Origin: a virus
DNA: 64,000 nt
Reading direction: 5' to 3' (one strand)
Virus record (IMG/VR): IMGVR_UViG_3300010413_000019
Span: 1 to 64,000 of that record
In this document: piece by piece, positions 1 through 64,000 of the stretch
Numbering within the stretch: the first letter of the stretch is position 1
Layout: each line of letters begins with the position of its first letter
The notes under the pieces: model-generated
Told to the model about the DNA's origin: nothing
The model's database searches: none
The model's input: the letters and a program-made list of their open reading frames with translations, nothing else
Program-made: the position numbers and the translations under genes

Positions 1-1
1 G

Positions 2-253
2 ATGTTTACGAAGTACTTCCTGCGTATCCAACGGGTCATCTTCAAGATCCTGAAGTCTAATCCGGGTCATGCGATGGCAGGTATCGTGGCTCAGGAGCTG
101 TTGGGGGATCTGAGTGACTCGATGGATTCAGGCCTGATGGATACCAACCTGGTGGATAAGATCCACCTAAGTCCGCTGCCCTATTTCGAGGAGTTCCTGT
201 CGCCCCCAGGTGCGGAGATCCTAGCTGATGCGATCAAGGAAGTAGTGAAATAA
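2..253 (+). CDS. 3' end of a rightward gene (possibly the virion RNA polymerase C-terminus)
   Basis: An open frame covers the first 253 bases and stops at TAA; it is open to the window edge, so the ATG at base 2 need not be the start. The 83 visible residues are helical in character and contain no motif I recognise. It points towards the leftward replication block, so it is the last gene of a rightward unit. In N4 the last late gene is the giant virion RNA polymerase, and such a gene leaves the right end of this window. If the contig is circular, this is that gene's C-terminus. That is inference from layout only. Confidence 0.5.
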   Translation: MFTKYFLRIQRVIFKILKSNPGHAMAGIVAQELLGDLSDSMDSGLMDTNLVDKIHLSPLPYFEEFLSPPGAEILADAIKEVVK

Positions 254-306
254 TCAGGTGTTATGTAAAAATAATGTAAAAATAATGTGAAAATTGATGT
301 GGTGGG

Positions 307-495
307 GAAAATTTTAGGATAGTGTCAGGTTTGAGAGGATAAACTAAAATGTTCTTTATTTTGAAGGCGCAAGCTGAACATTTAGCATTCTCTGCGGTTT
401 GTCGGACATCCTCATATCTCGGCCGCGGATAGTACTAGAATGTTCTGCTCCTTAAATACTATCCGACCTAAACTTAAATCCATCCTAAAATTTTC
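307..495. repeat. 189-bp element bounded by 14-bp perfect inverted repeats
   Basis: GAAAATTTTAGGAT at 307-320 is the exact inverse of ATCCTAAAATTTTC at 482-495. Inside are two further stems: AAATGTTC (347-354) with GAACATTT (376-383), and GGATAGTA (427-434) with TACTATCC (457-464). No ORF lies within. It sits between convergent transcription units, which suits a bidirectional terminator or a structured element; a small MITE-like insertion is also possible. Just upstream (about 264-298) are short near-repeats of ATGTAAAAATA. Confidence 0.6.
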
Positions 496-537
496 AATCA
501 ACCCAACTAATTTTCATTATTTGGACACATTATGTGA

Positions 538-565
538 TCAAAAAGTGACATAAATGCCACTTTAT
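538..565 (-). terminator. Intrinsic terminator of the leftward replication operon
   Basis: Read on the minus strand, AAAGTG pairs with CACTTT (559-564 and 543-548) and is followed by a run of T. It lies about 40 bases past the stop of the last leftward gene. A second stem, AGTTTTC/GAAAACT, lies around 570-588 between the two. Confidence 0.6.
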
Positions 566-601
566 GGTAGTTTTCACACAGAAAACTGATTAAAGTTGTT
601 T

Positions 602-1144
602 TCAGTTAAAGAACTGAGCCAACTCTTCTTCGGGTGGAGTCCAGTCAGCACCTTTGATGTTTTTGCCAGCTTCATCAACTTGATATGACTTTAGCAGGTT
701 GCGTTTCATAACAATAGCGAGTGCTTGTTTCGCCTGGATCGGATTGAGACCAAGCTTGTAGATCGCACCGAGATTGTAGACGATAGAGTCAAGGTGTTTG
801 TCCAGACGGTCAACATTTTCGATCTCTGGTTCATTACCGCCTGAGATCAGCTCGATGATAGAGCGCGACAGGTGTTTGGCTGAACCATCAACAACTTTTA
901 CCCCGCTCGCTGCCACAGTAGTGTGGAGTTTGCTCAGGTCAAAGCCTTCAAGCATCTCTTCGATAGAGAAAGCACTCTCGCGCTTATCTGAATAGCCAGC
1001 TTCAAGCAGACCGCGGGACTCGTTGTAAGCATAGACCATATCGAACGGGTCGTCCGATTCTACCTCTACTTCATACGGTTGGTCAGGTGTTTCCACCTCT
1101 TCAGGGGGTGTAACATTTTCTTCTAGGATTGGAGTTTCACTCAT
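602..1144 (-). CDS. Hypothetical acidic protein, last gene of the replication block
   Basis: 180 residues; start ATG has AAGGA at good spacing. The first 45 residues are very acidic and rich in Pro and Glu, the remainder is predicted helical. No recognised motif. It overlaps the end of the small membrane protein upstream by a few bases, so translation is probably coupled. Function unknown; distal position behind the ribonucleotide reductase genes says only that it belongs to the replication-stage operon. Confidence 0.7.
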   Translation of the reverse strand: MSETPILEENVTPPEEVETPDQPYEVEVESDDPFDMVYAYNESRGLLEAGYSDKRESAFSIEEMLEGFDLSKLHTTVAASGVKVVDGSAKHLSRSIIELISGGNEPEIENVDRLDKHLDSIVYNLGAIYKLGLNPIQAKQALAIVMKRNLLKSYQVDEAGKNIKGADWTPPEEELAQFFN

Positions 1145-1346
1145 GGTTTTCCTTATCTTGGTTCTTTTGTTCTTGCACGTGCTCTTTCCACTCCTTGAGA
1201 CTCCAGAAGATCAACATAACGGTTAGACCGCCAGTGATCAGTGGACCTATGATTATCGTGAGCCAGAAGCCCAGATATACGACAATCATAAATACTGGGA
1301 TCAGAAGCATGGACTGCAGCAGCGTGACAAACGTGTCTTTAGTCAT
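1137..1346 (-). CDS. Small two-helix membrane protein
   Basis: 69 residues from the ATG preceded by AAGGAGG; the longer upstream frame lacks a ribosome site and overlaps nrdB. Two hydrophobic segments (about residues 8-28 and 30-47) are followed by a charged tail rich in Lys, Glu and Gln. Lies between nrdB and the acidic protein. No family recognised; topology is like many small phage membrane proteins. Confidence 0.65.
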   Translation of the reverse strand: MTKDTFVTLLQSMLLIPVFMIVVYLGFWLTIIIGPLITGGLTVMLIFWSLKEWKEHVQEQKNQDKENHE

Positions 1347-1371
1347 TACGCCTCCTTGTATTGGATTGAGG

Positions 1372-2406
1372 TCATGACGTAAAAGCATCTTTCCAATGGT
1401 CATACTGGATTTCACCCCAGTCACCCTGGACAGATTTTGTGTACTCGGTTACGGTACCGGAGAAGAAGTCTGTAAGGACAGTCCCCACGACATCATCCAT
1501 GTATGGGGCAGGATTGATCTCCACACCCCAGTTAGGTTTCATACCCAGCTCTTTGAGGGCGATATCTCCACGGTACTCGATGTACCGTTTCAATGTCTCG
1601 TTCGCCATGTGTGGTGGGTTGAAGTAGTCGACAAGAGCCTGCTCATAAGCGACTATCTCCCGGATACCTTGGTAGATATCGTACTTGAGCGCGTCATCCC
1701 AGATGTCCGGGTTCTCTTCGATGAAGTCCCGGAACAGTCTGGAGTTTGTGATACCGTGGAATGTCTCCTCTTTGATGGAGAACTCTACGATCGCGCACAG
1801 CCCTGGATACTTACCTTCGAACTGGTACTTGAGAAGTGCTGCAAATTGGGCCATCAGAGAGATGTTCTCCGTACCGCCGGCATAGACCGCCAGCATACGT
1901 GCCACATCCCTGCGATAGACTCTGTCTAACTCTTGGTTCGACAGACCCATAGCTTTGTAGTCTTCCCACTTTTTGACTTTGGCTTTTTCCAGATACTCGG
2001 CTTTGTTCGCCATGACCGGTATGTCCAGGAACTCTGAGTATATCTCGTTACCGAGACCTATCGTTTCCGTGAACAGGGAGTAGTTCTCGATGTGAGTGAA
2101 CTCCCGTGCACCGGCACTGAACAGCCAAGCCTGAATTTCCATCGGTTTGAAGATGCGCAGCATAGCAGCATACCCGTAACCTACCTGTACCTCGTTCTGA
2201 GTGAATAGGCGCATCACATTAGTGATGAACTCTCTCTCTTCCGGTGAGGCTTTGGCAAAATCCTGGACATCCTGCGTTAGAGTGATCTCTTCCGCGGTCC
2301 AGTGCATACGGTCGTGCTGCTTGTAGGCATCCCAGTAGTGTTCGTATCGGAACCCCTTCTTCGATTTGAAGGTCGGGATACCGTTCATGTGGATCATGGT
2401 ACTCAT
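1372..2406 (-). CDS. nrdB: Class I ribonucleotide reductase, beta (radical) subunit
   Basis: 344 residues, normal for NrdB. This subunit houses the diiron-oxo centre and tyrosyl radical that activates NrdA for making deoxynucleotides. Visible ligand motifs: E102-x-x-H105 followed by a Tyr at 109, the same E/H/Y spacing as the E. coli radical site, and later an E-E-x-x-H motif in the second helix pair. GGAGG precedes the chosen ATG. Encoded downstream of nrdA with one small membrane-protein gene between. It supplies dNTPs for phage replication; a complete phage-encoded nrdAB pair is common in large lytic-type podoviruses. Confidence 0.95.
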   Translation of the reverse strand: MSTMIHMNGIPTFKSKKGFRYEHYWDAYKQHDRMHWTAEEITLTQDVQDFAKASPEEREFITNVMRLFTQNEVQVGYGYAAMLRIFKPMEIQAWLFSAGAREFTHIENYSLFTETIGLGNEIYSEFLDIPVMANKAEYLEKAKVKKWEDYKAMGLSNQELDRVYRRDVARMLAVYAGGTENISLMAQFAALLKYQFEGKYPGLCAIVEFSIKEETFHGITNSRLFRDFIEENPDIWDDALKYDIYQGIREIVAYEQALVDYFNPPHMANETLKRYIEYRGDIALKELGMKPNWGVEINPAPYMDDVVGTVLTDFFSGTVTEYTKSVQGDWGEIQYDHWKDAFTS

Positions 2407-2409
2407 GGC

Positions 2410-2610
2410 TTACCACCTCCCCATTCTATGGCGCCAGTCATCGAACCTCTTATCTCTACGGGCTTCAGCAAAAGCAGCGCTACCTATAGTGAGGGTCCAG
2501 AGGACAACATAAATGATAGTTGGTGTAAGGACAAGCCACCAGCTCCAGTCAATAACGTCTGTGAGCTTGAGCACAATGAAGATCAGTGTGAGAATAGTTA
2601 GTACACTCAT
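2410..2610 (-). CDS. Small membrane protein between nrdA and nrdB
   Basis: 66 residues starting at the ATG that overlaps the nrdA stop (TAATG). Two hydrophobic helices (about residues 1-17 and 24-46) and a strongly basic C-terminus (RRDKRFDDWRHR). Position between the two reductase subunits suggests insertion of an extra small gene into the nrd unit. No recognised family. Confidence 0.6.
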   Translation of the reverse strand: MSVLTILTLIFIVLKLTDVIDWSWWLVLTPTIIYVVLWTLTIGSAAFAEARRDKRFDDWRHRMGRW

Positions 2611-4412
2611 TAGGCACATCCTACGCAGGTGTCTTCCATCAGCTCAGCAAGCGATGGATTTTCTGCTTTGATTTGTTTACGTTCATTGTTGGCCGTAGAC
2701 GCTCTGTTCACTGCATTGGATCGCAGATAGTAGAGTGACTTGATCTTCTTCTTCCATGCGAGGATATGCAGATCGGAGATGTACTGAACATGACTGTTAC
2801 CGGGAATGAACAGATTGAGCGACTGGCCTTGGTCAACGCGCGGCGAGCGGTCACCCGCAAACTCGATGACCCATTTCTGGTCTATCTCGAAGGCTGTCTT
2901 GAAGACATCCTTGATATTCTGTGGCATCCACTCGAGGTGCTGGACGGATCCGTTGTGGGCTTTGATTGACTCCCACTGCTCAGAGATCCATTTTTCAGCT
3001 TTATCTGTGAAACGCTCATCATCATAACCCGAAGCACGAATGTACTTCTCCAGGAACTTGTTACGGATTGGGAATGCCCCCTGCTTCACTTTTTTGGTGT
3101 AGGCATTGGTCACCCAAGGTTCGATACCGGAAGAGGCAATATTGCAGAGACTGGAGATCGACATTGTCGGGGCGATAGCCGTGACATGGATGTTACGTTT
3201 TGTACTTCCATTACGCTTTGCCATAGGACATGTCGCAGTACTGGTACTATAGTTATGCATGTCTGCCGACTCTTTGATCTGCTTGAAGATCTTGAGGTTC
3301 ACACCCTTCGCCATTGCTGATTCCCAGGGGATCATCTTTGACTGGAGGTATGAGTGGAAGCCCATGACACCGAGACCAATCGAGCGCTCGTCAATAGCAC
3401 CTGCTCTGGCTCTCTCGAAACCAGGCAGACCTTCTGTTTTGTCGATAAAATCCTGGAGCACGTTGTCGAGGAAATCGCTACAGTCCGCTATGAATTGATC
3501 AAAGCAGTCCTGATACTCATCCCAGTACTCAAGGTTGATCGAACCAAGACAACAAACACCGGAGTGCTTCTCATCAGTTCTGAGAGTGATCTCAGTACAG
3601 AGGTTGGACGTGACCACGGAGATATCTTCGAGTTTATATTCGGTTGGAGCCAGCTGGTTCACACGGTCGATGAATAGCAGATAGGGCTCACCTTTAAGTG
3701 TGGTTCGGACATTCAGGATCTTTTCCCACAGCTTTTTGGCCGAGATAGTCTTGACTACCTCACCTGTCTTGGGAGAGATAAGATCCCACGGTTGATTGAA
3801 GACCACCGCTTTCATAAAGACATTCGGGATTACTACCCCGTGATGTAGGTTCGGAGCACGTCTTGTCTGATCCCCGGTAGGGTTGCGCAGATCGATGAAC
3901 TCTTCGATCTCCGGGTGGGACACATGGAGATAGCTCGCTTCACTTGCGCGGCGTAGACCACCCTGGCTGATAGCCAGTGTAGATCTGTCTGATACACCGA
4001 GGAATGGGATAAGTCCGGAAGACTTACCACCGTGCTGGCCGACATTGGCGTTGACCTCTCGGACCTCGCTCCAGTCTGTACCTATACCCCCGCCGTAAGC
4101 CCCGAGGTTAAACGCTTCGTTGTAGTTCTGGAAGATAGAGGCCTTGTCATCTTTTACTGTCTTTGTGAAACAGGAGATAGGCAGACCCCTATCCGTACCG
4201 GCGTTAGAGCTGATCGGGGTAGACGGATGGAACCAGTAGTTGTAGAGGTAGCGCGACATACGCATTCTGTGCTCGGAATCATTGCAGTATGCTTCAGACA
4301 CACGCATGACCCACCCATCATAATCCTCACCTGGGAGGAAGTAGGTGTGTCCGTAAAGTTTTTGCGAAAACTCCGGGAGTCCGTGCCACCCGCGATTAGG
4401 CAGCCGGGTCAT
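2610..4412 (-). CDS. nrdA: Class I ribonucleotide reductase, alpha (catalytic) subunit
   Basis: 600 residues, shorter than E. coli NrdA because the N-terminal ATP-cone is missing, so dATP feedback through that domain is probably absent. Catalytic cysteines are visible: PISCF (substrate-site Cys), NLCTE (radical Cys) with its adjacent Glu, and CCLGS (second redox Cys). The C-terminus ends in CVGC, the redox-relay pair that thioredoxin or glutaredoxin reduces. Start codon overlaps the preceding stop (TAATG). Works with the NrdB encoded just downstream. Confidence 0.95.
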   Translation of the reverse strand: MTRLPNRGWHGLPEFSQKLYGHTYFLPGEDYDGWVMRVSEAYCNDSEHRMRMSRYLYNYWFHPSTPISSNAGTDRGLPISCFTKTVKDDKASIFQNYNEAFNLGAYGGGIGTDWSEVREVNANVGQHGGKSSGLIPFLGVSDRSTLAISQGGLRRASEASYLHVSHPEIEEFIDLRNPTGDQTRRAPNLHHGVVIPNVFMKAVVFNQPWDLISPKTGEVVKTISAKKLWEKILNVRTTLKGEPYLLFIDRVNQLAPTEYKLEDISVVTSNLCTEITLRTDEKHSGVCCLGSINLEYWDEYQDCFDQFIADCSDFLDNVLQDFIDKTEGLPGFERARAGAIDERSIGLGVMGFHSYLQSKMIPWESAMAKGVNLKIFKQIKESADMHNYSTSTATCPMAKRNGSTKRNIHVTAIAPTMSISSLCNIASSGIEPWVTNAYTKKVKQGAFPIRNKFLEKYIRASGYDDERFTDKAEKWISEQWESIKAHNGSVQHLEWMPQNIKDVFKTAFEIDQKWVIEFAGDRSPRVDQGQSLNLFIPGNSHVQYISDLHILAWKKKIKSLYYLRSNAVNRASTANNERKQIKAENPSLAELMEDTCVGCA

Positions 4413-4759
4413 TATGCGTCTTCTTTATTACCGAAGAGCTTACCGAATGCGGGTTTGTCAGCGAGGATGACTGTCTCATTTGCTTCATCGGAGACAGTTG
4501 CGCTGGCTGCGAAGTCGATACCATCTGCTTCTAGGTCGAACGGTGGAAGATCTTCTTCATCGATTGCTACATTTTGTGGATGTTTATCCATAGACATGTG
4601 ACGGAGATCCGTCATTGAAACTTCGGCGCGGTTACCCTGACCATTACGGCCCTGGACTACGCGCACATCGATGTCGTAAGTCGAAACGTCAAAGCCTTTG
4701 TTGCTCAGATAACACGTTACGGCTTCGACAAATTCGGCATCATTTAAAGTGATATCCAT
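4412..4759 (-). CDS. Hypothetical protein with SSB-like C-terminal tail
   Basis: 115 residues, ATG preceded by AAGGAT. The N-terminal half alternates short strands and helices, the middle is acidic, and the end (KLFGNKEDA) resembles the last residues of the phage SSB encoded at 5778-6512 (SLFGNSAA), possibly a shared protein-docking tail. Overlaps nrdA by one base. Function unknown. Confidence 0.65.
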   Translation of the reverse strand: MDITLNDAEFVEAVTCYLSNKGFDVSTYDIDVRVVQGRNGQGNRAEVSMTDLRHMSMDKHPQNVAIDEEDLPPFDLEADGIDFAASATVSDEANETVILADKPAFGKLFGNKEDA

Positions 4760-4768
4760 TGTTTATCC

Positions 4769-5113
4769 TTATCTGTTGTGATATGTTAAAGTTTCCCGGA
4801 TGTCCATGACTCTCGTATCGAGGTCGGCACCGACATCGCGGTACAGTTTGGCCCACGCCTCATTGAGTGGCGGGATACCTGATTTCATCATCGAGACAAC
4901 ATACCCCCGGCACACCTTAACGACCGGCTGAGAAGAGACATAGTCTTCAATTCCTTGGTTCTCGGATCCGGTAACAGCTTTGAGCTTGAGGTGGCAGGGG
5001 AAGATGATGCCTTGCATGATGACATTGCGGGATTCAGCGGTAAGAATACCTTTCGGTGATCCACGTAGAAAGCCGCACTCGTGGCAGACTTTACTACATG
5101 GTTCGATATTCAT
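4769..5113 (-). CDS. Hypothetical cysteine-containing protein
   Basis: 114 residues, AAGG before ATG. An N-terminal cluster C6, C10, C13 plus C40 and C68 may bind a metal. Otherwise no recognisable motif. Lies in the nucleotide metabolism part of the operon. Confidence 0.6.
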   Translation of the reverse strand: MNIEPCSKVCHECGFLRGSPKGILTAESRNVIMQGIIFPCHLKLKAVTGSENQGIEDYVSSQPVVKVCRGYVVSMMKSGIPPLNEAWAKLYRDVGADLDTRVMDIRETLTYHNR

Positions 5114-5122
5114 GGGTCTGCC

Positions 5123-5302
5123 TTACGCCGCTCTGTCCGCCAGAATAAGCTCTCTCTTCGCACCGGGAGCTGCTTTACGGATTGCCGTCAAGTGTGCTCT
5201 GATACGTCTTGATGAAGCCTTCGTTGGACGCTTCTCGTATTTTTCATGCTCTGCGATCAGAGCTTTTGCCTCATTGATGGCATCGTTAAAAAAAGTACTC
5301 AT
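5123..5302 (-). CDS. Small basic hypothetical protein
   Basis: 59 residues, below usual gene-caller limits. It fills the gap between the resolvase and the cysteine-containing protein and has AAGG about 9 bases before ATG. Helical, rich in Ala, Arg and Lys in its second half, which would suit nucleic acid binding. Its stop is 10 bases from the next gene's start. Confidence 0.6.
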   Translation of the reverse strand: MSTFFNDAINEAKALIAEHEKYEKRPTKASSRRIRAHLTAIRKAAPGAKRELILADRAA

Positions 5303-5310
5303 GATTAACC

Positions 5311-5778
5311 TTACTTGTGTTTTTGCGCACAGTAGTACGCGATCATCAGGGCATCTGAACGACCGTCCAGCAGCCCACCTTTTGGTCCGTGGATCTCAGC
5401 AGTCGGGAACAGCCGATGGGCAATTTCACCGACATCTTTCTTGATGTCTTTGCCTTTGGCCTTGACCCCGACATACTTCTGCCACTCTTTCGGTTTGGCT
5501 AGATCCAATCCAAGACCGTTTGCCCGGAAGATCCCGTGCATGAAGCCTGTGTTGAAACCGAAGTTGAAGTTGGATTTAGCGCTGGTACCGAAGATCGAGT
5601 GGACATCTTCGATCATCTGCATTTTGATATCGTATTTAGCGATTGAATCTATCAACCACTCAACGATGAGCACCGGGGAAGATGAGTTGTCCATGAACTC
5701 GATGTACTTTTCATCGGGAACATAGAGGCAGATAGCCCCTTTATCTCCCGGATCGCATCCGATGAACGCTGTAGCCAT
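5311..5778 (-). CDS. RuvC-like Holliday junction resolvase
   Basis: 155 residues, the usual RuvC size. RNase H-fold acidic residues are in order: D9 in GCDPG, a Glu in QMIED about residue 57, and a C-terminal D-x-x-x-D in LLDGRSDAL. RuvC-type enzymes cut four-way junctions; in phages they debranch recombining or replicating DNA before packaging. The start overlaps the SSB stop (TAATG), so both are translated together. Confidence 0.85.
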   Translation of the reverse strand: MATAFIGCDPGDKGAICLYVPDEKYIEFMDNSSSPVLIVEWLIDSIAKYDIKMQMIEDVHSIFGTSAKSNFNFGFNTGFMHGIFRANGLGLDLAKPKEWQKYVGVKAKGKDIKKDVGEIAHRLFPTAEIHGPKGGLLDGRSDALMIAYYCAQKHK

Positions 5779-6512
5779 TACGCAGCAGAGTTACCGAAGA
5801 GTGATTTCTTCTTTTCACCGGCTGGAGCTCCTGGAGCGCCTGCAGTACCGGCAGCTTTAGTGCCTTTGGCTTTGTTACGAGTCTCACCTTTGTTCTTCTC
5901 GATCCACTGAGGGAGGAAAGAAGCTTCAGTGCTGCCTGCGCGAAGCTCAGCCACTGTGCAGCCAGACTCAGCGTGGAAGATCTTGTCGATGACGTTCTCT
6001 TCACGAGTTTCACCTGTTGGCTCATAGGCACCGCTAATTTCGTTCTTCTTTGTCTTGTCGACAATCTGTTTGACGATACCAAGTTTGATAGGCTGACCGA
6101 TCATCTCGACAAGGACATCTTTCTCAGTCGGTACTTCTTTACCAGCTTCTTTGTCGTAAGCTTTTACCATCTTCTTCTCTGGCGTAAGCTCTGCGATCTC
6201 CTGACCTGTAGTAAGGAGTGCAAGGGCATTTGCCTGGCTGAAGCCTGGAAGGTATTGCTTGTTACCCTCTCTGTCAACGTAGTAGTTGAGCTGACCTTTG
6301 GCTGTACCGCCGGTCATCCAGAAAGTCTCTTTAATAGTCTCTCCGTCTGCACCTTTACCTGTGAAGACAAGACCATAAGCGCCACCGCTAGATAGGTCGA
6401 TGTAAGCCATGTCTACGACCATGTCGTAAGCGTCTGTGTTGAGTAGTTTGAACCCTCCTAGAGAGTCACCTTGTTCTTTGATTTTGTCATCTGTTTTAAG
6501 CATTGCTAACAT
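5778..6512 (-). CDS. Single-stranded DNA-binding protein, N4 gp45-like
   Basis: 244 residues from the ATG with AAAGGA; the longer frame runs into the upstream gene. Length, position after the RecA-like ATPase and overall character match N4 SSB (about 265 residues). The end is a low-complexity Ala/Gly/Pro/Lys linker and a short hydrophobic tail. N4 SSB protects replication intermediates and also activates host sigma70 RNA polymerase at late promoters, which fits the TATAAT promoters before the late genes here. Assignment rests on synteny and sequence character, no motif is diagnostic. Confidence 0.7.
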   Translation of the reverse strand: MLAMLKTDDKIKEQGDSLGGFKLLNTDAYDMVVDMAYIDLSSGGAYGLVFTGKGADGETIKETFWMTGGTAKGQLNYYVDREGNKQYLPGFSQANALALLTTGQEIAELTPEKKMVKAYDKEAGKEVPTEKDVLVEMIGQPIKLGIVKQIVDKTKKNEISGAYEPTGETREENVIDKIFHAESGCTVAELRAGSTEASFLPQWIEKNKGETRNKAKGTKAAGTAGAPGAPAGEKKKSLFGNSAA

Positions 6513-6522
6513 AGCGTATCCT

Positions 6523-6852
6523 TTACTTTGTTTTGAATATTGCGACAGTCTCGAAACTGTCGGAGTCAAGCCCTACTTCGATAAATGGGTATTTATGTAG
6601 GACACCTGTGTGTAATGTCAAAAAGACAGCCGGTACTTCCAATGAGTCTATTTGATCATCGGAATCCATCACCAGATGAGCCGGAGGCTCCTCCAGACCA
6701 TCAAACATGTTGTTGATCTCGTGCTGGATATCCAGGATTGCGATCCGCGGGATAGACCCAAACTCGACAACTTTGTATGTTGTCACCGGTACTGTAAGTG
6801 GTTCATTGGGGAAATGACATACCCCATCAACCATAAAGACACAATTTTGCAT
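6523..6852 (-). CDS. Hypothetical protein in replication operon
   Basis: 109 residues, mostly beta-strand character; GGCGG before ATG. Lies between the RecA-like ATPase and SSB, 10 bases from SSB. No recognised family. Confidence 0.65.
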   Translation of the reverse strand: MQNCVFMVDGVCHFPNEPLTVPVTTYKVVEFGSIPRIAILDIQHEINNMFDGLEEPPAHLVMDSDDQIDSLEVPAVFLTLHTGVLHKYPFIEVGLDSDSFETVAIFKTK

Positions 6853-6860
6853 TACACCGC

Positions 6861-7580
6861 CTAGTCGTAGTATTCGTGAAGTCGGTTGATGACCAGATTG
6901 ATATCGTTGTCGATATACTTTTCAGAATCATCCCAGAGGCCCATAGCACTTCTCATCTTTTCGTTGATGGTGTCTTTATCCAGATAAGTCTGGAAGACGT
7001 GCTTGAATCCAAGTGCCTCTTCACGAGGAGTGACACTGAACAGATCGTTCTGGTTCTCCTCAAGTTTTTTGAGAGGCAGTTTTTTCGTGGAGATGATTGT
7101 TGTGAAGTCGGCTTCTACACCGGTATGGCCGACAGAACCTTTAACAGGTACTTTGACATCCATCGACATCTCTTTTTCATTCAGCACCTCTTTTTCGTGG
7201 GCTAGAATGATGTAATTTTTATTACTCGATTTGATCGCGTGGATGAACTGTTTGTAGAACTGCGCGTATTGACCCCAAGCCTGTTGTGTGTTGGTTGAAG
7301 TGTTGACATACTGCTGTTCGAACTGATCCATGAGGAATGTGATGGTATCCAGTACGACCGTATGGACATTGTCCATCTCTTCGATCTCATGGATGGCCTG
7401 GTGAATATCCATTGCATCGGTGATGTTCAGCACCTGGAACTCAGACTTAAAAGGCAATGCCTTCAGGTCCGTATTCAAATAGACTACACCCTCCGGGTTT
7501 TCAAGGTTCATAAGAGACGTTGACTTACCAGTGGAAGGTTTACCCATCACCAACACGATATGATTGTTGGATGTTGACAT
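6861..7580 (-). CDS. RecA-like (Sak4/N4 gp44-type) ATPase
   Basis: 239 residues. Walker A is GKPSTGKST at about residues 13-21; the Walker B strand is VHTVVLDTITF around 93-103. Size and P-loop form fit Sak4-type single-strand annealing or recombination ATPases, which in N4-like phages sit next to SSB. Likely acts with the SSB and primase in DNA replication or recombination. AAGGAA precedes ATG. Confidence 0.75.
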   Translation of the reverse strand: MSTSNNHIVLVMGKPSTGKSTSLMNLENPEGVVYLNTDLKALPFKSEFQVLNITDAMDIHQAIHEIEEMDNVHTVVLDTITFLMDQFEQQYVNTSTNTQQAWGQYAQFYKQFIHAIKSSNKNYIILAHEKEVLNEKEMSMDVKVPVKGSVGHTGVEADFTTIISTKKLPLKKLEENQNDLFSVTPREEALGFKHVFQTYLDKDTINEKMRSAMGLWDDSEKYIDNDINLVINRLHEYYD

Positions 7581-7673
7581 ATTGGTTCCTTGTTAAGGTA
7601 AAATTGCTTGGACTTACGGTTGTTCCTGCCAAGGTTTATGCACGAGTGTTCCACTGCTCTGCGGCTACTGTTT

Positions 7674-9830
7674 TCATGCTGACTCCAGCTCTTTTTTCGT
7701 GACAGCTTTTGTGACAGAGATCATCACAGTGGAGTTGATCTCCTCTTCCGGGACCCCGTCAGGGATCTTGGCATTGAAACTCAGCAGTGCGCTGCGGATC
7801 TGTTCAAGGTTGTAGTTGCTGTCGACAAGGGCCATTGCATACTTGTGCATCATGTTGTTGCGGTTACCCTCACCGGTATTGTTCATGAACCAACGCTCAA
7901 GATTGGTAAGAGAACCAATCCGATCATTCTTGGCTCGCTGATCATCAGACTTTTTGGTCTGTGGGATGAACAACATCGCGTCAAGCATCTCACCCTCGTT
8001 ATAGTGATATTCACCTGGGTGGGACATCCATTTACGTGCCGGGTCTTTGGTCGCCGTATCTACTTCGAATGGGAGCCACTCAAAGACATTCTGCATAAAT
8101 GCGGAGTAGTCTTTGGCATTGAGTTTCAATGTATGGCTCAGTGGGAAGATGATGCGGAACCGGTTGTGGGCTTCCGTATGGCGTTTGGTCGTAGCGAACA
8201 GACAGGTGTAATCTTTCAGCAGCAGCTTGGCTGTGTCCAGGGATACACCGGAGTCGATATCAAGGATCACAAGATTGAATCCCTCTATCACCTTCTCTCC
8301 AGATCGGTGGCCATCACGGAAGTGGTGTGCCGTATAGTGGAGGTCCGGGGTACATGTCAGGACATGCATCTCATCCCACCGGGCGATCTGCGGCTGATAG
8401 TTGTAGGCGATATCATCGCTGTACGAGAACATCAGCTCGTTGAGATTGGTCTCCTGTAGGGATTCACCCCGGAGGAACTCGATACCGTCACTGTATGACT
8501 TCTTGATAACGATGTTGTTCTTGTAGCCATAGGCGATAGCCAGACTCATCATATCTCTACGCTGGGCCTCTGAACCTTTATAGAAAGGTAAATCCTCTAC
8601 CAGGTCCACTTGCGTGACCTCACGGCCAACGCTGGAGATATATTTGGCCAGTTTCACGTATGGCTTGTCTCGAGTCAGGATCTTGCGGAATGCTTCACCT
8701 GAATCTTCGACCAGTTTGATGGCACAGTGAAGGTGATCCATAGAGATCTCCGCACTTCCATCGATGAAGGCATAGGTGCCAGCCAGTTTAAGCGCACGGA
8801 AGTAGCGGTGGCTCAGTTCAGCTTTCAAGACCTCCTCATGCTCTTGCATGGTCTCGGCCTCTTTGACACACTTGAGCTGGTAATCGATCAGTTCAAGACT
8901 TACATCTTTAGTCATCGTCAGCTCTTTACCGAAGTTCTTCGGATCGGCCAAGTCTTCGAGTCTTGCAGCAGCCGTATCCAGATGCAGCGAAGATGTCGTA
9001 TCGGTGAGCATGTCGTACATCTCTTCCGGAGTGAGGTCGGCTTTCTTGGATACCCTGTCTGTGTAACCGAAGAGTAAGCGTCTGGCATAACCAGTCTCGA
9101 GCATCTGGAAGAATTCCTGCTCAAGCCGGCTGCCGTCCAGAAGTTTTGTCGGTGTACCGAATAACATCATGTTGGTCGGGGTACGGCCGGTGATCTCTTC
9201 GTTACGCTTGTTTTCTTGAGTGTTCTTGGTAAGTTTCTGTTTGATCTTACCCACATCGTACAGCTCGATAAAGGTGTTCAGTACTTCGAGGTTGTTGGCA
9301 AAGTTCGATCCGACTTCATCCATCTCGAAACACATCGAACCTGCATCAGCCATTAACAGTTTGTGGCGCATCTGCTTGATTGCTGCAGGGGTACCGCTGT
9401 CAAATGAGAATGCCAGGGCGCCAAGAGCATGGAACTCTTTCTGTACCTCTACCAGTTTCTCATCGGGATCGGTAGAAGCTTTCTTGGCTCGGGCCACTGC
9501 TATCTTTGTCAGATTGTCATTTGCCATCAAGGGGAAAGTCTCGGACATGAATCTATCACGGAATCGACCAAGGACTTGATCCTCGAGGATGTTTGTGGAT
9601 AGACCTTTACCGAAACCACTTGGAGCCAGGTTCAGAGCATAGATGTTGATCGGGATAGGTCCGCGGTCATGGGTAACGATACTGGCTCGCATCATGGATG
9701 CTACCTTGGCCATGTAATAGGCCACCATCACCCGGAATACCAGCGGATTGTCGCTCTGTGTCTTTTTGACGAGTACTTTTACGAGTTGCTCAGATATGGG
9801 GTAATAATCCATATCGGCTACATTTTTCAT
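7674..9830 (-). CDS. Primase/helicase-like replication protein, N4 gp43-type
   Basis: 718 residues from the third codon of the frame, chosen because AAAAGGA sits 6-7 bases upstream. The N-terminal half is a DUF3987-like ATPase with the P-loop APSGFGKGLS at residues 69-78. The C-terminal third looks like an archaeo-eukaryotic primase core: LDIDSG (DxD, about residue 523), HNRFRIIF and a later Asp/Arg-rich segment. It would synthesise primers and unwind DNA for the family A polymerase. Domain order is unusual (ATPase before primase), but size and location match N4 gp43. Confidence 0.7.
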   Translation of the reverse strand: MKNVADMDYYPISEQLVKVLVKKTQSDNPLVFRVMVAYYMAKVASMMRASIVTHDRGPIPINIYALNLAPSGFGKGLSTNILEDQVLGRFRDRFMSETFPLMANDNLTKIAVARAKKASTDPDEKLVEVQKEFHALGALAFSFDSGTPAAIKQMRHKLLMADAGSMCFEMDEVGSNFANNLEVLNTFIELYDVGKIKQKLTKNTQENKRNEEITGRTPTNMMLFGTPTKLLDGSRLEQEFFQMLETGYARRLLFGYTDRVSKKADLTPEEMYDMLTDTTSSLHLDTAAARLEDLADPKNFGKELTMTKDVSLELIDYQLKCVKEAETMQEHEEVLKAELSHRYFRALKLAGTYAFIDGSAEISMDHLHCAIKLVEDSGEAFRKILTRDKPYVKLAKYISSVGREVTQVDLVEDLPFYKGSEAQRRDMMSLAIAYGYKNNIVIKKSYSDGIEFLRGESLQETNLNELMFSYSDDIAYNYQPQIARWDEMHVLTCTPDLHYTAHHFRDGHRSGEKVIEGFNLVILDIDSGVSLDTAKLLLKDYTCLFATTKRHTEAHNRFRIIFPLSHTLKLNAKDYSAFMQNVFEWLPFEVDTATKDPARKWMSHPGEYHYNEGEMLDAMLFIPQTKKSDDQRAKNDRIGSLTNLERWFMNNTGEGNRNNMMHKYAMALVDSNYNLEQIRSALLSFNAKIPDGVPEEEINSTVMISVTKAVTKKELESA

Positions 9831-10042
9831 GAGCATCCTTTTAATTTATGTTGTGCTAGTTGGAAATCCAGCTCATCGCGAAACTGCTCAGCCAGTTCAG
9901 CGTTTTCTTTAATGAAATGGTTAATAGCTAAGTGCATGTTCAGGAAAGTGATGTTGGGGAGGCTTACGGAATCCACCGCAGCCCCCGGAGGGGGTGTTTG
10001 TTCATCTGCCTGAGGGTAGGCAAGATCTTCTACTGTTTGCAT
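9827..10042 (-). CDS. Small hypothetical protein coupled to the primase
   Basis: 71 residues; AAAGGA before ATG and ATGA overlap with the primase gene. A proline-rich stretch (TPPPG) follows the N-terminus, then an amphipathic helix. No recognised motif. Confidence 0.6.
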   Translation of the reverse strand: MQTVEDLAYPQADEQTPPPGAAVDSVSLPNITFLNMHLAINHFIKENAELAEQFRDELDFQLAQHKLKGCS

Positions 10043-10045
10043 GAC

Positions 10046-11398
10046 TTATCCTTTCAGACCGATCCGTACAAGCAGATCGACCATGTCTTTGAGGTTCTGA
10101 CGTACAAGGGAGTGGGTGAACCACTTATCCAGTTTGCCGGAGTAATCCAGTACGTTTGTCAGACCCTTGTTGATATAGACACCCGTTGACATGATCTTGT
10201 TTTTGTACCAGAACTCCTTCTTGATAGGGGTATCTGTGATATCCCCGTCAGTGATACAGATCAGGTTGGTGTTTTTCAGGATGTCCTGGTAGTGTTGGAC
10301 AGTGTCTGCAAGACCTTCCGCACTCTGGGTTGTGTGCAGTGACAGGATCTCTGCATCCGATACCGGCATGGTGATTTTGTAGTGGTAATTGGTGGTGCTG
10401 TATAGGATGTGGCCTGTGACAAATCCCTGCTGGGCCAGTTTGTTAAACAGATACAGCAGTGACACTGCGTTTTTCATCGGGGATCCGCTCATTGAACCAG
10501 ACATATCGACGACCAGGTTGAACTTGATGTGCTTACCCTTCGGAGCTTTCTTCGTGATATAGATACGGTCGGTATCCATAGACAGACCCTTGGCATTGAT
10601 ATGCTTTTTCGGGGTTACTGTCTTGTCTTTGGATCGGCTTCCGCGGAAGGCTTTTAGCAGGCTGTTGACCATACTGTTAAGCTCTGCCAGATCTTCGGCA
10701 CTCAGCATCGAGTAATCCGAGCTGAAACGTGACTGGTTCTGATACTGTGGTATATTGTCCAGTGCCTGCTCGATCTCCTGCATTTGGGGAACGATCGTCT
10801 TCTTGGTCTCTTCGGAGGTAGAAGTAGCAGGTTTCTCCGGGCCCATGCCCATAGCAGATGAGAGAGACTCGAGTTCTTCGGTAATGTCCTCGGACTCTTC
10901 GAGTTCCTCTTTTTCGCTTGCCTCCTCTTTTGCCTTCTCTTCCGGATCCGTGCTGTAAGTAGAGAAGACTTTTGGTGCGATAGGCACTTTCTCTCCGACA
11001 TACTCGCGGAACTCGTTCATTTCTACAAGTTCTGAGTCTGCCAGGTCTTCTCCGGTCCAAGTTTTATACTCTTCGACTCCGTCAGAGATGATTTCTGGGA
11101 GTTCACGGATCTCATCCGGATCAGTATCCTCAGAGTGTGAGAAGTCATCGATGGAGAGCATCAGTTTAAGGAGGTCTGTCGTGAGTGCTTCAGCATCGTC
11201 ACCGAAGGCTTCCAGATCCCCAGAGTTGATGCGGATGTACTTGGTCCCCTTCAGATTGAACACCTGGGTAGGGTACTGTTCGGAGTGAAGGATCTGCGTA
11301 CCGGAACGGAGGTTCTGTCGCAGTACCGGATCACCGTTGTAAATCAGCTCTCTGGTAGATTGTTTGAGGAGGCTTTTAGTGTCGATAGATTCAGACAT
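10046..11398 (-). CDS. VWA-domain protein, N4 gp25-like
   Basis: 450 residues. A von Willebrand A domain with MIDAS residues D298-x-S300-x-S302 fills the C-terminal third; the middle (about 150-200) is a highly acidic linker. It is encoded directly after a MoxR-like AAA+ ATPase, the standard pairing in which the ATPase and VWA protein act as a metal-dependent chaperone, like CobS/CobT. N4-like phages conserve this pair (gp24/gp25), with unknown target. AAGGAC precedes ATG. Confidence 0.85.
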   Translation of the reverse strand: MSESIDTKSLLKQSTRELIYNGDPVLRQNLRSGTQILHSEQYPTQVFNLKGTKYIRINSGDLEAFGDDAEALTTDLLKLMLSIDDFSHSEDTDPDEIRELPEIISDGVEEYKTWTGEDLADSELVEMNEFREYVGEKVPIAPKVFSTYSTDPEEKAKEEASEKEELEESEDITEELESLSSAMGMGPEKPATSTSEETKKTIVPQMQEIEQALDNIPQYQNQSRFSSDYSMLSAEDLAELNSMVNSLLKAFRGSRSKDKTVTPKKHINAKGLSMDTDRIYITKKAPKGKHIKFNLVVDMSGSMSGSPMKNAVSLLYLFNKLAQQGFVTGHILYSTTNYHYKITMPVSDAEILSLHTTQSAEGLADTVQHYQDILKNTNLICITDGDITDTPIKKEFWYKNKIMSTGVYINKGLTNVLDYSGKLDKWFTHSLVRQNLKDMVDLLVRIGLKG

Positions 11399-11407
11399 GA
11401 TAGGTCC

Positions 11408-12721
11408 TTATTTGATGATAGATTTGATGACATGTTTAAATGTCTTTTCCTCCACCTCATTGATTTTCCCGTCAGTAGTACGGGAGCAGATGTTCGGCAT
11501 GAGGTCGAAGAAGTAGCTGGTGAGCTCACGAGGATCTTTACACATCTCGATGATCTCACACAGGTAACGCACGTTCATTGTGTTCGTAAGCTCTTTGCTC
11601 TGAACCAATGTGTCTATCGTGGTATAGACTTTCATCAGCTGCTCGATGACAGCTTCACTGAAGTGACCATCATTACAGGCGTCAAGGATCTGGCGGACCG
11701 AAGATGCAGATACGTTCATATCGATCATGCGGAAACGGTCTGGGAGAGCCAAGTCCATATCCTCTGTGTCATACTCAGCACCGATATTGGTGGTTGATAC
11801 GACCCACAGGTTGCTCTTAGGCACAGATAGAGTCTCTGATACACCGAGACCTGTCTCAGTGTTGATAACACGGTTGGTTCTGAGGTTGTAGTTACCGGAG
11901 CTGTCTGGTGTCAATGCACCGATCAGGATGTGAAGCTCACGCGTCGGGATACGGAGGATCTCATCGATGAACAGGACCGACTTATCCTCTTGAGCCGCGC
12001 GGAAGGCAGCAGATAGCGGACCATCCATCCATACAAGACCGCCGCTCTCATCCTTGACATAGTAGCCAAGAAGGTCAACACTCTCGATACCTGTGTGACC
12101 GGCGAGAAATTCGGTGTGGTAACCCTGCTGCTCGCAGCGCTGGGATACGGTATAAGTCTTACCCGCGCCGCGGCCACCGAGGATCATGATGTGCTTGCGG
12201 AACTCATAACGCTCGATGAAGTCGTGTACGCCCACATTGGCATACTTCTTCTTTTCGACCTCAATCTCGCTGAGCATGACATCGAATGTCTCAAGCAGTT
12301 CAGGGGCCAAGGCCGACAGTACTGGATCGCTCCCCAGCAGTTCTTCGAACTCCTCTCCCTCGAGAACGTGAGCTGTATCGCCTTTGTAGATGGCTTTGAT
12401 ATCGTTCAGTGATGAGATGATGTTCTTCTGAAGTGACTCAGGGTAGCTGTCAAGGTTGACCGACTTCATCTTACCTGTGAGCCAGGCGTGAGTAGATTCA
12501 GCCTGCTTGATCTTTTTAGATGATGGATCCACATAGACGTATGTGTTTACAACACGCTCATCTGCAGAGTCTGATACATTTGTCGGGTTGAGCACCGATG
12601 ACAGAGACTTTCTGCTTGACGGGTCCCCGAGTACGCCCTGGATGTGGGCACCATAAGATAGGGCACCCTGAGGTGTGATGAAGATCGACTGACGGATCTT
12701 TGAATTGATTAATTGTGACAT
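11408..12721 (-). CDS. MoxR/CobS-like AAA+ ATPase, N4 gp24-like
   Basis: 437 residues. Walker A GGRGAGKT at 182-189, Walker B VLFIDEIL at 249-256, and a later sensor region (VVSTTN). The first 170 residues are specific to the phage group. Ten bases separate it from the VWA protein. Known MoxR ATPases remodel or metallate partner proteins; the phage target is not known. Confidence 0.85.
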   Translation of the reverse strand: MSQLINSKIRQSIFITPQGALSYGAHIQGVLGDPSSRKSLSSVLNPTNVSDSADERVVNTYVYVDPSSKKIKQAESTHAWLTGKMKSVNLDSYPESLQKNIISSLNDIKAIYKGDTAHVLEGEEFEELLGSDPVLSALAPELLETFDVMLSEIEVEKKKYANVGVHDFIERYEFRKHIMILGGRGAGKTYTVSQRCEQQGYHTEFLAGHTGIESVDLLGYYVKDESGGLVWMDGPLSAAFRAAQEDKSVLFIDEILRIPTRELHILIGALTPDSSGNYNLRTNRVINTETGLGVSETLSVPKSNLWVVSTTNIGAEYDTEDMDLALPDRFRMIDMNVSASSVRQILDACNDGHFSEAVIEQLMKVYTTIDTLVQSKELTNTMNVRYLCEIIEMCKDPRELTSYFFDLMPNICSRTTDGKINEVEEKTFKHVIKSIIK

Positions 12722-13044
12722 GGTTCGTCCTTCGTTAATGTTACAGTTATTGGCTCACCCTCAGGCAAGTCGCGGTGGTCATAGTCGCCGGCAAGAATGC
12801 GGCAGATGACGGAGTAGCTTTTATCCATACCGAGTAAGTCATTGATGTACTCAGTGAACTCTTTACGGTTACGGCACTTGTGGATCTCGATGTGATCTTC
12901 GTAGACCTCTTTGATAAACTCGACCATGTGCACGGTGACAAGTGTTTTATCATACGGTTTATGGTCTTTTTTACGTTCGACTTTAGGGCTTCCGCCATGC
13001 ACGTCAGACATGAGGAATTCCCAGATTACTTTTAGTAGATTCAT
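12709..13044 (-). CDS. Hypothetical protein
   Basis: 111 residues, AAAGGAT before ATG; the 3' end overlaps the AAA+ gene by 13 bases. Hydrophobic start (residues 1-12), then charged helical sequence. No family recognised. Confidence 0.6.
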   Translation of the reverse strand: MNLLKVIWEFLMSDVHGGSPKVERKKDHKPYDKTLVTVHMVEFIKEVYEDHIEIHKCRNRKEFTEYINDLLGMDKSYSVICRILAGDYDHRDLPEGEPITVTLTKDEPCHN

Positions 13045-13056
13045 GATCTATCCTTT

Positions 13057-13338
13057 TTATAGTTCTTCATACCCGGCGGATGCCGGTAGGCCGATTGATT
13101 CCATCTGAGAGATGATCTCACGGGCGTCTTCAAGAGTAGTCAATCCTGATATTTCCCACTCACCAAGAATGTCATCGTTATCTTTTACATAGACAAGGAC
13201 ATCGTAGTACTCGGGCTCTGCATTCAGTTCAGAAGCAGGGATATACTCGTTCTTGTTTTCAGGGTTCTGGATCATTCCGATCACCTGAACCTCTGTTGCG
13301 TTTTTGACCAGATCGGTCTGTAATTCAGTGAATTCCAT
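13057..13338 (-). CDS. Hypothetical acidic protein
   Basis: 93 residues, AAGGAC before ATG. Alternating strands and helices with a final helix rich in Glu; could be a small ferredoxin-like fold, but I recognise no family. Short gaps on both sides place it in the replication operon. Confidence 0.6.
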   Translation of the reverse strand: MEFTELQTDLVKNATEVQVIGMIQNPENKNEYIPASELNAEPEYYDVLVYVKDNDDILGEWEISGLTTLEDAREIISQMESIGLPASAGYEEL

Positions 13339-13346
13339 GATGGTCC

Positions 13347-14345
13347 TTATGCTGCGAGTTGGAGCTTACCGGTGGCTTTGTACTTCTTGGCCTGCTCGCA
13401 GATCTCTGCTACGGCGCAATAGCGGCAGGCAACGACTTCACCTTTGACCTCGACCACTTCACCGACAAACCCGTCTTTAGCCAGGCGAGCCTGGGCATCG
13501 ACCTGGTTGTCAAAGTTTTTAGTGGCACGAGTCTTGTTGGCAGGGTTCTTGTAGTACTTCCACACTGTCGGTTTTTCCCACAGTTCATCAGGGGTACAGT
13601 CAGGAAGCTTGTCATCCGGGAGAGACATGTATTTATCGATCTCCATGACTCTGCCTTTGATCCAGCGATCGGTATTTTCGATAGGCATGAGAGGGAACTC
13701 TTTAGGGATTACCCGTTCCTGTGGATAGCGGGCAGGGTCTTTGACAGCATCCATCTTGCGCCAGTCTGTAAAGACATACTCGATCTGCATGATGTCATCG
13801 GTGATCTTTTCCGGGTTGGCCCAGCGGTAGATTGACCCCTGTTTGATGTAGTCATCATGTTTGGAGCCAAAGATATGAGTCCACACCGATGTTGACTTGA
13901 CATCGATGACACGCCCGTCAAGTACCATGTCAAACTTGCCTGTGATCTTGTAGTCTTTAAAGCCTACTTCTTTGATCACACGCTGTTCTACATAGACCGG
14001 GATCGTGTCTTCCTCCAGCTCTTCTGGTTCAGGGTTGACCTTGATACGGTCGAACAGGTTCTCTACGCCGAGCATCTTCAGAGCTACTTTGAGGTTTTCC
14101 GGATCTTTCCAGGCTACCTCTACACCCGAGTGAATTGCCGTACCCATGCGGGAGTTGACCAGGGTGGAGATATCCACACGTTTGTCAAGCTTGTTGTTTT
14201 TACGGGCCAGTACGATGGCTTTGATCGGTTTGAGCAGTGTTGTGGCGCTGATAACGGTCGGATCATCAATGTAATCATAGTCATCGTGCACGAGCCATAC
14301 AGCCATTGCCAGACTTAGGTTTTTGTTATTGGTATAGATGGTCAT
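13347..14345 (-). CDS. PD-(D/E)XK nuclease, Cas4/RecB-like
   Basis: 332 residues. Motifs in order: H72 (AIHSG), D139 (GKFDM), D148-x-K150 (IDVKS) and Q169-x-x-x-Y173. A C-terminal CxxC plus a further Cys (CRYCAVAEIC) may form part of an iron-sulfur cluster as in Cas4/AddB nucleases, although a fourth Cys is not obvious. Likely a 5' or 3' exonuclease processing ends for recombination or degrading host DNA. Next to the DNA polymerase region. Start overlaps the upstream stop (ATGA). Confidence 0.85.
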   Translation of the reverse strand: MTIYTNNKNLSLAMAVWLVHDDYDYIDDPTVISATTLLKPIKAIVLARKNNKLDKRVDISTLVNSRMGTAIHSGVEVAWKDPENLKVALKMLGVENLFDRIKVNPEPEELEEDTIPVYVEQRVIKEVGFKDYKITGKFDMVLDGRVIDVKSTSVWTHIFGSKHDDYIKQGSIYRWANPEKITDDIMQIEYVFTDWRKMDAVKDPARYPQERVIPKEFPLMPIENTDRWIKGRVMEIDKYMSLPDDKLPDCTPDELWEKPTVWKYYKNPANKTRATKNFDNQVDAQARLAKDGFVGEVVEVKGEVVACRYCAVAEICEQAKKYKATGKLQLAA

Positions 14346-14908
14346 TCATCATCCTTTTTTATGTTTGGGCCTCTTTTTAAGATCTCAACAGCTCGATCCA
14401 GTTGGCTTTTAGTGATAGTAGAATCTGAGGCGGGGATAGTTTCACTTGTGCTATGCGGGGATTTCAAGTCATCCAGATAGATTTCATTAGGGGTTATACC
14501 TTTGATTGTAACCCCATAATCAGAGTTACGCATCATAATGCGACCATCTCGGAATGTTTGTCTAGCCAGCTCGTCAGCTACCTGCAGCTGTACACGGTGA
14601 GCTTCCATACTGCGCTTCACGTAAATATCATCTATGTCCGCAAGGGATAGCTTAGCTGCCGTAGTCTTGCTGACTGCACGTGCAGAGGGGGCAGTAGTGA
14701 AGCTCATTGGATCGTCATAGACACTGGTATCAAAGAAAGATTTGACGGTGCGGTACAGTTGAGCCAGTTCATCACGGTTAAAGATAAAGATGGGGATCAC
14801 TTTTACAGAATCAAGATGATCCTGGGCATCGCTTAGGTTTACAAACTCACCGATATGCTCGACTTCGCCGGACATATTGAGGATGTAATAAGATTTTGCA
14901 TCTGCCAT
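14342..14908 (-). CDS. Hypothetical protein
   Basis: 188 residues from the ATG with AAGGG at correct distance; an ATG two codons earlier is too close to the ribosome site. Compact N-terminal strands, a helical centre rich in Ala, Ser and Asp, and a charged end. No recognised motif. Coupled to both neighbours. Confidence 0.6.
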   Translation of the reverse strand: MADAKSYYILNMSGEVEHIGEFVNLSDAQDHLDSVKVIPIFIFNRDELAQLYRTVKSFFDTSVYDDPMSFTTAPSARAVSKTTAAKLSLADIDDIYVKRSMEAHRVQLQVADELARQTFRDGRIMMRNSDYGVTIKGITPNEIYLDDLKSPHSTSETIPASDSTITKSQLDRAVEILKRGPNIKKDDE

Positions 14909-14910
14909 AG

Positions 14911-15267
14911 TCATCCCTTACGCAGTATGTAGTTGTCGTACTCTACGCGGGTATCCAGTGTGATGTACTGGCCCTCGTCTTTATTGAATACAACGAACTT
15001 CTCTGGATCAAAGTTATTGATGTTGCCGGCCTTTTCTTTGATCTCTGCAACGACTAGATCCAGTTTTTCTTGGTCACATTCACCCTCTACGAGGTCCCAT
15101 GTGTAGCTGTACTTTTGACGACCGCTGTGGTCGGAGATTCTGATACTCCCGATACGGGTATCACGGAACTTGATGTAGGCTGAACGGAACTGGCTTGTGT
15201 GCCAGTGCAATGCCCCGTAGGGCTTCAGCTCTGTCATTAGGTGTTTGAATATCTGTTGGATTTTCAT
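14911..15267 (-). CDS. Hypothetical protein downstream of DNA polymerase
   Basis: 118 residues, AAAGGAT before ATG and a 4-base overlap with the polymerase stop. Strand-rich N-terminal half; no known motif. Confidence 0.6.
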   Translation of the reverse strand: MKIQQIFKHLMTELKPYGALHWHTSQFRSAYIKFRDTRIGSIRISDHSGRQKYSYTWDLVEGECDQEKLDLVVAEIKEKAGNINNFDPEKFVVFNKDEGQYITLDTRVEYDNYILRKG

Positions 15268-17870
15268 TTTTTATCCTTTTCTTCATTTAGTCCATGCTCT
15301 ATAAGGAACTCTTCGATCTCTTTAACCGACAGGTGGTTTTTGAGCGTGTACTGCTTGTCCCAGGACTTACCGATATCAAGTTCGGCTTCCATGAGGACCT
15401 CTTCACTGTAGATGCTCGGATGAGCATTCCAGCGCATCTCTTCGGTGAGAGTGTCATTGAGCCACTTGATCACTTCTGGTTCATTCTTGATGATGAAGTA
15501 TCCGGCATCGTGGATTGTGTTGGCAGCGAAGATCTTGTCCTCGAAGCCTGAACCCTTGAGGCGCTTCTCTGTGGCGATAAGAGCACGGTTCATCAACTGT
15601 CCCCAGGACTGGGTCACAGCATTTGAAGCACTGCGTCCCTCAGAGGCAGCTTCGTAAGGTGTGGACTCTTTCCCTACCAGTGTTTTGGCGAGGATGGGGG
15701 TGCGAAGGCGTAAGCCGAAAGCACACTCGACGAAGCCGTGCTCAGATCCGAATTCAGTGTTCTTCTTGGTGAAGTCACCCAGACCGCTGTATAGCTCGTG
15801 GTATCCGATCTCGATGGCTCTGGCCACATCTTCCGGTAGACCGATGTTCGTGACAAGGGTTTTCCATGTCCCTCCGTACTGGAGAGCAAAGGATGGGGCT
15901 TTAGCCTGGTCTCGGATATCTTTCTGCTCTTTCTTGAACCGATTGATGTCTTCGACCGAGTTGATGTCGTACTGGCGCACAACTTCAGGGTCGATGTAGA
16001 CACCTTTTACTGTTACCGGTTCCTTGAGTTTGGAGAAGAATGCGATGGCTCTGAGTGAGTGGCCGTCAGCACCTTCGGAGAACTCTTTGGTCTTCATCGG
16101 GTCACCTGACAGGATCGCACCGATACGGTCTTCAAGTGCAGCAAAGTCTGCCCCGGCAATGAGCCACCCATCGGGAGCCACGAAGCAGGACTTGATCAGC
16201 TTGGCATACGTGGAACCGGAAGGGATGTTCTGCATGTTCGGGCTGTTTGATGATAGGCGGCCGGACTGGGTACCCCCGAGTTTGAGGTTACCGTTGAGCC
16301 AGACCGTACCGTCATTACGTGTGAAGGCCATCTCCTCAAAGTTCTTGATGAAGTTATCGAGGATGATGTCCACTTTGGAGATATCGATCAGAGCGTTAAG
16401 CACTATCTCCTGCTCCTCCGTTTTGGCGAGGACCTTCAATTTGGCAAGTGTCTTGGCTCCGGTAGCAGGCTCTTTTGAATCTGTCTTGTCTATGACCGGA
16501 AAATCCCAGAACTCATACAGCAGCTTCTGCTTCTGTTTGGTGGATCCAGGATTGAAAGTGACATGTCTGAACTCATCGATGGATTTCATCTTCTTCTTGA
16601 GCTTGTTGTTGGCAGTCACCATTGCTTCGCGCTGCAGTAAAAAGTTGAAGCGCTTGATCGCCGGGGTATTCTCGAGGTCGTACATTGCGTTGTAGCGGAT
16701 GACCTCCAGTTGATCTCGAGTGCTCTTGACCTTGTTCAGATCCATCGGCAGACCGATGAGCATCATCTTGAGCAGCACATTGAGGGACGGCTGCATGATC
16801 TCTTCGTAGATCTTCAACTGATCATCGGCTATCACGGTCGGCATGTACTTGTCATGCACATACCATGTAGCCAGACTGTCAACGAGGTTGTACTCGAGTA
16901 GGGTATCCATCTCGATCTTGGTGATATCGTTGATGTCCTCCAGGGCATAGTTCCCGGTGAACTCAAATGCGTTCTCTTTGAGACCCAGCTTGACATCTGC
17001 CGTGGAGTTTAGAGCCAGATAGGTGAGCAGCATTGTGTCCTGCACATCTTTGAACACCTCAAGGCCGTGGTGCATACCGACGTAATCGGTAGAGTGCTCC
17101 ATGAAGAGGGTGTAGATCAATACCTTGACATCATAGAGAGAGTTGTGGAACCATACCTTACCCTTGTAGGTCTCGAAGAAGACCTTGAGTACTTCTTTGA
17201 TTGGTTCGGTGATGGGGAAAGCCACACCGTTGTGTTGATCCCAGGCAAAGGAGATGGTTCCCAGCTCGGCCCTCTCGAATCTCAGACTGGTCGCTTCGAT
17301 ATCACTGGTGAGTGCCGGGATGTCCAGAAGTGAGAGTAGGGTGGTTGCAATAGCTTCAGGTTCTCTCGGATAGTATGCAGAGTGTATAATGTCTTTACCG
17401 AGTTCTTTGAATGTCCCGGCTTTATGCTGAACCAAAGTGTAAAGAGACATGTCGATCTTCTCTTGGACCACCGGGTTATAGAAGACCGCTTGATAGTTTG
17501 AAGATAAGATCACTTTGATATGTTCGTATCCGGGAAGCTTACAGCTCTTGACATAACCGAAATGTGGTTCGGCCTTACGTTCACCGGTAAGAACTTTGAA
17601 GTAGTTACCGTCTGCAACTAAGATCGTATCAATACCGAGATGTTCGATAGATTTAAGTAGAGTTGCGAGGTACTCCTTGATAGTTGACACTTTTACTTTC
17701 TTGGCATCATCATATTTCAGAGTGAAGGCCACGATCTGATCTTTTGAGATGTCACTCTCTATCGGCTTGACGTAAGTGTCGTACAAAGGTTGCATCTTAA
17801 AGCTGGACTCTTTGATAAGCAGAGCAATCGAGAGATTGTCCGAAGAGTCACCAAATAGAATATGTCGCAT
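15264..17870 (-). CDS. Family A DNA polymerase with 3'-5' proofreading domain (N4 gp39-like)
   Basis: 868 residues, matching N4 polymerase in length. Exonuclease: D190-x-E192 (SDIEA), N243/D247 (FHNSLYD) and Y327-x-x-x-D331. Polymerase: motif A D575 (GADFAALEDR), motif B R653 to K657 (RDQAKAPSFALQYGG), motif C H787-D788 (TIHDAG), where the usual Glu is Ala. No 5' nuclease domain. I start at the ATG at 17870; the frame is open to an ATG at 17951, but the extra 27 residues are not polymerase-like and would reach into the operator-like repeats. Confidence 0.93.
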   Translation of the reverse strand: MRHILFGDSSDNLSIALLIKESSFKMQPLYDTYVKPIESDISKDQIVAFTLKYDDAKKVKVSTIKEYLATLLKSIEHLGIDTILVADGNYFKVLTGERKAEPHFGYVKSCKLPGYEHIKVILSSNYQAVFYNPVVQEKIDMSLYTLVQHKAGTFKELGKDIIHSAYYPREPEAIATTLLSLLDIPALTSDIEATSLRFERAELGTISFAWDQHNGVAFPITEPIKEVLKVFFETYKGKVWFHNSLYDVKVLIYTLFMEHSTDYVGMHHGLEVFKDVQDTMLLTYLALNSTADVKLGLKENAFEFTGNYALEDINDITKIEMDTLLEYNLVDSLATWYVHDKYMPTVIADDQLKIYEEIMQPSLNVLLKMMLIGLPMDLNKVKSTRDQLEVIRYNAMYDLENTPAIKRFNFLLQREAMVTANNKLKKKMKSIDEFRHVTFNPGSTKQKQKLLYEFWDFPVIDKTDSKEPATGAKTLAKLKVLAKTEEQEIVLNALIDISKVDIILDNFIKNFEEMAFTRNDGTVWLNGNLKLGGTQSGRLSSNSPNMQNIPSGSTYAKLIKSCFVAPDGWLIAGADFAALEDRIGAILSGDPMKTKEFSEGADGHSLRAIAFFSKLKEPVTVKGVYIDPEVVRQYDINSVEDINRFKKEQKDIRDQAKAPSFALQYGGTWKTLVTNIGLPEDVARAIEIGYHELYSGLGDFTKKNTEFGSEHGFVECAFGLRLRTPILAKTLVGKESTPYEAASEGRSASNAVTQSWGQLMNRALIATEKRLKGSGFEDKIFAANTIHDAGYFIIKNEPEVIKWLNDTLTEEMRWNAHPSIYSEEVLMEAELDIGKSWDKQYTLKNHLSVKEIEEFLIEHGLNEEKDKK

Positions 17871-17950
17871 AAGAAATCTTTCAGAAATGTGAGTTATGGT
17901 TGAGGGGTTTGAATGTTGATCCATGAGAGAGCACGGAAGTGCTTTGAACA

Positions 17951-18198
17951 ATTACAGTACAAATTACAGTACAAAATCGAGCTTAAAAAAATATGGCCCT
18001 ATACAGTGGATTGAGTGGTGGACTGAGGACCCACCACACCACTATTTCTTAAAGTCCGATAAAGTCCGAAAACTAAGTCCCCATAGACATTTACCCCGCA
18101 TTTATAATCCAACGTAGTCCAGCTTAATCCGGATGAATCCAGAAATAATTACAGTACATATTGCAGTATAAAAGTTTTATGCCGTATAATTACAGTAT
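17951..18198. repeat. Five copies of ATTACAGTA(C/T) in the integrase control region
   Basis: ATTACAGTAC lies at 17951, 17963 and 18148, the variant ATTGCAGTAT at 18160 and ATTACAGTAT at 18189. Two pairs share the same 12-bp spacing. They lie in the divergent space between DNA polymerase and integrase, so arm-type integrase sites (attP) or operators are the natural options. Between them are AAAGTCCGA twice (18051, 18061) and a GTGGTGG/CCACCAC stem (18015-18021 with 18031-18037). Confidence 0.75.
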
Positions 18199-18208
18199 AA
18201 AACTTGGA
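18185..18208 (+). promoter_or_regulatory. Integrase promoter -10 and ribosome site
   Basis: TATAAT at 18185-18190 sits inside the last ATTACAGTA repeat, followed by TTGGAGG 6 bases before the integrase ATG. A protein bound to the repeats would control this promoter. Confidence 0.5.
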
Positions 18209-18216
18209 GGTGTAGC

Positions 18217-19440
18217 ATGGGTCGCACAACAAAACCTCTCAGCGATGCGGAGGTCCGCAAAGCAAAATCCCTCGAAAAGATGTATAAGCTCTTTGACGGA
18301 GCGGGGCTCTATCTCGAGGTGAAGACAAATGGCCGTAAGGTATGGCGTACCGACTTCCGATGGGAAGGCAAGACCAAATCATACACGATCGGAGACTATC
18401 CGACAGTGACTCTCTCTTCGGCCCGTATAACGTCCCAGGAGGTCCGTGAGGATGCCAGGAATGGCATTGATCCAGTACAGAAGAGAAAAGGCTCTGAGGG
18501 CTCTGAGAATGCTGTATCCATACAGACCTTTAAACAGGTTGGAGATGAGTTCATGGAACTCAAATCATACACGTACAGTCTGTCACACTACATGAAGCAG
18601 CACGGCCGGTTGAACAACTACGTCTACCCCTACATCGGATCCAGGGATATCAGGGAGATCACCAAGCAGGACATCATTGATCTGATCAAGAATGTCCAGA
18701 AGGTAGAGACTAAGACCACCCGGCAGACTCAGAAGCATGAGACAGCCAAGAGAGTCTTTCAGTTGATCTCACAGATCTACCAGTACGCGGTGCACCATGA
18801 CATCGTCATTGATGACATCCCCCGGAGGATAGAGTTCAGTTCAGTCATCCCCAGGATCACCCCGCAGAAGCTAAAGGCGATCGTTGAACTCAACGGGGTC
18901 AGGATGATGTACGGGATGCTCTCGGAGTACCAGGGAGACTTCACAACGAGGAACGCATTGAAGTTCCTGGCTCTATCTGCACTGCGGCCGGGGAACATCC
19001 GGAACATGAAGTGGGAGTACATCGACTTCCAGAATGATGTGGTCAACTTCCCAGGGGAAGCTATGAAGATGAAGGAGTCATACAGACTCCCTCTCACTTC
19101 CACACTGATCCAGTTGATCGATGAGATGAAACCCCTCACCCGGTACCATTCCGAGTATGTCTTCTGCTCGCCTATCGCTCCGAGCAAGCCGATGTCCGAG
19201 AACACTCTGAACTACGCCCATAAAAGAATTGGGATCGCAGACCATAATGCCCACGGCTGGAGAAGCTCGTTCTCAACCCTCTGTTATGAGAAGCAGAAGG
19301 ATCACGGCTTCGGAGCTGAAGTAATAGAGAGCCAGTTGGCACACTCACTGGGGAATGCGGTGAAGACTGCCTATCTCAGGAGTGATTTCATCGTTGAGAG
19401 GCAGCTGCTGCTCCGATGGTGGGAGAAACTGATCACGTAA
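18217..19440 (+). CDS. int: Tyrosine-type integrase
   Basis: 407 residues, the size of P4-type prophage integrases, with the N-terminal DUF4102-like domain (about 5-90), a SAM-like core-binding domain (about 100-200) and the catalytic domain. Catalytic residues are all present: R257 (SALRPGN), H346-x-x-R349 (HGWRS), H376 (LAHSLG) and Y386. It is the only long plus-strand gene in the left half and sits in its own control region. It would recombine attP with a bacterial attB, commonly a tRNA gene for this family. Unexpected in an N4-type phage. Confidence 0.93.
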   Translation: MGRTTKPLSDAEVRKAKSLEKMYKLFDGAGLYLEVKTNGRKVWRTDFRWEGKTKSYTIGDYPTVTLSSARITSQEVREDARNGIDPVQKRKGSEGSENAVSIQTFKQVGDEFMELKSYTYSLSHYMKQHGRLNNYVYPYIGSRDIREITKQDIIDLIKNVQKVETKTTRQTQKHETAKRVFQLISQIYQYAVHHDIVIDDIPRRIEFSSVIPRITPQKLKAIVELNGVRMMYGMLSEYQGDFTTRNALKFLALSALRPGNIRNMKWEYIDFQNDVVNFPGEAMKMKESYRLPLTSTLIQLIDEMKPLTRYHSEYVFCSPIAPSKPMSENTLNYAHKRIGIADHNAHGWRSSFSTLCYEKQKDHGFGAEVIESQLAHSLGNAVKTAYLRSDFIVERQLLLRWWEKLIT

Positions 19441-19645
19441 GGTTTAGGGTAATTGACCAGTGAGACGCAGCATACCATTCCATCCAGATACCCAGCACGA
19501 ACATCGTAATAACAAATAGTCGCTCCAACCATTGTATGGTACCCCCAAAGGCAGTCCAGATAGTGACTGTAACTATGGGCTGTATGATTAGGTAGAGGCC
19601 TAATAGATGAACAACAAGTAACCCTATGATAATAAGAAATGTCAT
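19433..19645 (-). CDS. Small membrane protein
   Basis: 70 residues, AAGGAG before ATG. Two hydrophobic segments (about 3-30 and 41-60). Its end overlaps the integrase 3' end by 8 bases in convergent orientation. No family recognised. Confidence 0.6.
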   Translation of the reverse strand: MTFLIIIGLLVVHLLGLYLIIQPIVTVTIWTAFGGTIQWLERLFVITMFVLGIWMEWYAASHWSITLNLT

Positions 19646-19963
19646 TTATGTCTCCTTGTCTTTCATAAAACTAAATTGTACCTGCGGCACTGAGTACTGG
19701 TTTACCGCATATTTGATGAGAAATTCCGTGTAACTTATCTGCGTACAATTAGAGAAATTTTTTACTTTAGACTGATAAGCCCACATGTGCATAAACTTGC
19801 TAGTATCTCCGTCATCAAAGATGTACTTTTTATTGGCATCATCCGGCTCAATTTCCCATAAATTTGCTGGATGACCATCTTCGCACATGTTCGAAATGAT
19901 GTCGTATTCCTCCTGAGTCCAAGGTCTGCCATCATCTTTATAGATTGCTAGATTACGGAGCAT
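19646..19963 (-). CDS. Tandem paralog 3: WTQEEY/VPQVQFSF family protein
   Basis: 105 residues. Shares with the next two genes an N-terminal RNxAxYKxDG, PWTQEEY, a KYIFDDG motif and the end VPQVQFSFMKDK. No function known. Good ribosome site (AAAGGAAT). Confidence 0.7.
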   Translation of the reverse strand: MLRNLAIYKDDGRPWTQEEYDIISNMCEDGHPANLWEIEPDDANKKYIFDDGDTSKFMHMWAYQSKVKNFSNCTQISYTEFLIKYAVNQYSVPQVQFSFMKDKET

Positions 19964-19965
19964 GA

Positions 19966-20286
19966 TTATTCCTTTTTGTCTTTCATAAAGCTGAACTGCA
20001 CCTGCGGCACTGAATACTCTGGCTCTTCCTCATTATCTCGGAAGAACCCCTCAAACGTATATAATTTACAGTTATGGAAATTTTCGTTGTTTTCTTGATC
20101 ATCCCACGGAAACATGAAATATTGAAAGTCCCCATCATCAAAAATATATTTCTGTATTTTATCGGTTTTGGAAAGTTGCATACCATGCACATCTTCAAAA
20201 TACAGAGCAATCTTTTCATATTCTTCTTGGGTCCAAAATGAGCCATCCTCCTTATAGAGAGCTATGTTACGAAGTGGTTTTGTCAT
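19966..20286 (-). CDS. Tandem paralog 2: WTQEEY/VPQVQFSF family protein
   Basis: 106 residues, same architecture as its neighbours with FWTQEEY, KYIFDDG and VPQVQFSFMKDK. Overlaps the third copy's stop by 4 bases. The C-terminal motif is the best conserved part, perhaps a docking tail. Confidence 0.7.
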   Translation of the reverse strand: MTKPLRNIALYKEDGSFWTQEEYEKIALYFEDVHGMQLSKTDKIQKYIFDDGDFQYFMFPWDDQENNENFHNCKLYTFEGFFRDNEEEPEYSVPQVQFSFMKDKKE

Positions 20287-20609
20287 GATTTGTCCTTGAA
20301 AAAACTAAATTGAACCTGCGGTACTGTGTAGACCTCCTCGACTTCTTGCTCATCCACAAAGTAATTGTTGTACTCGAATATTATACAATTCTTGAAATTT
20401 GGGTCTTTTTCTTGTTGTAGCCAGGGGTGCATAAACCCCTGTGGGTCATCTGTCCCATTATCAAAGATGTATTTTTCTGCTAACTCCTCATCGATGGGCT
20501 CAAATTCAGCATCTGGACCTTCGCAGAATTTAATAATCTTGCGATACTCTTTTTGGGTCCAGGGTTTACCATCCCGTTTATAGAATGCTCTATTACGGCG
20601 TTGTGTCAT
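20283..20609 (-). CDS. Tandem paralog 1: WTQEEY/VPQVQFSF family protein
   Basis: 108 residues with PWTQKEY, KYIFDNG and VPQVQFSFFKDK. Farthest upstream of the three copies; AAGGATC precedes ATG. The copies differ in the centre, so the duplication is not recent. Confidence 0.7.
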   Translation of the reverse strand: MTQRRNRAFYKRDGKPWTQKEYRKIIKFCEGPDAEFEPIDEELAEKYIFDNGTDDPQGFMHPWLQQEKDPNFKNCIIFEYNNYFVDEQEVEEVYTVPQVQFSFFKDKS

Positions 20610-20627
20610 GACCGATCCTTTCTATTC

Positions 20628-20673
20628 TTGGTTCCATTGAACCAACGATACAAATGAACGGGGAGATCCCCGT
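20628..20673 (-). terminator. Two hairpins between operon segments
   Basis: TTGGTTC/GAACCAA with a 4-base loop (20628-20645) and ACGGGGA/TCCCCGT with a 2-base loop (20658-20673). The second directly follows the stop of the coiled-coil gene. No T-run, so attenuation or RNA processing is as likely as termination. Confidence 0.45.
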
Positions 20674-20674
20674 A

Positions 20675-20905
20675 TTACGCAGCCAACAGCTTGGCAATGT
20701 TCTTGTTGATAGCGCGGGCACGCTGAACATCAGTCTCGTGATCTTTGATCTCAGTATGGAGATCAGCAAGCTGTTCTTTCTTATCATCGATCATGACACT
20801 CTGCTGCTCAATAAACGCGTCAAGCTGTTTCTTTGTCTTATCGAAGTTTGAGACGATAGATGACAGAGATGGTGTTGACTTGAACCAGGCAATGATACTT
20901 TTCAT
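20675..20905 (-). CDS. Small coiled-coil protein
   Basis: 76 residues from the ATG with AAAGGAGG; the longer frame would overlap the Xis-like gene. After a short amphipathic start comes one long heptad-like helix (about 18-76). No function assigned. Confidence 0.6.
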   Translation of the reverse strand: MKSIIAWFKSTPSLSSIVSNFDKTKKQLDAFIEQQSVMIDDKKEQLADLHTEIKDHETDVQRARAINKNIAKLLAA

Positions 20906-20945
20906 CCTTCCTCCTTTCTGGCTGGCGCCAAAGATAAGGGACCGG

Positions 20946-21119
20946 TCAGGCACTCTGCCTGTGCTCCAGCACCCAGTTGACCACTTCTTCGTAGACCCAG
21001 CGGGTACATCGAGGAGTGAGTTGTACTTTTGAGGGGAAGCCCTCGAGTTTTACGAATTCCCAGGCGGTAGACTTGCTCACTTTGAGCATCTCCGCGATCT
21101 CTTTGATTGATATAAGCAT
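20946..21119 (-). CDS. AlpA/Xis-like excisionase (MerR-type winged helix)
   Basis: 57 residues, too short for most callers. Pattern SIKEIAEMLKVSKSTAWEFV then FPSKVQL, TRWVYEEVVNWV is the typical helix-turn-helix and wing of AlpA/excisionase proteins. Start overlaps the upstream stop (TAATG). Lies 1.5 kb downstream of the integrase on the other strand. Excisionases bend attachment-site DNA and steer the integrase towards excision; AlpA types also activate int. This is the second lysogeny gene of the phage. Confidence 0.75.
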   Translation of the reverse strand: MLISIKEIAEMLKVSKSTAWEFVKLEGFPSKVQLTPRCTRWVYEEVVNWVLEHRQSA

Positions 21120-21322
21120 TATTCTCTCAAAAGTGTTTCATTGTGTTTGATGGCTCTGAGGATCTCAGATATCCGGTAGTTCTGCCGGCGCTGCCACTTG
21201 ACGCTCTGGAGTTTCAGGACAAGCTCGAAGGCCAGTCTGTTCTTCTCCAGCAGAGCTTCATCATAGGGCATGTCATGCCATGTCGCCTTATTGACACCGT
21301 AGTAGTACTTACAAGTCTTCAT
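21119..21322 (-). CDS. Small conserved-looking phage protein
   Basis: 67 residues from the ATG with GGGAG; starts inside the end of the preceding gene. Contains KYYYGV...HDMPYDEAL, a helical, basic protein reminiscent of small phage proteins of unknown role. Confidence 0.6.
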   Translation of the reverse strand: MKTCKYYYGVNKATWHDMPYDEALLEKNRLAFELVLKLQSVKWQRRQNYRISEILRAIKHNETLLRE

Positions 21323-21728
21323 ACAGCTCCCACTTTTTGGTTTTAGGGTTGTAGTACTCGATCCGGTCGAAGTAATCAAGGGGGACATCTTGTATCGCCA
21401 CATGCCATTCATCCGGGTTAGAGCCTACTGATAAAGCACTGAAGCACAGACCGTCCCAGTTAATTGTGAATTGTTTGTACTCTGAGGCAGGAGGTATATG
21501 AAGACCTTTCCCCCAGTTATAGCGCAGTCGGATACGGCCGACAGTGTCCAGCTCTTCATGGGTATTGAGCATGAAGCATGTCTCTTCCCACTCTTCATTT
21601 GAGCTGAACCATACAAAAGGCATCTCATACGGTAGTAGTTTACTTCTATCGTGAGGAGATCTTTTTACGATCCCCGACTCTTTGATCATAATGAGCTTGG
21701 GAACCAAGGTGTAATGATAGAGGTTCAT
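21309..21728 (-). CDS. Possible ADP-ribosyltransferase-like fold protein
   Basis: 139 residues. The N-terminus LYHYTLVPKLIMIKESG and the following PFVWFSSNEEWEET resemble the HYT...SG...W(F/L)S pattern of small ADP-ribosyltransferase/RES-like proteins. I do not see a confident catalytic Glu motif, so the call is tentative. AAGGAG before ATG; start overlaps the transglycosylase stop. Confidence 0.45.
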   Translation of the reverse strand: MNLYHYTLVPKLIMIKESGIVKRSPHDRSKLLPYEMPFVWFSSNEEWEETCFMLNTHEELDTVGRIRLRYNWGKGLHIPPASEYKQFTINWDGLCFSALSVGSNPDEWHVAIQDVPLDYFDRIEYYNPKTKKWELYEDL

Positions 21729-22178
21729 TCACTGCTCCTTCAGGATCCGCTGGACCTTGTTGTAATAGGTATAGTTTTTGGTTCCACCGTTGTATCTGCT
21801 GATGGCCCCGAAGTAGCCGTGACGTTTACGGTGGTACTCGAATAGTTTGCACCCGACCATAACACAGAAAGCCCGGTTGTGGGTCAGGATATGCTTGAGT
21901 GCTTTATCCGGTACGTGCTTGACCCATCTGAGTGACTGCTCTTTCGTAGCGAGCCATCTCAGTGTAGGGATCTGCACCTGCATAACACCGTGGCTCTCCC
22001 CATCGTCTCCGGTCACATTACGGCAAGAGGTCTCGGCCTTTGCCATAGCCAGGATGGTGGAAGGGTATTCAGTGTACTTCTCGGCTTCCTTGTAGACTGT
22101 CTGCACACACTCTTTATCGTATGCTGCGGCCTGTATGGAGAGCCAGCAAGCACATAAGAGTGCGAGCAGTAATCTCAT
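21729..22178 (-). CDS. Exported lytic transglycosylase (SLT-like)
   Basis: 149 residues. A cleavable signal peptide (about 1-18) precedes an SLT fold: catalytic Glu in KAETSCRN (about residue 50), GVMQVQ and the YNGG motif near the end. It cuts peptidoglycan glycan strands. A signal peptide means Sec export, so it would not need a holin for access (SAR/SP-type endolysin). It lies next to a TM protein, in the accessory rather than the late block, so entry, lysis or conversion are all possible. Confidence 0.8.
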   Translation of the reverse strand: MRLLLALLCACWLSIQAAAYDKECVQTVYKEAEKYTEYPSTILAMAKAETSCRNVTGDDGESHGVMQVQIPTLRWLATKEQSLRWVKHVPDKALKHILTHNRAFCVMVGCKLFEYHRKRHGYFGAISRYNGGTKNYTYYNKVQRILKEQ

Positions 22179-22179
22179 G

Positions 22180-22482
22180 TCAATCCTTTGGTTTTAGCTG
22201 TTCGAATCTTTCGTGCAGGTACGCTACAGCACGTTCTGTCAAATTGATCTCTGCCCAGGTCTCGTTGAGCGAGAGGTATGCGCGTAATCGGATCATTAAT
22301 GCAGTAAGTTCTTCGATGTTATCTGTAGCCTCGGCTTGTTCGATGATTTCATCCACAGCATCCTGGATGGAAGTCTTTATCGATTGTTCGTGCTTGTGGT
22401 TTTGGTACAAACCTACAAGTATGAGCAGCACAATGGCCAGGATAACTACACCTAACCCATAGATCATGTATTTTGGTTCCAT
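22180..22482 (-). CDS. Membrane-anchored helical protein
   Basis: 100 residues, AGGAGG before ATG. One N-terminal TM helix (about 7-26), then a long charged helical domain. Encoded directly before the transglycosylase, so a spanin- or holin-like partner is possible. No family recognised. Confidence 0.55.
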   Translation of the reverse strand: MEPKYMIYGLGVVILAIVLLILVGLYQNHKHEQSIKTSIQDAVDEIIEQAEATDNIEELTALMIRLRAYLSLNETWAEINLTERAVAYLHERFEQLKPKD

Positions 22483-22491
22483 GTGAACCTC

Positions 22492-23049
22492 CTATTCGTA
22501 GACATCTGCCTGTTCAAGGATCTCGAGTACCTTTGCCTCAAGTTCAGCCAGGGTGCCAGTGTTTTGGATACGGTAGTCGTAAGGGTAGAAGTTCATCGCA
22601 GTCTCACTCACGTGAGTATCCGTTGACTCTGCACGACCCGTAACATTGATAGAGAAAGACCCTTTGATATACTCGGACGGGAATCGGAAGTCCGGGATGA
22701 TCACTGTCGTGCCACCCTCCATCTGGTATGCCTGGATCTCTCGGATAACGACATCACGCCATACCTTTGCACCGAAGTGGTGTTTCATCTGCCCGCTGCC
22801 GAAGCGCTGCAGGAATACGCGGAAGTCCACTACAAGGAACACCAGTTGTCGGTACTTGAGGAATGCTTTGATGCGACCGCTGTTTTTGGCATACTCGAGT
22901 TGCTCAAGGGAAATACCGAATGCATCGGCTACGATATCCTTCATTGCATCAGCAAATCGGATGATTCTGCCACCGGTTGCCTTCTGAATGATGTCGGCTG
23001 CAGTGTCTTTTCCTTGGCGTTTTTGATGCCCGATCATGATTACGTTCAT
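22492..23049 (-). CDS. Deoxynucleoside monophosphate kinase-like protein
   Basis: 185 residues. P-loop GHQKRQGKD at 7-15, RFADAMK after it and DFRFPSE near residue 124 match the T4 gene 1 type dNMP kinases, which convert dNMPs to dNDPs. Together with NrdAB and the ThyX-like protein this gives a near-complete dNTP supply. AAGGAA before ATG. Confidence 0.8.
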   Translation of the reverse strand: MNVIMIGHQKRQGKDTAADIIQKATGGRIIRFADAMKDIVADAFGISLEQLEYAKNSGRIKAFLKYRQLVFLVVDFRVFLQRFGSGQMKHHFGAKVWRDVVIREIQAYQMEGGTTVIIPDFRFPSEYIKGSFSINVTGRAESTDTHVSETAMNFYPYDYRIQNTGTLAELEAKVLEILEQADVYE

Positions 23050-23136
23050 TAAAAAATTTCCTTGATAAGGTTTAGGGTGTGTTTAGTGCAAATGGGTGGA
23101 TTTTGGAAAAATAGTCTTTAGGTTTGACCCTTTTTG

Positions 23137-23367
23137 TTAAGGGTTCATACCTGCCGCTTTGATACGGTTTTCGAGCTTCTCTTCCAGCTCCTTGGTTCGG
23201 ATCTGGCGATCTACATCCATCTCTTTTTTCATCAGGTCGATCTCGTTGTCAGACATGGTCTTACCAAAGTCGACCCAATCACCTAAGATGTTCACCGAGT
23301 TGGTGATAACATCCATTGTCCGGCCAAGTGCTTCAAACACCTTGCCTATTGCTGTGAATGGTTTCAT
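23137..23367 (-). CDS. Small helical protein, paralog of 37137-37373
   Basis: 76 residues, beginning MKPF and ending in a charged helix with RTKELEEKLENRIKAAG. The early gene at 37137-37373 has the same size, a start MGPF and a similar tail NEELKARMAK. The stop lies inside a hairpin AACCCTT/AAAGGGT. Role unknown. Confidence 0.6.
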   Translation of the reverse strand: MKPFTAIGKVFEALGRTMDVITNSVNILGDWVDFGKTMSDNEIDLMKKEMDVDRQIRTKELEEKLENRIKAAGMNP

Positions 23368-23379
23368 TGTTGACTCCTA

Positions 23380-23442
23380 TCAGATTTGCAGTATTAAAAA
23401 GTCAATGTCATTAAAGCTCTCATCGAGCTCACCTGTACTCAT
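23380..23442 (-). CDS. Possible 20-residue peptide
   Basis: ATG follows AAAGGACTGCAA, a near-ideal ribosome site, and the frame closes after 20 codons (acidic then hydrophobic end FLILQI). It lies just downstream of a GGAT-loop hairpin. Too short to judge by composition. Confidence 0.3.
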   Translation of the reverse strand: MSTGELDESFNDIDFLILQI

Positions 23443-23458
23443 TTGCAGTCCTTTACGT

Positions 23459-23472
23459 AGCCCGGATGGGCT
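23459..23472 (-). promoter_or_regulatory. GGAT-loop hairpin (AGCCC/GGGCT)
   Basis: A perfect 5-bp stem with the same GGAT loop (ATCC on minus) as the candidate early promoters. It lacks the adjacent TTTAA, and it follows the stop of the upstream gene by 8 bases, so a terminator is equally possible. Confidence 0.35.
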
Positions 23473-23480
23473 GGTCTTCC

Positions 23481-23780
23481 TCAGGCTGCTTCCCCAAAAG
23501 CACGAAATACTTTCAAGTTCCGCACATGTCTCAGGCCATATTTAATACGGCCGTCATGTCGGTAGGGTTCTACCCTTGCGGTGAACTGGACGGTATCCCC
23601 TGGTTTTGCTTTTTCCCAGCGTTTGCTGTACTTGACAAAGGTGTGGTCACGCCAGTAGATACCTTCGATGAACAGGTCACCGAGAAGCATTTTGTACTTG
23701 AATCGGTAATGGGTATCGAGCTTCTCTCTGAGGAGGCACTCTACTTTTACGGTCTTACCTACGTGTTCTGACATGTCCAT
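23481..23780 (-). CDS. OB-fold-like hypothetical protein
   Basis: 99 residues from the ATG with AAAGGT, 10 bases after the upstream stop. Strand-rich, with GKTVKVECLL, a helix-poor centre and GDTVQFTARVEP then GLRHVRNLKV, resembling small OB-fold phage proteins. Nucleic acid binding is plausible but not shown. Confidence 0.55.
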   Translation of the reverse strand: MDMSEHVGKTVKVECLLREKLDTHYRFKYKMLLGDLFIEGIYWRDHTFVKYSKRWEKAKPGDTVQFTARVEPYRHDGRIKYGLRHVRNLKVFRAFGEAA

Positions 23781-23790
23781 ATCGATACCT

Positions 23791-24147
23791 TTACCTGTGC
23801 CCACCTTTGAGTAACTCGACAAGGTATTGCTCTTTTGTCTTACCCTCCATCAAAGCCTTGTCTTTGATAGCCAGACCGGCAAGTAAGGCCTGTATGGTCT
23901 TTGGTTCAAGGGCGTGTAGGAGGTACTCTGCGAGGTGGGTTGATTTTGTGAATCTCTGCCCGGTAAGGTTCTCGAGTATAAATGCGACCATCCCGTCTTC
24001 AGTTTTGTAGACTCTTTCGGACATATACAGAATACCGGTAAGGGTATTTCGATCATCCATATTTTCAATATGGTCGACGGCTTCCCCGAAAGTACGACCT
24101 TCATGGTTGAAGGTGTATTCCATCGGATCTTTGGTTAAAAATTTCAT
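23791..24147 (-). CDS. Hypothetical protein
   Basis: 118 residues, AAGGAC before ATG. Helical, acidic, no known motif. Tightly packed in the accessory operon. Confidence 0.6.
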   Translation of the reverse strand: MKFLTKDPMEYTFNHEGRTFGEAVDHIENMDDRNTLTGILYMSERVYKTEDGMVAFILENLTGQRFTKSTHLAEYLLHALEPKTIQALLAGLAIKDKALMEGKTKEQYLVELLKGGHR

Positions 24148-24156
24148 AGGGTGTCC

Positions 24157-24348
24157 TTAATCTGAGGGTTCCCACACATCAGTGGACTCCCCTGAGTTGA
24201 TCTCGCCCTGTTCGATCATGGCAAAATCACGTTTACGTTTTTCGAGCATCTCGATCATCTGTTTTTTGTAACCTGTTGGTAGTGCATCATGGTTCTTGAT
24301 GATCTCGATCTCTGTGTTGATATCAGCGATTTGCTGTTTGGGATTCAT
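24157..24348 (-). CDS. Small helical hypothetical protein
   Basis: 63 residues from the ATG with GGAGGAA, inside the 3' end of the upstream membrane protein gene. Coiled-coil-like, charged. Confidence 0.6.
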   Translation of the reverse strand: MNPKQQIADINTEIEIIKNHDALPTGYKKQMIEMLEKRKRDFAMIEQGEINSGESTDVWEPSD

Positions 24349-24700
24349 AGTGTTCCTCCTCAATGATTTTTAATACTCGTGTAAAGTAGTAATCCATCCC
24401 CCCTATGTGTAGGAAGTAGAAGGACGCTAAGATAGTGTAACCGTAAAAGACCAGCAGGAATGTGACTACGATGTCATAGAAGATATCGAACCAACGAGGT
24501 ATTGATCGGACCGGTCTTTGTGGGTGGGATTTGATGACTTCATCTTTTACTAAGTAAAGGAGTACACCATATACAGCAGCAAGCCAGTAGAGAAATACCG
24601 AGAATGCCATAAAGCCTTCATGCATATACTCATGGCTGTAAACAAACATGAATAGGATTCCGAAGTTTACAATGAACCATCGTGTGGCAGAGGAGAACAT
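24323..24700 (-). CDS. Membrane protein with three predicted helices
   Basis: 125 residues; hydrophobic stretches at about 7-22, 30-50 and 72-98 separated by a charged loop. GGAG precedes ATG. No family recognised. Confidence 0.6.
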   Translation of the reverse strand: MFSSATRWFIVNFGILFMFVYSHEYMHEGFMAFSVFLYWLAAVYGVLLYLVKDEVIKSHPQRPVRSIPRWFDIFYDIVVTFLLVFYGYTILASFYFLHIGGMDYYFTRVLKIIEEEHYESQTANR

Positions 24701-24701
24701 A

Positions 24702-25004
24702 TCAGATCTCCGTCAGCTCGTAGCATGGAGCGTCAAAGGTTACACCCCTGTAGCTGATAACGATTGTAGGTTCATTGTCGAACAAGTGATAGACCACCGG
24801 ATTACCATTAACGTGTCCGAAGAAACCGTTGATCTGTTGGTTCCATTCAGCCGGGTACTTACCAAAAAATACCATATCGGCTGATACGATTGTGACGTTG
24901 ACAGGTGTGCCACCTACATCACATGAGTAGGCTTTACCCACGTTGAATTCCGCTGAGATAGCGGATATCGCAAGTGCGATGAGTAATAGGATTTTCTTGA
25001 TCAT
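24702..25004 (-). CDS. Small exported protein
   Basis: 100 residues with a clear signal peptide (residues 1-18, KK then hydrophobic, AISA cleavage region). Mature part strand-rich with two Cys that could form a disulfide in the periplasm. Overlaps the ThyX-like gene by an ATGA junction. Possibly an exclusion or envelope protein; no evidence beyond export. Confidence 0.6.
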   Translation of the reverse strand: MIKKILLLIALAISAISAEFNVGKAYSCDVGGTPVNVTIVSADMVFFGKYPAEWNQQINGFFGHVNGNPVVYHLFDNEPTIVISYRGVTFDAPCYELTEI

Positions 25005-25792
25005 GAGATCTCCTTTTCGATGAGAGCTGCGAGGTCACGCATCTCTTTCTGAGTGTGGGCGTCCTTGAGACGCTGGTTGATGAAGTGTGGCCATGCGTTG
25101 GGGTTGTTGGTGTACCCGCCCAGCGTGTATACGCGGTAAGCAAGCATGTCTGAACCACGGGCATATACCTCACGGCGCTTGATGCCGAGGACTTTGTTCA
25201 TGAACACTTCCAGATCCTCTGGAGCTGATCTTTGAACACGCTTATTCCAATGGATTTGAGCTGCTTCCTCTGTTGCCAGGTAGGGCACACTGTAAACGTA
25301 CTCAAGATACCCGGGAGGCATCCAGTAACCGAGACCGGCTTCGGTATAACGGTTGGAGTGTGAGACCGATGTGATCTGGTTATGTGTAGAGGCTTGGCCG
25401 TACAAGAAGTATGGTGCCTTGATCTGCACTGCACGGTAGTGGGTGAAGTCAATCACTTCCAATACTTCTTCCCAGGCCCAGCCCCATGCTAGTAGCTCGC
25501 GGGCATTGGTACAGTACAGGGTGGCGTCTTGTGAAAGAAAACCAAAGAACTGTCTTAATGCTCCACCCTCAGCTTTCCATTGCATAAATACCTCGGGTTG
25601 CGGGATGGTACACGGCACATACTCGAAGACACGGCTTGGCTTGCCGCCGTAGCTCTCTTTCAGCAGTCTGTCAAAGAGCTTGTCGTTGTCTTTGGGTGCT
25701 TTGTTACGGACTACCATGACACAGTCAGCCAGGTACTGCTTGATAGAAGCATCGGTGATCTCTGTAGGGATCTTGATTTTAGTTACCTGCAT
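25001..25792 (-). CDS. Divergent flavin-dependent thymidylate synthase (ThyX-like)
   Basis: 263 residues from the ATG with GGAGAAA. ThyX makes dTMP from dUMP using FAD and methylenetetrahydrofolate. The motif region reads ASTHNQ...SHSNRY, compared with the family RHRxxSxNExSxRY: the S, N and RY are kept, but the leading RHR is not. The C-terminal substrate region (GGYTNNPNAWPHFINQRL, then EMRDLA) is very ThyX-like. Because the motif is degenerate, activity is uncertain. Confidence 0.75.
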   Translation of the reverse strand: MQVTKIKIPTEITDASIKQYLADCVMVVRNKAPKDNDKLFDRLLKESYGGKPSRVFEYVPCTIPQPEVFMQWKAEGGALRQFFGFLSQDATLYCTNARELLAWGWAWEEVLEVIDFTHYRAVQIKAPYFLYGQASTHNQITSVSHSNRYTEAGLGYWMPPGYLEYVYSVPYLATEEAAQIHWNKRVQRSAPEDLEVFMNKVLGIKRREVYARGSDMLAYRVYTLGGYTNNPNAWPHFINQRLKDAHTQKEMRDLAALIEKEIS

Positions 25793-26027
25793 TGTCTGGT
25801 TTCTCCTCAATAGTGTTCAGGACACACACCACTGTATCTCGGTTCATATCTGCGAAACCTATAATAGTTTCCTCAATAGAGGAACCCTCTTCCGGGAATA
25901 CTCCCCCATCGTCAAACACATAGGTGTTGTAGGAGATCTCTCCGTCTTGATTGATATAGCCGACAGCGATCTTATCACCGTCTTCTACGATGATGCATCT
26001 GTCCGGGAGTGTGTATTCATCAGGCAT
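25779..26027 (-). CDS. Hypothetical protein
   Basis: 82 residues from the ATG with GGAGG; overlaps both neighbours, so translation is coupled. Acidic, strand-rich; no family known. Confidence 0.6.
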   Translation of the reverse strand: MPDEYTLPDRCIIVEDGDKIAVGYINQDGEISYNTYVFDDGGVFPEEGSSIEETIIGFADMNRDTVVCVLNTIEEKPDNAGN

Positions 26028-26277
26028 CGATTCCCTCCAACTCATCAGGAATTTGGACAATACCCTGAGCAATCAGGATTTCCATACCAAGTTCGATATC
26101 TTGTTGTGTTGGTTCGAAACCTTCGATAAGTTTGAGGCCGTCTTCTTGGATCTCCATTACACGGTCTGTAACAATGCCCTTGTCAGCGAGCTCATTTAGT
26201 GTTTTGATGCAGTGGACGACACACTTAGCGGCGTGTAGTTCTTCCGGTGTCATCTCTTCAAGTGATTTAATTTCCAT
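26020..26277 (-). CDS. Hypothetical helical protein
   Basis: 85 residues, AAAAGGGA before ATG. Helical and acidic with two Cys in one helix (CVVHC). No function recognised. Confidence 0.6.
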   Translation of the reverse strand: MEIKSLEEMTPEELHAAKCVVHCIKTLNELADKGIVTDRVMEIQEDGLKLIEGFEPTQQDIELGMEILIAQGIVQIPDELEGIDA

Positions 26278-26419
26278 TTTTTGGTCCCTTTTGTTTGAAA
26301 GTTTTTATAGCAAGTAATGCAAGTATTGTAAGTATGGCCGCGATTGTGAATGAACAAGCAAATAGATCTCCGCTGCATACTTCAAAATCGGGTGTGTCTA
26401 CAGGTGAGTAGAGTTGCAT
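26267..26419 (-). CDS. 50-residue single-TM peptide
   Basis: Starts at TGATG with the preceding stop and ends inside the next gene's start, a fully coupled small gene. A TM helix (about 23-40) is followed by a basic tail; two Cys precede the helix. Confidence 0.6.
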   Translation of the reverse strand: MQLYSPVDTPDFEVCSGDLFACSFTIAAILTILALLAIKTFKQKGPKNGN

Positions 26420-26820
26420 CACTCAGTCCCTGTTCTTGGATCGGTTTTTGAGGCATGTGTCCATTTAGATGTGAAGCTTTTATTGTGGGAAGTAAAAGAG
26501 GTACACCCGGAATCCCATGCCATAGGATACCCGTCATGAATACCCGCAAAATGCCTTTTCAGAGCAGCCTTAGGGTTAGACTCCCAGACCCAGATAGGGT
26601 CATCGATCTTCCAGTCATCATACGGCTTTACTTCGACGAGGTCATAATCACTGGCCCCGCGAGATTCGTAGAAACGCCCGTCTTTTTGATGTACGAATAA
26701 AGCACCGTCACTGCGCATTGAAACAACTGACATAGTTGAATTCCTATCAACACATAGAACTCTTACAGGCTCACCGTTGCGGTAACGGTACTCCTTATCC
26801 ATTGAGATTGATTCAGACAT
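26419..26820 (-). CDS. Conserved-looking phage hypothetical protein
   Basis: 133 residues, AAAAGGAT before ATG. Motifs KIDDPIWVW, KRHFAGI and YPMAWDSG...SFTS look like a phage family I have seen without known role. C-terminus basic. Confidence 0.6.
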   Translation of the reverse strand: MSESISMDKEYRYRNGEPVRVLCVDRNSTMSVVSMRSDGALFVHQKDGRFYESRGASDYDLVEVKPYDDWKIDDPIWVWESNPKAALKRHFAGIHDGYPMAWDSGCTSFTSHNKSFTSKWTHASKTDPRTGTE

Positions 26821-26821
26821 G

Positions 26822-27130
26822 TTAATCCTTTTCTATCCCCCAGGCTTCCGCCAGGGACATCTGTATATTTGGTTGATTGATTGATTTGAGGTACTCGTAG
26901 GCTCCGGCGCACATCTTTAGTGCTTGGTTCGAGCCAGAGGTATTCATGTCAGTATCGAGGTCATACACTGTTTTATGGCAGTTGAATGAGTTCATCGAAT
27001 CTGATCGGAGCATCTCTTTGAGCTGGTCTACTCTCCCTTCCTTGAGATGCATGGCTTTACCATTATCTCTGAAGGGGCAGTTACTGCACATTTTTAGTAC
27101 GCGGTATTCATTTGATTCTACGAGTTCCAT
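26822..27130 (-). CDS. Cysteine-rich protein, possible metal binder
   Basis: 102 residues. CSNCPFR near residue 15, FNCHK near 50 and CAGAYEY near 75 form a spaced Cys set like DUF6283-type phage proteins. Probably binds zinc. Confidence 0.55.
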   Translation of the reverse strand: MELVESNEYRVLKMCSNCPFRDNGKAMHLKEGRVDQLKEMLRSDSMNSFNCHKTVYDLDTDMNTSGSNQALKMCAGAYEYLKSINQPNIQMSLAEAWGIEKD

Positions 27131-27138
27131 GTATCCAC

Positions 27139-27231
27139 CTATTGTTTATCTTTATAGCTGTCTTCTTCGGTGACTGCAGACCATACCGCGGCAGCAAGAA
27201 AGAGTGCTGCAATTAGATATATCCAGTCCAT
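27139..27231 (-). CDS. 30-residue TM peptide
   Basis: Starts two bases after the preceding tiny gene's stop. A TM helix at 3-19 and a charged tail. Coupling to its neighbours is the main support. Confidence 0.45.
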   Translation of the reverse strand: MDWIYLIAALFLAAAVWSAVTEEDSYKDKQ

Positions 27232-27232
27232 G

Positions 27233-27255
27233 TTAACACCCGGATGGGTGCTTGA
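27233..27255 (-). promoter_or_regulatory. Candidate hairpin promoter (CACCC-GGAT-GGGTG, TTAA)
   Basis: Stem CACCC at 27237-27241, loop GGAT, GGGTG at 27246-27250; on its left lies TTAA, the same arrangement as at 33278 and 33417. It points leftward into the 30-residue peptide and following genes. See the finding on hairpin promoters. Confidence 0.45.
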
Positions 27256-27319
27256 GGGCAAAAATCTTTGCCGCTCTGCGGGCAATACGCGCCCAGCGGG
27301 TATCATAGTTGATCTTCAT
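27233..27319 (-). CDS. 28-residue basic peptide
   Basis: ATG overlaps the previous stop (ATGA) and follows AAAGGAAG. Basic and amphipathic. Its last codons form the GGAT-loop hairpin at 27237-27250. Confidence 0.45.
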   Translation of the reverse strand: MKINYDTRWARIARRAAKIFALKHPSGC

Positions 27320-27528
27320 GTTCTTCCTTTCTGCCAGGGTGGTGGTGGCAGCATGTCTTTGATATGCTCGAGTTCTTCATCGAAGTCTCGGCCACATAGA
27401 TGGCATAGTCGTTGTAGTTTTTCTAGGGCTTCAAAGATCCCTGTAGCTCCTTCGAGCTCACCCTCGTAAAATGAGGAGTTGGCATCGCACATCTGGCGAT
27501 CGTACTTTCTGTCATCAAGTGTGTCCAT
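27316..27528 (-). CDS. Hypothetical protein
   Basis: 70 residues; acidic, helical, one CHLC motif, ends PPPPWQKG. Overlaps neighbours on both sides. Confidence 0.6.
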   Translation of the reverse strand: MDTLDDRKYDRQMCDANSSFYEGELEGATGIFEALEKLQRLCHLCGRDFDEELEHIKDMLPPPPWQKGRT

Positions 27529-27724
27529 CTTGAGATCTCCTCTTTTTAATGTCGATCAGTTCAGCAGTAAAGCCATTTACGATCTGCTTCATTGATTCTC
27601 TGGCGAACTCTAAGGCACGCTCTGCAGACTCTACGCTGCCGTCAGCTGCTATGTTCTTCATGTCCTCTATGACTTTTTCAGACATAGCTTCGAAATCTAT
27701 TTTGACTTTGTCCACTTCATCCAT
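27515..27724 (-). CDS. Helical hypothetical protein
   Basis: 69 residues from the ATG with AAAGGAG. Long amphipathic helices, acidic. No motif. Confidence 0.6.
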   Translation of the reverse strand: MDEVDKVKIDFEAMSEKVIEDMKNIAADGSVESAERALEFARESMKQIVNGFTAELIDIKKRRSQDGHT

Positions 27725-27853
27725 GCCGTCTCCTTTAGAGTTTTTCATAGAGCGCATTTGCTCTGTATGCTAAAGAGGTCTTCCCCCAAATAATGGTCTC
27801 GCACCATTCAATGCACCCTATGAAAAGCTCGGAGGTAGCCGAAGCTACCATGA
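27725..27853 (-). promoter_or_regulatory. Untranslated segment with three hairpins
   Basis: AGAGC/GCTCT near 27746-27761, AATGGT/ACCATT near 27797-27813, and GGTAGC/GCTACC with a CGAA loop (TTCG on minus) near 27835-27850. The last follows the stop of the upstream gene and is terminator-like but has no T-run. Confidence 0.4.
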
Positions 27854-28618
27854 TTACATCGGTTTTGAGATGACCGGGATATCTGTTTTAAGCTCAGCTG
27901 TGCACTTGAAGAGGCGCATTGTCTTGCCGAGATGTACCGGCTGTTTCATAGCCTCGTGTGCTTGTTTTTCAGATTTGAATTCGAGGGTGTCGAAGAAAGA
28001 ACCATCCGCGTTGAATACGAGTCCACGGTAATTTTTAGTTACCTCAAGATCTGTTTTTTCACGCTGTGGCTTTGATGATGTTACGACTTTACCGTCGATA
28101 CGGATCTCTACTGATGATTTTGTTAGTGACATTGGTGTTTCCTGTTTTGGGATTTCGATTTCTTGGCACAGGTTGGTCTGTACTACGGTTGGCTCTTCGC
28201 AGAGCGATTCTGGTGGTGTTGGTTCAGGTTTAAGGCGCAATCGTACCCCTGAGGTGAATCCGCGGACATCCGTTTCTGGGTGTACGAATTCCCATTCCGG
28301 GTTGCCTGCCTCAAGTCCGTAGTCCATAGTCCATTCAAATTCCGCACCGGCATTTTCATGGAGTTTGTAGACGTAAGCCTCAATAGGGGTGAAGATTCTT
28401 GATTTAGCTGTTGGGGCACCTTTTGGCTGGTGAATACGGAAGATTATTTTGTTAGAGATTTTTGAAATGTCGATATCATCCGGAACTTTGTCCCAGTTGG
28501 CTGTATTTTCATTTTTGTCATACAGCAATTTGACACACCAGTCAAACTCTACGTTACCGTCACCCGATACAAGAAGCTCATAGGCCTCTTTAGGGGTATA
28601 GATTTTAAAATCAGCCAT
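27854..28618 (-). CDS. Protein with internal N-terminal duplication
   Basis: 254 residues. Two related units occur: YTPKEAYELLVSGDGNVEFDW near 8-28 and FTPIEAYVYKLHENAGAEFEW near 76-96, each followed by a strand-rich part ending in an R(I/L)R-like strand. The C-terminal third is a separate domain (FNADGSFFDTLEF). Directly downstream of the AAA ATPase and separated by 2 bases; possibly its partner. Confidence 0.65.
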   Translation of the reverse strand: MADFKIYTPKEAYELLVSGDGNVEFDWCVKLLYDKNENTANWDKVPDDIDISKISNKIIFRIHQPKGAPTAKSRIFTPIEAYVYKLHENAGAEFEWTMDYGLEAGNPEWEFVHPETDVRGFTSGVRLRLKPEPTPPESLCEEPTVVQTNLCQEIEIPKQETPMSLTKSSVEIRIDGKVVTSSKPQREKTDLEVTKNYRGLVFNADGSFFDTLEFKSEKQAHEAMKQPVHLGKTMRLFKCTAELKTDIPVISKPM

Positions 28619-28620
28619 GA

Positions 28621-29685
28621 TTATGCCGCGTATTGAGCGTAGTCAGTATAGACTGTTTCCATCGGCTCACAGACCAGGATGTAATCACCGTTGTCATAGA
28701 CAATACGTTGATCATCACTGAACTTGATCTGGCTCATACCGAAGCCTGTAATATCTTTGTACTCTGTACCTGCCTCATCTTTTTGGGCATAATTGATATA
28801 GAGGTTGCGGCGATGACTTGGTTTGTGGATCACATTTTCTGTGATATCCATGTGTTCACCGGTCTCTTTATCGATAAGGGCACTGATCAGGATCTTCTCT
28901 TCAGACTCGCGGATGAAGCCGATGTTCAGGTCTTCAGCGAGTTCTTCGACATCTCCCCCATAGCGCATGTATTCATCTACGATTGCTTTGAGGATATCAA
29001 AGCTGAAGGTGAGCATACCGGAGCTCATTTTGACGATGGCAGCAGTTGTATCCGCGTCAACACCGACACTTTCACAGTACTCACGTGTAGTCTCGCTGTC
29101 AAGCTTGTCATAACGGAAGTGATAGAAGATACGGCCTGGACGCTTGAGCATATAGTCGTTGATCATGTGCTCCTTGTTCTCTGTCAGGATCACCAGGCGT
29201 TTCTGCTTGCTGAGACCATCGAACATAGTCAGAAGACCGTTCTGCTGATCATCTTCATCGGTGATCTGGTAAGTTTTACCGAACTCATCGAAGATAAGTA
29301 CACACTCACCGATAGAGTCGATGAAGCTTGTGAAATCATCACCATTGAATGATTCATTGATAGTGATTACGGGAAGCCCTTGGTCGATCATACGGTTAGC
29401 GATGACAGTGCTCAGCATTGTCTTACCCGAACCTTTGGTCCCAGTAAGAAGGATCCCTGTTGAGTTCTCACGAGATTCGTATGTGCTGATCACTTTTTCA
29501 GCTCTACGGTTGATTGAACCATACAGCTCTTTTGGCGTTTCGAAACGGTCTTTGACCGCTGTAAGGTACATGCCAAACATGTTCACGCCGACTGTATATA
29601 CCTTTGCCGGCAATCTGTCCAGTACTGTACTTTCATCAATATTACCGATCTTTACAGTGTTTCCACTTACAAAGAATTTTTTCAT
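28621..29685 (-). CDS. AAA-type ATPase
   Basis: 354 residues. Walker A GTKGSGKT near 82-89, Walker B CVLIFDEFGK near 130-139, and an Arg-finger-like KRPGRIF region. Shape and motifs fit DnaC/CDC48-like phage ATPases. Role unknown; encoded next to the duplicated-domain protein. Confidence 0.75.
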   Translation of the reverse strand: MKKFFVSGNTVKIGNIDESTVLDRLPAKVYTVGVNMFGMYLTAVKDRFETPKELYGSINRRAEKVISTYESRENSTGILLTGTKGSGKTMLSTVIANRMIDQGLPVITINESFNGDDFTSFIDSIGECVLIFDEFGKTYQITDEDDQQNGLLTMFDGLSKQKRLVILTENKEHMINDYMLKRPGRIFYHFRYDKLDSETTREYCESVGVDADTTAAIVKMSSGMLTFSFDILKAIVDEYMRYGGDVEELAEDLNIGFIRESEEKILISALIDKETGEHMDITENVIHKPSHRRNLYINYAQKDEAGTEYKDITGFGMSQIKFSDDQRIVYDNGDYILVCEPMETVYTDYAQYAA

Positions 29686-29722
29686 AGATACCCTCTTTTA
29701 ATTTTGGTTTGGTTTGACAGCT

Positions 29723-29914
29723 TTACGCTGCCAGTGCTCTTTTAGCTGCACGTTTACGTGCTCCGCGGCCTACTTTGTTCTTTGGTTCTGAACGGACCCA
29801 AGTACCTACCGATGCAATGATAGGTTTATCCAACGTACCAGCATTTTTAAAGTGTGGTTTGACTACCTTGTAGCCCATAGCCGCTGCGTATTTTTCATAC
29901 TGTTTCAGATTCAT
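29723..29914 (-). CDS. Small basic protein
   Basis: 63 residues from the ATG with AAAGGGA; upstream codons of the frame lie in the tRNA. The C-terminus (RGARKRAAKRALAA) is strongly basic, suggesting nucleic acid binding. Confidence 0.6.
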   Translation of the reverse strand: MNLKQYEKYAAAMGYKVVKPHFKNAGTLDKPIIASVGTWVRSEPKNKVGRGARKRAAKRALAA

Positions 29915-29956
29915 GATTTCCCTTTTGTTGATGGTGGTCGTAGACCATATTTGTGG

Positions 29957-30032
29957 TGGCCAATGCGGGTGGACTCGAACCACCAACCTTCGGATTTGGA
30001 ATCCGGTGCTCTACCAGTTGAGCTACGCAAAG
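29957..30032 (-). tRNA. tRNA-Trp (anticodon CCA)
   Basis: Full cloverleaf on minus: D arm GCTC/GAGC, anticodon loop TTCCAAA, T loop TTCGAGT and encoded CCA. The acceptor pairs CTTTGCG with CGCATTG, leaving two adjacent U-U mismatches, so charging or processing may be weak. Confidence 0.85.
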
Positions 30033-30068
30033 ATTTTGAAGGCCCCTATCTCTTCAGTGAGAACCACT

Positions 30069-30326
30069 TCAGGGCCTATGTTCACCATCCCGGACTCGAA
30101 CCGGTGACGCCCTAACGGGATAAGTCATAACCCCGATGTTGACTTTTTTGAGCCGCTGTCCATACAGCTTATGGTGCATACTAAGACTTGGTTCCCAATT
30201 TCTACCGTGCCGCTTGGGGCGTCTCTTGTAGTTCCAAGTCTCATACGATTCGTATTGTTGTCTGTACCATGCCCGGTACAGTGGGTTTGGAGTATTAATG
30301 AATTTTACATTTCGAGGCTGATCCAC
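30069..30326 (-). CDS. Possible basic protein (GTG start)
   Basis: 85 codons from GTG with AGGGG upstream. Rich in Tyr, Trp, Arg and Lys in the middle (YRAWYRQQYESYETW). Codon use is plausible, but the 3' end coincides with a tRNA T-arm-like sequence and no homologous family is recognised, so it may not be translated. Confidence 0.4.
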   Translation of the reverse strand: MDQPRNVKFINTPNPLYRAWYRQQYESYETWNYKRRPKRHGRNWEPSLSMHHKLYGQRLKKVNIGVMTYPVRASPVRVRDGEHRP

Positions 30327-30456
30327 CCCTACTGGCCGAGCTTAATCGGAGTCCTAGTTAACCACTCAAAGTTAGGACTGCATACTTACCTCCAATGAGA
30401 TAACTATGCAATATAAGATTGATTGTGTATTTTCCAGAGCAGAGAGGGGATCCTCT
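30327..30456 (-). promoter_or_regulatory. Segment with two stems after the SPFH gene
   Basis: AGAGAGG/CCTCTCT with a GGAT loop at about 30437-30455 lies directly after the SPFH stop, a likely terminator or processing hairpin. AGTCCTA/TAGGACT lies near 30350-30380. No gene seen. Confidence 0.4.
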
Positions 30457-31878
30457 CTACTTCTTGACTGATAGGTCAAGATCAAGGTCTTTGGCAGCCT
30501 TGAGGCCCATCATAGTGAGCATAGTGTTGGCATAAGATGCACCTCCGCCGACTGAACCCTTGTCCCCACCGCCGATAACGGTAGCAGGTACATTGATTTT
30601 AGCCATAGCATCGGCACGGTATTTCTCAGCCTGGAGCCATGTATCAAGCTTTTGCTGCAGGGCGTTGTCCGCCTGCAGGATCACACGTTTTTTGTGTGCC
30701 TGAGCATCAGCAAGGGCTTTGATTTTCTTGGCTTCGATAAGAGAGCGCTCATAGCGTTCCTGCTCAGCTTTCTTCTCTAGTTTTGCAACTTCGAGGTTCT
30801 TCTGGGCTTCGATGGTTTGCTTTTTCTTTTCAGTCTCAGCGATCGTTGTCTCTTTGATCTGGTTCACAAGTTGCTTAGCTTCAGCCTCGGCTACGAGTTT
30901 TTGACCGTTTGCCTTGGCAGCTTCAGCTTCCAATAGGGATTTACGGCGATCGTTCTCTGCAAGTGCAGCAGCTGCTTCCGCATCACGTTGTTTACCGATC
31001 AGGGTACGGACCTTTTCTTCTGGGTTCACGTATGTGACGCGGGCAGTAACGACTTTCAGGTTGTAGTTCTCGATATCATCAAGACCTTGACGCACCGGTT
31101 GGCCGTTCTTATCCATAACAAGTTTGACAACTTCATTGATCTGATCAGATTGCTCTGTCTTGGATCCATCACGGTTAATGATCTCACCATCGACTACCAT
31201 CTTGTTGCCCTGGCGTGCACCAGTGCTGTTTTGAACTTCCTGTGTCACTTGAGTCTTATACAGACCGTTCATGAACTGGTCAGAGAAGTATTCATCGAAG
31301 TCTGAACCACGTTTAGTGATGTACTCTTGGATCGACATCAGACGAGCTGAGTTGATGGCTGCAGAGTAGAAAGTAGACTTGAGCAGGTTGTTGACAAGAG
31401 CTTCATCCGATCCGAACTCTTTATGGATCTTCAGCATCCCGTCACGACTTGTAGGCAGTTCCACACGGGCGATACCGTAGAAGTCTGCTTTCGCTGCATC
31501 AGAGAAGCGGATAGTCGGAGATGCGATATGATCAGCAGTTGATACCCGCTCTTCGTTACCGCCATCTTGTCCCGCACGTTCGCCAGTGAACATAGGAGTA
31601 GACACGGCTACGACTTTGTCATATTCATACACATTACCGAGAGCGCTTAACTTAATACCTGGGTCGGTGATAACAGATAAATGCCCTGTAGGGTACTGCA
31701 CAACGTAGTTCTTATCTGAATCGGCAATGAACACGATCGAAGTGATCATAAACAGTGCACCGATTGAGATACCGATTATTTTGAATGTCTTTTTGTATGC
31801 TTCACTGATAAAAGAAATCAGTGGGATAACAAATACCGCTAAAGCAATAACGATAAGACCAAAAATAAATGTTCCCAT
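30457..31878 (-). CDS. SPFH/band-7 (flotillin/prohibitin-like) membrane protein
   Basis: 473 residues from the ATG with AAGGAA. Two TM helices (about 3-22 and 31-52), an SPFH domain (about 55-270) and a long coiled coil rich in Ala, Glu and Lys (about 290-430), then a Gly-rich C-terminus. SPFH proteins build ring-like membrane microdomain scaffolds and modulate FtsH-type proteases. In a phage it could reshape the host membrane, protect phage proteins or affect lysis. Encoded next to the giant RNA candidate. Confidence 0.8.
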   Translation of the reverse strand: MGTFIFGLIVIALAVFVIPLISFISEAYKKTFKIIGISIGALFMITSIVFIADSDKNYVVQYPTGHLSVITDPGIKLSALGNVYEYDKVVAVSTPMFTGERAGQDGGNEERVSTADHIASPTIRFSDAAKADFYGIARVELPTSRDGMLKIHKEFGSDEALVNNLLKSTFYSAAINSARLMSIQEYITKRGSDFDEYFSDQFMNGLYKTQVTQEVQNSTGARQGNKMVVDGEIINRDGSKTEQSDQINEVVKLVMDKNGQPVRQGLDDIENYNLKVVTARVTYVNPEEKVRTLIGKQRDAEAAAALAENDRRKSLLEAEAAKANGQKLVAEAEAKQLVNQIKETTIAETEKKKQTIEAQKNLEVAKLEKKAEQERYERSLIEAKKIKALADAQAHKKRVILQADNALQQKLDTWLQAEKYRADAMAKINVPATVIGGGDKGSVGGGASYANTMLTMMGLKAAKDLDLDLSVKK

Positions 31879-31919
31879 TTTTTTCCTTGGGTGTTGGGTT
31901 TGTTTAACCCCGGAGTGAT

Positions 31920-32756
31920 CAGCGTGGATCCTCACACACCGGGTTGATTCCGACCTGCGGTATTGACTTGCATCGAAACAGATTGGTCATCTGCATTAGG
32001 TTCAAGTGGGTTTCCCCTCCCTGATACAAGCGGTGCATTAAACCGGCAGGAACCAGAAGAGTTCTCCCTCCTTTACCATTCAGAGGGCTAGATTCGTAGT
32101 TGTCTTTGCCCGTTGGCTACGTCCACAACTATCTCGATCTATCGGTTTTAAAAACGGGTGGATTAATAGTTACCACCATTACCCATGTCTCGGACGCATG
32201 GTTGACCACAACTGCCTATCGAGTTGCCAGACTAAGGAGTTGGTAAGGCTCCAAGGAACACACCGCACCTGTGGCGGATACACCTTGCTATCGTACATAG
32301 CAAGTCCAGTTAAGCAGCTTCATACATGTACGACATTTGGCTGCTAGATGTGCTCACTGGAACCTTATGGCGCCCGCACAAGGGTTTGAACCTCGTGCCT
32401 ATCGGTAGCGTGGTCGATAGGATTGTCGAGCCTCTTCGGAAGAGCTACGCTGCCCCTATTCCAAGGGATGCTCTCTACGACAACAACGCAAACGTGGCAA
32501 TACCGTTCCGATTCAGATTGATCAACATCTTTCACGTATTAAGCTACCACTGGGATTGTTGAGCCGTCCTACTATACTCTACGGGCATATACATACTCCC
32601 GGTAACCGACCGGGCTTGGTTCATTTGATATCGTTCAATAGAGGTACCTTACCAATAACTAAAACGTCCTATCTATCCTCAAGGAAGGGTGTTGGTCCGA
32701 AGACCTCAAAGGCTGGTAAGACCTCTATGAACCTGGGTCACCAGTCAGGCTCATAG
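31920..32756 (-). ncRNA. Candidate giant structured noncoding RNA (about 840 nt)
   Basis: No credible gene fits here, yet the region contains many stems. Examples: TAGTTGT 32097 with ACAACTA 32125; CTCGAT 32133 with ATCGAG 32218; CTTGCTA 32284 with TAGCAAG 32298; CCAGT 32306 with ACTGG 32356; GCACAAGG 32376 with CCTCGTGC 32391; CCTATCG 32398 with CGATAGG 32415; CAACAA 32481 with TTGTTG 32556; TAGAGGT 32639 plus TTACC 32649 with GGTAA 32715 plus ACCTCTA 32721. The 7-base loop TCGTACA (32291-32297) is complementary to TGTACGA (32327-32333) in the loop of the next stem, a kissing pair. Size, phage setting and nearby tRNA recall GOLLD and ROOL RNAs. The strand is inferred from neighbouring genes; wobble pairs give a mixed answer. 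Confidence 0.6.
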
Positions 32757-32761
32757 CGACC

Positions 32762-33130
32762 TTACAGGCCACATATAAGTGACAGAGATCCCCTTTCAGT
32801 GATCTTGATCTGCCACAGTGCTTTTGCGTACCCCATCATAAAGATGAGTTGTTTCTCCGACTTATGCACATACTTGGGGTTAACTGAGTAAACCCGTACA
32901 ACATAGTCGTTCTCACGGAGAATAACGCGCTCTTGTTTGCTAAACCAGGCGCGCAGCTGTCTCTTGCTCTTGAATCCAAAGAAATAGCGGTAAGCATCGG
33001 CACTCTCCAAGATATCTTCGAAGTCTTCCCCGAAAGTTGGGTGTTCGGCGTCTGCATGATTGAAGAGCGCAACTTTATCGGCATAAGGACCATATCCATC
33101 TGTCCTATGTTCGACACGGTAGATCAGCAT
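32762..33130 (-). CDS. Hypothetical phage protein
   Basis: 122 residues, AAAGGAT before ATG. Begins LIYRVEHRTDGYGPYAD, with a helical FGFKSKRQLRAWF and a strand-rich end. The opening resembles small phage proteins of unknown function. The next thing downstream is the structured RNA region, beginning within a few bases of its stop. Confidence 0.65.
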   Translation of the reverse strand: MLIYRVEHRTDGYGPYADKVALFNHADAEHPTFGEDFEDILESADAYRYFFGFKSKRQLRAWFSKQERVILRENDYVVRVYSVNPKYVHKSEKQLIFMMGYAKALWQIKITERGSLSLICGL

Positions 33131-33263
33131 TCAAATCCTTTGTTTAGACTCTCTCGAGATGGCTACTATCTAGCATTCGCAAGAAGGCCCAAGCCAAAGG
33201 CTCGGGTGAGGAGAAAATTTGGAGAGTTCTGAGGAGAAATTGTGGTGAACAGGTTGTTTATTC

Positions 33264-33293
33264 CCTGTTGCATTTAAGGGCGCGGATGCGCCC
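33264..33293 (-). promoter_or_regulatory. Candidate early hairpin promoter 1 (GGGCGC-GGAT-GCGCCC)
   Basis: Stem GGGCGC at 33278-33283, loop GGAT, GCGCCC at 33288-33293, flanked on the left by GCATTTAA. Read on minus: stem, ATCC loop, stem, then TTAAATGC. This matches the layout of N4 virion polymerase promoters, where a short stem with a 3-base TCC/GGA loop sits about 11 bases before the start. Confidence 0.6.
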
Positions 33294-33302
33294 AGAGGTT
33301 AT

Positions 33303-33341
33303 TTAACAGTCCGCTGGACTGCTACCGAAACCTGATTTCAT
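33303..33341 (-). CDS. 12-residue leader-like peptide with ideal ribosome site
   Basis: AGGAGGTGCCCT precedes ATG; the frame encodes 12 residues and stops. Its end forms the hairpin CAGTCC/GGACTG (33307-33321) next to TTATTTAA. Could be a leader peptide or just a decayed gene start. Confidence 0.35.
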   Translation of the reverse strand: MKSGFGSSPADC

Positions 33342-33355
33342 AGGGCACCTCCTAG

Positions 33356-33406
33356 AAAAAAAATCGTGGACAAGCCTCACACCCTCTTTTGGGTGCTATC
33401 TTGTCC
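33356..33406 (-). terminator. Strong intrinsic terminator directly behind promoter 2
   Basis: On minus, GGACAAG/CTTGTCC (33400-33406 with 33368-33374) encloses CACCC/GGGTG, followed by four bases and eight T (33356-33363). With promoter 2 it would yield an RNA of only about 50 nt. Confidence 0.7.
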
Positions 33407-33430
33407 TGCATTTAAACCCACGGATGTGGG
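33404..33430 (-). promoter_or_regulatory. Candidate early hairpin promoter 2 (CCCAC-GGAT-GTGGG)
   Basis: Stem CCCAC 33417-33421, loop GGAT, GTGGG 33426-33430, left flank GCATTTAAA, nearly the same flank as promoter 1. It lies right after the stop of the gene at 33433-33645. Confidence 0.6.
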
Positions 33431-33432
33431 CG

Positions 33433-33645
33433 TTAGTCGCCGTGTAGGTGTGCATAATCATCATCATTCTGATAATCTTTGTTAAGTTCCATCTCTTGGA
33501 TGCCGAACCACTCGTATTCCCAAGCTGTTCGGCCTTCATGATCGATGGAGGCTACTGCGGCCTCTCGGGTGTCGTAGACACCTACGATGTAACCGCCCTG
33601 TTGGTCGTACTCATTGACAAATCGTAGTACCGCGAATAACTGCAT
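33433..33645 (-). CDS. Hypothetical protein
   Basis: 70 residues, AAGGAG before ATG. Strand-rich N-terminus (YIVGVYDTREAAVASI) and a very acidic end. No family known. Lies 9 bases after the RNA polymerase subunit. Confidence 0.6.
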   Translation of the reverse strand: MQLFAVLRFVNEYDQQGGYIVGVYDTREAAVASIDHEGRTAWEYEWFGIQEMELNKDYQNDDDYAHLHGD

Positions 33646-33654
33646 TGGTTCTCC

Positions 33655-34683
33655 TTATGATAACATGTATTCACTCTTACGGATGTCCTCCGCAAGGTCA
33701 TAACTGAACTTCTTCAACTGAACATCTGTACCGGTAATCTCGCTGATGATATCGCTGAGCAGGTTGCTCTCTGCAATTTCAGCCAAGATGTCACGGTAGA
33801 AGTCCATCACCTTTGGCATGTGGTTCGGATGGCATGTGAAGGCATCATGGATATGTGCTACTTCAAAGTCTGCACGTCTGATAATCTCACGTGCGACATA
33901 CCCGTCAATGCTGTGGATGATGTTGGGCGCCAAGGATGTTTTACGGTCACTTGGTTGGTTCGGGTAGAAGCGGTATGTGAACTGCATGTGATTGAGTTCA
34001 TCCACTTCAATACGTGCATCGACTTGGTCGACTACGTTTACCTTTGCCACGTGACCGTCTGGCAATGTCCACTGGTGGAAGTATGCGAACGGGTCCCAAG
34101 CATTGTTGATGACCTGCATGACAGCCTCTGCACCCGTGAACTTCTCCATGAGAATCTCGTAGAACATGTTAAGCTCCATCGTATCCTCACCAAGTAGCTC
34201 TTTAGGCTTGGCCTTAGAGTTATAGTAGTGAGTCATGATAGGCTTTTTGATGTAGCTACGGGTGAACATAGGGTTCTCGCCGGCTTTAGCGATAAGTGCG
34301 TCCGATACGGCTGTATAGGCGTCATTACGCTGGCCGTTGTTGATAAGGTTTACAGCTTCGGCTGTCTTCTTACACCCTGAGAGTGCGGCCATGATTTGTA
34401 GCCCACTTGCAGTGGCATCCATGAACATGTTGTGGTTGATAGGCTTACCGTCTACCGCATCGGCAAAGGCATAGCAGGCCTTGCGGAACATCAAAGGCTC
34501 TTCAGCCTGAGATGCCCACTCATCAAGATTGTTCAGGATATCTGTTTGGTTCTGGTTTACCCACTGGATGCGGGTTTCGAACAACTCTTTGTCAAGGCCG
34601 TAGGTATTGGCCATATCGATTTTCAACATGTCGAAGCCTGTGAAGCGCTCCGCGAATGAGATAGGTTTTGGTATTGCTGACAT
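33655..34683 (-). CDS. T7-like RNA polymerase, C-terminal subunit (N4 RNAPII gp16-like)
   Basis: 342 residues carrying the catalytic core. Motif A has D89 (FMDATASGLQ), motif B has the YIKKPIMTHYYNSK segment at 144-157 (fingers Lys and Tyr of T7 polymerase), and motif C has D280 (HIHDAF). It lacks the N-terminal half of the enzyme, which is encoded by the gene at 34846-35754. N4 also uses a two-subunit polymerase for middle genes, so the split is ancestral rather than a mutation. It would transcribe the replication block. Confidence 0.9.
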   Translation of the reverse strand: MSAIPKPISFAERFTGFDMLKIDMANTYGLDKELFETRIQWVNQNQTDILNNLDEWASQAEEPLMFRKACYAFADAVDGKPINHNMFMDATASGLQIMAALSGCKKTAEAVNLINNGQRNDAYTAVSDALIAKAGENPMFTRSYIKKPIMTHYYNSKAKPKELLGEDTMELNMFYEILMEKFTGAEAVMQVINNAWDPFAYFHQWTLPDGHVAKVNVVDQVDARIEVDELNHMQFTYRFYPNQPSDRKTSLAPNIIHSIDGYVAREIIRRADFEVAHIHDAFTCHPNHMPKVMDFYRDILAEIAESNLLSDIISEITGTDVQLKKFSYDLAEDIRKSEYMLS

Positions 34684-34715
34684 AGGTGGTGACCTCTTTC
34701 TTTTGTTGGTTCGGG

Positions 34716-34844
34716 TTAGCTAAAGATATAAGCAACTACGATGAGACTATAGATGTCGAACATAAATCCGAACAGCTTGGTCAAATCATCCATTGGATTA
34801 CCATCAACATATTTGTTGATGAGAGACAATATGATGGTCATCAT
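34716..34844 (-). CDS. Small membrane protein between the two polymerase genes
   Basis: 42 residues (or 41 from the second ATG). It starts one base after the stop of the N-terminal polymerase subunit and has a hydrophobic second half (FGFMFDIYSLIVVAYIFS), a likely TM helix. Its position inside a conserved gene pair is unusual. Confidence 0.55.
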   Translation of the reverse strand: MMTIILSLINKYVDGNPMDDLTKLFGFMFDIYSLIVVAYIFS

Positions 34845-34845
34845 G

Positions 34846-35754
34846 CTATGCTACCCCTGTAAGTATCTCTGCTTTGGCAAACTGTAGGATTGCCTTCTTG
34901 TACTCCGAGCCCTGAAGGTTGATATCATAGCCCTGTGAGTACTGGCGCCCGCGCTTGTCGAACTTCCACACGAAATAGAACTGGTTCTCATTGTCCAGTT
35001 CATACTGGTATACACGGTCTGATTGAGCACACCGCGCATTGTGCTGTTCGATTTTACGCAGTTCGACAGGATCCGTGATGTCTCCAGTCTCCTTGGGAAG
35101 TTCCTTCTCCGCGAGCATACATGTATTGAGTTCCCAAGCAATGCTTTGGAGTTTGTTCAACACATCAAGACTCTGTTTCATACCGTGGTAGTTCTGCTCG
35201 CCGAGGATGGCTGAGCTGTCTTCGAGAAGTAGTCCCCCATGTCTGTTGTCTGTCCAAGGACGTGGTTCACACGTCATCGGTGGCAGGTACATAGCCATGT
35301 GGATTTTCTGAAGAGTCTCATCTTCGAGTTTGAAGAATGGTTTGATGACTGCCGTATCATGGTCGTGCTCCGGACTGAAGGCATGAAGTATCTCATACAC
35401 TCCGGCATCCTTGCACACTGCAAGTATCTCTGCACCACACTTGACTGCATCAAGTTGCTCGAGACCGATACGGTGACCTAACATCGTGGCTACCGCCTGG
35501 ATAGGCGTGACACTGTCTAACGTACTGAGGACCGAATAGAACAGCTCAACAGCTATCTCTTCTGGTTCCATAGATATCTTGGCGATACGCTCATCCTTGG
35601 ATTTGAAATACTCCTTACCAAGGTACTCACGCACTGCAACTACACATTGCTGATAGTTCGGGTTACCGTTAAGGTCTCCGATGTCCTGTTTAATCCACAC
35701 TGGGATATTCTTTTTACTGTAAGTCTCTTCGACTGTTAATTGAGTTTGATACAT
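34846..35754 (-). CDS. T7-like RNA polymerase, N-terminal subunit (N4 RNAPII gp15-like)
   Basis: 302 residues. The C-terminal part FYFVWKFDKRGRQYSQ contains the D-x-x-G-R motif of single-subunit polymerases, and the last residues (AILQFAKAEI) match the stretch just before the break. The first residues of the other subunit continue the fold (KPISF...FDMLKI). The shared ribosome leader AAGGACATCCTC precedes ATG. Confidence 0.85.
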   Translation of the reverse strand: MYQTQLTVEETYSKKNIPVWIKQDIGDLNGNPNYQQCVVAVREYLGKEYFKSKDERIAKISMEPEEIAVELFYSVLSTLDSVTPIQAVATMLGHRIGLEQLDAVKCGAEILAVCKDAGVYEILHAFSPEHDHDTAVIKPFFKLEDETLQKIHMAMYLPPMTCEPRPWTDNRHGGLLLEDSSAILGEQNYHGMKQSLDVLNKLQSIAWELNTCMLAEKELPKETGDITDPVELRKIEQHNARCAQSDRVYQYELDNENQFYFVWKFDKRGRQYSQGYDINLQGSEYKKAILQFAKAEILTGVA

Positions 35755-35829
35755 GAGGATGTCCTTTTCGAGGTTGTATCATAGTTCATTGGCATAGGGT
35801 AAGTTAATACATGCATAGACATACCGGAA

Positions 35830-35856
35830 CTATTTGTCCGAATTTGTTACAATAGC
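35830..35856 (+). promoter_or_regulatory. Promoter of the RHH regulator
   Basis: TACAAT at 35848-35853 preceded by TGTTA (35845) and TGTCC 10 bases earlier, the same periodic style as the late promoters. The ribosome site AAAAAAAGGACATCC follows. Confidence 0.55.
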
Positions 35857-35878
35857 ACATCCAAAAAAAGGACATCCT

Positions 35879-36163
35879 ATGAAACACAAAAAGAAGATAC
35901 CACTCTCTGCCAAGGTCTCCGAAGAGACCACTGAGCAGTGACAGGACCTGCATGAATGGCTTGGCCTATCGAAGGCCGAGATATTAACTCGAGCGATCTA
36001 CCAGTACTACCAAGTCACCGAGAGAACATCATTTAAACTGATGTCACTGCAGAGACCGGATGATAGATTGTTCTTTATGAACACTGCCCGAGAGTTATGT
36101 TATGAAGCACTCGATAAGACTATCGAGAAGCTCAACGAGAGATTGAATGAGAAGTCTGAATGA
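35879..36163 (+). pseudogene. Ribbon-helix-helix regulator interrupted by an in-frame TGA
   Basis: The frame reads 20 residues (MKHKKKIPLSAKVSEETTEQ), TGA at 35939-35941, then 73 residues and a real stop. Joined, it is a CopG/Arc-like RHH protein: basic start, beta strand KIPLSAKVSEE, helix, LGLSKAEILTRAI, then a helical oligomerisation tail. The reading frame is intact on both sides, so this is a single nonsense change (CAG-TGA-CAG) or a recoded codon. It stands alone on plus between early operons, the place for a repressor. Confidence 0.75.
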
Positions 36164-36289
36164 CTGTGAGACACGTCATCAATGTACCACGTCCGTACAT
36201 CGCTCTGAGTCATAGACTAATTGTAGGGTGACCTACTCACTACTAAAAAGAATCCTGAGCAGATCGGAGTTAAGAGAATTTGCGTTGGG

Positions 36290-36330
36290 AAGGAAAAAAA
36301 TAAGGGAGTATCGGGATAAACCCGATAGTC
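36290..36330 (-). terminator. Intrinsic terminator
   Basis: On minus, TATCGGG/CCCGATA (36321-36327 with 36309-36315) with a 5-base loop, followed by CTCCCTTATTTTTTT. It ends the 36332-36586 transcript just before the RHH gene's 3' end. Confidence 0.7.
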
Positions 36331-36331
36331 T

Positions 36332-36586
36332 TTAGGCTGTCTTTAGATATTGGTCAAGACCGGTTGTATCGATTTCACGAGAACCGAATTCTTCAACAGT
36401 AACATCTTTCAGCATTTTTGCAAGTGCCTCTGGAGTGATACGTTCTTGAACAGCTTTTGGAAGACGTTTGTTGATGATGACATATCCAAGATAAGTATCA
36501 CCGATGGAGAGAGAGAAACCTTTCGCGTCATCTTTCGGTTTCGGAGTTTGGTTTGCCTGATTGTTGTTATTCAGTGCTTCGGTCAT
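36332..36586 (-). CDS. Small early hypothetical protein
   Basis: 84 residues from the ATG with AAGGACATCCTC. Low-complexity Asn/Gln/Pro/Lys N-terminus, then a folded part with SLSIGDTYLGYVIIN and a helical end. First early gene left of a terminator; no family known. Confidence 0.6.
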   Translation of the reverse strand: MTEALNNNNQANQTPKPKDDAKGFSLSIGDTYLGYVIINKRLPKAVQERITPEALAKMLKDVTVEEFGSREIDTTGLDQYLKTA

Positions 36587-36644
36587 GAGGATGTCCTTAA
36601 AGTTATGTAATGAGATGCATTGCACTCACCCATCACTAAAAAGA

Positions 36645-36678
36645 AAAATAGAAAAATAAAGAGGTCTCCCCTCTTATG
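36645..36678 (-). terminator. Intrinsic terminator behind early promoter 3
   Basis: On minus, AAGAGG/CCTCTT (36670-36675 with 36659-36664) followed by TATTTTTCTATTTTTC. About 50-70 bases downstream of the hairpin promoter at 36730, with only a 13-codon frame in between. Confidence 0.65.
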
Positions 36679-36717
36679 TATTTCCTATCTATAAGTGTAG
36701 GTGTAGTGTAATATAAG

Positions 36718-36749
36718 TATCTTCATTATCAGTGCACGGATGTGCACTG
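36718..36749 (-). promoter_or_regulatory. Candidate early hairpin promoter 3 (CAGTGCAC-GGAT-GTGCACTG)
   Basis: An 8-bp perfect stem with loop GGAT (36738-36741), left flank AT-rich (TTCATTAT). Same loop and orientation as promoters 1 and 2. Confidence 0.55.
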
Positions 36750-36799
36750 TATATGTATAATATATATATCCCCAAGTGGAATTATAAGAGCATATACTT

Positions 36800-36830
36800 A
36801 GAAAAAAATAAAATGACAGCTTATGCTGTC
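36800..36830 (-). terminator. Intrinsic terminator of the tiny-gene cluster
   Basis: On minus, GACAGC/GCTGTC (36825-36830 with 36815-36820), loop ATAA, followed by ATTTTATTTTTTT. The stop codon of the last tiny gene is in the loop. Confidence 0.75.
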
Positions 36831-36946
36831 TTGACTGCTGTGACCACATAACGTAGTAGATAGAGCAGATGAATGAGGTTGGCAGTATTACTGCAACTGG
36901 TTCGGATGGTATGGAACGTAGTCCCATTGAAGTACTTGATGACCAT
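36821..36946 (-). CDS. 41-residue peptide, last of the tiny-gene cluster
   Basis: Start overlaps the previous stop (TAATG). Basic, with a hydrophobic stretch in its second half. Its stop lies in the terminator loop. Coupling supports it; no homology recognised. Confidence 0.45.
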   Translation of the reverse strand: MVIKYFNGTTFHTIRTSCSNTANLIHLLYLLRYVVTAVKTA

Positions 36947-37038
36947 TAGAAGATAGCCTTCAGGATTTTAGGGCTTAGTATCAGCCCGATACAGATAGCT
37001 CCTAGTTGTAGAGTCTCTGTTGTGATGAAATCAGGCAT
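36946..37038 (-). CDS. 30-residue TM peptide
   Basis: AAAGGAGG before ATG, a strong ribosome site. Hydrophobic centre (LGAICIGLILS) gives a likely membrane segment. Confidence 0.5.
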   Translation of the reverse strand: MPDFITTETLQLGAICIGLILSPKILKAIF

Positions 37039-37053
37039 GATAGCCTCCTTTGT

Positions 37054-37140
37054 TTATTTGTTTAGCTCACGGTTGTAAGCCTGCGCTTCTTGAGCGTTGA
37101 GTGGTTGGACTGTACCGTCCGCTAGTATGATGTAGTTCAT
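37054..37140 (-). CDS. 28-residue soluble peptide
   Basis: AGGAGAAG before ATG; start overlaps the stop of the gene upstream (ATGA). Sequence MNYIILADGTVQPLNAQEAQ then a charged end. Tiny phage peptides with a similar start are known in many phages without a role. Confidence 0.5.
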   Translation of the reverse strand: MNYIILADGTVQPLNAQEAQAYNRELNK

Positions 37141-37373
37141 GATGCTTCTCCTGCTGTATGCTTAGCCATACGTGCTTTGAGCTCCTCGTTACGAAGAGAG
37201 TTCTCGAACTTCATCTCATCGATGAGTTGTACTGATGCTACCTCTGATGCCTGATGTGCTGTATCAGCCCATAGGTTTACGACATTAGCCGTAGTCTCAA
37301 TAGCACCGAGTGATGCAGTAATTGCTTTGGCTGAAGAGCCGAAGATAAGTGATAAGAATTTGAATGGACCCAT
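37137..37373 (-). CDS. Small helical protein, paralog of 23137-23367
   Basis: 78 residues from the ATG with AAGGAGA. Amphipathic hydrophobic N-terminal half, charged helical end. First gene of the leftward early cluster. Resembles the accessory protein at 23137-23367 in size and pattern. Confidence 0.6.
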   Translation of the reverse strand: MGPFKFLSLIFGSSAKAITASLGAIETTANVVNLWADTAHQASEVASVQLIDEMKFENSLRNEELKARMAKHTAGEAS

Positions 37374-37619
37374 TGTGGTCTCCTTGAGTAATGTGATAAC
37401 TGTCGACAGATATCCAGCTCTATAAAGAACGTAGAGGTATGTAGAACGCACGATCACAGCTCACGAAGGTCAAAGTACCACTGAGAGAAACGAGGGCTAA
37501 AAAGGGACGTTATGAGAAGCTACCGGGGGGGTATCCGTCGAACGTAGTGAGATCTGGGAGTATACTGCTCTCATAGGTATTTTTCATTTTTTCCAAAAAG
37601 TTGACTTACCCGAACCTTA
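37374..37619. other. Divergent intergenic region without a gene
   Basis: Separates the leftward early cluster from the rightward tRNA/late side. It holds a CTGTCGACAG palindrome near 37401-37410 and a run of seven G near 37525 but no ORF with a ribosome site. I see no clear promoter except the one at its right edge. Confidence 0.4.
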
Positions 37620-37645
37620 ACCGTTATTTTCTGTGATATAATTTC
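37619..37645 (+). promoter_or_regulatory. Promoter for the tRNA-Asn/tRNA-Gln unit
   Basis: TATAAT at 37637-37642 with CGTTATTTTCTGTGA upstream, which repeats the GTTA/TGTG(T)A spacing of 10 bp seen in the late promoters. Confidence 0.6.
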
Positions 37646-37719
37646 ATCATGTTAAGTTTCGCTCCTGCTGTTGCCCGCTATTAGATCGCGGGATTTCCAG
37701 CGTTGATGAAACATCCGAT

Positions 37720-37794
37720 TGCGCTGTAGCTCAGAGGCAGAGCAGCTCCCTGTTAAGGAGATGGTCGGAGGTTCGACCCCTCCCAGTGCAGCCA
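37720..37794 (+). tRNA. tRNA-Asn (anticodon GTT)
   Basis: Acceptor TGCGCTG/CAGTGCA, anticodon loop CTGTTAA, T loop TTCGACC, encoded GCCA end. All stems pair well. Confidence 0.93.
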
Positions 37795-37814
37795 TTTAAA
37801 CAAAAAGAAAATAG

Positions 37815-38015
37815 ATGAAACCTTCTGTAACTGCGTGGGTATCCCTCGGAATTGCTATTATCGTCGGCGGATCACTGATTGCCATTGGTGCAAATAAGAT
37901 GACCAAGAGGCATAAGCACCTTAAAACAGAATGTGCTGAAACAACTTATTATGTTATCGGTGACCGTGGGCATATCCAACAAATCTATGAGTGCCCTGAA
38001 AGTTACCGGAAATAA
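37815..38015 (+). CDS. Small single-TM protein between two tRNAs
   Basis: 66 residues. TM helix at about 8-28 (VSLGIAIIVGGSLIAIGA), basic stop-transfer stretch (KMTKRHKHLK), then a soluble end with two Cys. AAAAAGAAA is a weak ribosome site. Confidence 0.55.
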   Translation: MKPSVTAWVSLGIAIIVGGSLIAIGANKMTKRHKHLKTECAETTYYVIGDRGHIQQIYECPESYRK

Positions 38016-38026
38016 CTGCTTAATAC

Positions 38027-38101
38027 TGCGTCTTAGCCAAGTGGTAAGGCAGCTGGTTTTGGTCCAGTCATTCCCAGGTTCGATCCCTGGAGACGCATCC
38101 A
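38027..38101 (+). tRNA. tRNA-Gln (anticodon TTG)
   Basis: Acceptor TGCGTCT/AGACGCA, anticodon loop TTTTGGT, T loop TTCGATC, encoded CCA. Good cloverleaf. Confidence 0.93.
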
Positions 38102-38230
38102 TCCCTTTCCCCATTCCTATCCCATTTTATGTCTTGATCTAGTGAGCCGTGCCGTGTGACAAGTGAGCCTGCGAACGCCAGTCACGGAAGGCAAAGGCGA
38201 GCGGTAGGTTCTTTGCTGTTTGGTTCACGT

Positions 38231-38262
38231 CCTGTTAAATGCTGTTAAATAATGTTATAATT
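38231..38262 (+). promoter_or_regulatory. Late promoter A (three TGTTA at 10-bp steps)
   Basis: TGTTA begins at 38233, 38243 and 38253; the last merges into TATAAT at 38256-38261. Drives the terminase operon, whose first gene starts 32 bases later. Confidence 0.75.
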
Positions 38263-38293
38263 TCGGAAACAGTACGAACAAAGGACATCCTCA

Positions 38294-38995
38294 ATGGCCC
38301 TCACGATAGACATGCTGAAACAAGCTGTACCCAAATCCCTCAAGAACTCTGTAACCGAGGAGATGGTGAAGCGCGTAAATGATATTACGACCGATCCAAT
38401 GCTCAGAGAGAGTTTCAGAGATAACCTCCTCAGCTATACCGGAGTACTCCAGGATGGCAAGTATAAGGTCGAAGACTACATCAACGCCGTCAAGTATGTG
38501 AGCTACAAGCTTCTTGGAGCCACGAACAGTGAGGCTTATCAGAAGACCTTTCCCGATCGGTTCAAGCGACTGGTCGATGAAGGGGCCGATGGTAAGACCA
38601 TAAGCGCCTACTCCACTGCCTACAACAAGAACAAGCTGGTAAACAAGATCATGGAACAGACACTTGTTCCGAGTTATGTGCTCAATGCCGATCTGTATCA
38701 GCGGGCCCTGAATGTCCAGGCCGATCTGATGATGACTGCCAGGAGTGAGAAGGTGCGGTCCGATGCTGCCAACTCTCTTATGACTGCACTGAAGATGCCT
38801 GAGACTGCCAAGGTTCAGATGGATATCAATGTCAAAGAGGATAAGAGTATCGATGAACTCCGCAGAACTACGATGGAGCTGGTAGCGCAGCAGAGAATGG
38901 CAATGCAGTCCGGAGCCATGAAGCCTGTAGAGATCGCCCACAGTCAAATCATTAAACCCGATGTCATAGATGTCGAGATCGGGGAAGGAGAGTGA
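38294..38995 (+). CDS. Small terminase-like protein (N4 gp69-like)
   Basis: 233 residues, first late gene and directly upstream of the large terminase, as in N4. Helical throughout with a highly charged second half; ends in an acidic tail. Small terminases bind the packaging site and regulate the large subunit. The shared leader AAAGGACATCCTC precedes ATG. Confidence 0.65.
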   Translation: MALTIDMLKQAVPKSLKNSVTEEMVKRVNDITTDPMLRESFRDNLLSYTGVLQDGKYKVEDYINAVKYVSYKLLGATNSEAYQKTFPDRFKRLVDEGADGKTISAYSTAYNKNKLVNKIMEQTLVPSYVLNADLYQRALNVQADLMMTARSEKVRSDAANSLMTALKMPETAKVQMDINVKEDKSIDELRRTTMELVAQQRMAMQSGAMKPVEIAHSQIIKPDVIDVEIGEGE

Positions 38996-38997
38996 GT

Positions 38998-39198
38998 ATG
39001 CAAAAAGCACATAAGTACAGCTGTATCGTGATCAGCGATAACCCGAATATTGATGGGACCGAGGTGCTGATCGCGCCGGGGACCAAGAAACACCACTACA
39101 AGTTCAGCTGGGTAGAGCCCGTCCGGGAGGATGCTCCGCAAGAGGAGATCAACTGGCACGAGCGCGTGCTGCAGTCGCATGTGGTGAGGGGTGTGTGA
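38998..39198 (+). CDS. Small hypothetical protein in the terminase operon
   Basis: 66 residues from the ATG with GGAG (a GTG two codons earlier is less likely). Strand-rich first half; no motif known. Confidence 0.6.
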   Translation: MQKAHKYSCIVISDNPNIDGTEVLIAPGTKKHHYKFSWVEPVREDAPQEEINWHERVLQSHVVRGV

Positions 39199-39461
39199 TG
39201 GAAGAGGTTGTAAAGATCACTTATCCCGATGGAACCAGTGTTGTCAAAGAGGTTGTGGCGCTCATCAAGATATGGCGATCAGTGCGCAGACATCCAAAGA
39301 GTATGCTCCGGCCGGTGAAGGCGGAGTTCACAACTAAGCGTGAAATTACCCCGGAGGATGCCAAAGCGCTCTTCTGGATGTTCCATCCGACCAAGACAGA
39401 CTATGATAATGCCCTGTTTCTGAATGGGGAAGTGATCCCGCATAAGGCCGCCCGTGAGTGA
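39198..39461 (+). CDS. Hypothetical protein upstream of terminase
   Basis: 87 residues, start overlaps the previous stop and the end overlaps the terminase start. Begins with a short strand pair (VKITYPDGTSVVKEVV), then basic helices. Confidence 0.6.
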   Translation: MEEVVKITYPDGTSVVKEVVALIKIWRSVRRHPKSMLRPVKAEFTTKREITPEDAKALFWMFHPTKTDYDNALFLNGEVIPHKAARE

Positions 39462-41040
39462 ACCGTTAAAGAAGACGGTTGAGGATTGGCTGAACGAGGT
39501 CATCTACGACAATGAAGATGATACCTATATCCCCTCCGACTTTGCCCTGGAGTTTGTCAACTTCATCAAACTGGTGAACGGATCGGAGGGCGAGGAGAAC
39601 AAGACTCCGGTACTGCACTATAAGATGCTTGACCAGGTGGCCGGGCCGCGCCAGAATATATGTAACATGGTACACCGGGGCGGGGCCAAGACCACGATCA
39701 TGGGCGAGTACCTATTCTTGTACCTTGCTGTCTACGGTTCGCTGCCAGGGTTTGGCGAGGTGCCGCTGGCGATCTATGTCTCTGACTCCATCGAGAATGG
39801 TGTCAAGAATATGCGTAAGAACTTGGAGTACCGCTGGGAGAACAGTGAGTTCCTCCGCCACTATGTTCCGAAGATCCGTTTCACCGATGTCCGTTGGGAG
39901 TTTACCAACATCGATGGTAAGACATTGATCGTAAAGGGGTACGGTGCGAAGACCGGCGTGCGTGGGGCCAAGGAGATGGGTAAACGTCCGTTTCTGGCCG
40001 TACTTGATGACTTGATCTCGGATGAGGATGCAAGATCAGCTACAGTCATCGCAAGTATCGAGGATACTGTCTATAAAGCGATCGACTATGCGCTACACCC
40101 TACAAGAAGAAAGATCATCTGGTCGGGTACTCCGTTCAACTCGAGGGACCCTCTCTACAAAGCTATCGAGTCCGGCGCCTGGTATGTCAATGTCTACCCA
40201 GTGTGTGAGCAGTTCCCCTGCAGCCGTGAAGATTTCCGCGGATCCTGGGAAGACCGTTTCACCTATGACTTTGTCAAGGCCCAGTACGACAAGGCGGTCA
40301 AGGCCGGGAAGGTCGATACCTTCAACCAGGAGCTTATGCTGCGGATCATGTCTGATGAGGATCGTCTGATCCTTGATACGGATATCCCGGAGTATAGCCG
40401 GGCGCTCGCCATGCGGAACAAGGGGCGCTACAACTTCTACATCACGACCGACTTTGCGACCAGTGAGAAGACCAGTGCCGACTACTCGGTGATCAGTGTG
40501 TGGGCCTACAACAACAACGGCGATTGGCTATGGGTGGACGGCATCTGTAAACGGCAGCTGATGGACAAGAACATCGATGACCTATTCCGTTTGGTTCAAG
40601 AGTATGATCCTCAGGCGGTCGGCATCGAGGTCACAGGGCAGCAGGGCGGTTTCATTCAATGGATCCAGAACGAGATGATCAACCGTAATATCTACTTCTC
40701 TCTGGCAAGTGAGAACAACAGCTCGAATCCGGGGATCCGGCCGAACACCAATAAGATGGTGCGCTTCAATGTTGTTGTCCCTTGGTTCAAGGCCAAGAAG
40801 ATCTGGTTGCCAAACGATGTTAACAACGCGGCTCTTACAGAGATGTGGGCCGAACTGCGTCTGGCCTCGGCCGGCGGGTTCAAGAGTAAGCATGATGATG
40901 CGATCGATACGATCAGTATGCTGGCATCCCTCAACCCGTGGAAACCTAGCGAAGAAGCGGTCTACCGTAACGAGAACAACACGATGTGGGAAGACGACCT
41001 TGATGAGGAGGTGGGAGCCTACGCCTCATATATAGTCTAA
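39454..41040 (+). CDS. terL: Terminase large subunit (N4 gp68-like)
   Basis: 528 residues from GTG. ATPase: Walker A-like VHRGGAKTTIM near 72-82, Walker B LAVLDDL near 186-192. RNase H-like nuclease: TTDFATSEKTSADYS near 330, IEVTG near 390 and KHDDAIDT near 477 supply the metal-binding acids. It powers DNA packaging and cuts concatemers. First major gene of the late block. Confidence 0.93.
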   Translation: MSEPLKKTVEDWLNEVIYDNEDDTYIPSDFALEFVNFIKLVNGSEGEENKTPVLHYKMLDQVAGPRQNICNMVHRGGAKTTIMGEYLFLYLAVYGSLPGFGEVPLAIYVSDSIENGVKNMRKNLEYRWENSEFLRHYVPKIRFTDVRWEFTNIDGKTLIVKGYGAKTGVRGAKEMGKRPFLAVLDDLISDEDARSATVIASIEDTVYKAIDYALHPTRRKIIWSGTPFNSRDPLYKAIESGAWYVNVYPVCEQFPCSREDFRGSWEDRFTYDFVKAQYDKAVKAGKVDTFNQELMLRIMSDEDRLILDTDIPEYSRALAMRNKGRYNFYITTDFATSEKTSADYSVISVWAYNNNGDWLWVDGICKRQLMDKNIDDLFRLVQEYDPQAVGIEVTGQQGGFIQWIQNEMINRNIYFSLASENNSSNPGIRPNTNKMVRFNVVVPWFKAKKIWLPNDVNNAALTEMWAELRLASAGGFKSKHDDAIDTISMLASLNPWKPSEEAVYRNENNTMWEDDLDEEVGAYASYIV

Positions 41041-41044
41041 GCAT

Positions 41045-41076
41045 CCTGTTATTTTCTGTTAAATTATGTTATCATA
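41045..41076 (+). promoter_or_regulatory. Late promoter B
   Basis: TGTTA at 41047, 41057 and 41067, again at 10-bp steps, leading to TATCAT at 41070-41075. Precedes the tail gene set. Confidence 0.7.
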
Positions 41077-41111
41077 CGATATTGAAACACCGTAGGGCAT
41101 AAGGAGGGGAT

Positions 41112-41696
41112 GTGACAGTAGCAGACGTTATCAGATACGCCAAGTCCAGTGTTCTTAACCAATTAGCTGTTAAGGACAATGATAACACCCTGATTGACTA
41201 TATCAATCTTGCTGTAGAGGCCCTGAACCAACGGTACCAGCTCCGTACAGAAGAGCAGGTGATCAACCTGGTCAACGGACAGATGCTCTACGCTCTGCCG
41301 GCAGAATCCATTAAAGTCCTGGCTGTCTATGACGAGGCCGGTGATGAGATCCCTTTGAATGACGAGAAAGCTGAAGGAGGGGTATTTACCCCGAGCCACA
41401 CTACCTTGCAGGTCCCTTGGGCCGATGACAATCTAACCATCTCTCTCCTTTATCTCAGTACTCCGGAACCGGTTGCACTTCCTGAGGACACTGTACCTGT
41501 ACCACCACAGATGCTTTACCCCATTCTTGAGTACATGGGGTTCATGGCACACTCGGCCATTGATGGAACCCTACAGACTGAAAACAATGTCCATTACCAG
41601 CGGTTTGAGGCTGCGTGTAATGATCTTGAGAGATTTGGACTGCTGCAGGAGGATGTTACACCGGACGATAAGTTCAGTATTCGTGGATTCTGTTAA
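41112..41696 (+). CDS. Head-tail adaptor-like protein (N4 gp67-like)
   Basis: 194 residues from GTG with AAGGAGG. Position after terminase and helical ends with a strand-rich middle fit a head-tail adaptor. The end (PILEYMGFMAHSAIDG, then HYQRFEAACNDL) is typical of such proteins. Confidence 0.55.
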   Translation: MTVADVIRYAKSSVLNQLAVKDNDNTLIDYINLAVEALNQRYQLRTEEQVINLVNGQMLYALPAESIKVLAVYDEAGDEIPLNDEKAEGGVFTPSHTTLQVPWADDNLTISLLYLSTPEPVALPEDTVPVPPQMLYPILEYMGFMAHSAIDGTLQTENNVHYQRFEAACNDLERFGLLQEDVTPDDKFSIRGFC

Positions 41697-42124
41697 TGAA
41701 AAGAGCTAATACCCTCCAGTCACCGGACGCTCTGCTCCGGACTATGATCGACCCTTCGGTCTTTGATGAACTCCTACGCCTCGCAAGAAACTCCGATGCC
41801 CTGCTCGCAATCAACAACTTTACGGACGCAGACCGGATCAAGCTTGACGAGATAGAGGAGGGCGCTACTGCTGATATGACCAGGGATGAGCTTCTTGTCC
41901 TCTTGGCTCTAACGAAGGCTGATATCGGTCTGGATCAGGTTGACAACACGAGCGATCTGAACAAGCCGATCAGTATAGCTACGCAGGCGGCGATAGACGC
42001 GGTAGGTGCTCAAAGTTCATTGACCCCTTACACAATGAGTGACGGGTCGAGTAGTGGTGAGGTCACTATTCAGCAAGCTCTTGAGCTTGAACAGGAGAAA
42101 ACAATATTTGGAGGTAACTTTTAA
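41696..42124 (+). CDS. Tail fibre linker protein
   Basis: 142 residues with DADRIKLDEIEEGATADMT and DIGLDQVDNTSDLNKPIS, short repeats found in tail fibre shafts. Starts at TAATG with the adaptor gene. Probably links the fibre to the virion. Confidence 0.65.
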   Translation: MKRANTLQSPDALLRTMIDPSVFDELLRLARNSDALLAINNFTDADRIKLDEIEEGATADMTRDELLVLLALTKADIGLDQVDNTSDLNKPISIATQAAIDAVGAQSSLTPYTMSDGSSSGEVTIQQALELEQEKTIFGGNF

Positions 42125-43875
42125 TGGCAAATCAGATTGTTATAAAACACAGAACATCGACAACCGGTGAACCAACACTCGTAACGGGGGAGATTGCTGC
42201 CAATATCTTCGATAAGTTCCTCTTTGTCGGTACCGGGGCAGGTAACCTTGTCTTCCCGGACAAGGCCTATGTAGATAACCTTGTGGCTACGGCCGGGGTA
42301 GCTTCGGGGACATCTTTCGATAACACTGCCAGCGGTCTCACCGCGACAGACGTACAGGGTGCGATCGATGAAGTAGAAGGTCGTGTAGATACGATCGAGA
42401 CAAACATGGTGCAGACCGGGGACAGCGTAACACTTACAGGTGATGTCACTGGATCAAGTACGTTCCAGGCTGATGGCTCGGTATCCGTTAATACGACTGC
42501 TTCGGCAGACTGGGCGAACGTCTACAACAAACCCTCCACGGTTGCGGGGTTCGGTATCACCGATGCCTACACCAAGACTGAGATCGATACAGCTATTAAC
42601 AATGCACAGCTCGCTCTGGGAACCAACTACTCTGTTGCAGATCTCACCGCCAGGTCAGCATTGACAGATCTCACTGTAGGTGACAATGTATTCGTAGCGG
42701 ATGATGGGGATACAAAGTGGGCTATTTATAAGGTCACTGCGATCACAGACGGATCTGGATCAACGTCCACGTTCGAAAAGATAATGGATGAGGACGTATA
42801 CCTCAACGCTCAGTCTGCCACTGCTATTCTCACATCGATAAAGACAGTTGCATCAACACTTAATGATTACGGTATCACGGATGCTACCCCATCCTCGCAC
42901 ATAGGTACTGGCGGGGCCTCACACGCTACAGCCACCCCAACTGTTCACGGTTTTATGTCATCAGGTGATAAGAGCAAACTTGACGGGATAGAGGCGGGAG
43001 CCACAGCAGATCAGACCAAAGGGGACATTGATGCACTGGGTGTAGACGCTGCCACGCTGGGAACTAATGCCCCTTCCTATTATCTGTCATGGTTGAACTT
43101 TACAGGGCTGCCTACCACACTATCCGGGTACGGGATAACAGATGGTGCACCATTGAGCCACGTAGGATCCGCAGGAGCAGCACACGGAACAGCTACAGTA
43201 TCCTCAAATGGATTTATGTCGTCATCAGACAAGACAAAGCTTGATGGCCTCGATGGGAACTACACACGAAAGAACACAGCGAGTATATCCGGATTCAATA
43301 CGGTCAGTTGGACGACAATATGTAAGGTAGTATCAAGTCATATCGCATCATCTGTGAGGATATCCCTTGCAGGAACCGGATCAACAAGCGCCGTCACTAC
43401 TACAGCGGAGATCCATGTAAGTGATATCAGCGACTGGATACATGTAGAAGCTACAAACGGGAACACTAATAGGGTTACGTTCAAAGTCCTGTACGATGGT
43501 GTTAGCACATACTATGTGCAGGCTCTTGTGCAGTCTGCCGAGACCCTAACACTTACTGTGGATGTTGAAAGCCTATCAAGTGACACTGTGACTGTTGCTG
43601 ATCTAGCGGCAAGTGGTACTCTTGAGCATCAGCATATCGCCTATAAGGGGTCGAAGTCAATATCATCCAATGCAACGGTTACAGACATGTACGTTAAGAA
43701 CTTTCCTGTATGGACGGAGGGTACCCTGGCTTTCGGTACAGGAAATAGCAATATGGCCCGTGGTGACCACATTCATGCCTTTGCGGATATAGCATCGAAA
43801 CCAACAACGGTAGCTGGGTATGGAATAACCGATGGACTTACTACCAGCTCTGATATTGATGGGGGCACCTATTAA
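42124..43875 (+). CDS. Tail fibre/appendage protein (N4 gp66 position)
   Basis: 583 residues. The first 45 match an Mtd N-terminal-like attachment fold (KHRTSTTGEP...GEIAANIFDKFLFVG), then fibre repeats: KPSTVAGFGITDAY, three DGIEAGATADQT-like loops and a YGITD series. Receptor contact is expected from the C-terminal half. Confidence 0.75.
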   Translation: MANQIVIKHRTSTTGEPTLVTGEIAANIFDKFLFVGTGAGNLVFPDKAYVDNLVATAGVASGTSFDNTASGLTATDVQGAIDEVEGRVDTIETNMVQTGDSVTLTGDVTGSSTFQADGSVSVNTTASADWANVYNKPSTVAGFGITDAYTKTEIDTAINNAQLALGTNYSVADLTARSALTDLTVGDNVFVADDGDTKWAIYKVTAITDGSGSTSTFEKIMDEDVYLNAQSATAILTSIKTVASTLNDYGITDATPSSHIGTGGASHATATPTVHGFMSSGDKSKLDGIEAGATADQTKGDIDALGVDAATLGTNAPSYYLSWLNFTGLPTTLSGYGITDGAPLSHVGSAGAAHGTATVSSNGFMSSSDKTKLDGLDGNYTRKNTASISGFNTVSWTTICKVVSSHIASSVRISLAGTGSTSAVTTTAEIHVSDISDWIHVEATNGNTNRVTFKVLYDGVSTYYVQALVQSAETLTLTVDVESLSSDTVTVADLAASGTLEHQHIAYKGSKSISSNATVTDMYVKNFPVWTEGTLAFGTGNSNMARGDHIHAFADIASKPTTVAGYGITDGLTTSSDIDGGTY

Positions 43876-44831
43876 TGGCTAACGCAGTCAGGCCTCTCAG
43901 AGGTACAGCAGCAAATCGTACCAATGTCACACCTAAGTCAGGTGAGATCCAAATAACCACGGATACCAATAAGGTATTCATCGGTGATGGCGCCACTGCT
44001 GGTGGTAATGAGATAGCGTACCTCGGAACGGAGCTTACGGTAACACCGGCGTCACCTACAAATAAGATCATTACCGAAGGCCAAATGGTCAGTCTCAATG
44101 CTGCCACCCTCGGCGGAAAACTCCCTAGTGACTACGTCAGGACAACTGATGGTCTGGCGCAGACAATCACGGGGATAAAGACCTTCAGCACAAGCCCGGT
44201 GGTTCCCACACCCACAGGCAGCACCGAAGCTGCAAACAAGGGGTATGTAGACAGTGCTGTTGCTGTAGGTGCAGGACTCGAGGCGTATGTCACTGGTTCG
44301 TATGTAGAGGGACAGATCATTGGTACATTCGAGACAGCTTCGCAGACACCTGTAGAAGTCTGTTCCATCCGAAACGGTCTTCGTGGCGGGAATGTCACGA
44401 TCACGGGTGAGATCCGGACAAGTGAAATTGGAAGTAATGGTGATGTGAAGATGTATCTGAACGGTGTATACGCTTCCAAGATATTCATCACTACCGGCAC
44501 TGATACCAACTATGAACCTTTCTCATTCACTCTAGGGATATCCCCGGGTGACCTGATCCAGTTCTATGTCTCTTGCTACGACACACTCATGACCGTGGCT
44601 ATCCGGGATCCAAAGATCAAGTGCGGTAACCCAACATCATTGGATAAAGAGGATGAACTCTATGGGCCACGAGGGGGCGGTAGTGATCATGTCTTCTACG
44701 AGAACGACCAGGTCATCACAAGTGACTACACGATCACAGAGGGTAGAAGCGCATATTCAACAGGACCGATCACGATCGCAGACGGGGTTACAGTCACCAT
44801 ACCAGACGGATCGAGATGGGTAATCCACTAG
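43875..44831 (+). CDS. Second tail fibre protein
   Basis: 318 residues. N-terminal Mtd-like module (GEIQITTDTNKVFIGDGAT) like the previous gene, a middle jelly-roll-like part, and a C-terminal SDYTITEGRSAYSTGPITI domain common at phage fibre tips. Confidence 0.7.
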   Translation: MANAVRPLRGTAANRTNVTPKSGEIQITTDTNKVFIGDGATAGGNEIAYLGTELTVTPASPTNKIITEGQMVSLNAATLGGKLPSDYVRTTDGLAQTITGIKTFSTSPVVPTPTGSTEAANKGYVDSAVAVGAGLEAYVTGSYVEGQIIGTFETASQTPVEVCSIRNGLRGGNVTITGEIRTSEIGSNGDVKMYLNGVYASKIFITTGTDTNYEPFSFTLGISPGDLIQFYVSCYDTLMTVAIRDPKIKCGNPTSLDKEDELYGPRGGGSDHVFYENDQVITSDYTITEGRSAYSTGPITIADGVTVTIPDGSRWVIH

Positions 44832-44841
44832 GAGGTAATTG

Positions 44842-45243
44842 ATGGCAACAGGCGTATTGGAACTTGGGGTCTTATCGGACGGAATCAACACAGCACCTAT
44901 GTCGGATGTGGTCAATGGCAGTGCTAGAGCTTGGGTCACATTTAATGGTACATTAGTAAATGCTACAGGAGATTTAACAGGTGTAACCAGTTCGTATAAC
45001 ATATCAAGCGTTGTTGATAACGGTACTGGTGATTACACTATAAATTTTACAAACCCATTAGCTGATGCCTACTATACATGGTGCATAGGAAGAAACGGCA
45101 ATGCTACAGATATTAACAGGGTTCATGCCCCCTACCTTGTGTCAAGGAGTAATGTCCATATTAGGATAGCAATGCCTGTTGATAATAGTGCATCATACAG
45201 TAGAGATGATGCTACTGCTATATCTGTAACAATTTTTAGATAA
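44842..45243 (+). CDS. Fibre tip module, paralog of 45471-45824
   Basis: 133 residues, AGGAGG before ATG. Contains ARAWVTFNGT and NGTGDYTINFTNPLADAYY, a small tail-fibre tip domain. The gene at 45471-45824 carries the same module. Confidence 0.65.
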   Translation: MATGVLELGVLSDGINTAPMSDVVNGSARAWVTFNGTLVNATGDLTGVTSSYNISSVVDNGTGDYTINFTNPLADAYYTWCIGRNGNATDINRVHAPYLVSRSNVHIRIAMPVDNSASYSRDDATAISVTIFR

Positions 45244-45254
45244 AAGGAAATAAA

Positions 45255-45470
45255 ATGAACCAAAGAATAGTATTCACTCAAGATGGTGGGGCAACCATCG
45301 CAGTTGTCCACCCAGCACCAGGTGTACCAATCGAGGAGGGTGTTAAGAGTGTTCCTCTCGGTGCTCAATACAAAGTGATCGATGTCTCAGATATACCTGC
45401 TGACCGTATGTTCAGGGATGCATGGGAGATGACTGTCGATGAGACTTGGTTCCGTAAAGGGTTGGTATAG
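45255..45470 (+). CDS. Small tail protein
   Basis: 71 residues, AAAGGAAA before ATG. RIVFTQDGGATIAVVHPAPG then a DVSDIPADRMFRDAWE motif, a common small protein next to tail fibre genes. Confidence 0.6.
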   Translation: MNQRIVFTQDGGATIAVVHPAPGVPIEEGVKSVPLGAQYKVIDVSDIPADRMFRDAWEMTVDETWFRKGLV

Positions 45471-45824
45471 ATGGCTGGTGATTTAACTGTAGGTGATCTG
45501 ACTGCAAATGCGTGGCTGAACCCGGATGGCAGTGAGAACTATAGAGTACGTGCATGGGTAAGTTTTAACGGGACGGGGACACTGGCAATAAAAGCCAAAA
45601 GTATAAATGTCTCTAGTGTTACTGACTTAGGTACTGGGCAGTATCGGGTCAATTTTTATCCAAATCTGCCGGACACAAATTATGTTGCCCTGTTCAGTGG
45701 GGGGGATACCAACAACTTCCTGAATGTCGTCAGCATACAAGTAACGCATTGTGACTTACATGTAAGAGAGTACAACAACACTTACCAAGACCAAGCAATA
45801 AATAGTGTAGCAATTATCTACTAA
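45471..45824 (+). CDS. Fibre tip module 2
   Basis: 117 residues with VRAWVSFNGTG and LGTGQYRVNFYPNLPDTNY. Together with the paralog at 44842 it suggests exchangeable receptor-binding tips. Confidence 0.65.
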   Translation: MAGDLTVGDLTANAWLNPDGSENYRVRAWVSFNGTGTLAIKAKSINVSSVTDLGTGQYRVNFYPNLPDTNYVALFSGGDTNNFLNVVSIQVTHCDLHVREYNNTYQDQAINSVAIIY

Positions 45825-45833
45825 GGAGAGGGC

Positions 45834-46070
45834 ATGATACAAATCAATGAATTAAAAGCACAAGAGATAACCAAAGAGCGGATCAGACGCTATAGAGACC
45901 CACTCTTAGCGGAACAAGATGTTCTGTTCCAGCGCGAGATGGAGAAGGGTCCTGCAGCGGATACCGCAGCAATCGTTGCCAAGAAGCAAGAACTCCGAGA
46001 TCTACCGGCTATGGCTGACGGCAAGACAGTCGAAGAGCTGAAGCAGATCCACATCGATTTGGGACTGTAG
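45834..46070 (+). CDS. Tail fibre assembly-like protein
   Basis: 78 residues, charged and helical. RIRRYRDPLLAEQDVLFQR and KQELRDLPAM match the pattern of short tail-assembly chaperones. Confidence 0.6.
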   Translation: MIQINELKAQEITKERIRRYRDPLLAEQDVLFQREMEKGPAADTAAIVAKKQELRDLPAMADGKTVEELKQIHIDLGL

Positions 46071-46071
46071 T

Positions 46072-46431
46072 ATGCCATCGGTTGTTAGAGGTAACGATGA
46101 CTTCGATAGCGCAACAAGCTACCTGGGTCTCGGTGAGGGCCAGACATGGTCGGATGTAACGGCTTCCAGAACTATGGGTACAACCTATACAAACTCGACA
46201 GGTAGACCAATTGCCGTAAGTATCAATCCGAATCTCCCGCAGGCTACAACCTGGCATGGCGTTGGGTTTAGAATCAACGGTGCAGAGGTTGCAACATCCC
46301 GATGTTATGGCAACTATGGTACGTTTGCTGAGAGGCCAAATATGTTTATTGTTGTTCCCGATGGAGCTACATACAGTCTTAATATTATCGCCGGAAGTCC
46401 AACTATTATTTACTGGCGTGAACTACGGTAG
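46072..46431 (+). CDS. Third fibre tip protein
   Basis: 119 residues, strand-rich, with YTNSTGRPIAVSI and FIVVPDGATYSL. Same role expected as the other tip modules but a different fold family. Confidence 0.6.
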   Translation: MPSVVRGNDDFDSATSYLGLGEGQTWSDVTASRTMGTTYTNSTGRPIAVSINPNLPQATTWHGVGFRINGAEVATSRCYGNYGTFAERPNMFIVVPDGATYSLNIIAGSPTIIYWRELR

Positions 46432-46439
46432 GAGCATAC

Positions 46440-46844
46440 ATGAAATACTATAAAGACCTATTAACCTTTGAAGTCTTCGCCTACAGCGAGGACGGTTCAC
46501 AAGACCATCTGATCGGAGACAAGGTAGAGATGACAGCCGAAGAGATTGATCTACATCTCAACCCACCGAAGACCCAAGAACAGATGCAGCAGGATATCTC
46601 CAATGCTATCCAGGATCGACTTGACACCTTCGCCCAGTCCTACCGCTATGACAACATCAATGCAATCGGTAAGTACCTTGGGTATGACAATGTGTTCCGC
46701 GCTGAGTGTGAGGCTATGGGTGCGTGGGCTGCTGCGTGCTGGGATACAGCCGGCCAGATCGAAGCTGATGTACTGGCAGCACTTCGTCCATTCCCGACCC
46801 CAGAAGAAGTCCTCGCTGAACTTCCGGCAGCACCGGTGATCTAG
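46440..46844 (+). CDS. Tail fibre assembly chaperone-like protein
   Basis: 134 residues, helical and acidic, with YDNINAIGKYLGYDNVF and CEAMGAWAAACWD, typical for chaperones encoded after a fibre. Confidence 0.55.
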   Translation: MKYYKDLLTFEVFAYSEDGSQDHLIGDKVEMTAEEIDLHLNPPKTQEQMQQDISNAIQDRLDTFAQSYRYDNINAIGKYLGYDNVFRAECEAMGAWAAACWDTAGQIEADVLAALRPFPTPEEVLAELPAAPVI

Positions 46845-46846
46845 CC

Positions 46847-46915
46847 ATGATCCGACACTTAACTACTCCAGCAACTTGGTTCAAAGTTGAACTTAATAAG
46901 CTGAAAAATAGTTAA
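46847..46915 (+). CDS. Possible 22-residue peptide
   Basis: Short frame after the fibre chaperone with a weak ribosome site. Basic; low support. Confidence 0.25.
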   Translation: MIRHLTTPATWFKVELNKLKNS

Positions 46916-46928
46916 GCAAGGGGGGCGA

Positions 46929-47258
46929 ATGGCCGAAGAAGAAATCGATGGACGGGTCAAAAAGTTGGAGGACACTACGATGTTGATCCACTATGACCTC
47001 AAAGGTATCAAAGATAGTCTGGGAGGTATCTCGACAGCACTCAAGACATTGGCTGACGTACAGACAAAGCAGATGGTCATGGAGGAGCGATATGAGAACC
47101 GCCACAATGAGCAGAAGAAGATCAATGCCCAGCTGCATGAAGAGAATGTTGAACGGGTCAATGACATCGCGAAGATCAATGGTGTCTTCACACGTATCTC
47201 ATGGACGGTGATCACGATCATCATCGGTGCGATCATGGTAAGCCTGGGGTTCAAGTAA
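46929..47258 (+). CDS. Coiled-coil protein with C-terminal TM helix
   Basis: 109 residues, AAGGGGGG before ATG. A long coiled coil (about 5-80) and a TM helix at the end (ISWTVITIIIGAIMVSLGF). First of five overlapping genes forming the lysis cassette. Confidence 0.65.
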   Translation: MAEEEIDGRVKKLEDTTMLIHYDLKGIKDSLGGISTALKTLADVQTKQMVMEERYENRHNEQKKINAQLHEENVERVNDIAKINGVFTRISWTVITIIIGAIMVSLGFK

Positions 47259-47443
47259 TGGGTTGGCTCAGATCTAAGACCATCTGGTTCGGGCACCTGT
47301 TAGCGATTGTCGGGATAGTTGAGGCCAATATCGGTCTCCTACGTGAGAGTCTGGGTGAGTACTACGGCTATACCTTCATTGGTATCGCAGTGATCACCTA
47401 CATACTCAGAGCAGTTACGGATAAACCGTTAAAGGATAAATGA
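47258..47443 (+). CDS. Holin-like membrane protein
   Basis: 61 residues, start at TAATG. Two hydrophobic segments (about 9-25 and 37-51) with a charged end. Position before the peptidase supports a holin role. Confidence 0.6.
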   Translation: MGWLRSKTIWFGHLLAIVGIVEANIGLLRESLGEYYGYTFIGIAVITYILRAVTDKPLKDK

Positions 47444-47745
47444 TGGTGATGTTGAAAGAAGGCGTAAAGATCGTAGGTCTGAAACCGGAAGCTGTTCTGG
47501 GGATCATGATCTGTGATGGCGTCTACTCAAAGCACGGTATTGACTGTGTGGTCACAAGTGCGACCGACAGTAAACACGGCAGGGGTTCATTCCATTACCT
47601 CGGTATGGCATTCGATCTCAGAACCAGAGACATGGACTCGAATCTAAAGCAGGAGATCGTTATCGAACTCCGTATTGCTCTTGGTTCAGAGTTTGATGTC
47701 GTTCTGGAGTCGGATCACATCCACGTTGAATGGAATCCAAAATAA
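47440..47745 (+). CDS. Endolysin, M15-type peptidoglycan peptidase
   Basis: 101 residues, ATGA overlap. SKHGRGSFHYLGMAFDLR and ESDHIHVEW supply the His-Asp-His zinc site of VanY/L-alanyl-D-glutamate peptidases. No signal peptide, so release needs the holin. Confidence 0.8.
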   Translation: MMVMLKEGVKIVGLKPEAVLGIMICDGVYSKHGIDCVVTSATDSKHGRGSFHYLGMAFDLRTRDMDSNLKQEIVIELRIALGSEFDVVLESDHIHVEWNPK

Positions 47746-47975
47746 TGTTTGCCCAGTTGAAAGCCTATTTGTTGGCGGCCGCAGGTATAGCAATCGCTGT
47801 ATTTGCCGCTGTGTTCAAGTACCGGGGCATGAAGATCGACAAACTCGAGCACGAAGTCAAAGAGCATGAGGCCAAAGACAAGGCCCAGGACTTCGTGGCA
47901 GACAACAGAGAAGCAGCAGCAAGAGCGGAGGCTAAAGATCATGAAGTCATTACTGACGGCACTTATACTTTTTAG
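47745..47975 (+). CDS. Rz-like inner membrane spanin
   Basis: 76 residues from the ATG overlapping the endolysin stop. N-terminal TM helix (about 5-24) and a charged coiled coil, the i-spanin pattern. Confidence 0.7.
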   Translation: MFAQLKAYLLAAAGIAIAVFAAVFKYRGMKIDKLEHEVKEHEAKDKAQDFVADNREAAARAEAKDHEVITDGTYTF

Positions 47976-48183
47976 CTTTGCCGGCTGTAGCTACAAGTCT
48001 GTGGTTCCACCCCCGATAGCAACACTTGACAAGGTCGAGCACGCATCGATCGATGTATCGAAAGGTTGTATCTGCGGTGAGGACGTGCAGAAGGTCTACG
48101 ACATCAATCAAGAGTTGAGAAAGCACGAGGACTACTACTTCGAGCAAGTCTCCAAATACAACAAAGAGTTCGCGGGCGAGTAA
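47941..48183 (+). CDS. Rz1-like outer membrane spanin lipoprotein
   Basis: 80 residues in another frame overlapping the Rz-like gene by 35 bases. Lipobox FAGC at about residue 16 follows a signal sequence. The overlap is characteristic of Rz/Rz1 pairs, which fuse inner and outer membranes at lysis. Confidence 0.75.
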   Translation: MKSLLTALILFSFAGCSYKSVVPPPIATLDKVEHASIDVSKGCICGEDVQKVYDINQELRKHEDYYFEQVSKYNKEFAGE

Positions 48184-48214
48184 CGCTCGATCGGACCAAA
48201 GACAAAGGATAAGT

Positions 48215-49180
48215 ATGACTGAACTGCTTGACTGGTGTGTCGACAAAGAACACTACAACAAAGTTAAAGCACGTATTGAATATGGCACCAATGTAGCCGC
48301 AGCCAGAGCTTTGGGGATCTCAGAGGCCTCCATACGCCGGGCGGTAAAGAAGGCTCGTTATATCATGAAGCAAGCCAGCGGTGTAGAGATAGCAGTCGCC
48401 GGGGATCTACCGAAGATCCTGATCATCGATATCGAGACCTCGCCAACCAAGGCATTCATCTGGCGGATGTGGAAAGAGAACATCGGTAATAACCAGGTGA
48501 TCGACCACAGCTACATCATGTGTTTCTCTGCCAAATGGTTCGGTGAGGATGAGATCATCTACAGCGAGACCCGCACGGAAGATGACTCATCAATAACCAA
48601 GCAGATGATTGAGCTACTGGATCAGGCTGATTTTGTCGTGGCTCACAACGCCTCGAGATTTGATGTCCCCCGGATCAATGCCGCTGCGATCATCAATGGT
48701 ATGAAGCCACCATCTCCTTATCGTGTCATCGATACACTGAAGGTCGCCAAGAAGCACTTCAAGTTCGAGAGAAACACCCTTGAGCATATAGCGGAGATCC
48801 TCGGGTGTACTCCGAAGAGTTCCCACGCTAAGTTCAACGGGTTCGAACTCTGGAAAGAGTGTCTCGATGGTAACGAGGAAGCCTGGGAAGAGATGAGAGA
48901 CTACAACATCCAGGATGTCCATACACTTGAAGAGGTGTACCTCAAACTGCGTCCGTGGCATAAAGAGCATCCAAACCTTGGTTCCAAGATGGAGTCTGAT
49001 GTACCGGTATGTTCGAGATGTGGTAGTCCTAACCTCAAACAAAAAGGTTACACCTACACAGATGTTTCCAAGTTCCCCCTATTCCACTGTAAAGACTGCG
49101 GCAGCTATAGCAGAAGCCGTTACAGCGAGTACCCTAAAGAGATCCGCGCCTCACTACTTACTACCGTAAGAGCTGCATAA
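48215..49180 (+). CDS. HTH - DnaQ-like exonuclease - zinc ribbon protein
   Basis: 321 residues. An HTH at about 25-50 (AAARALGISEASIRRAV), a 3'-5' exonuclease fold from about 65 with DIET, HNASRFD and a late D (YNIQD), and a C-terminal zinc ribbon with CSRC and CKDC. Such exonucleases are known from other phages, where they may degrade host DNA or trim ends. Here it sits between lysis and portal genes. Confidence 0.75.
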   Translation: MTELLDWCVDKEHYNKVKARIEYGTNVAAARALGISEASIRRAVKKARYIMKQASGVEIAVAGDLPKILIIDIETSPTKAFIWRMWKENIGNNQVIDHSYIMCFSAKWFGEDEIIYSETRTEDDSSITKQMIELLDQADFVVAHNASRFDVPRINAAAIINGMKPPSPYRVIDTLKVAKKHFKFERNTLEHIAEILGCTPKSSHAKFNGFELWKECLDGNEEAWEEMRDYNIQDVHTLEEVYLKLRPWHKEHPNLGSKMESDVPVCSRCGSPNLKQKGYTYTDVSKFPLFHCKDCGSYSRSRYSEYPKEIRASLLTTVRAA

Positions 49181-49190
49181 CTCCACTTTG

Positions 49191-49219
49191 CAACAGGTTC
49201 TAACAAAACCTGTTGTATT
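49191..49219 (+). terminator. Intrinsic terminator before the portal operon
   Basis: CAACAGGTT (49191-49199) pairs with AACCTGTTG (49207-49215), followed by TATTTTT. It separates the tail/lysis unit from the head unit. Confidence 0.8.
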
Positions 49220-49221
49220 TT

Positions 49222-49244
49222 TCTGTTAAATTCTGTTATAATTC
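49222..49244 (+). promoter_or_regulatory. Late promoter C
   Basis: TGTTA at 49224 and 49234, 10 bp apart, then TATAAT at 49237-49242. Drives portal and capsid genes. Confidence 0.75.
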
Positions 49245-49301
49245 GTTAAATGAGTCACAGGTTTGATTAAAACCTCACTCGACCTCTACATAAGGGTGAT
49301 G

Positions 49302-51293
49302 ATGGATAACAACGAAGAACTTGACTTTACACAGATCAAGTTGACCGAATGGGCCAACGAACCATCTGTCAGTGATCTCAAAAAAGATGCTGAAGAGGCT
49401 CGTGGTGATCATGACACCCATGTAACCAATGTATCGACTTGGCTTGATAACCTTAATGGTGTTCAAGCCGGTCTCGATAAACTTCCGAAGAACAGATCAC
49501 GTGTCGTACCGAAACTTATCCGGAAACAGGCTGAGTGGAGATACGCCGCACTGAGTGAGCCTTTCCTCAGTACCGAAGATGTGTTCAACGTCGAACCGGT
49601 CACCTACGAAGACAAACCTGCTGCTGAGCAGAACTCCCTGATCCTCAATAACCAATTCAATACCAAGCTTGACAAGGTCAACTTCATTGATGAGTATGTC
49701 CGTACCGCAGTAGATGAGGGTACAGTCATTGTCCGTGTCGGTTGGGAGTACGAGGATGAGATTGAAGAGATCGAAGTACCTAAGTATATGGCCGGAGCTA
49801 CGGGTGAGCAGATCTTAATCGGGACTGAGACTGTAGAGCAGACCAATGTTCTGAAGAACCAGCCGACCTTGGAAGTGTGCGACTACCGCAATGTGATCAT
49901 CGACCCGACCTGTAAAGGCGATCTCAACAAAGCCGAGTTCATCATATACAGTTTCGAGACATCGTTCTCCGAGCTCCAGAAAGACGGCCGTTACAAAAAC
50001 CTCGATAACATCAATGCCGATGACAACAACCCTCTGAATGATCCGGACCACTCACCAAGTACTACCAACTTCCGATTCAAAGACAATCCTCGTAAAAAGC
50101 TGATCGCTTTCGAGTACTGGGGTTACTGGGATATCGATGGCAGCGGTATTGTCAAACCGATCGTAGCTACCTATGTCGGTAACACTATGATCCGCCTCGA
50201 AGAGAACCCTTTCCCAGACCAGAAACTCCCATTTGTCCTGGTTCAGTACCTCCCGGTACGCAAGGCTATCTATGGTGAGCCGGACGGACATCTGCTTGAG
50301 GATAACCAGAAGGTTGTAGGTGCGGTTACCCGCGGTATGATCGATATCATGGGTCGTTCTGCAAACAGCCAGATCGGTTACCGTAAAGGTACTTTGGACA
50401 TCACCAACAAGCGCAAGTTTGAACTTGGTCTTGACTACGAGTACAACAACAATGTCTCTGATCCACGTCAGGCATTCCACATGGGTACATTCCCTGAGAT
50501 CCCTCGCAGCGCTATGGAAATGATCCAGCTGCAGAACACAGATGCCGAGAGTCTTACCGGTGTTAAAGCATTCAGCTCAGGACTCAGCGGTCAAGCTCTT
50601 GGTTCCACTGCAACAGGTATTCGTTCAGCTCTTGATGCCACATCAAAACGTGAGCTGGGAATCCTCCGCAGACTTGCACGTGGTATGGAAGAGATCGGCC
50701 GTAAGATCATCTCTATGAATGCAGAGTTCCTCAGCGAAGAAGAGATCGTCCGGGTGACCAACGAAGATTTCGTGACCATCCGCAGAGATGACCTCAGAGG
50801 TGAACTTGACCTACGCCTTACGATCAGTACTGCAGAGACCGATAACGAGAAAGCACAGGAGCTCAGCTTCATGCTTCAGACAGGTCAGCAGTCTATGGAT
50901 CCGGGTGAGGTAAGAATCATCCGTGCTGAGATCGCCAAGCTCCGTAAGATGCCGGCTCTTGCCAAACGCATCGAAGAGTATCAGCCTGAGCCAGATCCAC
51001 TAGCAGTCCAGGAGGCTCAACTGAAGATAGCTCTATTGGAGGCGCAGATCCAGAACGAGCGTAACAAAGCTCTTGAGAATCAGGCTGACATCGGCCTCAA
51101 AGAGGCTAAGACCGAGACAGAACTTGCCAAGGGTCGTAACCTACACAGCAAGTCTGATCAACAGGATCTTGACTTCCTTGAGAAAGAAAGCGGTATGGAT
51201 CACGCCAAAGAGATGGAGAAACGTGAGTTTGACCGTGGCGCCAACCTTGATCTTAAAGCAGCTGAGAAGCTCTTCGGAGAACCGAAGGCATAA
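49302..51293 (+). CDS. Portal protein (N4 gp59-like)
   Basis: 663 residues from the second of two adjacent ATGs, which sits at the better distance from AAGGG; the frame is open back to 49263. First head gene, size and helical-strand pattern fit the N4 portal, and the C-terminus is a long coiled coil typical of the barrel. It forms the dodecameric DNA channel. Confidence 0.75.
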   Translation: MDNNEELDFTQIKLTEWANEPSVSDLKKDAEEARGDHDTHVTNVSTWLDNLNGVQAGLDKLPKNRSRVVPKLIRKQAEWRYAALSEPFLSTEDVFNVEPVTYEDKPAAEQNSLILNNQFNTKLDKVNFIDEYVRTAVDEGTVIVRVGWEYEDEIEEIEVPKYMAGATGEQILIGTETVEQTNVLKNQPTLEVCDYRNVIIDPTCKGDLNKAEFIIYSFETSFSELQKDGRYKNLDNINADDNNPLNDPDHSPSTTNFRFKDNPRKKLIAFEYWGYWDIDGSGIVKPIVATYVGNTMIRLEENPFPDQKLPFVLVQYLPVRKAIYGEPDGHLLEDNQKVVGAVTRGMIDIMGRSANSQIGYRKGTLDITNKRKFELGLDYEYNNNVSDPRQAFHMGTFPEIPRSAMEMIQLQNTDAESLTGVKAFSSGLSGQALGSTATGIRSALDATSKRELGILRRLARGMEEIGRKIISMNAEFLSEEEIVRVTNEDFVTIRRDDLRGELDLRLTISTAETDNEKAQELSFMLQTGQQSMDPGEVRIIRAEIAKLRKMPALAKRIEEYQPEPDPLAVQEAQLKIALLEAQIQNERNKALENQADIGLKEAKTETELAKGRNLHSKSDQQDLDFLEKESGMDHAKEMEKREFDRGANLDLKAAEKLFGEPKA

Positions 51294-51364
51294 CAGCTCA
51301 GCCCAAATAGCAGTGAGGGCGGTATAAATAACCTACTAGAAATCTTACTTTTAAGGACACATGT

Positions 51365-51712
51365 ATGAACCCTGTAGATCAACAGATCGACGAACTGGAA
51401 ATTGGTATTGAAGTAGCGCGTAAAGCCGTTGACAGAGCAAAAGCTCTCGATGAACTATCGCGTAACCGTAACTTCAAAAAAATCATCCTCGAAGGTTATT
51501 TCGAAGAAGAAGCACAACGCCTGGTTCTGTTGAAATCTGATCCGAATATGCAATCTGATGAGCAGCAAAAAGCTCTCGATAATGCAATCATCGGTATCGG
51601 CCAGCTACGCCAACACTTTATTACGATTAACCAGTTTGGTCGTATGGCTGCACAGTCTATCGCAGAGGATGAAGAGACTCTTGATGAACTGCGCGAAGAA
51701 GCAGTAGCGTAA
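51365..51712 (+). CDS. Small head-region protein (N4 gp58 position)
   Basis: 115 residues, fully helical and acidic at the end, AAGGAC before ATG. No motif; placed by synteny. Confidence 0.6.
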   Translation: MNPVDQQIDELEIGIEVARKAVDRAKALDELSRNRNFKKIILEGYFEEEAQRLVLLKSDPNMQSDEQQKALDNAIIGIGQLRQHFITINQFGRMAAQSIAEDEETLDELREEAVA

Positions 51713-51729
51713 CTGGAGGCGTATAAACA

Positions 51730-52911
51730 ATGGAAGTAGAAGACACAGTAACTCCTACAGAGGAGACACAGGAACTTGAAAACACTCCAGATATGCTCGA
51801 TATGTCCGATGAGGAATTCGAGCAGTTTATGGCAAGTGAAGCCGATACAGCTATGAGTGAACCTGAAGAGGATCCCGAACCTGCTGAAGAAGCTGAAGAC
51901 ACGGAAGAATCCGACGAGTCTGACAATGAGGACACTGATGAAGCTGAACCTGAGGATGAAGTAACTGAACCTGAGGGTGACGATCCACAGACAGATGAAA
52001 CATCTGATGATGAAGCTGATACAGAATCTCATGAAGACCCGGAGAGTGAAGAAGGTCAAACTGACACAGATGGTAAGCCCACGGAAACAGCAGAGATCGA
52101 TTACAAAGCCGAGTACGAAAAGCTTCTTGCCCCATTCAAGGCAAATGGGAGAGATATCAAAGTTGACAGTGTTGATGACGCGATGACCTTGATGCGTATG
52201 GGTGCCAACTACAACAAAAAGATGGCAGCCCTGAAGCCAAACATGCGCGTGCTGAAAGCACTTGAAAACAATGGTCTTCTCGATGAAACCAAGGTGAACT
52301 ACCTTGTCGACCTGGCTCAGAAGAAACCAGAAGCGATCGCTAAGCTCATCAAAGAGTCTCAGATTGATCCGCTGGATATCGACACTGAACAGGCTGACTC
52401 GTATGTTCCAACAAGTCACGGGCCAAGTGACCAAGAACTCGCCATTGATGATGTCCTGGACAGCATTAAGGATAACGAGTCATTCGGTAGAACAATGAAA
52501 GTTGTTACTGACGAGCTGGATGCAGAAAGTAGAGCTTTATTGGTTCAACAACCCGATGTGATCAGTGCACTGGATCAACATATTCAGAACGGCATCTATG
52601 ATCAGATCATGGGGGAAGTTGAGAAAGAACGCATGTTTGGGCGGCTAAAAGGTGTATCAGACCTTGAAGCCTATAAGACAGTCGGTGACCGTCTCCATGC
52701 ACAGGGTGCGTTTGGTACTGAGCCAACAGTAAACCAAGAGCCTACTATACCAGAACCTGTCAGTAAGAAACCTGATCCAAAAGTGGTAGCAAAGAAAAAA
52801 GCTGCCGGATCAGTGAGAAGCAGACCTGCCAAGAAGCAACCTGAATTCGATCCACTCTCTATGAGTGATGAAGAGTTCGAGCAGCTGGCAGGGTCCGGTC
52901 TCTACTCTTAA
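51730..52911 (+). CDS. Scaffolding-like protein (N4 gp57 position)
   Basis: 393 residues. Residues 1-125 are extremely acidic (Glu, Asp, Ser, Thr). The motif SDEEFEQ occurs twice, near residue 26 and near the C-terminus. Directly upstream of the capsid gene and acidic-helical, as expected of a scaffold. Confidence 0.65.
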   Translation: MEVEDTVTPTEETQELENTPDMLDMSDEEFEQFMASEADTAMSEPEEDPEPAEEAEDTEESDESDNEDTDEAEPEDEVTEPEGDDPQTDETSDDEADTESHEDPESEEGQTDTDGKPTETAEIDYKAEYEKLLAPFKANGRDIKVDSVDDAMTLMRMGANYNKKMAALKPNMRVLKALENNGLLDETKVNYLVDLAQKKPEAIAKLIKESQIDPLDIDTEQADSYVPTSHGPSDQELAIDDVLDSIKDNESFGRTMKVVTDELDAESRALLVQQPDVISALDQHIQNGIYDQIMGEVEKERMFGRLKGVSDLEAYKTVGDRLHAQGAFGTEPTVNQEPTIPEPVSKKPDPKVVAKKKAAGSVRSRPAKKQPEFDPLSMSDEEFEQLAGSGLYS

Positions 52912-52925
52912 CAGGAGAATGTTGA

Positions 52926-54104
52926 ATGATTTATAACGAAGGTACAGTGGCTAATCCGTCATCTGTCGGATCACAGCTATCGCAGTATTATTACTACAAA
53001 AAGGCTCTTATTGACATCGTCAAAGAGCAGTACTTCACGCAGTTGGCAGATGTTCGCGCAATGCCTAAAAACATGGGTAAAACCATTAAACAGTACCACT
53101 ATGTTCCGCTACTTGATGACCGAAACGTCAATGACCAGGGTATCGATGCAACAGGTGCTGTGATCGCTGACGGTAACCTATATGGTTCAAGCAAAGACAT
53201 CGGTACTATTACCGGCAAAATGCCTACACTGTCTGAGTCTGGTGGTCGTGTTAACCGCGTTGGTTTCAAGCGTATTGAACTAGAGGGTACGATCGAGAAG
53301 TTCGGTTTCTTCGATGAGTATACGCAAGAGTCAATGGATTTCGATTCTGATTCTGAGCTTGAGATGCACATCACTCGTGAGTCACTACGTGGTGCGAATG
53401 AGATCACTGAAGATGCTCTGCAGATCGACCTTCTTAACGGTGCTGGTGTTGTCTACTACGGTGGTGTCGCAACTGCAACGAATGAGGTCACAGGTGAGCA
53501 AGGTGCTACAGCGTCTGTCGCTACATACGAAGACCTTATGAAGCTTGACATCGAGCTTGATAACAACCGCTGTCCGAAAGCTACGAAGATTATCACTGGT
53601 TCTCGTATGATCGATACTGCGACTATCAGCTCAGCTCGCTATATGTATGTTGGTTCTGAACTGCGCCCTACACTGAAGCGTATGAAAGACCTTCACAACA
53701 ACCAGGCGTTCATCCCTGTTCACAAGTATGCTAACGCAGGTACTGTTGCTCGCGGTGAGATCGGTTCGATCGATAACTTCCGCTTCATCGAGGTCCCTGA
53801 GATGCTTCACTGGGAAGGTGCTGGTGCTGCTGAAGTAACCAACGATGGCTACCGCGCAACTGGTGGTGCATACGATGTCTTCCCAATGCTTGTTGTTGGT
53901 TCTGGCTCATTTACTACTATCGGTTTCCAAACTGACGGTAAGACAGTGAAGTTCAAGATCACTCACAAGAAGCCGGGTAAAGAGACTGCGGACCGTAACG
54001 ATCCATACGGTGAGACTGGATTCTACTCAATCAAGTGGTACTACGGGACTATGATCCTACGCCCTGAGTGGTTGGCAGTAATGAAGGTGGTTGCAGAGCT
54101 GTAA
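52926..54104 (+). CDS. Major capsid protein (N4 gp56-like)
   Basis: 392 residues, close to N4 capsid (about 400). Order portal-scaffold-capsid and a strand-rich HK97-type pattern support it. GGAG precedes ATG. Ends [18 protein letters not shown], typical for N4-like capsids. Confidence 0.8.
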
Positions 54105-54131
54105 TGGCTCTCTGACCCAATCTGAGTAACC

Positions 54132-54153
54132 CAGGAAGGTTCCACCCTTCCTG
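54132..54153 (+). terminator. Hairpin after the capsid gene
   Basis: CAGGAAGG/CCTTCCTG with a 6-base loop, no T-run. Likely protects or partly terminates the capsid message. Confidence 0.55.
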
Positions 54154-54181
54154 AATAAACATATAAAAGGAAAGACCTTAA

Positions 54182-54739
54182 ATGGCTGAAAAAAGTGAAA
54201 AAGATCTGTTGATCGAACGTCTTACAAAGATGAATGTTGATTTCCATCCAAATAACAGTGTTGACACATTGCGCAAGAAACTTGCTGATGCATTGAATGA
54301 AGATGAGAATTCTGGGAATGAACCAGAAGGTGATACTACCGAAACTAAGGGTGAGGAGAAACCTCTTACTAAAGGACAGCAAAAAGCACTACTGAAAAAA
54401 GAAGCTGCCAAGCTGGTCCGTGTACGTGTCTCATGTATGAATCCCAACAAGAAAGAGTGGGAGGGTGAGATGTTCACTGTCGGTAACAGCTCTATCGGTT
54501 CATTCCGTAAGTATGTCCCGTTCAACAACGATGAGGGATGGCATATCCCTAACATCCTCTATAAGCACCTCAAAGAGCGTCAATGCCAGATCTTTGTGAA
54601 TGCCAAGGATGACCGCGGTAACAAGATCCGCAAAGGTAAATTGATCAAAGAGTTCAGTGTAGAGAAGCTTCCGGATCTGACGGAAGAAGAGATCAGCGAG
54701 CTTGCTAAAAAGCAGGCTATGGCTAACTCTATCGATTGA
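54182..54739 (+). CDS. Head completion-like protein with SAP/HeH-like start
   Basis: 185 residues. The first 45 (LLIERLTKMNVDFHPNNSVD) look like an HeH/SAP helix-extended-loop-helix domain, a DNA-binding fold; then a charged linker and a strand-rich end. Directly downstream of the capsid gene. Confidence 0.6.
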   Translation: MAEKSEKDLLIERLTKMNVDFHPNNSVDTLRKKLADALNEDENSGNEPEGDTTETKGEEKPLTKGQQKALLKKEAAKLVRVRVSCMNPNKKEWEGEMFTVGNSSIGSFRKYVPFNNDEGWHIPNILYKHLKERQCQIFVNAKDDRGNKIRKGKLIKEFSVEKLPDLTEEEISELAKKQAMANSID

Positions 54740-54745
54740 TATATC

Positions 54746-54768
54746 GAGTCAACCTATACGGTTGGCTC
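54746..54768 (+). terminator. Hairpin before the tail tip genes
   Basis: GAGTCAACC pairs with GGTTGGCTC (one T-G wobble, which favours the plus strand), loop TATAC. No long T-run. Confidence 0.5.
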
Positions 54769-54792
54769 CATTATGTCAAATAAAGGGAGAAA

Positions 54793-55164
54793 ATGGACAG
54801 CACTAAATTTACGATCCCCAAGGGGACAGACTTCAGTTTTACTGTTACCGTGACTCAGGCCGATTCATTTTTGGCCCAAGATCTTACGAACATGTCCAGC
54901 GCTGTGCTGGTAGTCATGGGCTTGGCCGATCAGCTCACAGAGTTCACAAAGAACTTGACGGTGCAGGATGCCCTGAACGGTGTTCTCGCCGGTACGATTC
55001 TTGGTACTGACTCAGCCAATATGGTTCTCTCCAGGGGAGCAGCTGAAGACCGATACTACCTCAAGCCTAATTACCAGGCTACGATCGATATCACTTTCAG
55101 CGATGGGACACTGCCTATTCATGTCCTCATTGAAGAAGTCTACGTTTCTCCGACTGGTGCTTAA
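54793..55164 (+). CDS. Small strand-rich structural protein
   Basis: 123 residues, AAAGGGAG before ATG. Immunoglobulin-like strand pattern (FSFTVTVTQAD) as in tail baseplate accessory proteins. Coupled to the large tail protein. Confidence 0.55.
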   Translation: MDSTKFTIPKGTDFSFTVTVTQADSFLAQDLTNMSSAVLVVMGLADQLTEFTKNLTVQDALNGVLAGTILGTDSANMVLSRGAAEDRYYLKPNYQATIDITFSDGTLPIHVLIEEVYVSPTGA

Positions 55165-57515
55165 TGTCAGATATCGAAGTCCAGGTACCTGACGGGTCTA
55201 CCGCAGAGGGAACCAATGTAGACATCACCACCGGTGAAGCTATCGTTCCGGAAGTAGTCGAGCCTGCCTACCGTGTTGGGATCCAACCGCGTAACTTCGT
55301 TATCTCTACCCACGGTCTATACTCCGGAGCTGGGGCAAGTATTCCTGCTTGGCTCTCTGAAGCTCTTGCCAGCGAGATTGCCAAAGGTACCGATGATATC
55401 AATGCTCTCTCCACTGAACTTGATACCACAATCAACAACTATCAAACCGGTGTCAATCAGCAGGTAGCACTCCTGCAGGCCGAGGACCTGAGACAGGATG
55501 GTCTGCTCACTACGGTCAATACCAAGGTGGACAACAATCATACAGCTGTAGTCAATGAACTGGCGACAAAGACAACGTCGGCAGAAGTGGAAGCTACAGC
55601 CTCTACCCTGATCGCCGCACAGTTCAACAACGGTGATTCATCATCTTGGTTCGCAAGTCAGATCCAGACATACTCCGATGACATCCAAGCACATGCTTCT
55701 GATATCAGCGCTCTTGTCAGCACTGTCAATGATCCCGTTACCGGTGTTCCAGCTACAGGTATAAGACTTGATTCGGTTGATTCAACTTTAGCAGGACACT
55801 TCCATGTATGGGATGGTATTGAAGCAGTTAAAATCGGTATGATCAAGTTTATCGGTAGTATTCAGTATCAGTACCTCGGCGGAAACCTTGGTGAGGGTGG
55901 TGATGGCTGGGTCCGTACTGACTATCAGGCAAGCCAGGATATCTCTGCCCTGTCAGCAGCGGTAACCGCGGATATTGACGCATTGCAGGCCCAGATCGAT
56001 AATGCTATCACTACTTGGTTCGATGACTATACGCCCGATAATACAACTGAGCCTTGGCTCACATGGTTGAACACCGATACCACGAATGGTGACACAGTAG
56101 AGCAGGATAACCACACTGGAGATATTTTCTATGACACTAGTACTGGTTATGGTTATCGATTTACCAAGGTAGCCAGTGTCTTCTCATGGGAGTTGATCAC
56201 AGACAATGCCATTACACAAGCTTTGGCTGCAGCATCAAATGCACAAACCACTGCTGATGGTAAGGCCACTGTTTACTACCAAGCTACGGCACCGACCGGT
56301 CTTACTGCCGCCGATACAGGTGATCGCTGGATCAATAGTGATACCGACCTGGAAAGAGCATGGGATGGTACAACCTGGATCGATATAACGAATGCCACTG
56401 CGGATCAAGCATCGGGATGGGCAGCCGGGGCATCCAAGATGATCACCGACGTAGATGGTAATGTAACTGGTTGGTCTTTCGGGGATGGTTCGAATGTCAA
56501 TTCGACCTTCAAAATTGCTGCGGACAAGTTTGAGATCGGTAATGGTTCAGCCAATCCAGTTGTGCCATTCCAAGTCAATATTACAGACCCGCTCAATCCA
56601 ATCATTACCTTTACTGGTGTGACCCTGTTTAATGATTACCTAACAGCAGGACAGACCACTATTGACGGATCCAAACTCACAACTGGTACAGTTACAGCCG
56701 ATGTCGTTGTTGCTAATGCCTCTATAAGTGCACCGGTGATCAGCGGTGGTACTATTGCCGGCGCTCGAATTGAAGGTGTTAACATTATCGGGTCGGTTAT
56801 CAAAAGTTCCTGGATCGACTATACCACATCCGGTGAGCTGACAAACTGGCAGCAGTATACCTTGGCTGACTACCCGACAGCCTATGAAGCCAACTTTGCT
56901 CATGATAATGCTACAGGTACACTGGTTGAAGATGCTCAGGGTTATGTCCGTCTACAAGGATTCCTTACGGTCTATTCCCAGAATAACCCAGAGACAATCC
57001 GGGTAAACAGCTCCGCAACGTATTCATTTACAAACGGGGATTTGGTATCAAGTTACGATAACTATTTGACCGATAACACAAACCGTACAGTTAACCAAAC
57101 TGCCCGTTTTGAGTGCGACACTCTCGGAACTTTTAGGAGCTATACATATAACAACGGTAGTAGTAATAACTATGCCTTTGGTCCTGCAACTGAGACCTTC
57201 GTATGTAATGGACATGCTGTTTCGATATATATGTGGTATGACGGCACCAATCATTATCAAGTAAGTGTGGACTCTGTCCTAAAGATCGACCATTCAGGCA
57301 GTGCCTTATGGTCACAAACTCTGGTGATCGGTGGTATTACCGTTCAGTTTGGTAGTAACGGTGTTCAGCTACCTGTTCAAAATGTCGTTATAACTAAGGC
57401 AAGCCAGGAGAACTCTATTTTCCATTCATGGACATGGCAGACTGACGGCCTGGGTGCTGATTATGACGTGAACATGAAAATAGAGTTCCCATTATTCAAA
57501 CTGACACCACCTTAA
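55164..57515 (+). CDS. Large tail tip/fibre protein with DUF1983-like domain
   Basis: 783 residues. After a helical linker (about 70-250) come TGDRWINSDTDLERAWDGT and FKIAADKFEIG...VPFQVN...TGVTLF, which belong to the central fibre region of protein J-type tail tips. C-terminal third strand-rich. It is the second large fibre in this genome and lies within the head gene order, where N4 has no such gene, so it may be an insertion. Confidence 0.65.
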   Translation: MSDIEVQVPDGSTAEGTNVDITTGEAIVPEVVEPAYRVGIQPRNFVISTHGLYSGAGASIPAWLSEALASEIAKGTDDINALSTELDTTINNYQTGVNQQVALLQAEDLRQDGLLTTVNTKVDNNHTAVVNELATKTTSAEVEATASTLIAAQFNNGDSSSWFASQIQTYSDDIQAHASDISALVSTVNDPVTGVPATGIRLDSVDSTLAGHFHVWDGIEAVKIGMIKFIGSIQYQYLGGNLGEGGDGWVRTDYQASQDISALSAAVTADIDALQAQIDNAITTWFDDYTPDNTTEPWLTWLNTDTTNGDTVEQDNHTGDIFYDTSTGYGYRFTKVASVFSWELITDNAITQALAAASNAQTTADGKATVYYQATAPTGLTAADTGDRWINSDTDLERAWDGTTWIDITNATADQASGWAAGASKMITDVDGNVTGWSFGDGSNVNSTFKIAADKFEIGNGSANPVVPFQVNITDPLNPIITFTGVTLFNDYLTAGQTTIDGSKLTTGTVTADVVVANASISAPVISGGTIAGARIEGVNIIGSVIKSSWIDYTTSGELTNWQQYTLADYPTAYEANFAHDNATGTLVEDAQGYVRLQGFLTVYSQNNPETIRVNSSATYSFTNGDLVSSYDNYLTDNTNRTVNQTARFECDTLGTFRSYTYNNGSSNNYAFGPATETFVCNGHAVSIYMWYDGTNHYQVSVDSVLKIDHSGSALWSQTLVIGGITVQFGSNGVQLPVQNVVITKASQENSIFHSWTWQTDGLGADYDVNMKIEFPLFKLTPP

Positions 57516-57550
57516 TAACAGGCTGGGTTAATTAAACATAAGGAGTTTTA

Positions 57551-58396
57551 ATGGCAGTACAAACATACGTTAAAGAAGCCAGCGTTAACCCGCTGGAGGT
57601 GATTAAACATTACAATACTTTGATGCAGGAGTCGGCTGGAGCTGACAGCCTTTATATCAGAACCAAAGAGACACTGGATGCGTTCCTAGCCAAGTCGACC
57701 ATTCCTATGAATGAGCGTGCCAACATCCTGAGTCAGGCACTGGTACAGATGACTACGAGCATCACGGCTCAGGCTATGACCACAGCGGTTGCCATTGCCC
57801 GTGAAGATCGTGTCGGTGTATACGAGCTGACCAAACTCCGTGAGGATACTCTCTTGGTTCAAGCACAACGTGACAAGCTCAACCGGGATGAGCAGGACGA
57901 TCATGATCTTAAAGCAGCTCAGATCCAGGATATGGTCATCAAAGGCTGGAAGATCCAGTCTGATATGAGAAGTGAGAATGGTACCACTGTTGTTGGTCTT
58001 ACGACTACAGCCAATGCGATCCTTCCTGCGAACGCATTCCAGAGTCAAGGTATCAAGTACGAGCAAGAGCAGCAAATCAAAGCATCTGTCTATGCTACCT
58101 TCGCCAAGTCTTACCGTGAGTCTGGCGTTATCTCTTGGACACTCGATGGTGTTACCGGTAAAGTCACTGCGATGACTGATCTCGATAACACTAATCCGGG
58201 TCTTACCAAAGCCCAGGAGAATGTGGCTATCCGTCAAGAGAAAGCATTCGATGACAACATGGTTCAGCACTCTGCGAACAGCTCGGCCAACATGATCGGT
58301 CTACTGTTGAGCGCAGAACAAGCAGGTGTCCTTACAGCAGCGGATGCTGATCGCTGGAGAACTGCACTGACTTACCTAAACACTCCGACAATCTAA
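57551..58396 (+). CDS. Virion structural protein (N4 gp54 position)
   Basis: 281 residues, helical, AAGGAG before ATG. No diagnostic motif; between the fibre and the internal virion protein. Possibly a tail or connector component. Confidence 0.6.
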   Translation: MAVQTYVKEASVNPLEVIKHYNTLMQESAGADSLYIRTKETLDAFLAKSTIPMNERANILSQALVQMTTSITAQAMTTAVAIAREDRVGVYELTKLREDTLLVQAQRDKLNRDEQDDHDLKAAQIQDMVIKGWKIQSDMRSENGTTVVGLTTTANAILPANAFQSQGIKYEQEQQIKASVYATFAKSYRESGVISWTLDGVTGKVTAMTDLDNTNPGLTKAQENVAIRQEKAFDDNMVQHSANSSANMIGLLLSAEQAGVLTAADADRWRTALTYLNTPTI

Positions 58397-60126
58397 TGTA
58401 TCTAGTCTTTGACCTGGCAGCCCCCCTTGCCGGGGCATATTGGACGAATACAAGGATGAAGAATAAGATCCTCATGCATTGGCCACGTAAGACTGTAGAT
58501 GATGTAGAGGTCTTCGATAAGCTCTACTACTACAACGGTTCAGTTATAGACGATAATGCCCACCGCCAGCTCTATGCCCTATTTGGAACCAGTGTGGCTC
58601 AATTTCAGTCAGCTGACTATAGCGGAGTTGATAAGGCCTGGATTGCCCTTGAATGGCTCGGCACTCCTGGGCAGGATGCATCTGTCTCGGATGCGATCGG
58701 GTATGTTAATGCCAACTCAGTACTGAACGAGACTTATACCATTGATATGAGATACACCCGGACCGTTAAAAATGTGTCCTCCGCATTGACATCGGCTGAA
58801 CTTGAGTCTTTGGTTCTTTCTGGGCATGAGGCTGTCGAGCCTGACACCGGGACAAAACTGTACTTCAGTACGAATGGTGGTATCGAGTATGAACACGCAG
58901 ATTACCCTCTCGGGTTCATGGCTATCATGGACAGTAGTAATGTGCTGTTTGACCGTACTGCAAGGGTTCTTTCACGTAGTGTAAATAGGGTGAGCAACCG
59001 TAGTAATGTTAAATACGCTGTTGAAGCTAATATCCGATTCGAGTTTACTCGTAAGATAGATCCGGCTGACCCGGCAGTGGATGCTTTTTTGAGCATGGTG
59101 GCTGCCTATGCCTCCGATCGGTATCGGTCTCTTTATACAATTAGCAACACAAAGCAGAAGCAGCCAGTTGTAATTGCCAATTTTACCTTTGACAAGAACA
59201 TGCTGACCTTCGCCCAATACAGTATGAACTTTGCTGATGATGGACTGTCGTATAAAGGTGATGTCACTGTCGCTGGTTTCACGAGCCTGAAAAAGAAACA
59301 ACTCCCCGAATTCATGCGTAAAGCTGTGAAGAGTGATTACTCCGAGACAGGTGATGATGGGTGGTCAATGTTCCTGACCTTTGTGGTATTCGTTATAGCG
59401 ATGATCGTTGCCGCGTATTCCGGAGGTACTTCTCTTGTGGCTTTCCTCAAAGCGTTCTCTTACACCTTAACAGTGAGCACTCTGATCCTATCGGCTGCAG
59501 CGTATGCGTTCCAGCGGAACGGGTATACTGGTTACGCGATGATCATTGGTAGAGCTGTCGTGACCCTCATGCCGATACTCACCGTAGTAAGCTTTATTCT
59601 GATGCTTAGCGGACTTGTTTCCGCGATTACAGCGATCAAGGAGAGTGCACAGAAGATTGCGGCCGAGGCTGCTGCGGAGACTTCCGCCCAAGTCGGTACT
59701 GAAGCTCTGACAGATGCTGCTACTAATACAGTGATGTCATCAACTCTTGAGACCTTGGCTACAGTTGCACCTGAACAGGTGGCTCCATCATTCTCGGATT
59801 ACGCGACGGCTATCATTGAGAAAGTGAGTGTCGGTACTGGAAGTCTCTTTACAGAGTTGAGTACCACTGAGCTGCTGACTAAAGCGATGAATGCTCTGAA
59901 TACTGCGTTCAACATCTATGCTAAGTATATTGCCCCGGTAGAGAGCCCAGGAACCCCACCAGAGGAGGTACCACCGGACAATGTAGATACACCTGAGCTG
60001 GTACAGGCTGATTTTGACAGTTATATGTTCTTGGAGTTGAATGAGAGGATGGACTCAATGCCTGATGCATTGACCCAGGGGCTGATAGACAATACTTTCA
60101 ACAAGTACTACCACGGGGCAGCCTAA
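58396..60126 (+). CDS. Internal virion protein with TM helices (N4 gp53 position)
   Basis: 576 residues, starting within the previous stop. Soluble N-terminal 320 residues, then a cluster of four strong TM helices (about 325-345, 350-375, 382-400 and 405-420) and a soluble end. Internal virion proteins with such helices are ejected and form a channel across the membrane. Confidence 0.65.
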   Translation: MYLVFDLAAPLAGAYWTNTRMKNKILMHWPRKTVDDVEVFDKLYYYNGSVIDDNAHRQLYALFGTSVAQFQSADYSGVDKAWIALEWLGTPGQDASVSDAIGYVNANSVLNETYTIDMRYTRTVKNVSSALTSAELESLVLSGHEAVEPDTGTKLYFSTNGGIEYEHADYPLGFMAIMDSSNVLFDRTARVLSRSVNRVSNRSNVKYAVEANIRFEFTRKIDPADPAVDAFLSMVAAYASDRYRSLYTISNTKQKQPVVIANFTFDKNMLTFAQYSMNFADDGLSYKGDVTVAGFTSLKKKQLPEFMRKAVKSDYSETGDDGWSMFLTFVVFVIAMIVAAYSGGTSLVAFLKAFSYTLTVSTLILSAAAYAFQRNGYTGYAMIIGRAVVTLMPILTVVSFILMLSGLVSAITAIKESAQKIAAEAAAETSAQVGTEALTDAATNTVMSSTLETLATVAPEQVAPSFSDYATAIIEKVSVGTGSLFTELSTTELLTKAMNALNTAFNIYAKYIAPVESPGTPPEEVPPDNVDTPELVQADFDSYMFLELNERMDSMPDALTQGLIDNTFNKYYHGAA

Positions 60127-60503
60127 CGGAGGTTGACATCGTAGTTCTTGGTGGAGTAGGTCTTCTGCATCTCAACGCCTGATCCGACCATCGCTCTGTT
60201 GAGTGATCCGATCGAGGCTTTGCGTTCGGCTTTTTGCTTTTTGATATACGCTACCTGTTCCGGGTGCAATGGTTTAAACACTTTGGGGGTGTACGGGTCC
60301 GACTCACTGGTCACCCAGATACCATCACTGTTTTTACACACCACTCCAGGATATGAGGGATGCGCACGGTTTTGGATAGTGTAACTGACGGCACACTCTT
60401 CAGAAAGGTTGTAGTAATACCCATCGTTTCCGACAGTAAGTTCGGGTCCGGTGGCACAACCAATCAGAAGCAGTGCCGGCAGTGTCATAATGATCCATTT
60501 CAT
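60123..60503 (-). CDS. Lipoprotein encoded against the late operon (moron-like)
   Basis: 126 residues. Signal peptide with lipobox LIGC at residues 13-16, mature domain with three further Cys. AAAGGAG precedes ATG. It has its own promoter on minus and overlaps only the end of the neighbouring gene. Such independently expressed lipoproteins often block superinfection at the envelope or modify the lysogen. Confidence 0.75.
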   Translation of the reverse strand: MKWIIMTLPALLLIGCATGPELTVGNDGYYYNLSEECAVSYTIQNRAHPSYPGVVCKNSDGIWVTSESDPYTPKVFKPLHPEQVAYIKKQKAERKASIGSLNRAMVGSGVEMQKTYSTKNYDVNLR

Positions 60504-60555
60504 ATAAACTCCTTTTCCTGATTATACTGTAAAAAATTTGATTACAGGTTGGGTT

Positions 60556-60584
60556 AAGGTATAATTATAACAGAAAATAACAAC
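60556..60584. promoter_or_regulatory. Overlapping divergent promoters
   Basis: Plus TATAAT at 60560-60565 and minus TATAAT at 60569-60564 share bases (TATAATTATA). On minus, TGTTA elements begin at 60572 and 60582, 10 bp apart, as in the other promoters. One promoter serves the internal virion genes, the other the lipoprotein. Confidence 0.7.
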
Positions 60585-60595
60585 GGAGGTGAACA

Positions 60596-61012
60596 ATGAG
60601 TGGACAGTACAGCACTCTTGATAATCTGAATCTAGTCAACGGGCAGACACCGATGATTTCCTACGACTCTCTTATGGGCTATGGTCCTAAGCCGGTAGCT
60701 TCGACCGGGACTAATCTTGGTCCGACAGTAGCGAATCTGGATGCTGCCAAGAATCTGGGTATCGACCTGAATAACCCGAATCCTAATACCAACGGGATGG
60801 ATTGGGGGATGAACGGCTATGGCGGTCTGGCTCTCGGTGGCGGTCAACTGGCTCTCGGTTTGCTAAGCTATCTCGACAACCGTAAGATGGCCGGGCAGCA
60901 ACGTAAACTCATGGACCAGCAGATGTCCAACAATGACTATGTCATGAGTAAGCGTCGTGCCAATGATGCTGCACTGGCTAAAGCCTTTGGCAGCTACAAC
61001 CCTAAGCTCTAA
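60596..61012 (+). CDS. Internal virion protein (N4 gp52-like)
   Basis: 138 residues, GGAGG before ATG. A Gly/Asn-rich segment (residues 50-80), a hydrophobic patch (GGLALGGGQLALGLLS) and a charged helix. Size and place match N4 gp52. Confidence 0.65.
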   Translation: MSGQYSTLDNLNLVNGQTPMISYDSLMGYGPKPVASTGTNLGPTVANLDAAKNLGIDLNNPNPNTNGMDWGMNGYGGLALGGGQLALGLLSYLDNRKMAGQQRKLMDQQMSNNDYVMSKRRANDAALAKAFGSYNPKL

Positions 61013-61020
61013 GGTAGACT

Positions 61021-62379
61021 ATGTCCGGATTGCAATTAAACTTTAACCGGGGTGCACAGGTTGATCCTTACAAAGGTATCAGTGATGCTCTTGGTTCAAA
61101 CGGGGGTATTGCCAGAATGCTCATGGCTCGAGACGCTAAGATTGCCGCAGACAAGGCAGCAGCGGATCGTGCTAAAGAGATCCTGTCAAACCGCGAGTTC
61201 CAGATGAACCAGAACGCGCTGAACCGGGAACAGCAGCTCACCCTGTCGAACAACCAGATCGATGCCGCTAACCTACGTCATGCAGAAAGCATTGATCAGA
61301 TGCGTGAGTCGGAGGCCAACAGAGAGAGGCAGCGTGGTTTTGAGCGTGGTCAGATCTACCTGAATGACCAGGCTGATGCTGCGGCTGAACGCACAAAGCA
61401 AGCTCTTCTGTCTACACCAAACTACACGACCACTGAAGAAGTATCTACTGTGGCCGGTCCTGACGGCAGTGCACTGCGTACTTTCAGAAACGATGGTGAA
61501 GCCCTACGGAACCTTGATAATCTTGGTTCACAGGCAGGTAACGAGTACAACGCCATCGAGAAGAAAGCTCAGGCACTTGGCTATGGTCGTAATGCTGATG
61601 GGAGTTATGCTCTACCTTCCAACGATGCTCTGAAGCTTGCGTTCAATAAGAAGATGGGTTACGGTAATACCTCCCTGATCCAGGATGTCAAAGGTGTGGC
61701 GGGTGAAGCTGGTCAGACTATGCTGAGACTTCCTACCTTGGCTCCAAGAGTAGTATCTACCGCGGCCAAAGATGCATACGATACTGTCAACATGACAGAG
61801 AATGAAAAGCTGCAGGCTGCGCTGAACCCTAAAGCTGAACCAAAAGGTCCTATGACTTTCGAGGATTATAAGGCGCAGCAACAGGCTGATGTTGATAAGC
61901 TCAATGAGTCTCTCAGCCGGTTCTATAACCGCTACGATGACCGGGGGCTCTTGAAGAACGACAAGGTAGCCCAGGATGTCACCGCTACCGCGGAGAAGAA
62001 GAATTACATGAGTGATACCGAGTATGCGGGTCTTGCAAAGAACATGGTTGATGAGCAGATCGCAAACTATAAGAAAAACCATAAGGGTCGTATCTCCAAC
62101 AGGGTTGAGACCAGAATCCGTAAAGCAGCGAATACTCAGGTTGATAAACTTGTAGCTGAGAGAAAAGCATCTGAAACAGCATCTGCAGCTCTTAAAGGTA
62201 AGATCACCTATGAAGCAGCGGTCAAGTCTATCGATGCCAAGATCAAAGCTGCCCAGGGTCAAGAGAAACAGGAGTTTGAACTTGAGAAACTTGCCCTCGA
62301 GAATGAGTTCAAGAAGCAGCAAGAGCTATTCAAGCAGAGTACCAAGTACGATATGGCCCATAAGGATGACTGGTTTTAA
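61021..62379 (+). CDS. Internal virion protein (N4 gp51-like)
   Basis: 452 residues, long helical coiled-coil protein rich in Ala, Lys, Gln and Asp with few hydrophobic stretches. Located directly before the giant gene, as N4 gp51. Likely packaged in the capsid with the polymerase. Confidence 0.65.
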   Translation: MSGLQLNFNRGAQVDPYKGISDALGSNGGIARMLMARDAKIAADKAAADRAKEILSNREFQMNQNALNREQQLTLSNNQIDAANLRHAESIDQMRESEANRERQRGFERGQIYLNDQADAAAERTKQALLSTPNYTTTEEVSTVAGPDGSALRTFRNDGEALRNLDNLGSQAGNEYNAIEKKAQALGYGRNADGSYALPSNDALKLAFNKKMGYGNTSLIQDVKGVAGEAGQTMLRLPTLAPRVVSTAAKDAYDTVNMTENEKLQAALNPKAEPKGPMTFEDYKAQQQADVDKLNESLSRFYNRYDDRGLLKNDKVAQDVTATAEKKNYMSDTEYAGLAKNMVDEQIANYKKNHKGRISNRVETRIRKAANTQVDKLVAERKASETASAALKGKITYEAAVKSIDAKIKAAQGQEKQEFELEKLALENEFKKQQELFKQSTKYDMAHKDDWF

Positions 62380-62404
62380 TCAGCATCTTCTAAATAACAA
62401 GATT

Positions 62405-62428
62405 TAACATAATCTAACATGGTATAAT
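62405..62428 (+). promoter_or_regulatory. Promoter of the giant gene
   Basis: TATAAT at 62423-62428. Upstream, TAACA at 62405 and 62415 is the TGTTA element in inverted orientation at the same 10-bp step. Confidence 0.65.
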
Positions 62429-62457
62429 TCTATTAATAGACTAATAGGATTGTACTC

Positions 62458-64000
62458 ATGCCAGACCCTTTTCTACCAGAACTCGATATCACTGTAGCCA
62501 AGGCTATTGCCGATGCCGATCAGATGCTTAAAAACAGCGGTTTTGATGTCCCTTCGATCGCTACTCCCAGTCCTGTCATCCAAGATGGCGATACCATTGA
62601 TAACAAGCGTATCATGGGTTACGACACAGCCGAGTCCTTCAAATCTGATAAGGCCCAGCGTATCCTAGACCAGTACGGTCTGGACCTTGATCAACAGAAG
62701 GCTCTCGGTCTTGCCGGTAAGGATCACCTGAAGGAACTGCTCAAGAACCCGGAATACTCCCAGTTTGAAGACAAGGGTTTCGGTGCGATGGGTCGTAGAC
62801 TCACGCAGAACGATCCACTTGCAGAGAAGATGATCTCTGACGGGTTCGCGGTTCCTACCGATCGCTATGATCCAAAGAAGCAGGAACTCTATCGTAGAGC
62901 GGTGGAGAAAGAGACCAACCTATTTGGAACCAACCGGGAAGAGATGGAATCCCTTCGTCAATACAACATTGACCGACAGAAGCCGGGATACCTATCACGT
63001 ACAGGTGAGTCGGTCGATGCATTCCAGTCCGGTGCGGTCCAAGCGGTAGGTAAGCTCGGGGACTTCGTAACAGATGTCGTGGCATGGGGAGCTGATAAGA
63101 CTGGTTCCAAGAAGTTTGCCAAGTTCATGGATGAATCCTTCGAAAAGATGTCATCCAGTGAGTACGCCGATAAAGTGACCGGGTTCGATAGACGTGAGGC
63201 CAACTTTGCTATGGCCGAAGCCACACACCAGTGGAAGACCGGTGACTACGCAGGAGCGCTGAAGACAGCCCTGACAACTCCTGAGGTTGTTGCCGAGTCA
63301 CTCCCTCTCATGATAGAGATGATGGTAGGTGGCGGTAAAGCCAAAGAGGGTCTTACCGGTGTCAAGCGTCTGGGCAGTTACCTCAAAGCCAACTCCGGTC
63401 TAGCAGCGGTAATCGGTCAAGAGACCAATGCCCAAGCAGAAGAGTACGAGACTCTCCACGGTGAGAAACCAAATGCTGTCAAGCTGGCTCAGATGACTGC
63501 GATGAACACTGTGATGTTCAGCCTTGACCGTCTCACATTCAAACAGATCACCGGACTAAAAGACGGACTCAAGAGTGCAGCTCAAGCATTGCCCGACTCC
63601 ACCAAGATGGAGATCATGAAGAAGGCGATAGCTCTAACTGCATCTACTGGTTCGGCTATGGCAAAAGAGGGTGCACAGGAGTATGTCCAGACATGGGGTG
63701 AGATCCTCAATGTCCAAGCCGGTACAGACCTCGACTCATACATGAAAGTCCTCAACGATGAGGAAGCACAGCGTGAGGCTCTTACTGGAGGTATCATGGG
63801 TGCCGGAGCCGGTGGTCAGATACATCTCGGAGCCAAGGCAGTCAAAGGTACTGTTGATACCGTATCCCAGAAGGTCGATGAAACTGTCAAGGAGATCGAG
63901 AACACTGATAAGCAAGTGACCGGTACGGCGCCAAGCTATGACCCGGTAACCTCTATGACTCCATTCCTTGATGCAGACCCAAAGACAATGTCATCTGTAG
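62458..64000 (+). CDS. Start of a giant gene, probably the virion RNA polymerase (N4 gp50-like), 5' part
   Basis: The ATG has AGGA 8-11 bases upstream and opens 514 codons that continue past the window. The visible part is a helical N-terminal domain with a hydrophobic segment near 280-295 (VVAESLPLMIEMMVGGG). No polymerase motif is visible because it would lie further in. Location after the gp52- and gp51-like genes matches N4, whose virion polymerase (about 3500 residues) is injected with the DNA and transcribes the early genes. An internal virion protein is the alternative. Confidence 0.65.
   Translation, partial: MPDPFLPELDITVAKAIADADQMLKNSGFDVPSIATPSPVIQDGDTIDNKRIMGYDTAESFKSDKAQRILDQYGLDLDQQKALGLAGKDHLKELLKNPEYSQFEDKGFGAMGRRLTQNDPLAEKMISDGFAVPTDRYDPKKQELYRRAVEKETNLFGTNREEMESLRQYNIDRQKPGYLSRTGESVDAFQSGAVQAVGKLGDFVTDVVAWGADKTGSKKFAKFMDESFEKMSSSEYADKVTGFDRREANFAMAEATHQWKTGDYAGALKTALTTPEVVAESLPLMIEMMVGGGKAKEGLTGVKRLGSYLKANSGLAAVIGQETNAQAEEYETLHGEKPNAVKLAQMTAMNTVMFSLDRLTFKQITGLKDGLKSAAQALPDSTKMEIMKKAIALTASTGSAMAKEGAQEYVQTWGEILNVQAGTDLDSYMKVLNDEEAQREALTGGIMGAGAGGQIHLGAKAVKGTVDTVSQKVDETVKEIENTDKQVTGTAPSYDPVTSMTPFLDADPKTMSSV

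Follow-up and report, generated by a model that had tools for sequence, protein, structure and literature searches.

A candidate tandem array of CCA-ended tRNA-like RNAs in a gene-free region of an N4-like phage

The tRNA clusters of phages T4 and T5 contain stable structured RNAs that are not tRNAs and whose function is unknown. GOLLD, a large RNA also of unknown function, has a 3' region that is universally conserved. ROOL and GOLLD are both phage RNAs and are frequently found near tRNA islands (PMC12286853). A gene-free region of about 880 bases in an N4-like phage resembles GOLLD in its phage setting, its nearby tRNA, its comparable length and its lack of a known function, and it shares with ROOL the phage setting, the nearby tRNA and an elaborate structure. 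Membership in GOLLD, ROOL or OLE, which an earlier note on this DNA had raised, is rejected: cmscan against Rfam, performed on both strands with the gathering score as well as with E values up to 10, returned no covariance-model match to any of them, and at the loose thresholds no family was recovered for the gene-free region, the tRNA-Trp stretch or relatives. Unlike GOLLD, the domains of the region close separately and carry tRNA-type ends. Like YrlA, a bacterial Y RNA with a tRNA-like module, the region would represent a noncoding tRNA mimic, but the only YrlA match was sub-threshold and overlapped tRNA-Trp, with none in the gene-free region. The T4 and T5 RNAs are alike in description only, being structured RNAs other than tRNAs that sit within tRNA clusters of phages. 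The region is non-coding, has a tRNA-type 3' end on the minus strand and contains two significant closed domains; we hold, with about even confidence, that an early transcript is cut here into a tandem series of small tRNA-like RNAs with CCA ends.

The window, that is, the whole stretch of DNA analysed, comprises 64 kb of a virus record of 71,681 bases. The phage was assigned to the N4-like group because it carries genes for RNA polymerase 1 (34846-35754) and RNA polymerase 2 (RNAP2, 33655-34683) together with portal, major head protein, primase and DNA polymerase genes. A tyrosine integrase is encoded at 18217-19440, suggesting that this N4-like phage is temperate. The early genes are on the minus strand, and the gene-free region sits inside the early block with the following neighbours.

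33278-33430, minus strand: three hairpins with loops of 3-4 nt, each followed by TTAAAT, upstream of the gene-free region.
32762-33130, minus strand: phrog_1106 gene, the upstream neighbour of the gene-free region.
31879-32761, minus strand: gene-free region and proposed RNA array in the early transcript, with no coding signal, family or Rfam match.
30457-31878, minus strand: SPFH-type gene, the downstream neighbour, with its start codon directly after the gene-free region.
29957-30032, minus strand: tRNA-Trp, downstream of the gene-free region on the same strand, found by ARAGORN and Rfam.

Phage proteins resembling the SPFH-type product are annotated as stomatin/SPFH, and a gene for an ATPase (phrog_2376), which is MoxR-like in relatives, also lies downstream beyond the SPFH-type gene. 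The three upstream hairpins, which we take to resemble hairpin promoters of the N4 type, may by this analogy be early promoters. The gene-free stretch before tRNA-Trp (30090-30450, minus strand) contains a worn or unusual tRNA-like element, with CACCAT...ATGGTG around a T-arm, as well as a domain closed by AGACTTGG/CCAAGTCT. The strongest local folding signal of the window was located at 36601-36830 (z −6.9 on the plus strand and −6.4 on the minus strand), where coding is sparse, close to the divide between early and late genes.

The earlier note had seen no credible gene at 31920-32756, and this was borne out for about 31,879-32,761. The mean codon log-odds ranged from −0.49 to −0.76 over all six frames of the region, compared to +0.34 for RNAP2 and +0.41 for the SPFH gene in their true frames. 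The ORFs of the region were without a Pfam match and yielded one PHROG match only, which at E 0.099 is not credible. No complete cloverleaf was detected in the region either; ARAGORN and Rfam list three tRNAs in the window, all of them elsewhere. The elements distinguished within the region are as follows.

32714-32764, minus strand: unit 1, a 50-nt hairpin domain, GTAAGGTC-G-CTATGAGCCTG...CAGGTTCATAG-A-GGTCTTA-CCA, folding z −3.93.
32638-32728, minus strand: long-range helix of 15 bp with a 2-nt bulge, ATAGAGGT+CTTACCA with TGGTAAG+ACCTCTAT, from the helix list.
32368-32586, minus strand: unit 3, a possible large tRNA-like unit, acceptor GCCCGTA (32586-32580) with TGCGGGC (32378-32372).
32376-32398, minus strand: T-arm of 8 bp, GCACGAGG-TTCAAAC-CCTTGTGC, with CCA at exact tRNA spacing.
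32370-32368, minus strand: 3' end of unit 3, discriminator G and CCA, after the acceptor strand TGCGGGC.
32241-32367, minus strand: unit 4, a 126-nt domain closed by TAAGGTTCCAG/TTGGAGCCTTA and ending in A-CCA, folding z −4.31.
32284-32335, minus strand: hairpin CTTGCTAT-GTACG-ATAGCAAG and a complementary TCGTACA segment, from the sequence and the helix list.

The T-arm-like hairpin that the earlier note had pointed out at 32376-32398 exists on the minus strand and is part of a genuine tRNA-type 3' end: from 32398 to 32368, the T-arm, a 7-nt acceptor strand, the discriminator and CCA follow each other in the exact spacing of a tRNA. When both strands of the 64 kb were searched for the canonical T-arm pattern (G-TTCRANY-C with at least 5 bp), four were found, three belonging to the tRNA genes and the fourth being 32398-32376 on the minus strand. 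Other N4-like loci, amounting to 1.9 million strand-bases, contained 20 T-arms, 12 of which had CCA at tRNA spacing, about the number of tRNA genes listed by ARAGORN in the same loci. The element at 32398-32368 is therefore very unlikely to have arisen by chance; its geometry fixes the strand as minus. The earlier note had left the strand unsettled while counting the 32376 stem in favour of minus. An RNA of the region would be read on the minus strand, as judged by the T-arm/CCA geometry and the G-U pairs of the long stems.

When the 5' half of an interrupted tRNA was sought, the one good partner was GCCCGTA at 32586. All seven pairs of GCCCGTA/TGCGGGC are possible, with the reservation that a partner in this range is not uncommon by chance. 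Five of the seven acceptor pairs occur in the minimum-energy fold of 32369-32586, whose z of only −0.67 is no better than shuffles. Unit 3 is similar to tmRNA in that an acceptor and T-arm domain carries a large insert replacing the other arms, whereas it has no ARAGORN or Rfam match and its proposed acceptor is without the G3-U70 pair. The idea that a group I intron interrupts a tRNA was rejected, since Rfam gave no match and the insert falls short of the length required.

Unit 4 starts one base past the CCA of the T-arm element and is closed by a stem of 11 bp. None of 200 shuffles was as stable on the minus strand, folding was weaker on the plus strand (z −2.4), and the unit was among the lowest 2% of window positions in the folding survey. 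The 7-nt complement between 32291-32297 and 32327-32333, which the earlier note had taken for a kissing interaction, is present; judged from the letters, the hairpin loop and the TCGTACA segment could possibly make a kissing or pseudoknot contact inside unit 4. Unit 1 forms the 5' end of the gene-free region, its first bases overlapping the stop codon of the upstream gene, ends in A-CCA and was matched in stability by 1 of 200 shuffles. The sub-domains that folded better than chance were 32240-32367 (z −4.3) and 32710-32770 (z −3.9), both on the minus strand, and these values are somewhat flattering because the borders were picked by eye. In the background survey, 11 of 640 window positions reached a z of −4 or lower.

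No nucleotide homologs of the gene-free region were found in phages and plasmids or among the N4-like loci compared; a weak match to L055 had an E of 1.1. Relatives collected through RNAP2, SPFH and phrog_1106 reached at best 53% identity in RNAP2, and a recognisable counterpart of the region was absent from them. In bacterial genomes, the RNAP2 scan yielded 100 chance candidates without a relative and says little, and the scan for the unit pattern yielded zero matches; pattern scans with Vibrio unit motifs returned the same phages only, or nothing. A motif common to the window and the Vibrio units (CTTAAY...GGTAT) was dropped, the frequency of CTTAA being about that expected.

By primase, the nearest named phages are N4-like phages of Vibrio. 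In D497 about 1.2 kb of sequence between tRNA genes, and in K477 about 1.9 kb, has been annotated chiefly with tiny hypothetical CDSs; SBP1 and pVa5 have shorter gene-free stretches. None of these stretches is annotated as RNA, and they are described as structured stretches here. Strings of closed units, several with an N-CCA end, were recognised by eye at these positions.

2505-4406 of K477 (L018): string of closed units.
18219-19470 of D497 (L016), minus strand: string of closed units.
8330-8960 of SBP1 (L017): string of closed units.

One hairpin loop in the strings seemingly pairs downstream, and compensatory change was seen between units (GGACTA/TAGTCC, GGTTA/TAACC). Stems followed by N-CCA, true tRNAs counted, numbered nine each in D497, K477 and SBP1 compared to 1.9, 2.3 and 1.1 in shuffles; the window region had three on the minus strand compared to 0.82 in shuffles (p ~0.055) and none on the plus strand. 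The Vibrio units are backed by compensatory change. The unit shared by K477 and pVa5 kept 97% of its pairs with six pairs changed on both sides, exceeding nearly all shuffles and every slid version. In the unit shared by D497, K477 and SBP1, 5 of 29 pairs were compensatory, including three in the T-arm stem, and the duplicated units of D497 and K477 had six compensatory pairs. Units have also been gained and lost (D472 and K477 relative to D497). A T-arm-bearing unit was about 73% identical between K477 and Bakedbeans, an unrelated Vibrio phage of 155 kb. In Bakedbeans (L083), tRNA genes flank two gene-free gaps of roughly 1 kb each (3534-4532 and 4767-5809), one of which has the K477-shared unit. 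A circularly permuted tRNA-like element was observed at 5355-5450 of L018 and 17192-17270 (minus strand) of L016, arranged as T-arm and 3' acceptor strand, linker hairpin, then 5' acceptor strand and D-arm; in D497 it gave a sub-threshold match to beta_tmRNA.

The window region and the stretches of D497, K477, SBP1 and pVa5 share an N4-like genome, an early block and a position at tRNA genes or beside a MoxR-type ATPase, and both have closed units, T-arms outside recognised tRNAs and closing stems followed by N-CCA, but the window region is without detectable sequence or covariance-model similarity to them. Covariance models of the Vibrio V and U10 unit types did not match the gene-free region, hits in it being at chance level or confined to a T-arm. 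The link between the window and the Vibrio phages is one of architecture and setting, not of demonstrated homology.

Decayed tRNA genes and functionless spacer would provide another explanation, in which the T-arm and CCA are the remnant of a tRNA without its 5' half, left as phage tRNA clusters turn over. Such decay would agree with the finding of sequence conservation nowhere in the searches, with the second worn tRNA-like element adjoining tRNA-Trp and with the lack of a structure excess over the region as a whole, but it sits poorly with an intact T-arm and CCA, with an adjoining domain (unit 4) that is significantly folded and also CCA-ended, with the compensatory changes in comparable Vibrio units and with a spacer of 880 nt, unusual for such a dense gene block. 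We consider it doubtful.

The earlier note had read the region as folding like one giant phage RNA. The stems it named were found where it had placed them, whereas an overall excess of structure was not: folding of the whole region was ordinary compared to shuffled sequence (z −1.14 on the minus strand and −0.62 on the plus strand), as was the average folding of 100-nt windows across it, and helices of at least 7 bp were at chance level, with 20 on the minus strand (16.3 ± 3.9 in shuffles) and 13 on the plus strand (16.8 ± 3.4 in shuffles). Among its long-range pairs, TAGAGGT+TTACC with GGTAA+ACCTCTA is part of a 15-bp inverted repeat, whereas CTCGAT/ATCGAG and CAACAA/TTGTTG, at 6 bp shorter than the helices counted, carry no weight. 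A large ornate RNA of about 850 nt, of a new class akin to GOLLD and ROOL and with the T-arm as an internal T-loop module, would suit the length, the phage setting and the nearby tRNA, and the 15-bp repeat spans two of the proposed units; as the helix at 32638-32728, this repeat is an alternative to unit 1 and competes with its fold. A structured non-coding RNA on the early strand is plausible, but a single giant one is unlikely in our judgement, given the ordinary folding of the whole, the missing Rfam match, significant structure only in separately closed, CCA-ended domains, and an exact tRNA 3'-end geometry with CCA that would be unexpected in a T-loop module.

That the region is a long untranslated leader or a regulatory element of the SPFH gene, for which the position directly upstream of its start codon would speak, or a set of unrecognised very small genes is highly improbable: the coding log-odds are negative in every frame, Rfam gives no known riboswitch or leader, and the significant domains lie more than 350 nt from that start codon.

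The array of small tRNA-like RNAs is favoured over decayed tRNA genes or one giant RNA because the CCA-ended domains close separately and the Vibrio analogues gain and lose units. We infer that the region is transcribed, that the transcript is processed and that the units belong together. The minus-strand early transcript would include tandem small structured RNAs, three of them ending in CCA; one would bear a true T-arm with its acceptor strand, and the unit after it would begin one base past that CCA. Host RNase P and 3' processing enzymes would cut this transcript into stable RNAs of tRNA size or larger. The products would most likely act as tRNA mimics, for instance as decoys or competitors for host enzymes of tRNA cleavage, modification or charging; the decoy role is speculative and, in our opinion, quite unlikely.

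Annotation usually leaves long gene-free stretches next to tRNA genes of phages empty or assigns tiny hypothetical genes to them. It is a tentative proposal, with less chance of being right than wrong by a wide measure, that the genomes of N4-like phages carry arrays of short tRNA mimics that contain pseudoknots and end in CCA. These would form a class of phage RNA not represented in Rfam, would be produced by the tRNA-processing enzymes of the host and would occupy or mislead host factors that act on tRNA, such as defence nucleases. If families of CCA-ended tRNA mimics do reside in such stretches, the known struggles between phage and host that centre on tRNA would gain a counterpart made of RNA.

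Follow-up and report, generated by a model that had tools for sequence, protein, structure and literature searches.

A predicted promoter-terminator unit for a short early RNA behind the RNAPII genes of an N4-like phage

Introduction

Hairpin promoters that are read by the virion RNA polymerase (vRNAP) are an established part of the biology of bacteriophage N4. The promoters present in the N4 genome (at positions 95, 564, and 4553) possess the loops C[TTC]G and C[TCC]G, which correspond to C-GAA-G and C-GGA-G on the template strand. The N4 enzyme reads a G at −8, a G at −10 and a purine at −11, and extrusion of the hairpin needs closure by a C:G pair (PMC4496689); a P1 oligonucleotide of N4 is given in PMC12633501, and the promoters predicted for the Klebsiella phage KP8 have TCC loops as well (PMC6950046). 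For phage LUZ7, a paper from 2010 lists promoters before genes 1, 12, and 13 only. Termination by vRNAP is described in general terms only, mini-vRNAP being stated to terminate in the same way as the complete enzyme.

Here, we analyze a stretch of 64 kb, referred to as the window, of a virus record of 71,681 bp that stems from an N4-like (Schitoviridae) phage. New in our study are a family-wide view of the region behind the RNAPII genes, a hairpin loop of four bases, and the constraint that acts on the entire promoter-terminator unit.

Results

The window encodes the polymerases expected for a phage of this type, together with a family-A DNA polymerase, and its terminase region resembles that of Pseudomonas N4-like phages:

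33655 to 34683, minus strand: gene for the RNAPII large subunit (N4 gp16-like; phrog_2051, E 8e-112)
34846 to 35754, minus strand: gene for the RNAPII small subunit (N4 gp15-like; phrog_2166, E 4.5e-57)
62458 to 64000, plus strand, continuing beyond the window: start of the vRNAP gene

The vRNAP frame is of giant size (at least 3074 aa up to the end of the record) and matches structures of the N4 virion RNA polymerase (chain 11fw, E 9.8e-52); the alignment to the promoter-contact residues of N4 was too uncertain to be used as evidence. Early and middle genes run leftward from about 37.4 kb, and late genes run rightward from about 38.3 kb. From these directions it follows that the unit starting with hairpin P2 (see below) lies among the early genes, on their coding strand, behind the RNAPII genes and one gene for 70 aa. 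The window also contains a gene for a tyrosine integrase with an arm-binding domain (18217-19440, plus strand; Pfam PF13356 and PF00589); N4-like phages as a group are commonly regarded as strictly lytic. A ribbon-helix-helix-like frame on the opposite strand (35879-36164, plus strand), located between the RNAPII genes and position 36625, is interrupted at codon 21 by an in-frame TGA, where tryptophan would fit, and terminates in TGA; it might represent a pseudogene, a sequence error or a case of read-through.

The minus strand reads CCCACATCCGTGGG from 33430 to 33417. This hairpin belongs to a family whose stems differ in sequence, each being self-complementary, and whose members have one loop in common, C[ATCC]G:

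36730 to 36749, minus strand: P1, predicted hairpin promoter, CAGTGCAC[ATCC]GTGCACTG
33417 to 33430, minus strand: P2, predicted hairpin promoter of the vRNAP type, CCCAC[ATCC]GTGGG (template CCCAC[GGAT]GTGGG)
33278 to 33293, minus strand: P3, predicted hairpin promoter, GGGCGC[ATCC]GCGCCC, upstream of a gene for 122 aa (33130-32762)
27237 to 27250, minus strand: family hairpin CACCC[ATCC]GGGTG, with the ATG of a 30-codon frame 5 nt behind it
23459 to 23472, minus strand: family hairpin AGCCC[ATCC]GGGCT
13073 to 13086, minus strand: family hairpin CCGGC[ATCC]GCCGG

Including a further copy within the DNA polymerase gene, seven hairpins with a C-G-closed ATCC loop on a stem of 5 bp or more are read on the minus strand of the window and none on the plus strand; 200 dinucleotide shuffles yield 0.09 on average and never more than 1, and every other four-base loop word occurs at most twice. 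The 30-codon frame, which extends from 27236 onward, is a membrane-peptide frame. An ATG is likewise found 4-8 nt behind P1, P2, and P3, so that leaderless messages are conceivable. Among related loci, L136 (53% RNAPII identity) carries three C[ATCC]G hairpins with the stems GCGCAC, GGGCAC, and AGAGCC, and L143 carries one hairpin with the four-base ATCC loop. Two other searches were set aside: matches to sigma-70 promoters near P2 were weak and did not exceed those in shuffled sequences, and when viral contigs were searched for the DNA pattern CATCCG-N4-8-TTAAATGCA, a stem of three or more pairs was present in just 1 of 120 inspected matches, as expected by chance.

The hairpins of the window share with P1 to P3 of N4 a perfectly paired stem of 5 bp or more, the C:G closure, a template loop that starts with G-purine-A, and the setting in a unidirectional early region of a genome that encodes a vRNAP. 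The perfect stem comprises 5 bp in P2, 6 bp in P3 and 8 bp in P1, and the loop measures 4 nt (GGAT on the template), compared with stems of 5-7 bp and loops of 3 nt (GAA or GGA) for promoters of the N4 type. The template CGGATG contains the C:G closure, the G at −10, the purine at −11 and an A at −12, along with one extra T. At −8, P2 and P1 have an A in place of the G, which is present in P3; at +1, following the 4-nt spacer, a T takes the place of the C in both P2 and P3, with the first C 3 nt further on. Since the template loop C-GGAT-G resembles the loop C-GGA-G of N4, the ATCC-loop hairpins very probably act as vRNAP promoters whose loop is one base longer. Such a four-base loop would broaden the definition of a vRNAP promoter, and searches restricted to three-base loops would consequently miss promoters.

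None of the three N4 promoters has a strong terminator close behind it. P2 differs from them in this respect:

33367 to 33405, minus strand: terminator hairpin in which an internal loop separates two stacked stems (dG −22.4, z −5.05)
33356 to 33363, minus strand: terminator T8 tract, separated from the stem by 3-4 nt (ACGA)
33356 to 33412, minus strand: predicted short RNA of about 50-57 nt, with a start inferred at 33412-33409

The nested hairpin from 33405 to 33367 can be written as GGACAAG-AUAG-CACCC-AAAAGA-GGGUG-UGAGG-CUUGUCC. The RNA of 55 nt folds at −22.4 kcal/mol (shuffles, −10.2 ± 2.4), and the T8 at 33363-33356 is the only run of at least eight T in the 64 kb when both strands are considered. 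A stable stem is thus followed, after 3-4 nt, by a U tract, as in an intrinsic terminator (33405-33356). The spacing in N4 would place the start of the RNA at 33412, and the first G is at 33409; the predicted RNA consists almost entirely of the terminator hairpin. A reading made beforehand from the sequence alone had proposed this very arrangement of promoter, nested hairpin and T8 as the source of an RNA of about 50 nt; its coordinates prove accurate, nothing else lies between the promoter and the T8, and hairpin number as well as folding energy depart strongly from the shuffled controls. That reading had also considered leader attenuation. In its strict form, attenuation is unsupported at 33356 because disallowing the terminator stem carries a penalty of 12.9 kcal/mol, and no competing antiterminator fold was found even after extending the folded sequence as far as P3. 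Searches of Rfam with 31900-37000 gave no match up to an E-value of 1, and elsewhere tRNAs only; the stretch 33340-33450 has no match in the named phages.

A Shine-Dalgarno sequence and a short frame follow directly behind the T8:

33303 to 33341, minus strand: candidate 12-codon frame MKSGFGSSPADC, with TAGGAGGT 5 nt upstream of the ATG

This frame could be translated from a read-through RNA only. About 62 nt separate P3 from the T-run of the P2 unit, and a single close relative (31% identical) was found for the 122-aa gene located downstream of it. Directly upstream of P3, the region 33302-33322 of the minus strand can form a 9-bp hairpin, AGCAGTCC-AGC-GGACTGTT, without a T-run. Behind P3 and the 122-aa gene, about 830 nt (31936-32761) are devoid of a minus-strand frame and fold with a z of −1.6; Rfam and phage DNA searches with this stretch gave no match, and it possibly encodes a long non-coding RNA, or else is a remnant.

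A second terminator-like element lies behind P1:

36650 to 36674, minus strand: T1, weak terminator-like stem (36674-36658) with a T-rich tail (z −1.89)

An RNA from P1 to T1 would measure about 70-78 nt, and its fold is not clearly above chance (z −1.89). P1 is the sole ATCC-family hairpin found upstream of the RNAPII genes; with no other family hairpin in between, transcription from P1 must pass through T1 if P1 drives these genes. The two units are consequently not equivalent. The sequence-only reading had regarded them as two copies of one plan: both promoter hairpins are indeed present and a terminator-like stem follows P1, yet T1 is weak and the predicted RNA is slightly longer than had been proposed.

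We fetched 80 loci from viral contigs by their RNAPII and included the regions of the named phages N4, LUZ7, LIT1, KPP21, PA152, and Cbunavirus; an RNAPII search of bacterial genome contigs retrieved none. Most loci have an intrinsic terminator behind the RNAPII stop codon, and three states can be distinguished there. A terminator only is found in N4 and others. A terminator followed by a promoter is present in seven loci (including L137, L146, L155, L178, and L212). A promoter followed by a terminator occurs in LUZ7, KPP21, PA152, LIT1, L144, L149 (with a poor terminator), L150, L154, L167, L183, L143, and the window, the last two, whose units extend past the scanned stretch, having been labelled by eye. 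The assignments of L161, L136, and L159 are more tentative, because a promoter hairpin plus a T-rich stretch may be counted as a terminator by the scan. With seven loci showing the reversed order and N4 the terminator alone, the promoter-then-terminator order is not universal.

On a maximum-likelihood tree of RNAPII, the promoter-then-terminator label changes 3 times, compared with 10.6 changes for shuffled labels (0 of 500 shuffles were as low); the labels had been assigned manually from the scans, and the shuffles test clustering only. The tree group that contains the window has 8 members (support 87/83), 7 of which are labelled promoter-then-terminator, and all 5 members of the group with LUZ7 and LIT1 (support 99/98) carry this label. 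Overall, terminators are found behind 18 of 94 promoter-like hairpins and at 19 of 188 random places, a roughly twofold general excess at low stringency that does not constitute our main argument.

LUZ7 and LIT1 (Migulavirinae) resemble the window in that a hairpin is followed, after about 46-48 nt, by the T-run of a strong terminator, with a predicted RNA of about 50 nt. Their promoter hairpin is located 8-9 nt behind the stop codon of the RNAPII large-subunit gene, whereas in the window the extra 70-aa gene intervenes; their loop is TCC rather than ATCC, with a T-A closing pair in LIT1, and their RNA sequence is unrelated to that of the window. Between LUZ7 and LIT1, the stems of both promoter and terminator differ at near-equal spacing (about 46 and 48 nt), and the RNA sequence of the unit is unrelated between genera.

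Within Luzseptimavirus (LUZ7, PA152, and KPP21), the unit is under strong constraint: it forms the longest invariant run, 73 nt, of a 3-kb stretch, and this run extends from the foot of the promoter hairpin to the end of the T-run (8236-8308 in L134, the LUZ7 locus). The third codon positions of RNAPII are 77-78% identical among these three phages, and different genes come after the unit. Among four Litunavirus genomes, 73 of 75 unit positions are invariant, and other stretches are equally conserved.

Cbunavirus phages (phiA41, CB1, CB4, and EK8) are similar to the window in possessing an early-region hairpin promoter, then about 70-80 nt, and a terminator. Their unit differs by its position 0.5-0.75 kb behind RNAPII and by an RNA that contains GCGTCTGCATAACTTAG, which is absent from the window unit; the promoter stems are replaced in full from one of these phages to another. 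We have set aside the conserved RNA body of the Cbunavirus units as proof of a specific RNA, as the entire intergenic region is conserved. A Cbunavirus-like promoter-to-terminator unit was also seen in L172 (6769), L173 (6969), and L187 (7090), whose RNAs share GCGTCTGCAT(A/T)ACT and whose promoter stems are likewise replaced in full between phages.

Discussion

Both signals of the P2 unit exceed chance, the cognate polymerases are encoded in the same genome, and the order of promoter and terminator is kept in two clades. We consider it reasonably probable that the unit functions on its own in early transcription by vRNAP and gives rise to an RNA of about 50-57 nt. The injected vRNAP would recognize the template-strand DNA hairpin at 33430-33417, initiate 4-8 nt downstream of it, and stop at the hairpin and T8 (33405-33356), thereby releasing an RNA that comprises little beyond a stable hairpin and a U tail; the same terminator would also end the RNAPII operon that arrives from upstream. 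We infer that P2 is used by vRNAP, that transcription stops at 33356, and that selection acts to preserve the short RNA as opposed to read-through. A small RNA terminated by default appears to be the best reading of the P2 unit. Accordingly worded as a small early RNA, the proposal of the sequence-only reading is the better supported of its two options, given the vRNAP-type promoter, the strong terminator, and the conserved order; the RNA most likely would have a regulatory or structural role.

It is unlikely, although worth considering, that P2 instead serves the downstream genes through a leaky leader terminator, which would set the passage of vRNAP without any sensing and yield the short RNA as a by-product. 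Such a gate would fit the several units in which a Shine-Dalgarno sequence and a frame are found close behind the T-run, the conserved stretch of LUZ7, which nearly reaches the next gene, and the read-through of weak T1 that P1 needs if it is the RNAPII promoter. At the P2 unit, however, the only frame separating the terminator from P3 is that of 12 codons, P3 serves the next gene by itself, and no antiterminator fold was found. A terminator followed by a gene is also found in N4, at a locus that has no promoter, so that this layout is no evidence of a leader. With P3 so close behind the T-run and serving the next gene, leaky gating suits P1 better than P2.

We attach a still lower probability to a mere juxtaposition, in which the terminator of the RNAPII operon happens to lie behind a promoter or a docking site of vRNAP, with vRNAP ignoring the terminator and making no product of its own there. 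The existence of loci with a terminator only or with the reversed order, and the low overall excess of terminators behind hairpins, would be in keeping with it. Against this stand the clustering of the promoter-then-terminator order on the RNAPII tree, the joint invariance of promoter, gap, and terminator in Luzseptimavirus, and the retention of both hairpins at near-equal spacing but with different stems in LUZ7 and LIT1. That the hairpins are not vRNAP promoters at all, and serve as other binding sites or RNA elements (e.g., repressor operators or RNA-processing sites), is highly improbable: a loop of four bases and an A at −8 are at odds with N4, and the copies at 27250 and 13086 are situated in the expected middle-gene region, but loop and closing pair match N4-type promoters except for one added base, and the position behind RNAPII matches that of relatives with the standard TCC loop.

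Going beyond the window, one might speculate, and we do so with considerable doubt, that Schitoviruses possess a family-wide, unnamed class of small RNAs that vRNAP makes from behind the RNAPII gene in the first minutes of infection; its architecture would be kept while its sequence turns over, and it would have a dedicated role, for example in the control of RNAPII expression, in vRNAP capture or in the priming of DNA synthesis. If the default-terminated unit works as predicted, the injected polymerase makes a tiny terminated RNA besides mRNA, and does so at a fixed place of the genome in two clades. The unit would then be a defined target for deletion in the tractable phages LUZ7 and LIT1, and it would offer a clean substrate for asking if vRNAP obeys intrinsic terminators.

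ONT-cappable-seq of LUZ7, published by Putzeys et al. in 2022, reportedly revealed putative small non-coding RNAs. These would resemble the predicted product of the window unit in being short terminated RNAs of an N4-like phage, and one of them may correspond to the LUZ7 unit behind RNAPII.

Follow-up and report, generated by a model that had tools for sequence, protein, structure and literature searches.

A window of 64,000 nucleotides (positions 1 to 64,000 of the IMG/VR virus record IMGVR_UViG_3300010413_000019) comes from an N4-like phage with an integrase. In it, a candidate ribbon-helix-helix (RHH) regulator gene is divergent from the phage RNA polymerase genes and interrupted by one in-frame TGA. 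The best explanation, to which we give a rough probability of 0.58, is that the gene is real and accessory, encodes an RHH regulator and carries a recent nonsense allele in the present genome, the nonsense codon falling in the first helix of the DNA-binding domain and most likely causing a recent loss of function. The gene comprises:

35879–35938, plus strand: codons 1 to 20 of the RHH gene, with the basic arm, a predicted strand and the start of helix A
35939–35941, plus strand: in-frame TGA, which alignment with the RHH profile puts in the hydrophobic core of helix A
35942–36163, plus strand: post-stop frame of 73 codons and TGA, with the remaining RHH domain and a long C-terminal helix

The interval 35879–36163 reads as a single frame with one internal TGA after codon 20, and translates as MKHKKKIPLSAKVSEETTEQ, a stop, then QDLHEWLGLSKAEILTRAIYQYY...KSE and a final stop. 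CAG flanks the internal TGA on either side, and the 73 open codons 3' of it run to a terminal TGA at 36161–36163. The ATG is preceded by the leader AAGGACATCCT, with an intact ribosome-binding site, and the same leader and ATG also occur at three neighbouring genes. The sequence-only reading had described one frame, intact on both sides of the TGA, and both the translation and the codon-usage score agree: the score is highest in the RHH frame before and after the stop, the remaining frames and the reverse strand score below zero, and per codon it is clear before the TGA (+0.41) and weak after it (+0.07, in the lower quarter of frames used as genes). The intact start, leader and downstream frame fit a recent event, while the weak codon usage past the TGA counts against a nonsense allele. 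Two other ways past the stop were rejected: an RF2-like +1 frameshift at the UGA leads into a frame that stops within ~16 codons (by eye), and for a restart of translation no start codon upstream of ATG 36041 has a placed Shine-Dalgarno.

Searched against Pfam, the joined protein matches RHH_1 (PF01402) over residues 9–44, spanning the TGA (E 0.0027 with X at the stop), and when the complete 71,681-base virus record was scanned in six frames, this gene, with its one TGA inside, was the sole RHH_1 match. The 20-residue and 73-residue pieces searched separately against Pfam gave no match. The score varies with the residue placed at the stop (Leu 24.8 bits, X 18.0, Trp 17.3, Arg 15.5) and, the curated Pfam cutoff being 20.5 bits, lies under it as sequenced and over it with Leu. 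We take the stop position, from alignment with Arc, to be in the hydrophobic core of helix A, and the preference for Leu over Trp argues for a mutated core position rather than a codon read as Trp. Single-sequence AlphaFold models of low confidence place helices at residues 17–28 (15–28 with Leu), 32–47 and 60–93, matching the RHH order with an additional C-terminal helix; the strand is not seen in a monomer model. Foldseek with the model returned no meaningful match, and NCBIfam and PDB sequence searches with the protein returned nothing credible. The earlier assignment to the RHH (CopG/Arc) type is supported, weakly by score unless Leu stands at the stop, and we regard it as likely, short of the full family standard.

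These data also bear on the view that there is no RHH gene here: a leader peptide of 20 codons would precede an open frame that is separate or due to chance, at most a small gene from ATG 36041. The barely positive codon score of the second part, the sub-cutoff RHH_1 score as sequenced and the failure to find homologues in the collections searched would fit such an arrangement; however, the RHH_1 alignment stays in register across the TGA and appears at no other place in the record, the low-confidence helices follow the RHH order plus a C-terminal helix, and ATG 36041 lacks a well-placed Shine-Dalgarno. We consider it very improbable.

The comparison with homologues in related phages proposed by the sequence-only reading was run, and no homologue of the RHH protein emerged from any collection searched: 50,697 phage records, IMG/VR, GTDB genomes (the IMG/VR and GTDB scans reaching close relatives only), plasmids and 40 related records. 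A DNA pattern scan of IMG/VR with the RHH-gene leader gave nothing, and no divergent regulator was found beside RNAP1 in the N4-like relatives, loci from bacterial genomes included. Being absent from all other N4-like records searched, the gene is best described as accessory, one that can be lost. With no homologue found, conservation cannot decide between mutation and recoding, and that the gene was once intact is inferred from the domain match, neither an intact homologue nor a sister allele having been found.

The TGA might also have arisen as an error during sequencing or assembly, or represent a single allele in a mixed population. As an IMG/VR contig of metagenome type in which the sole defect found is a single base, the record is compatible with such an origin; against it, no other conserved gene in the window looks broken and the virion polymerase frame stays open for more than 3000 codons, which indicates that the consensus is good overall. 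We judge this explanation unlikely.

Recoding deserves closer attention, since the sequence-only reading had pointed to a phage-encoded tRNA-Trp as a possible reader of UGA. That gene is real:

29957–30032, minus strand: tRNA-Trp(CCA)

Its anticodon arm, CCGGA TTCCAAA TCCGA, leaves C27.A43 unpaired and so has a 4-bp stem; together with the 7-nt anticodon loop and normal A9 and G24, this agrees with the 4-bp-stem class. According to the functional readthrough account, a few ribosomes would read UGA as Trp, aided by this tRNA, and yield a low level of full-length regulator. UGA followed by C, as at the RHH stop, is a weak termination context. The frame is intact on either side, Trp is at least tolerated by the RHH_1 model (17.3 bits), and RNA folding at the stop is better than in shuffled sequence (z −3.4, with 2 of 150 coding windows at or below −3.1), in a window picked after the fact. 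tRNA-Trp of this class is reported to raise UGA readthrough ~2.5-fold in E. coli when overexpressed (PMC13092985). A 4-bp-stem tRNA-Trp and well-folded RNA around the stop would suit recoding and count against a nonsense allele. However, of 15 further phage tRNA-Trp genes sampled, 2 also lack the 27–43 pair, charging is doubtful given two U.U mismatches in the acceptor stem, Leu is the residue that the RHH profile prefers, the short product is a mere 20 residues, the RNA window was chosen post hoc and no homologue was found to show conservation of the UGA. The proposed link between the tRNA and the UGA holds as far as the 4-bp stem of the readthrough class, and is weakened by the trait not being rare in phages, a mispaired acceptor stem and a profile that does not favour Trp. 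On balance, readthrough is an improbable explanation. Its most elaborate form, in which a temperate N4-like phage would meter its repressor by UGA readthrough through its own 4-bp-stem tRNA-Trp, so that tRNA supply sets the choice between lysis and lysogeny, we hold to be a long shot.

Elsewhere in the genome TGA behaves as a normal stop, as had been stated from the sequence: 16 of 65 genes end in it, which rejects genetic code 4 (UGA as Trp) for this phage, and no conserved gene has an internal TGA. A candidate second recoded TGA, at 22178–21309 on the minus strand, proved to be two separate genes in the same frame, the second with its own ATG and AAGGAG. The first of these, a lytic-transglycosylase-like gene (21309–22178, minus strand), ends in GAGCAGTGA, with the adjoining ATG of the next gene in-frame. 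This junction reads as ordinary coupling; the six bases before its TGA are the same as in the RHH gene.

Returning to the nonsense allele of an accessory regulator, the gene neighbourhood suggests what the intact protein might control. The RHH gene and RNAP1 diverge from starts that lie 124 bases apart, and a 10-mer, AGGACATCCT, recurs at four start codons of this region:

33655–34683, minus strand: RNAP2, N4 RNAPII large subunit type
34846–35754, minus strand: RNAP1, N4 RNAPII small subunit type
35755–35878, no strand: intergenic gap from which RNAP1 and the RHH gene diverge, holding candidate promoters
35756–35765, minus strand: AGGACATCCT at the RNAP1 start
35869–35878, plus strand: AGGACATCCT at the RHH start codon, a Shine-Dalgarno and possible operator
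36332–36586, minus strand: 84-aa gene, convergent with the RHH gene
36588–36597, minus strand: AGGACATCCT at the start of the 84-aa gene
38282–38291, plus strand: AGGACATCCT at the start of the 233-aa gene

The window contains AGGACATCCT five times where 0.18 occurrences are expected, and four of the copies abut start codons, those of RNAP1, the RHH gene, the 84-aa gene and the 233-aa gene (38294, plus strand). The 10-mer is nearly palindromic; its AGGA part is the Shine-Dalgarno, and its CATCCT part is left unexplained by a Shine-Dalgarno. The simplest explanation is that it would serve the RHH protein as operator, but it may instead be a translation leader common to these genes. A scan of 80 related loci found AGGACATCCT absent. 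A copy with one mismatch, AGGACACCCT, stands at the start of the minus-strand gene that ends upstream at 24147, and the 84-aa gene has a distant homologue adjoining RNAP1 in another locus (L007). The placement beside early promoters that had been claimed found no support, as sigma-70-like sites occur in the region at chance level (8 found, 6.4 expected), though the divergent gap has plausible single sites: TTAACT, 18, TATGAT for RNAP1 (minus strand, 35807–35778) and, by eye, a candidate extended -10 for the RHH gene, TGTTACAAT (plus strand, 35845–35853).

An intact RHH protein would be expected to dimerize and to bind DNA, probably at the near-palindromic copies of AGGACATCCT overlapping the starts of its own gene, RNAP1 and two neighbours, and would restrain these genes. 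With the TGA, normal translation would give a 20-residue peptide unable to fold as a DNA-binding domain, and the genes bearing AGGACATCCT would then be expressed without restraint.

Such a regulator would have something to do in this phage, given an integrase and attP-like repeats:

17951–18201, plus strand: attP-like array, five direct repeats of ATTRCAGTAYAWA, 2 + 3 copies round a ~170-base core
18217–19440, plus strand: tyrosine integrase with arm-binding domain, beside the DNA polymerase

The phage is an N4-like virus (Schitoviridae) by its sequence, with the RNAP1 and RNAP2 families, a terminase 70–76% identical to those of many N4-like IMG/VR records, and a frame of more than 3074 codons that runs off the contig end in the position of the virion RNA polymerase, as which we name it, as expected, from size and position only. 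Genes for DNA polymerase and primase are also present. Two copies of ATTRCAGTAYAWA lie at 17951–17975 and three at 18148–18201, just upstream of the integrase; allowing at most one mismatch, the window has 7 occurrences of the pattern, where chance would give 0.54. This arrangement has the anatomy of an attP site, and the array and the integrase together make the phage probably temperate. The usual label for N4-like phages is strictly lytic. The integrase family was matched by 11 of 33 records including the present phage, 9 of them above the family cutoff, while a search of IMG/VR, sensitive to close matches only, found no relatives of this integrase. N4-like viruses with integrases have already been published (PMC10654107). 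We also observed N4-like terminase and polymerase loci (L168, L169, L170, L171 and L174) on contigs of bacterial genomes, namely Marinobacterium, Larsenimonas, Vreelandella, Xenophilus and a Burkholderiaceae MAG; the length of the Xenophilus contig, 914 kb, suggests an integrated provirus. The hypothesis that a nonsense mutation may have produced a virulent variant becomes more plausible given the integrase with its attP-like repeats.

The locus is of interest for its candidate regulator, in what is probably a temperate N4-like phage, no less than for its stop codon. N4-like phages with integrases have come to light only recently, and we found no description of what would keep such a phage silent; the RHH gene, divergent from an RNA polymerase gene and sharing its start-site motif, is a concrete candidate for that role. 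Its stop codon allows two possibilities to be put to the test, a natural loss of repression and recoding that depends on a tRNA.

Compared with known systems, the protein resembles the CopG-Arc-MetJ repressors of RHH_1 (PF01402) in its basic arm and in a strand and two helices that are predicted to be ordered and spaced as in that family, and like many phage regulators it is small and encoded divergently from its possible targets; it differs in its sub-cutoff score as sequenced, the TGA interruption, the extra long C-terminal helix and the lack of any solved or sequenced homologue in the collections searched. The phage Q-beta A1 protein is a UGA readthrough product, and genes of that kind likewise have one UGA between two open halves of a frame; in contrast, the short product here has only 20 residues and no obvious function, and no conservation was found. 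The tRNA resembles the 'Blastocrithidia-like' 4-bp anticodon-stem tRNA-Trp(CCA) (PMC13092985) in its unpaired 27–43 position, CCA anticodon and normal A9 and G24, but is phage-borne, has acceptor-stem mismatches and sits in a genome with no UGA reassignment. Relative to the integrase-bearing Schitoviridae (PMC10654107), the phage adds a candidate regulator beside RNAP1, present in no other record examined, to a shared set of N4 polymerases, terminase and tyrosine integrase.
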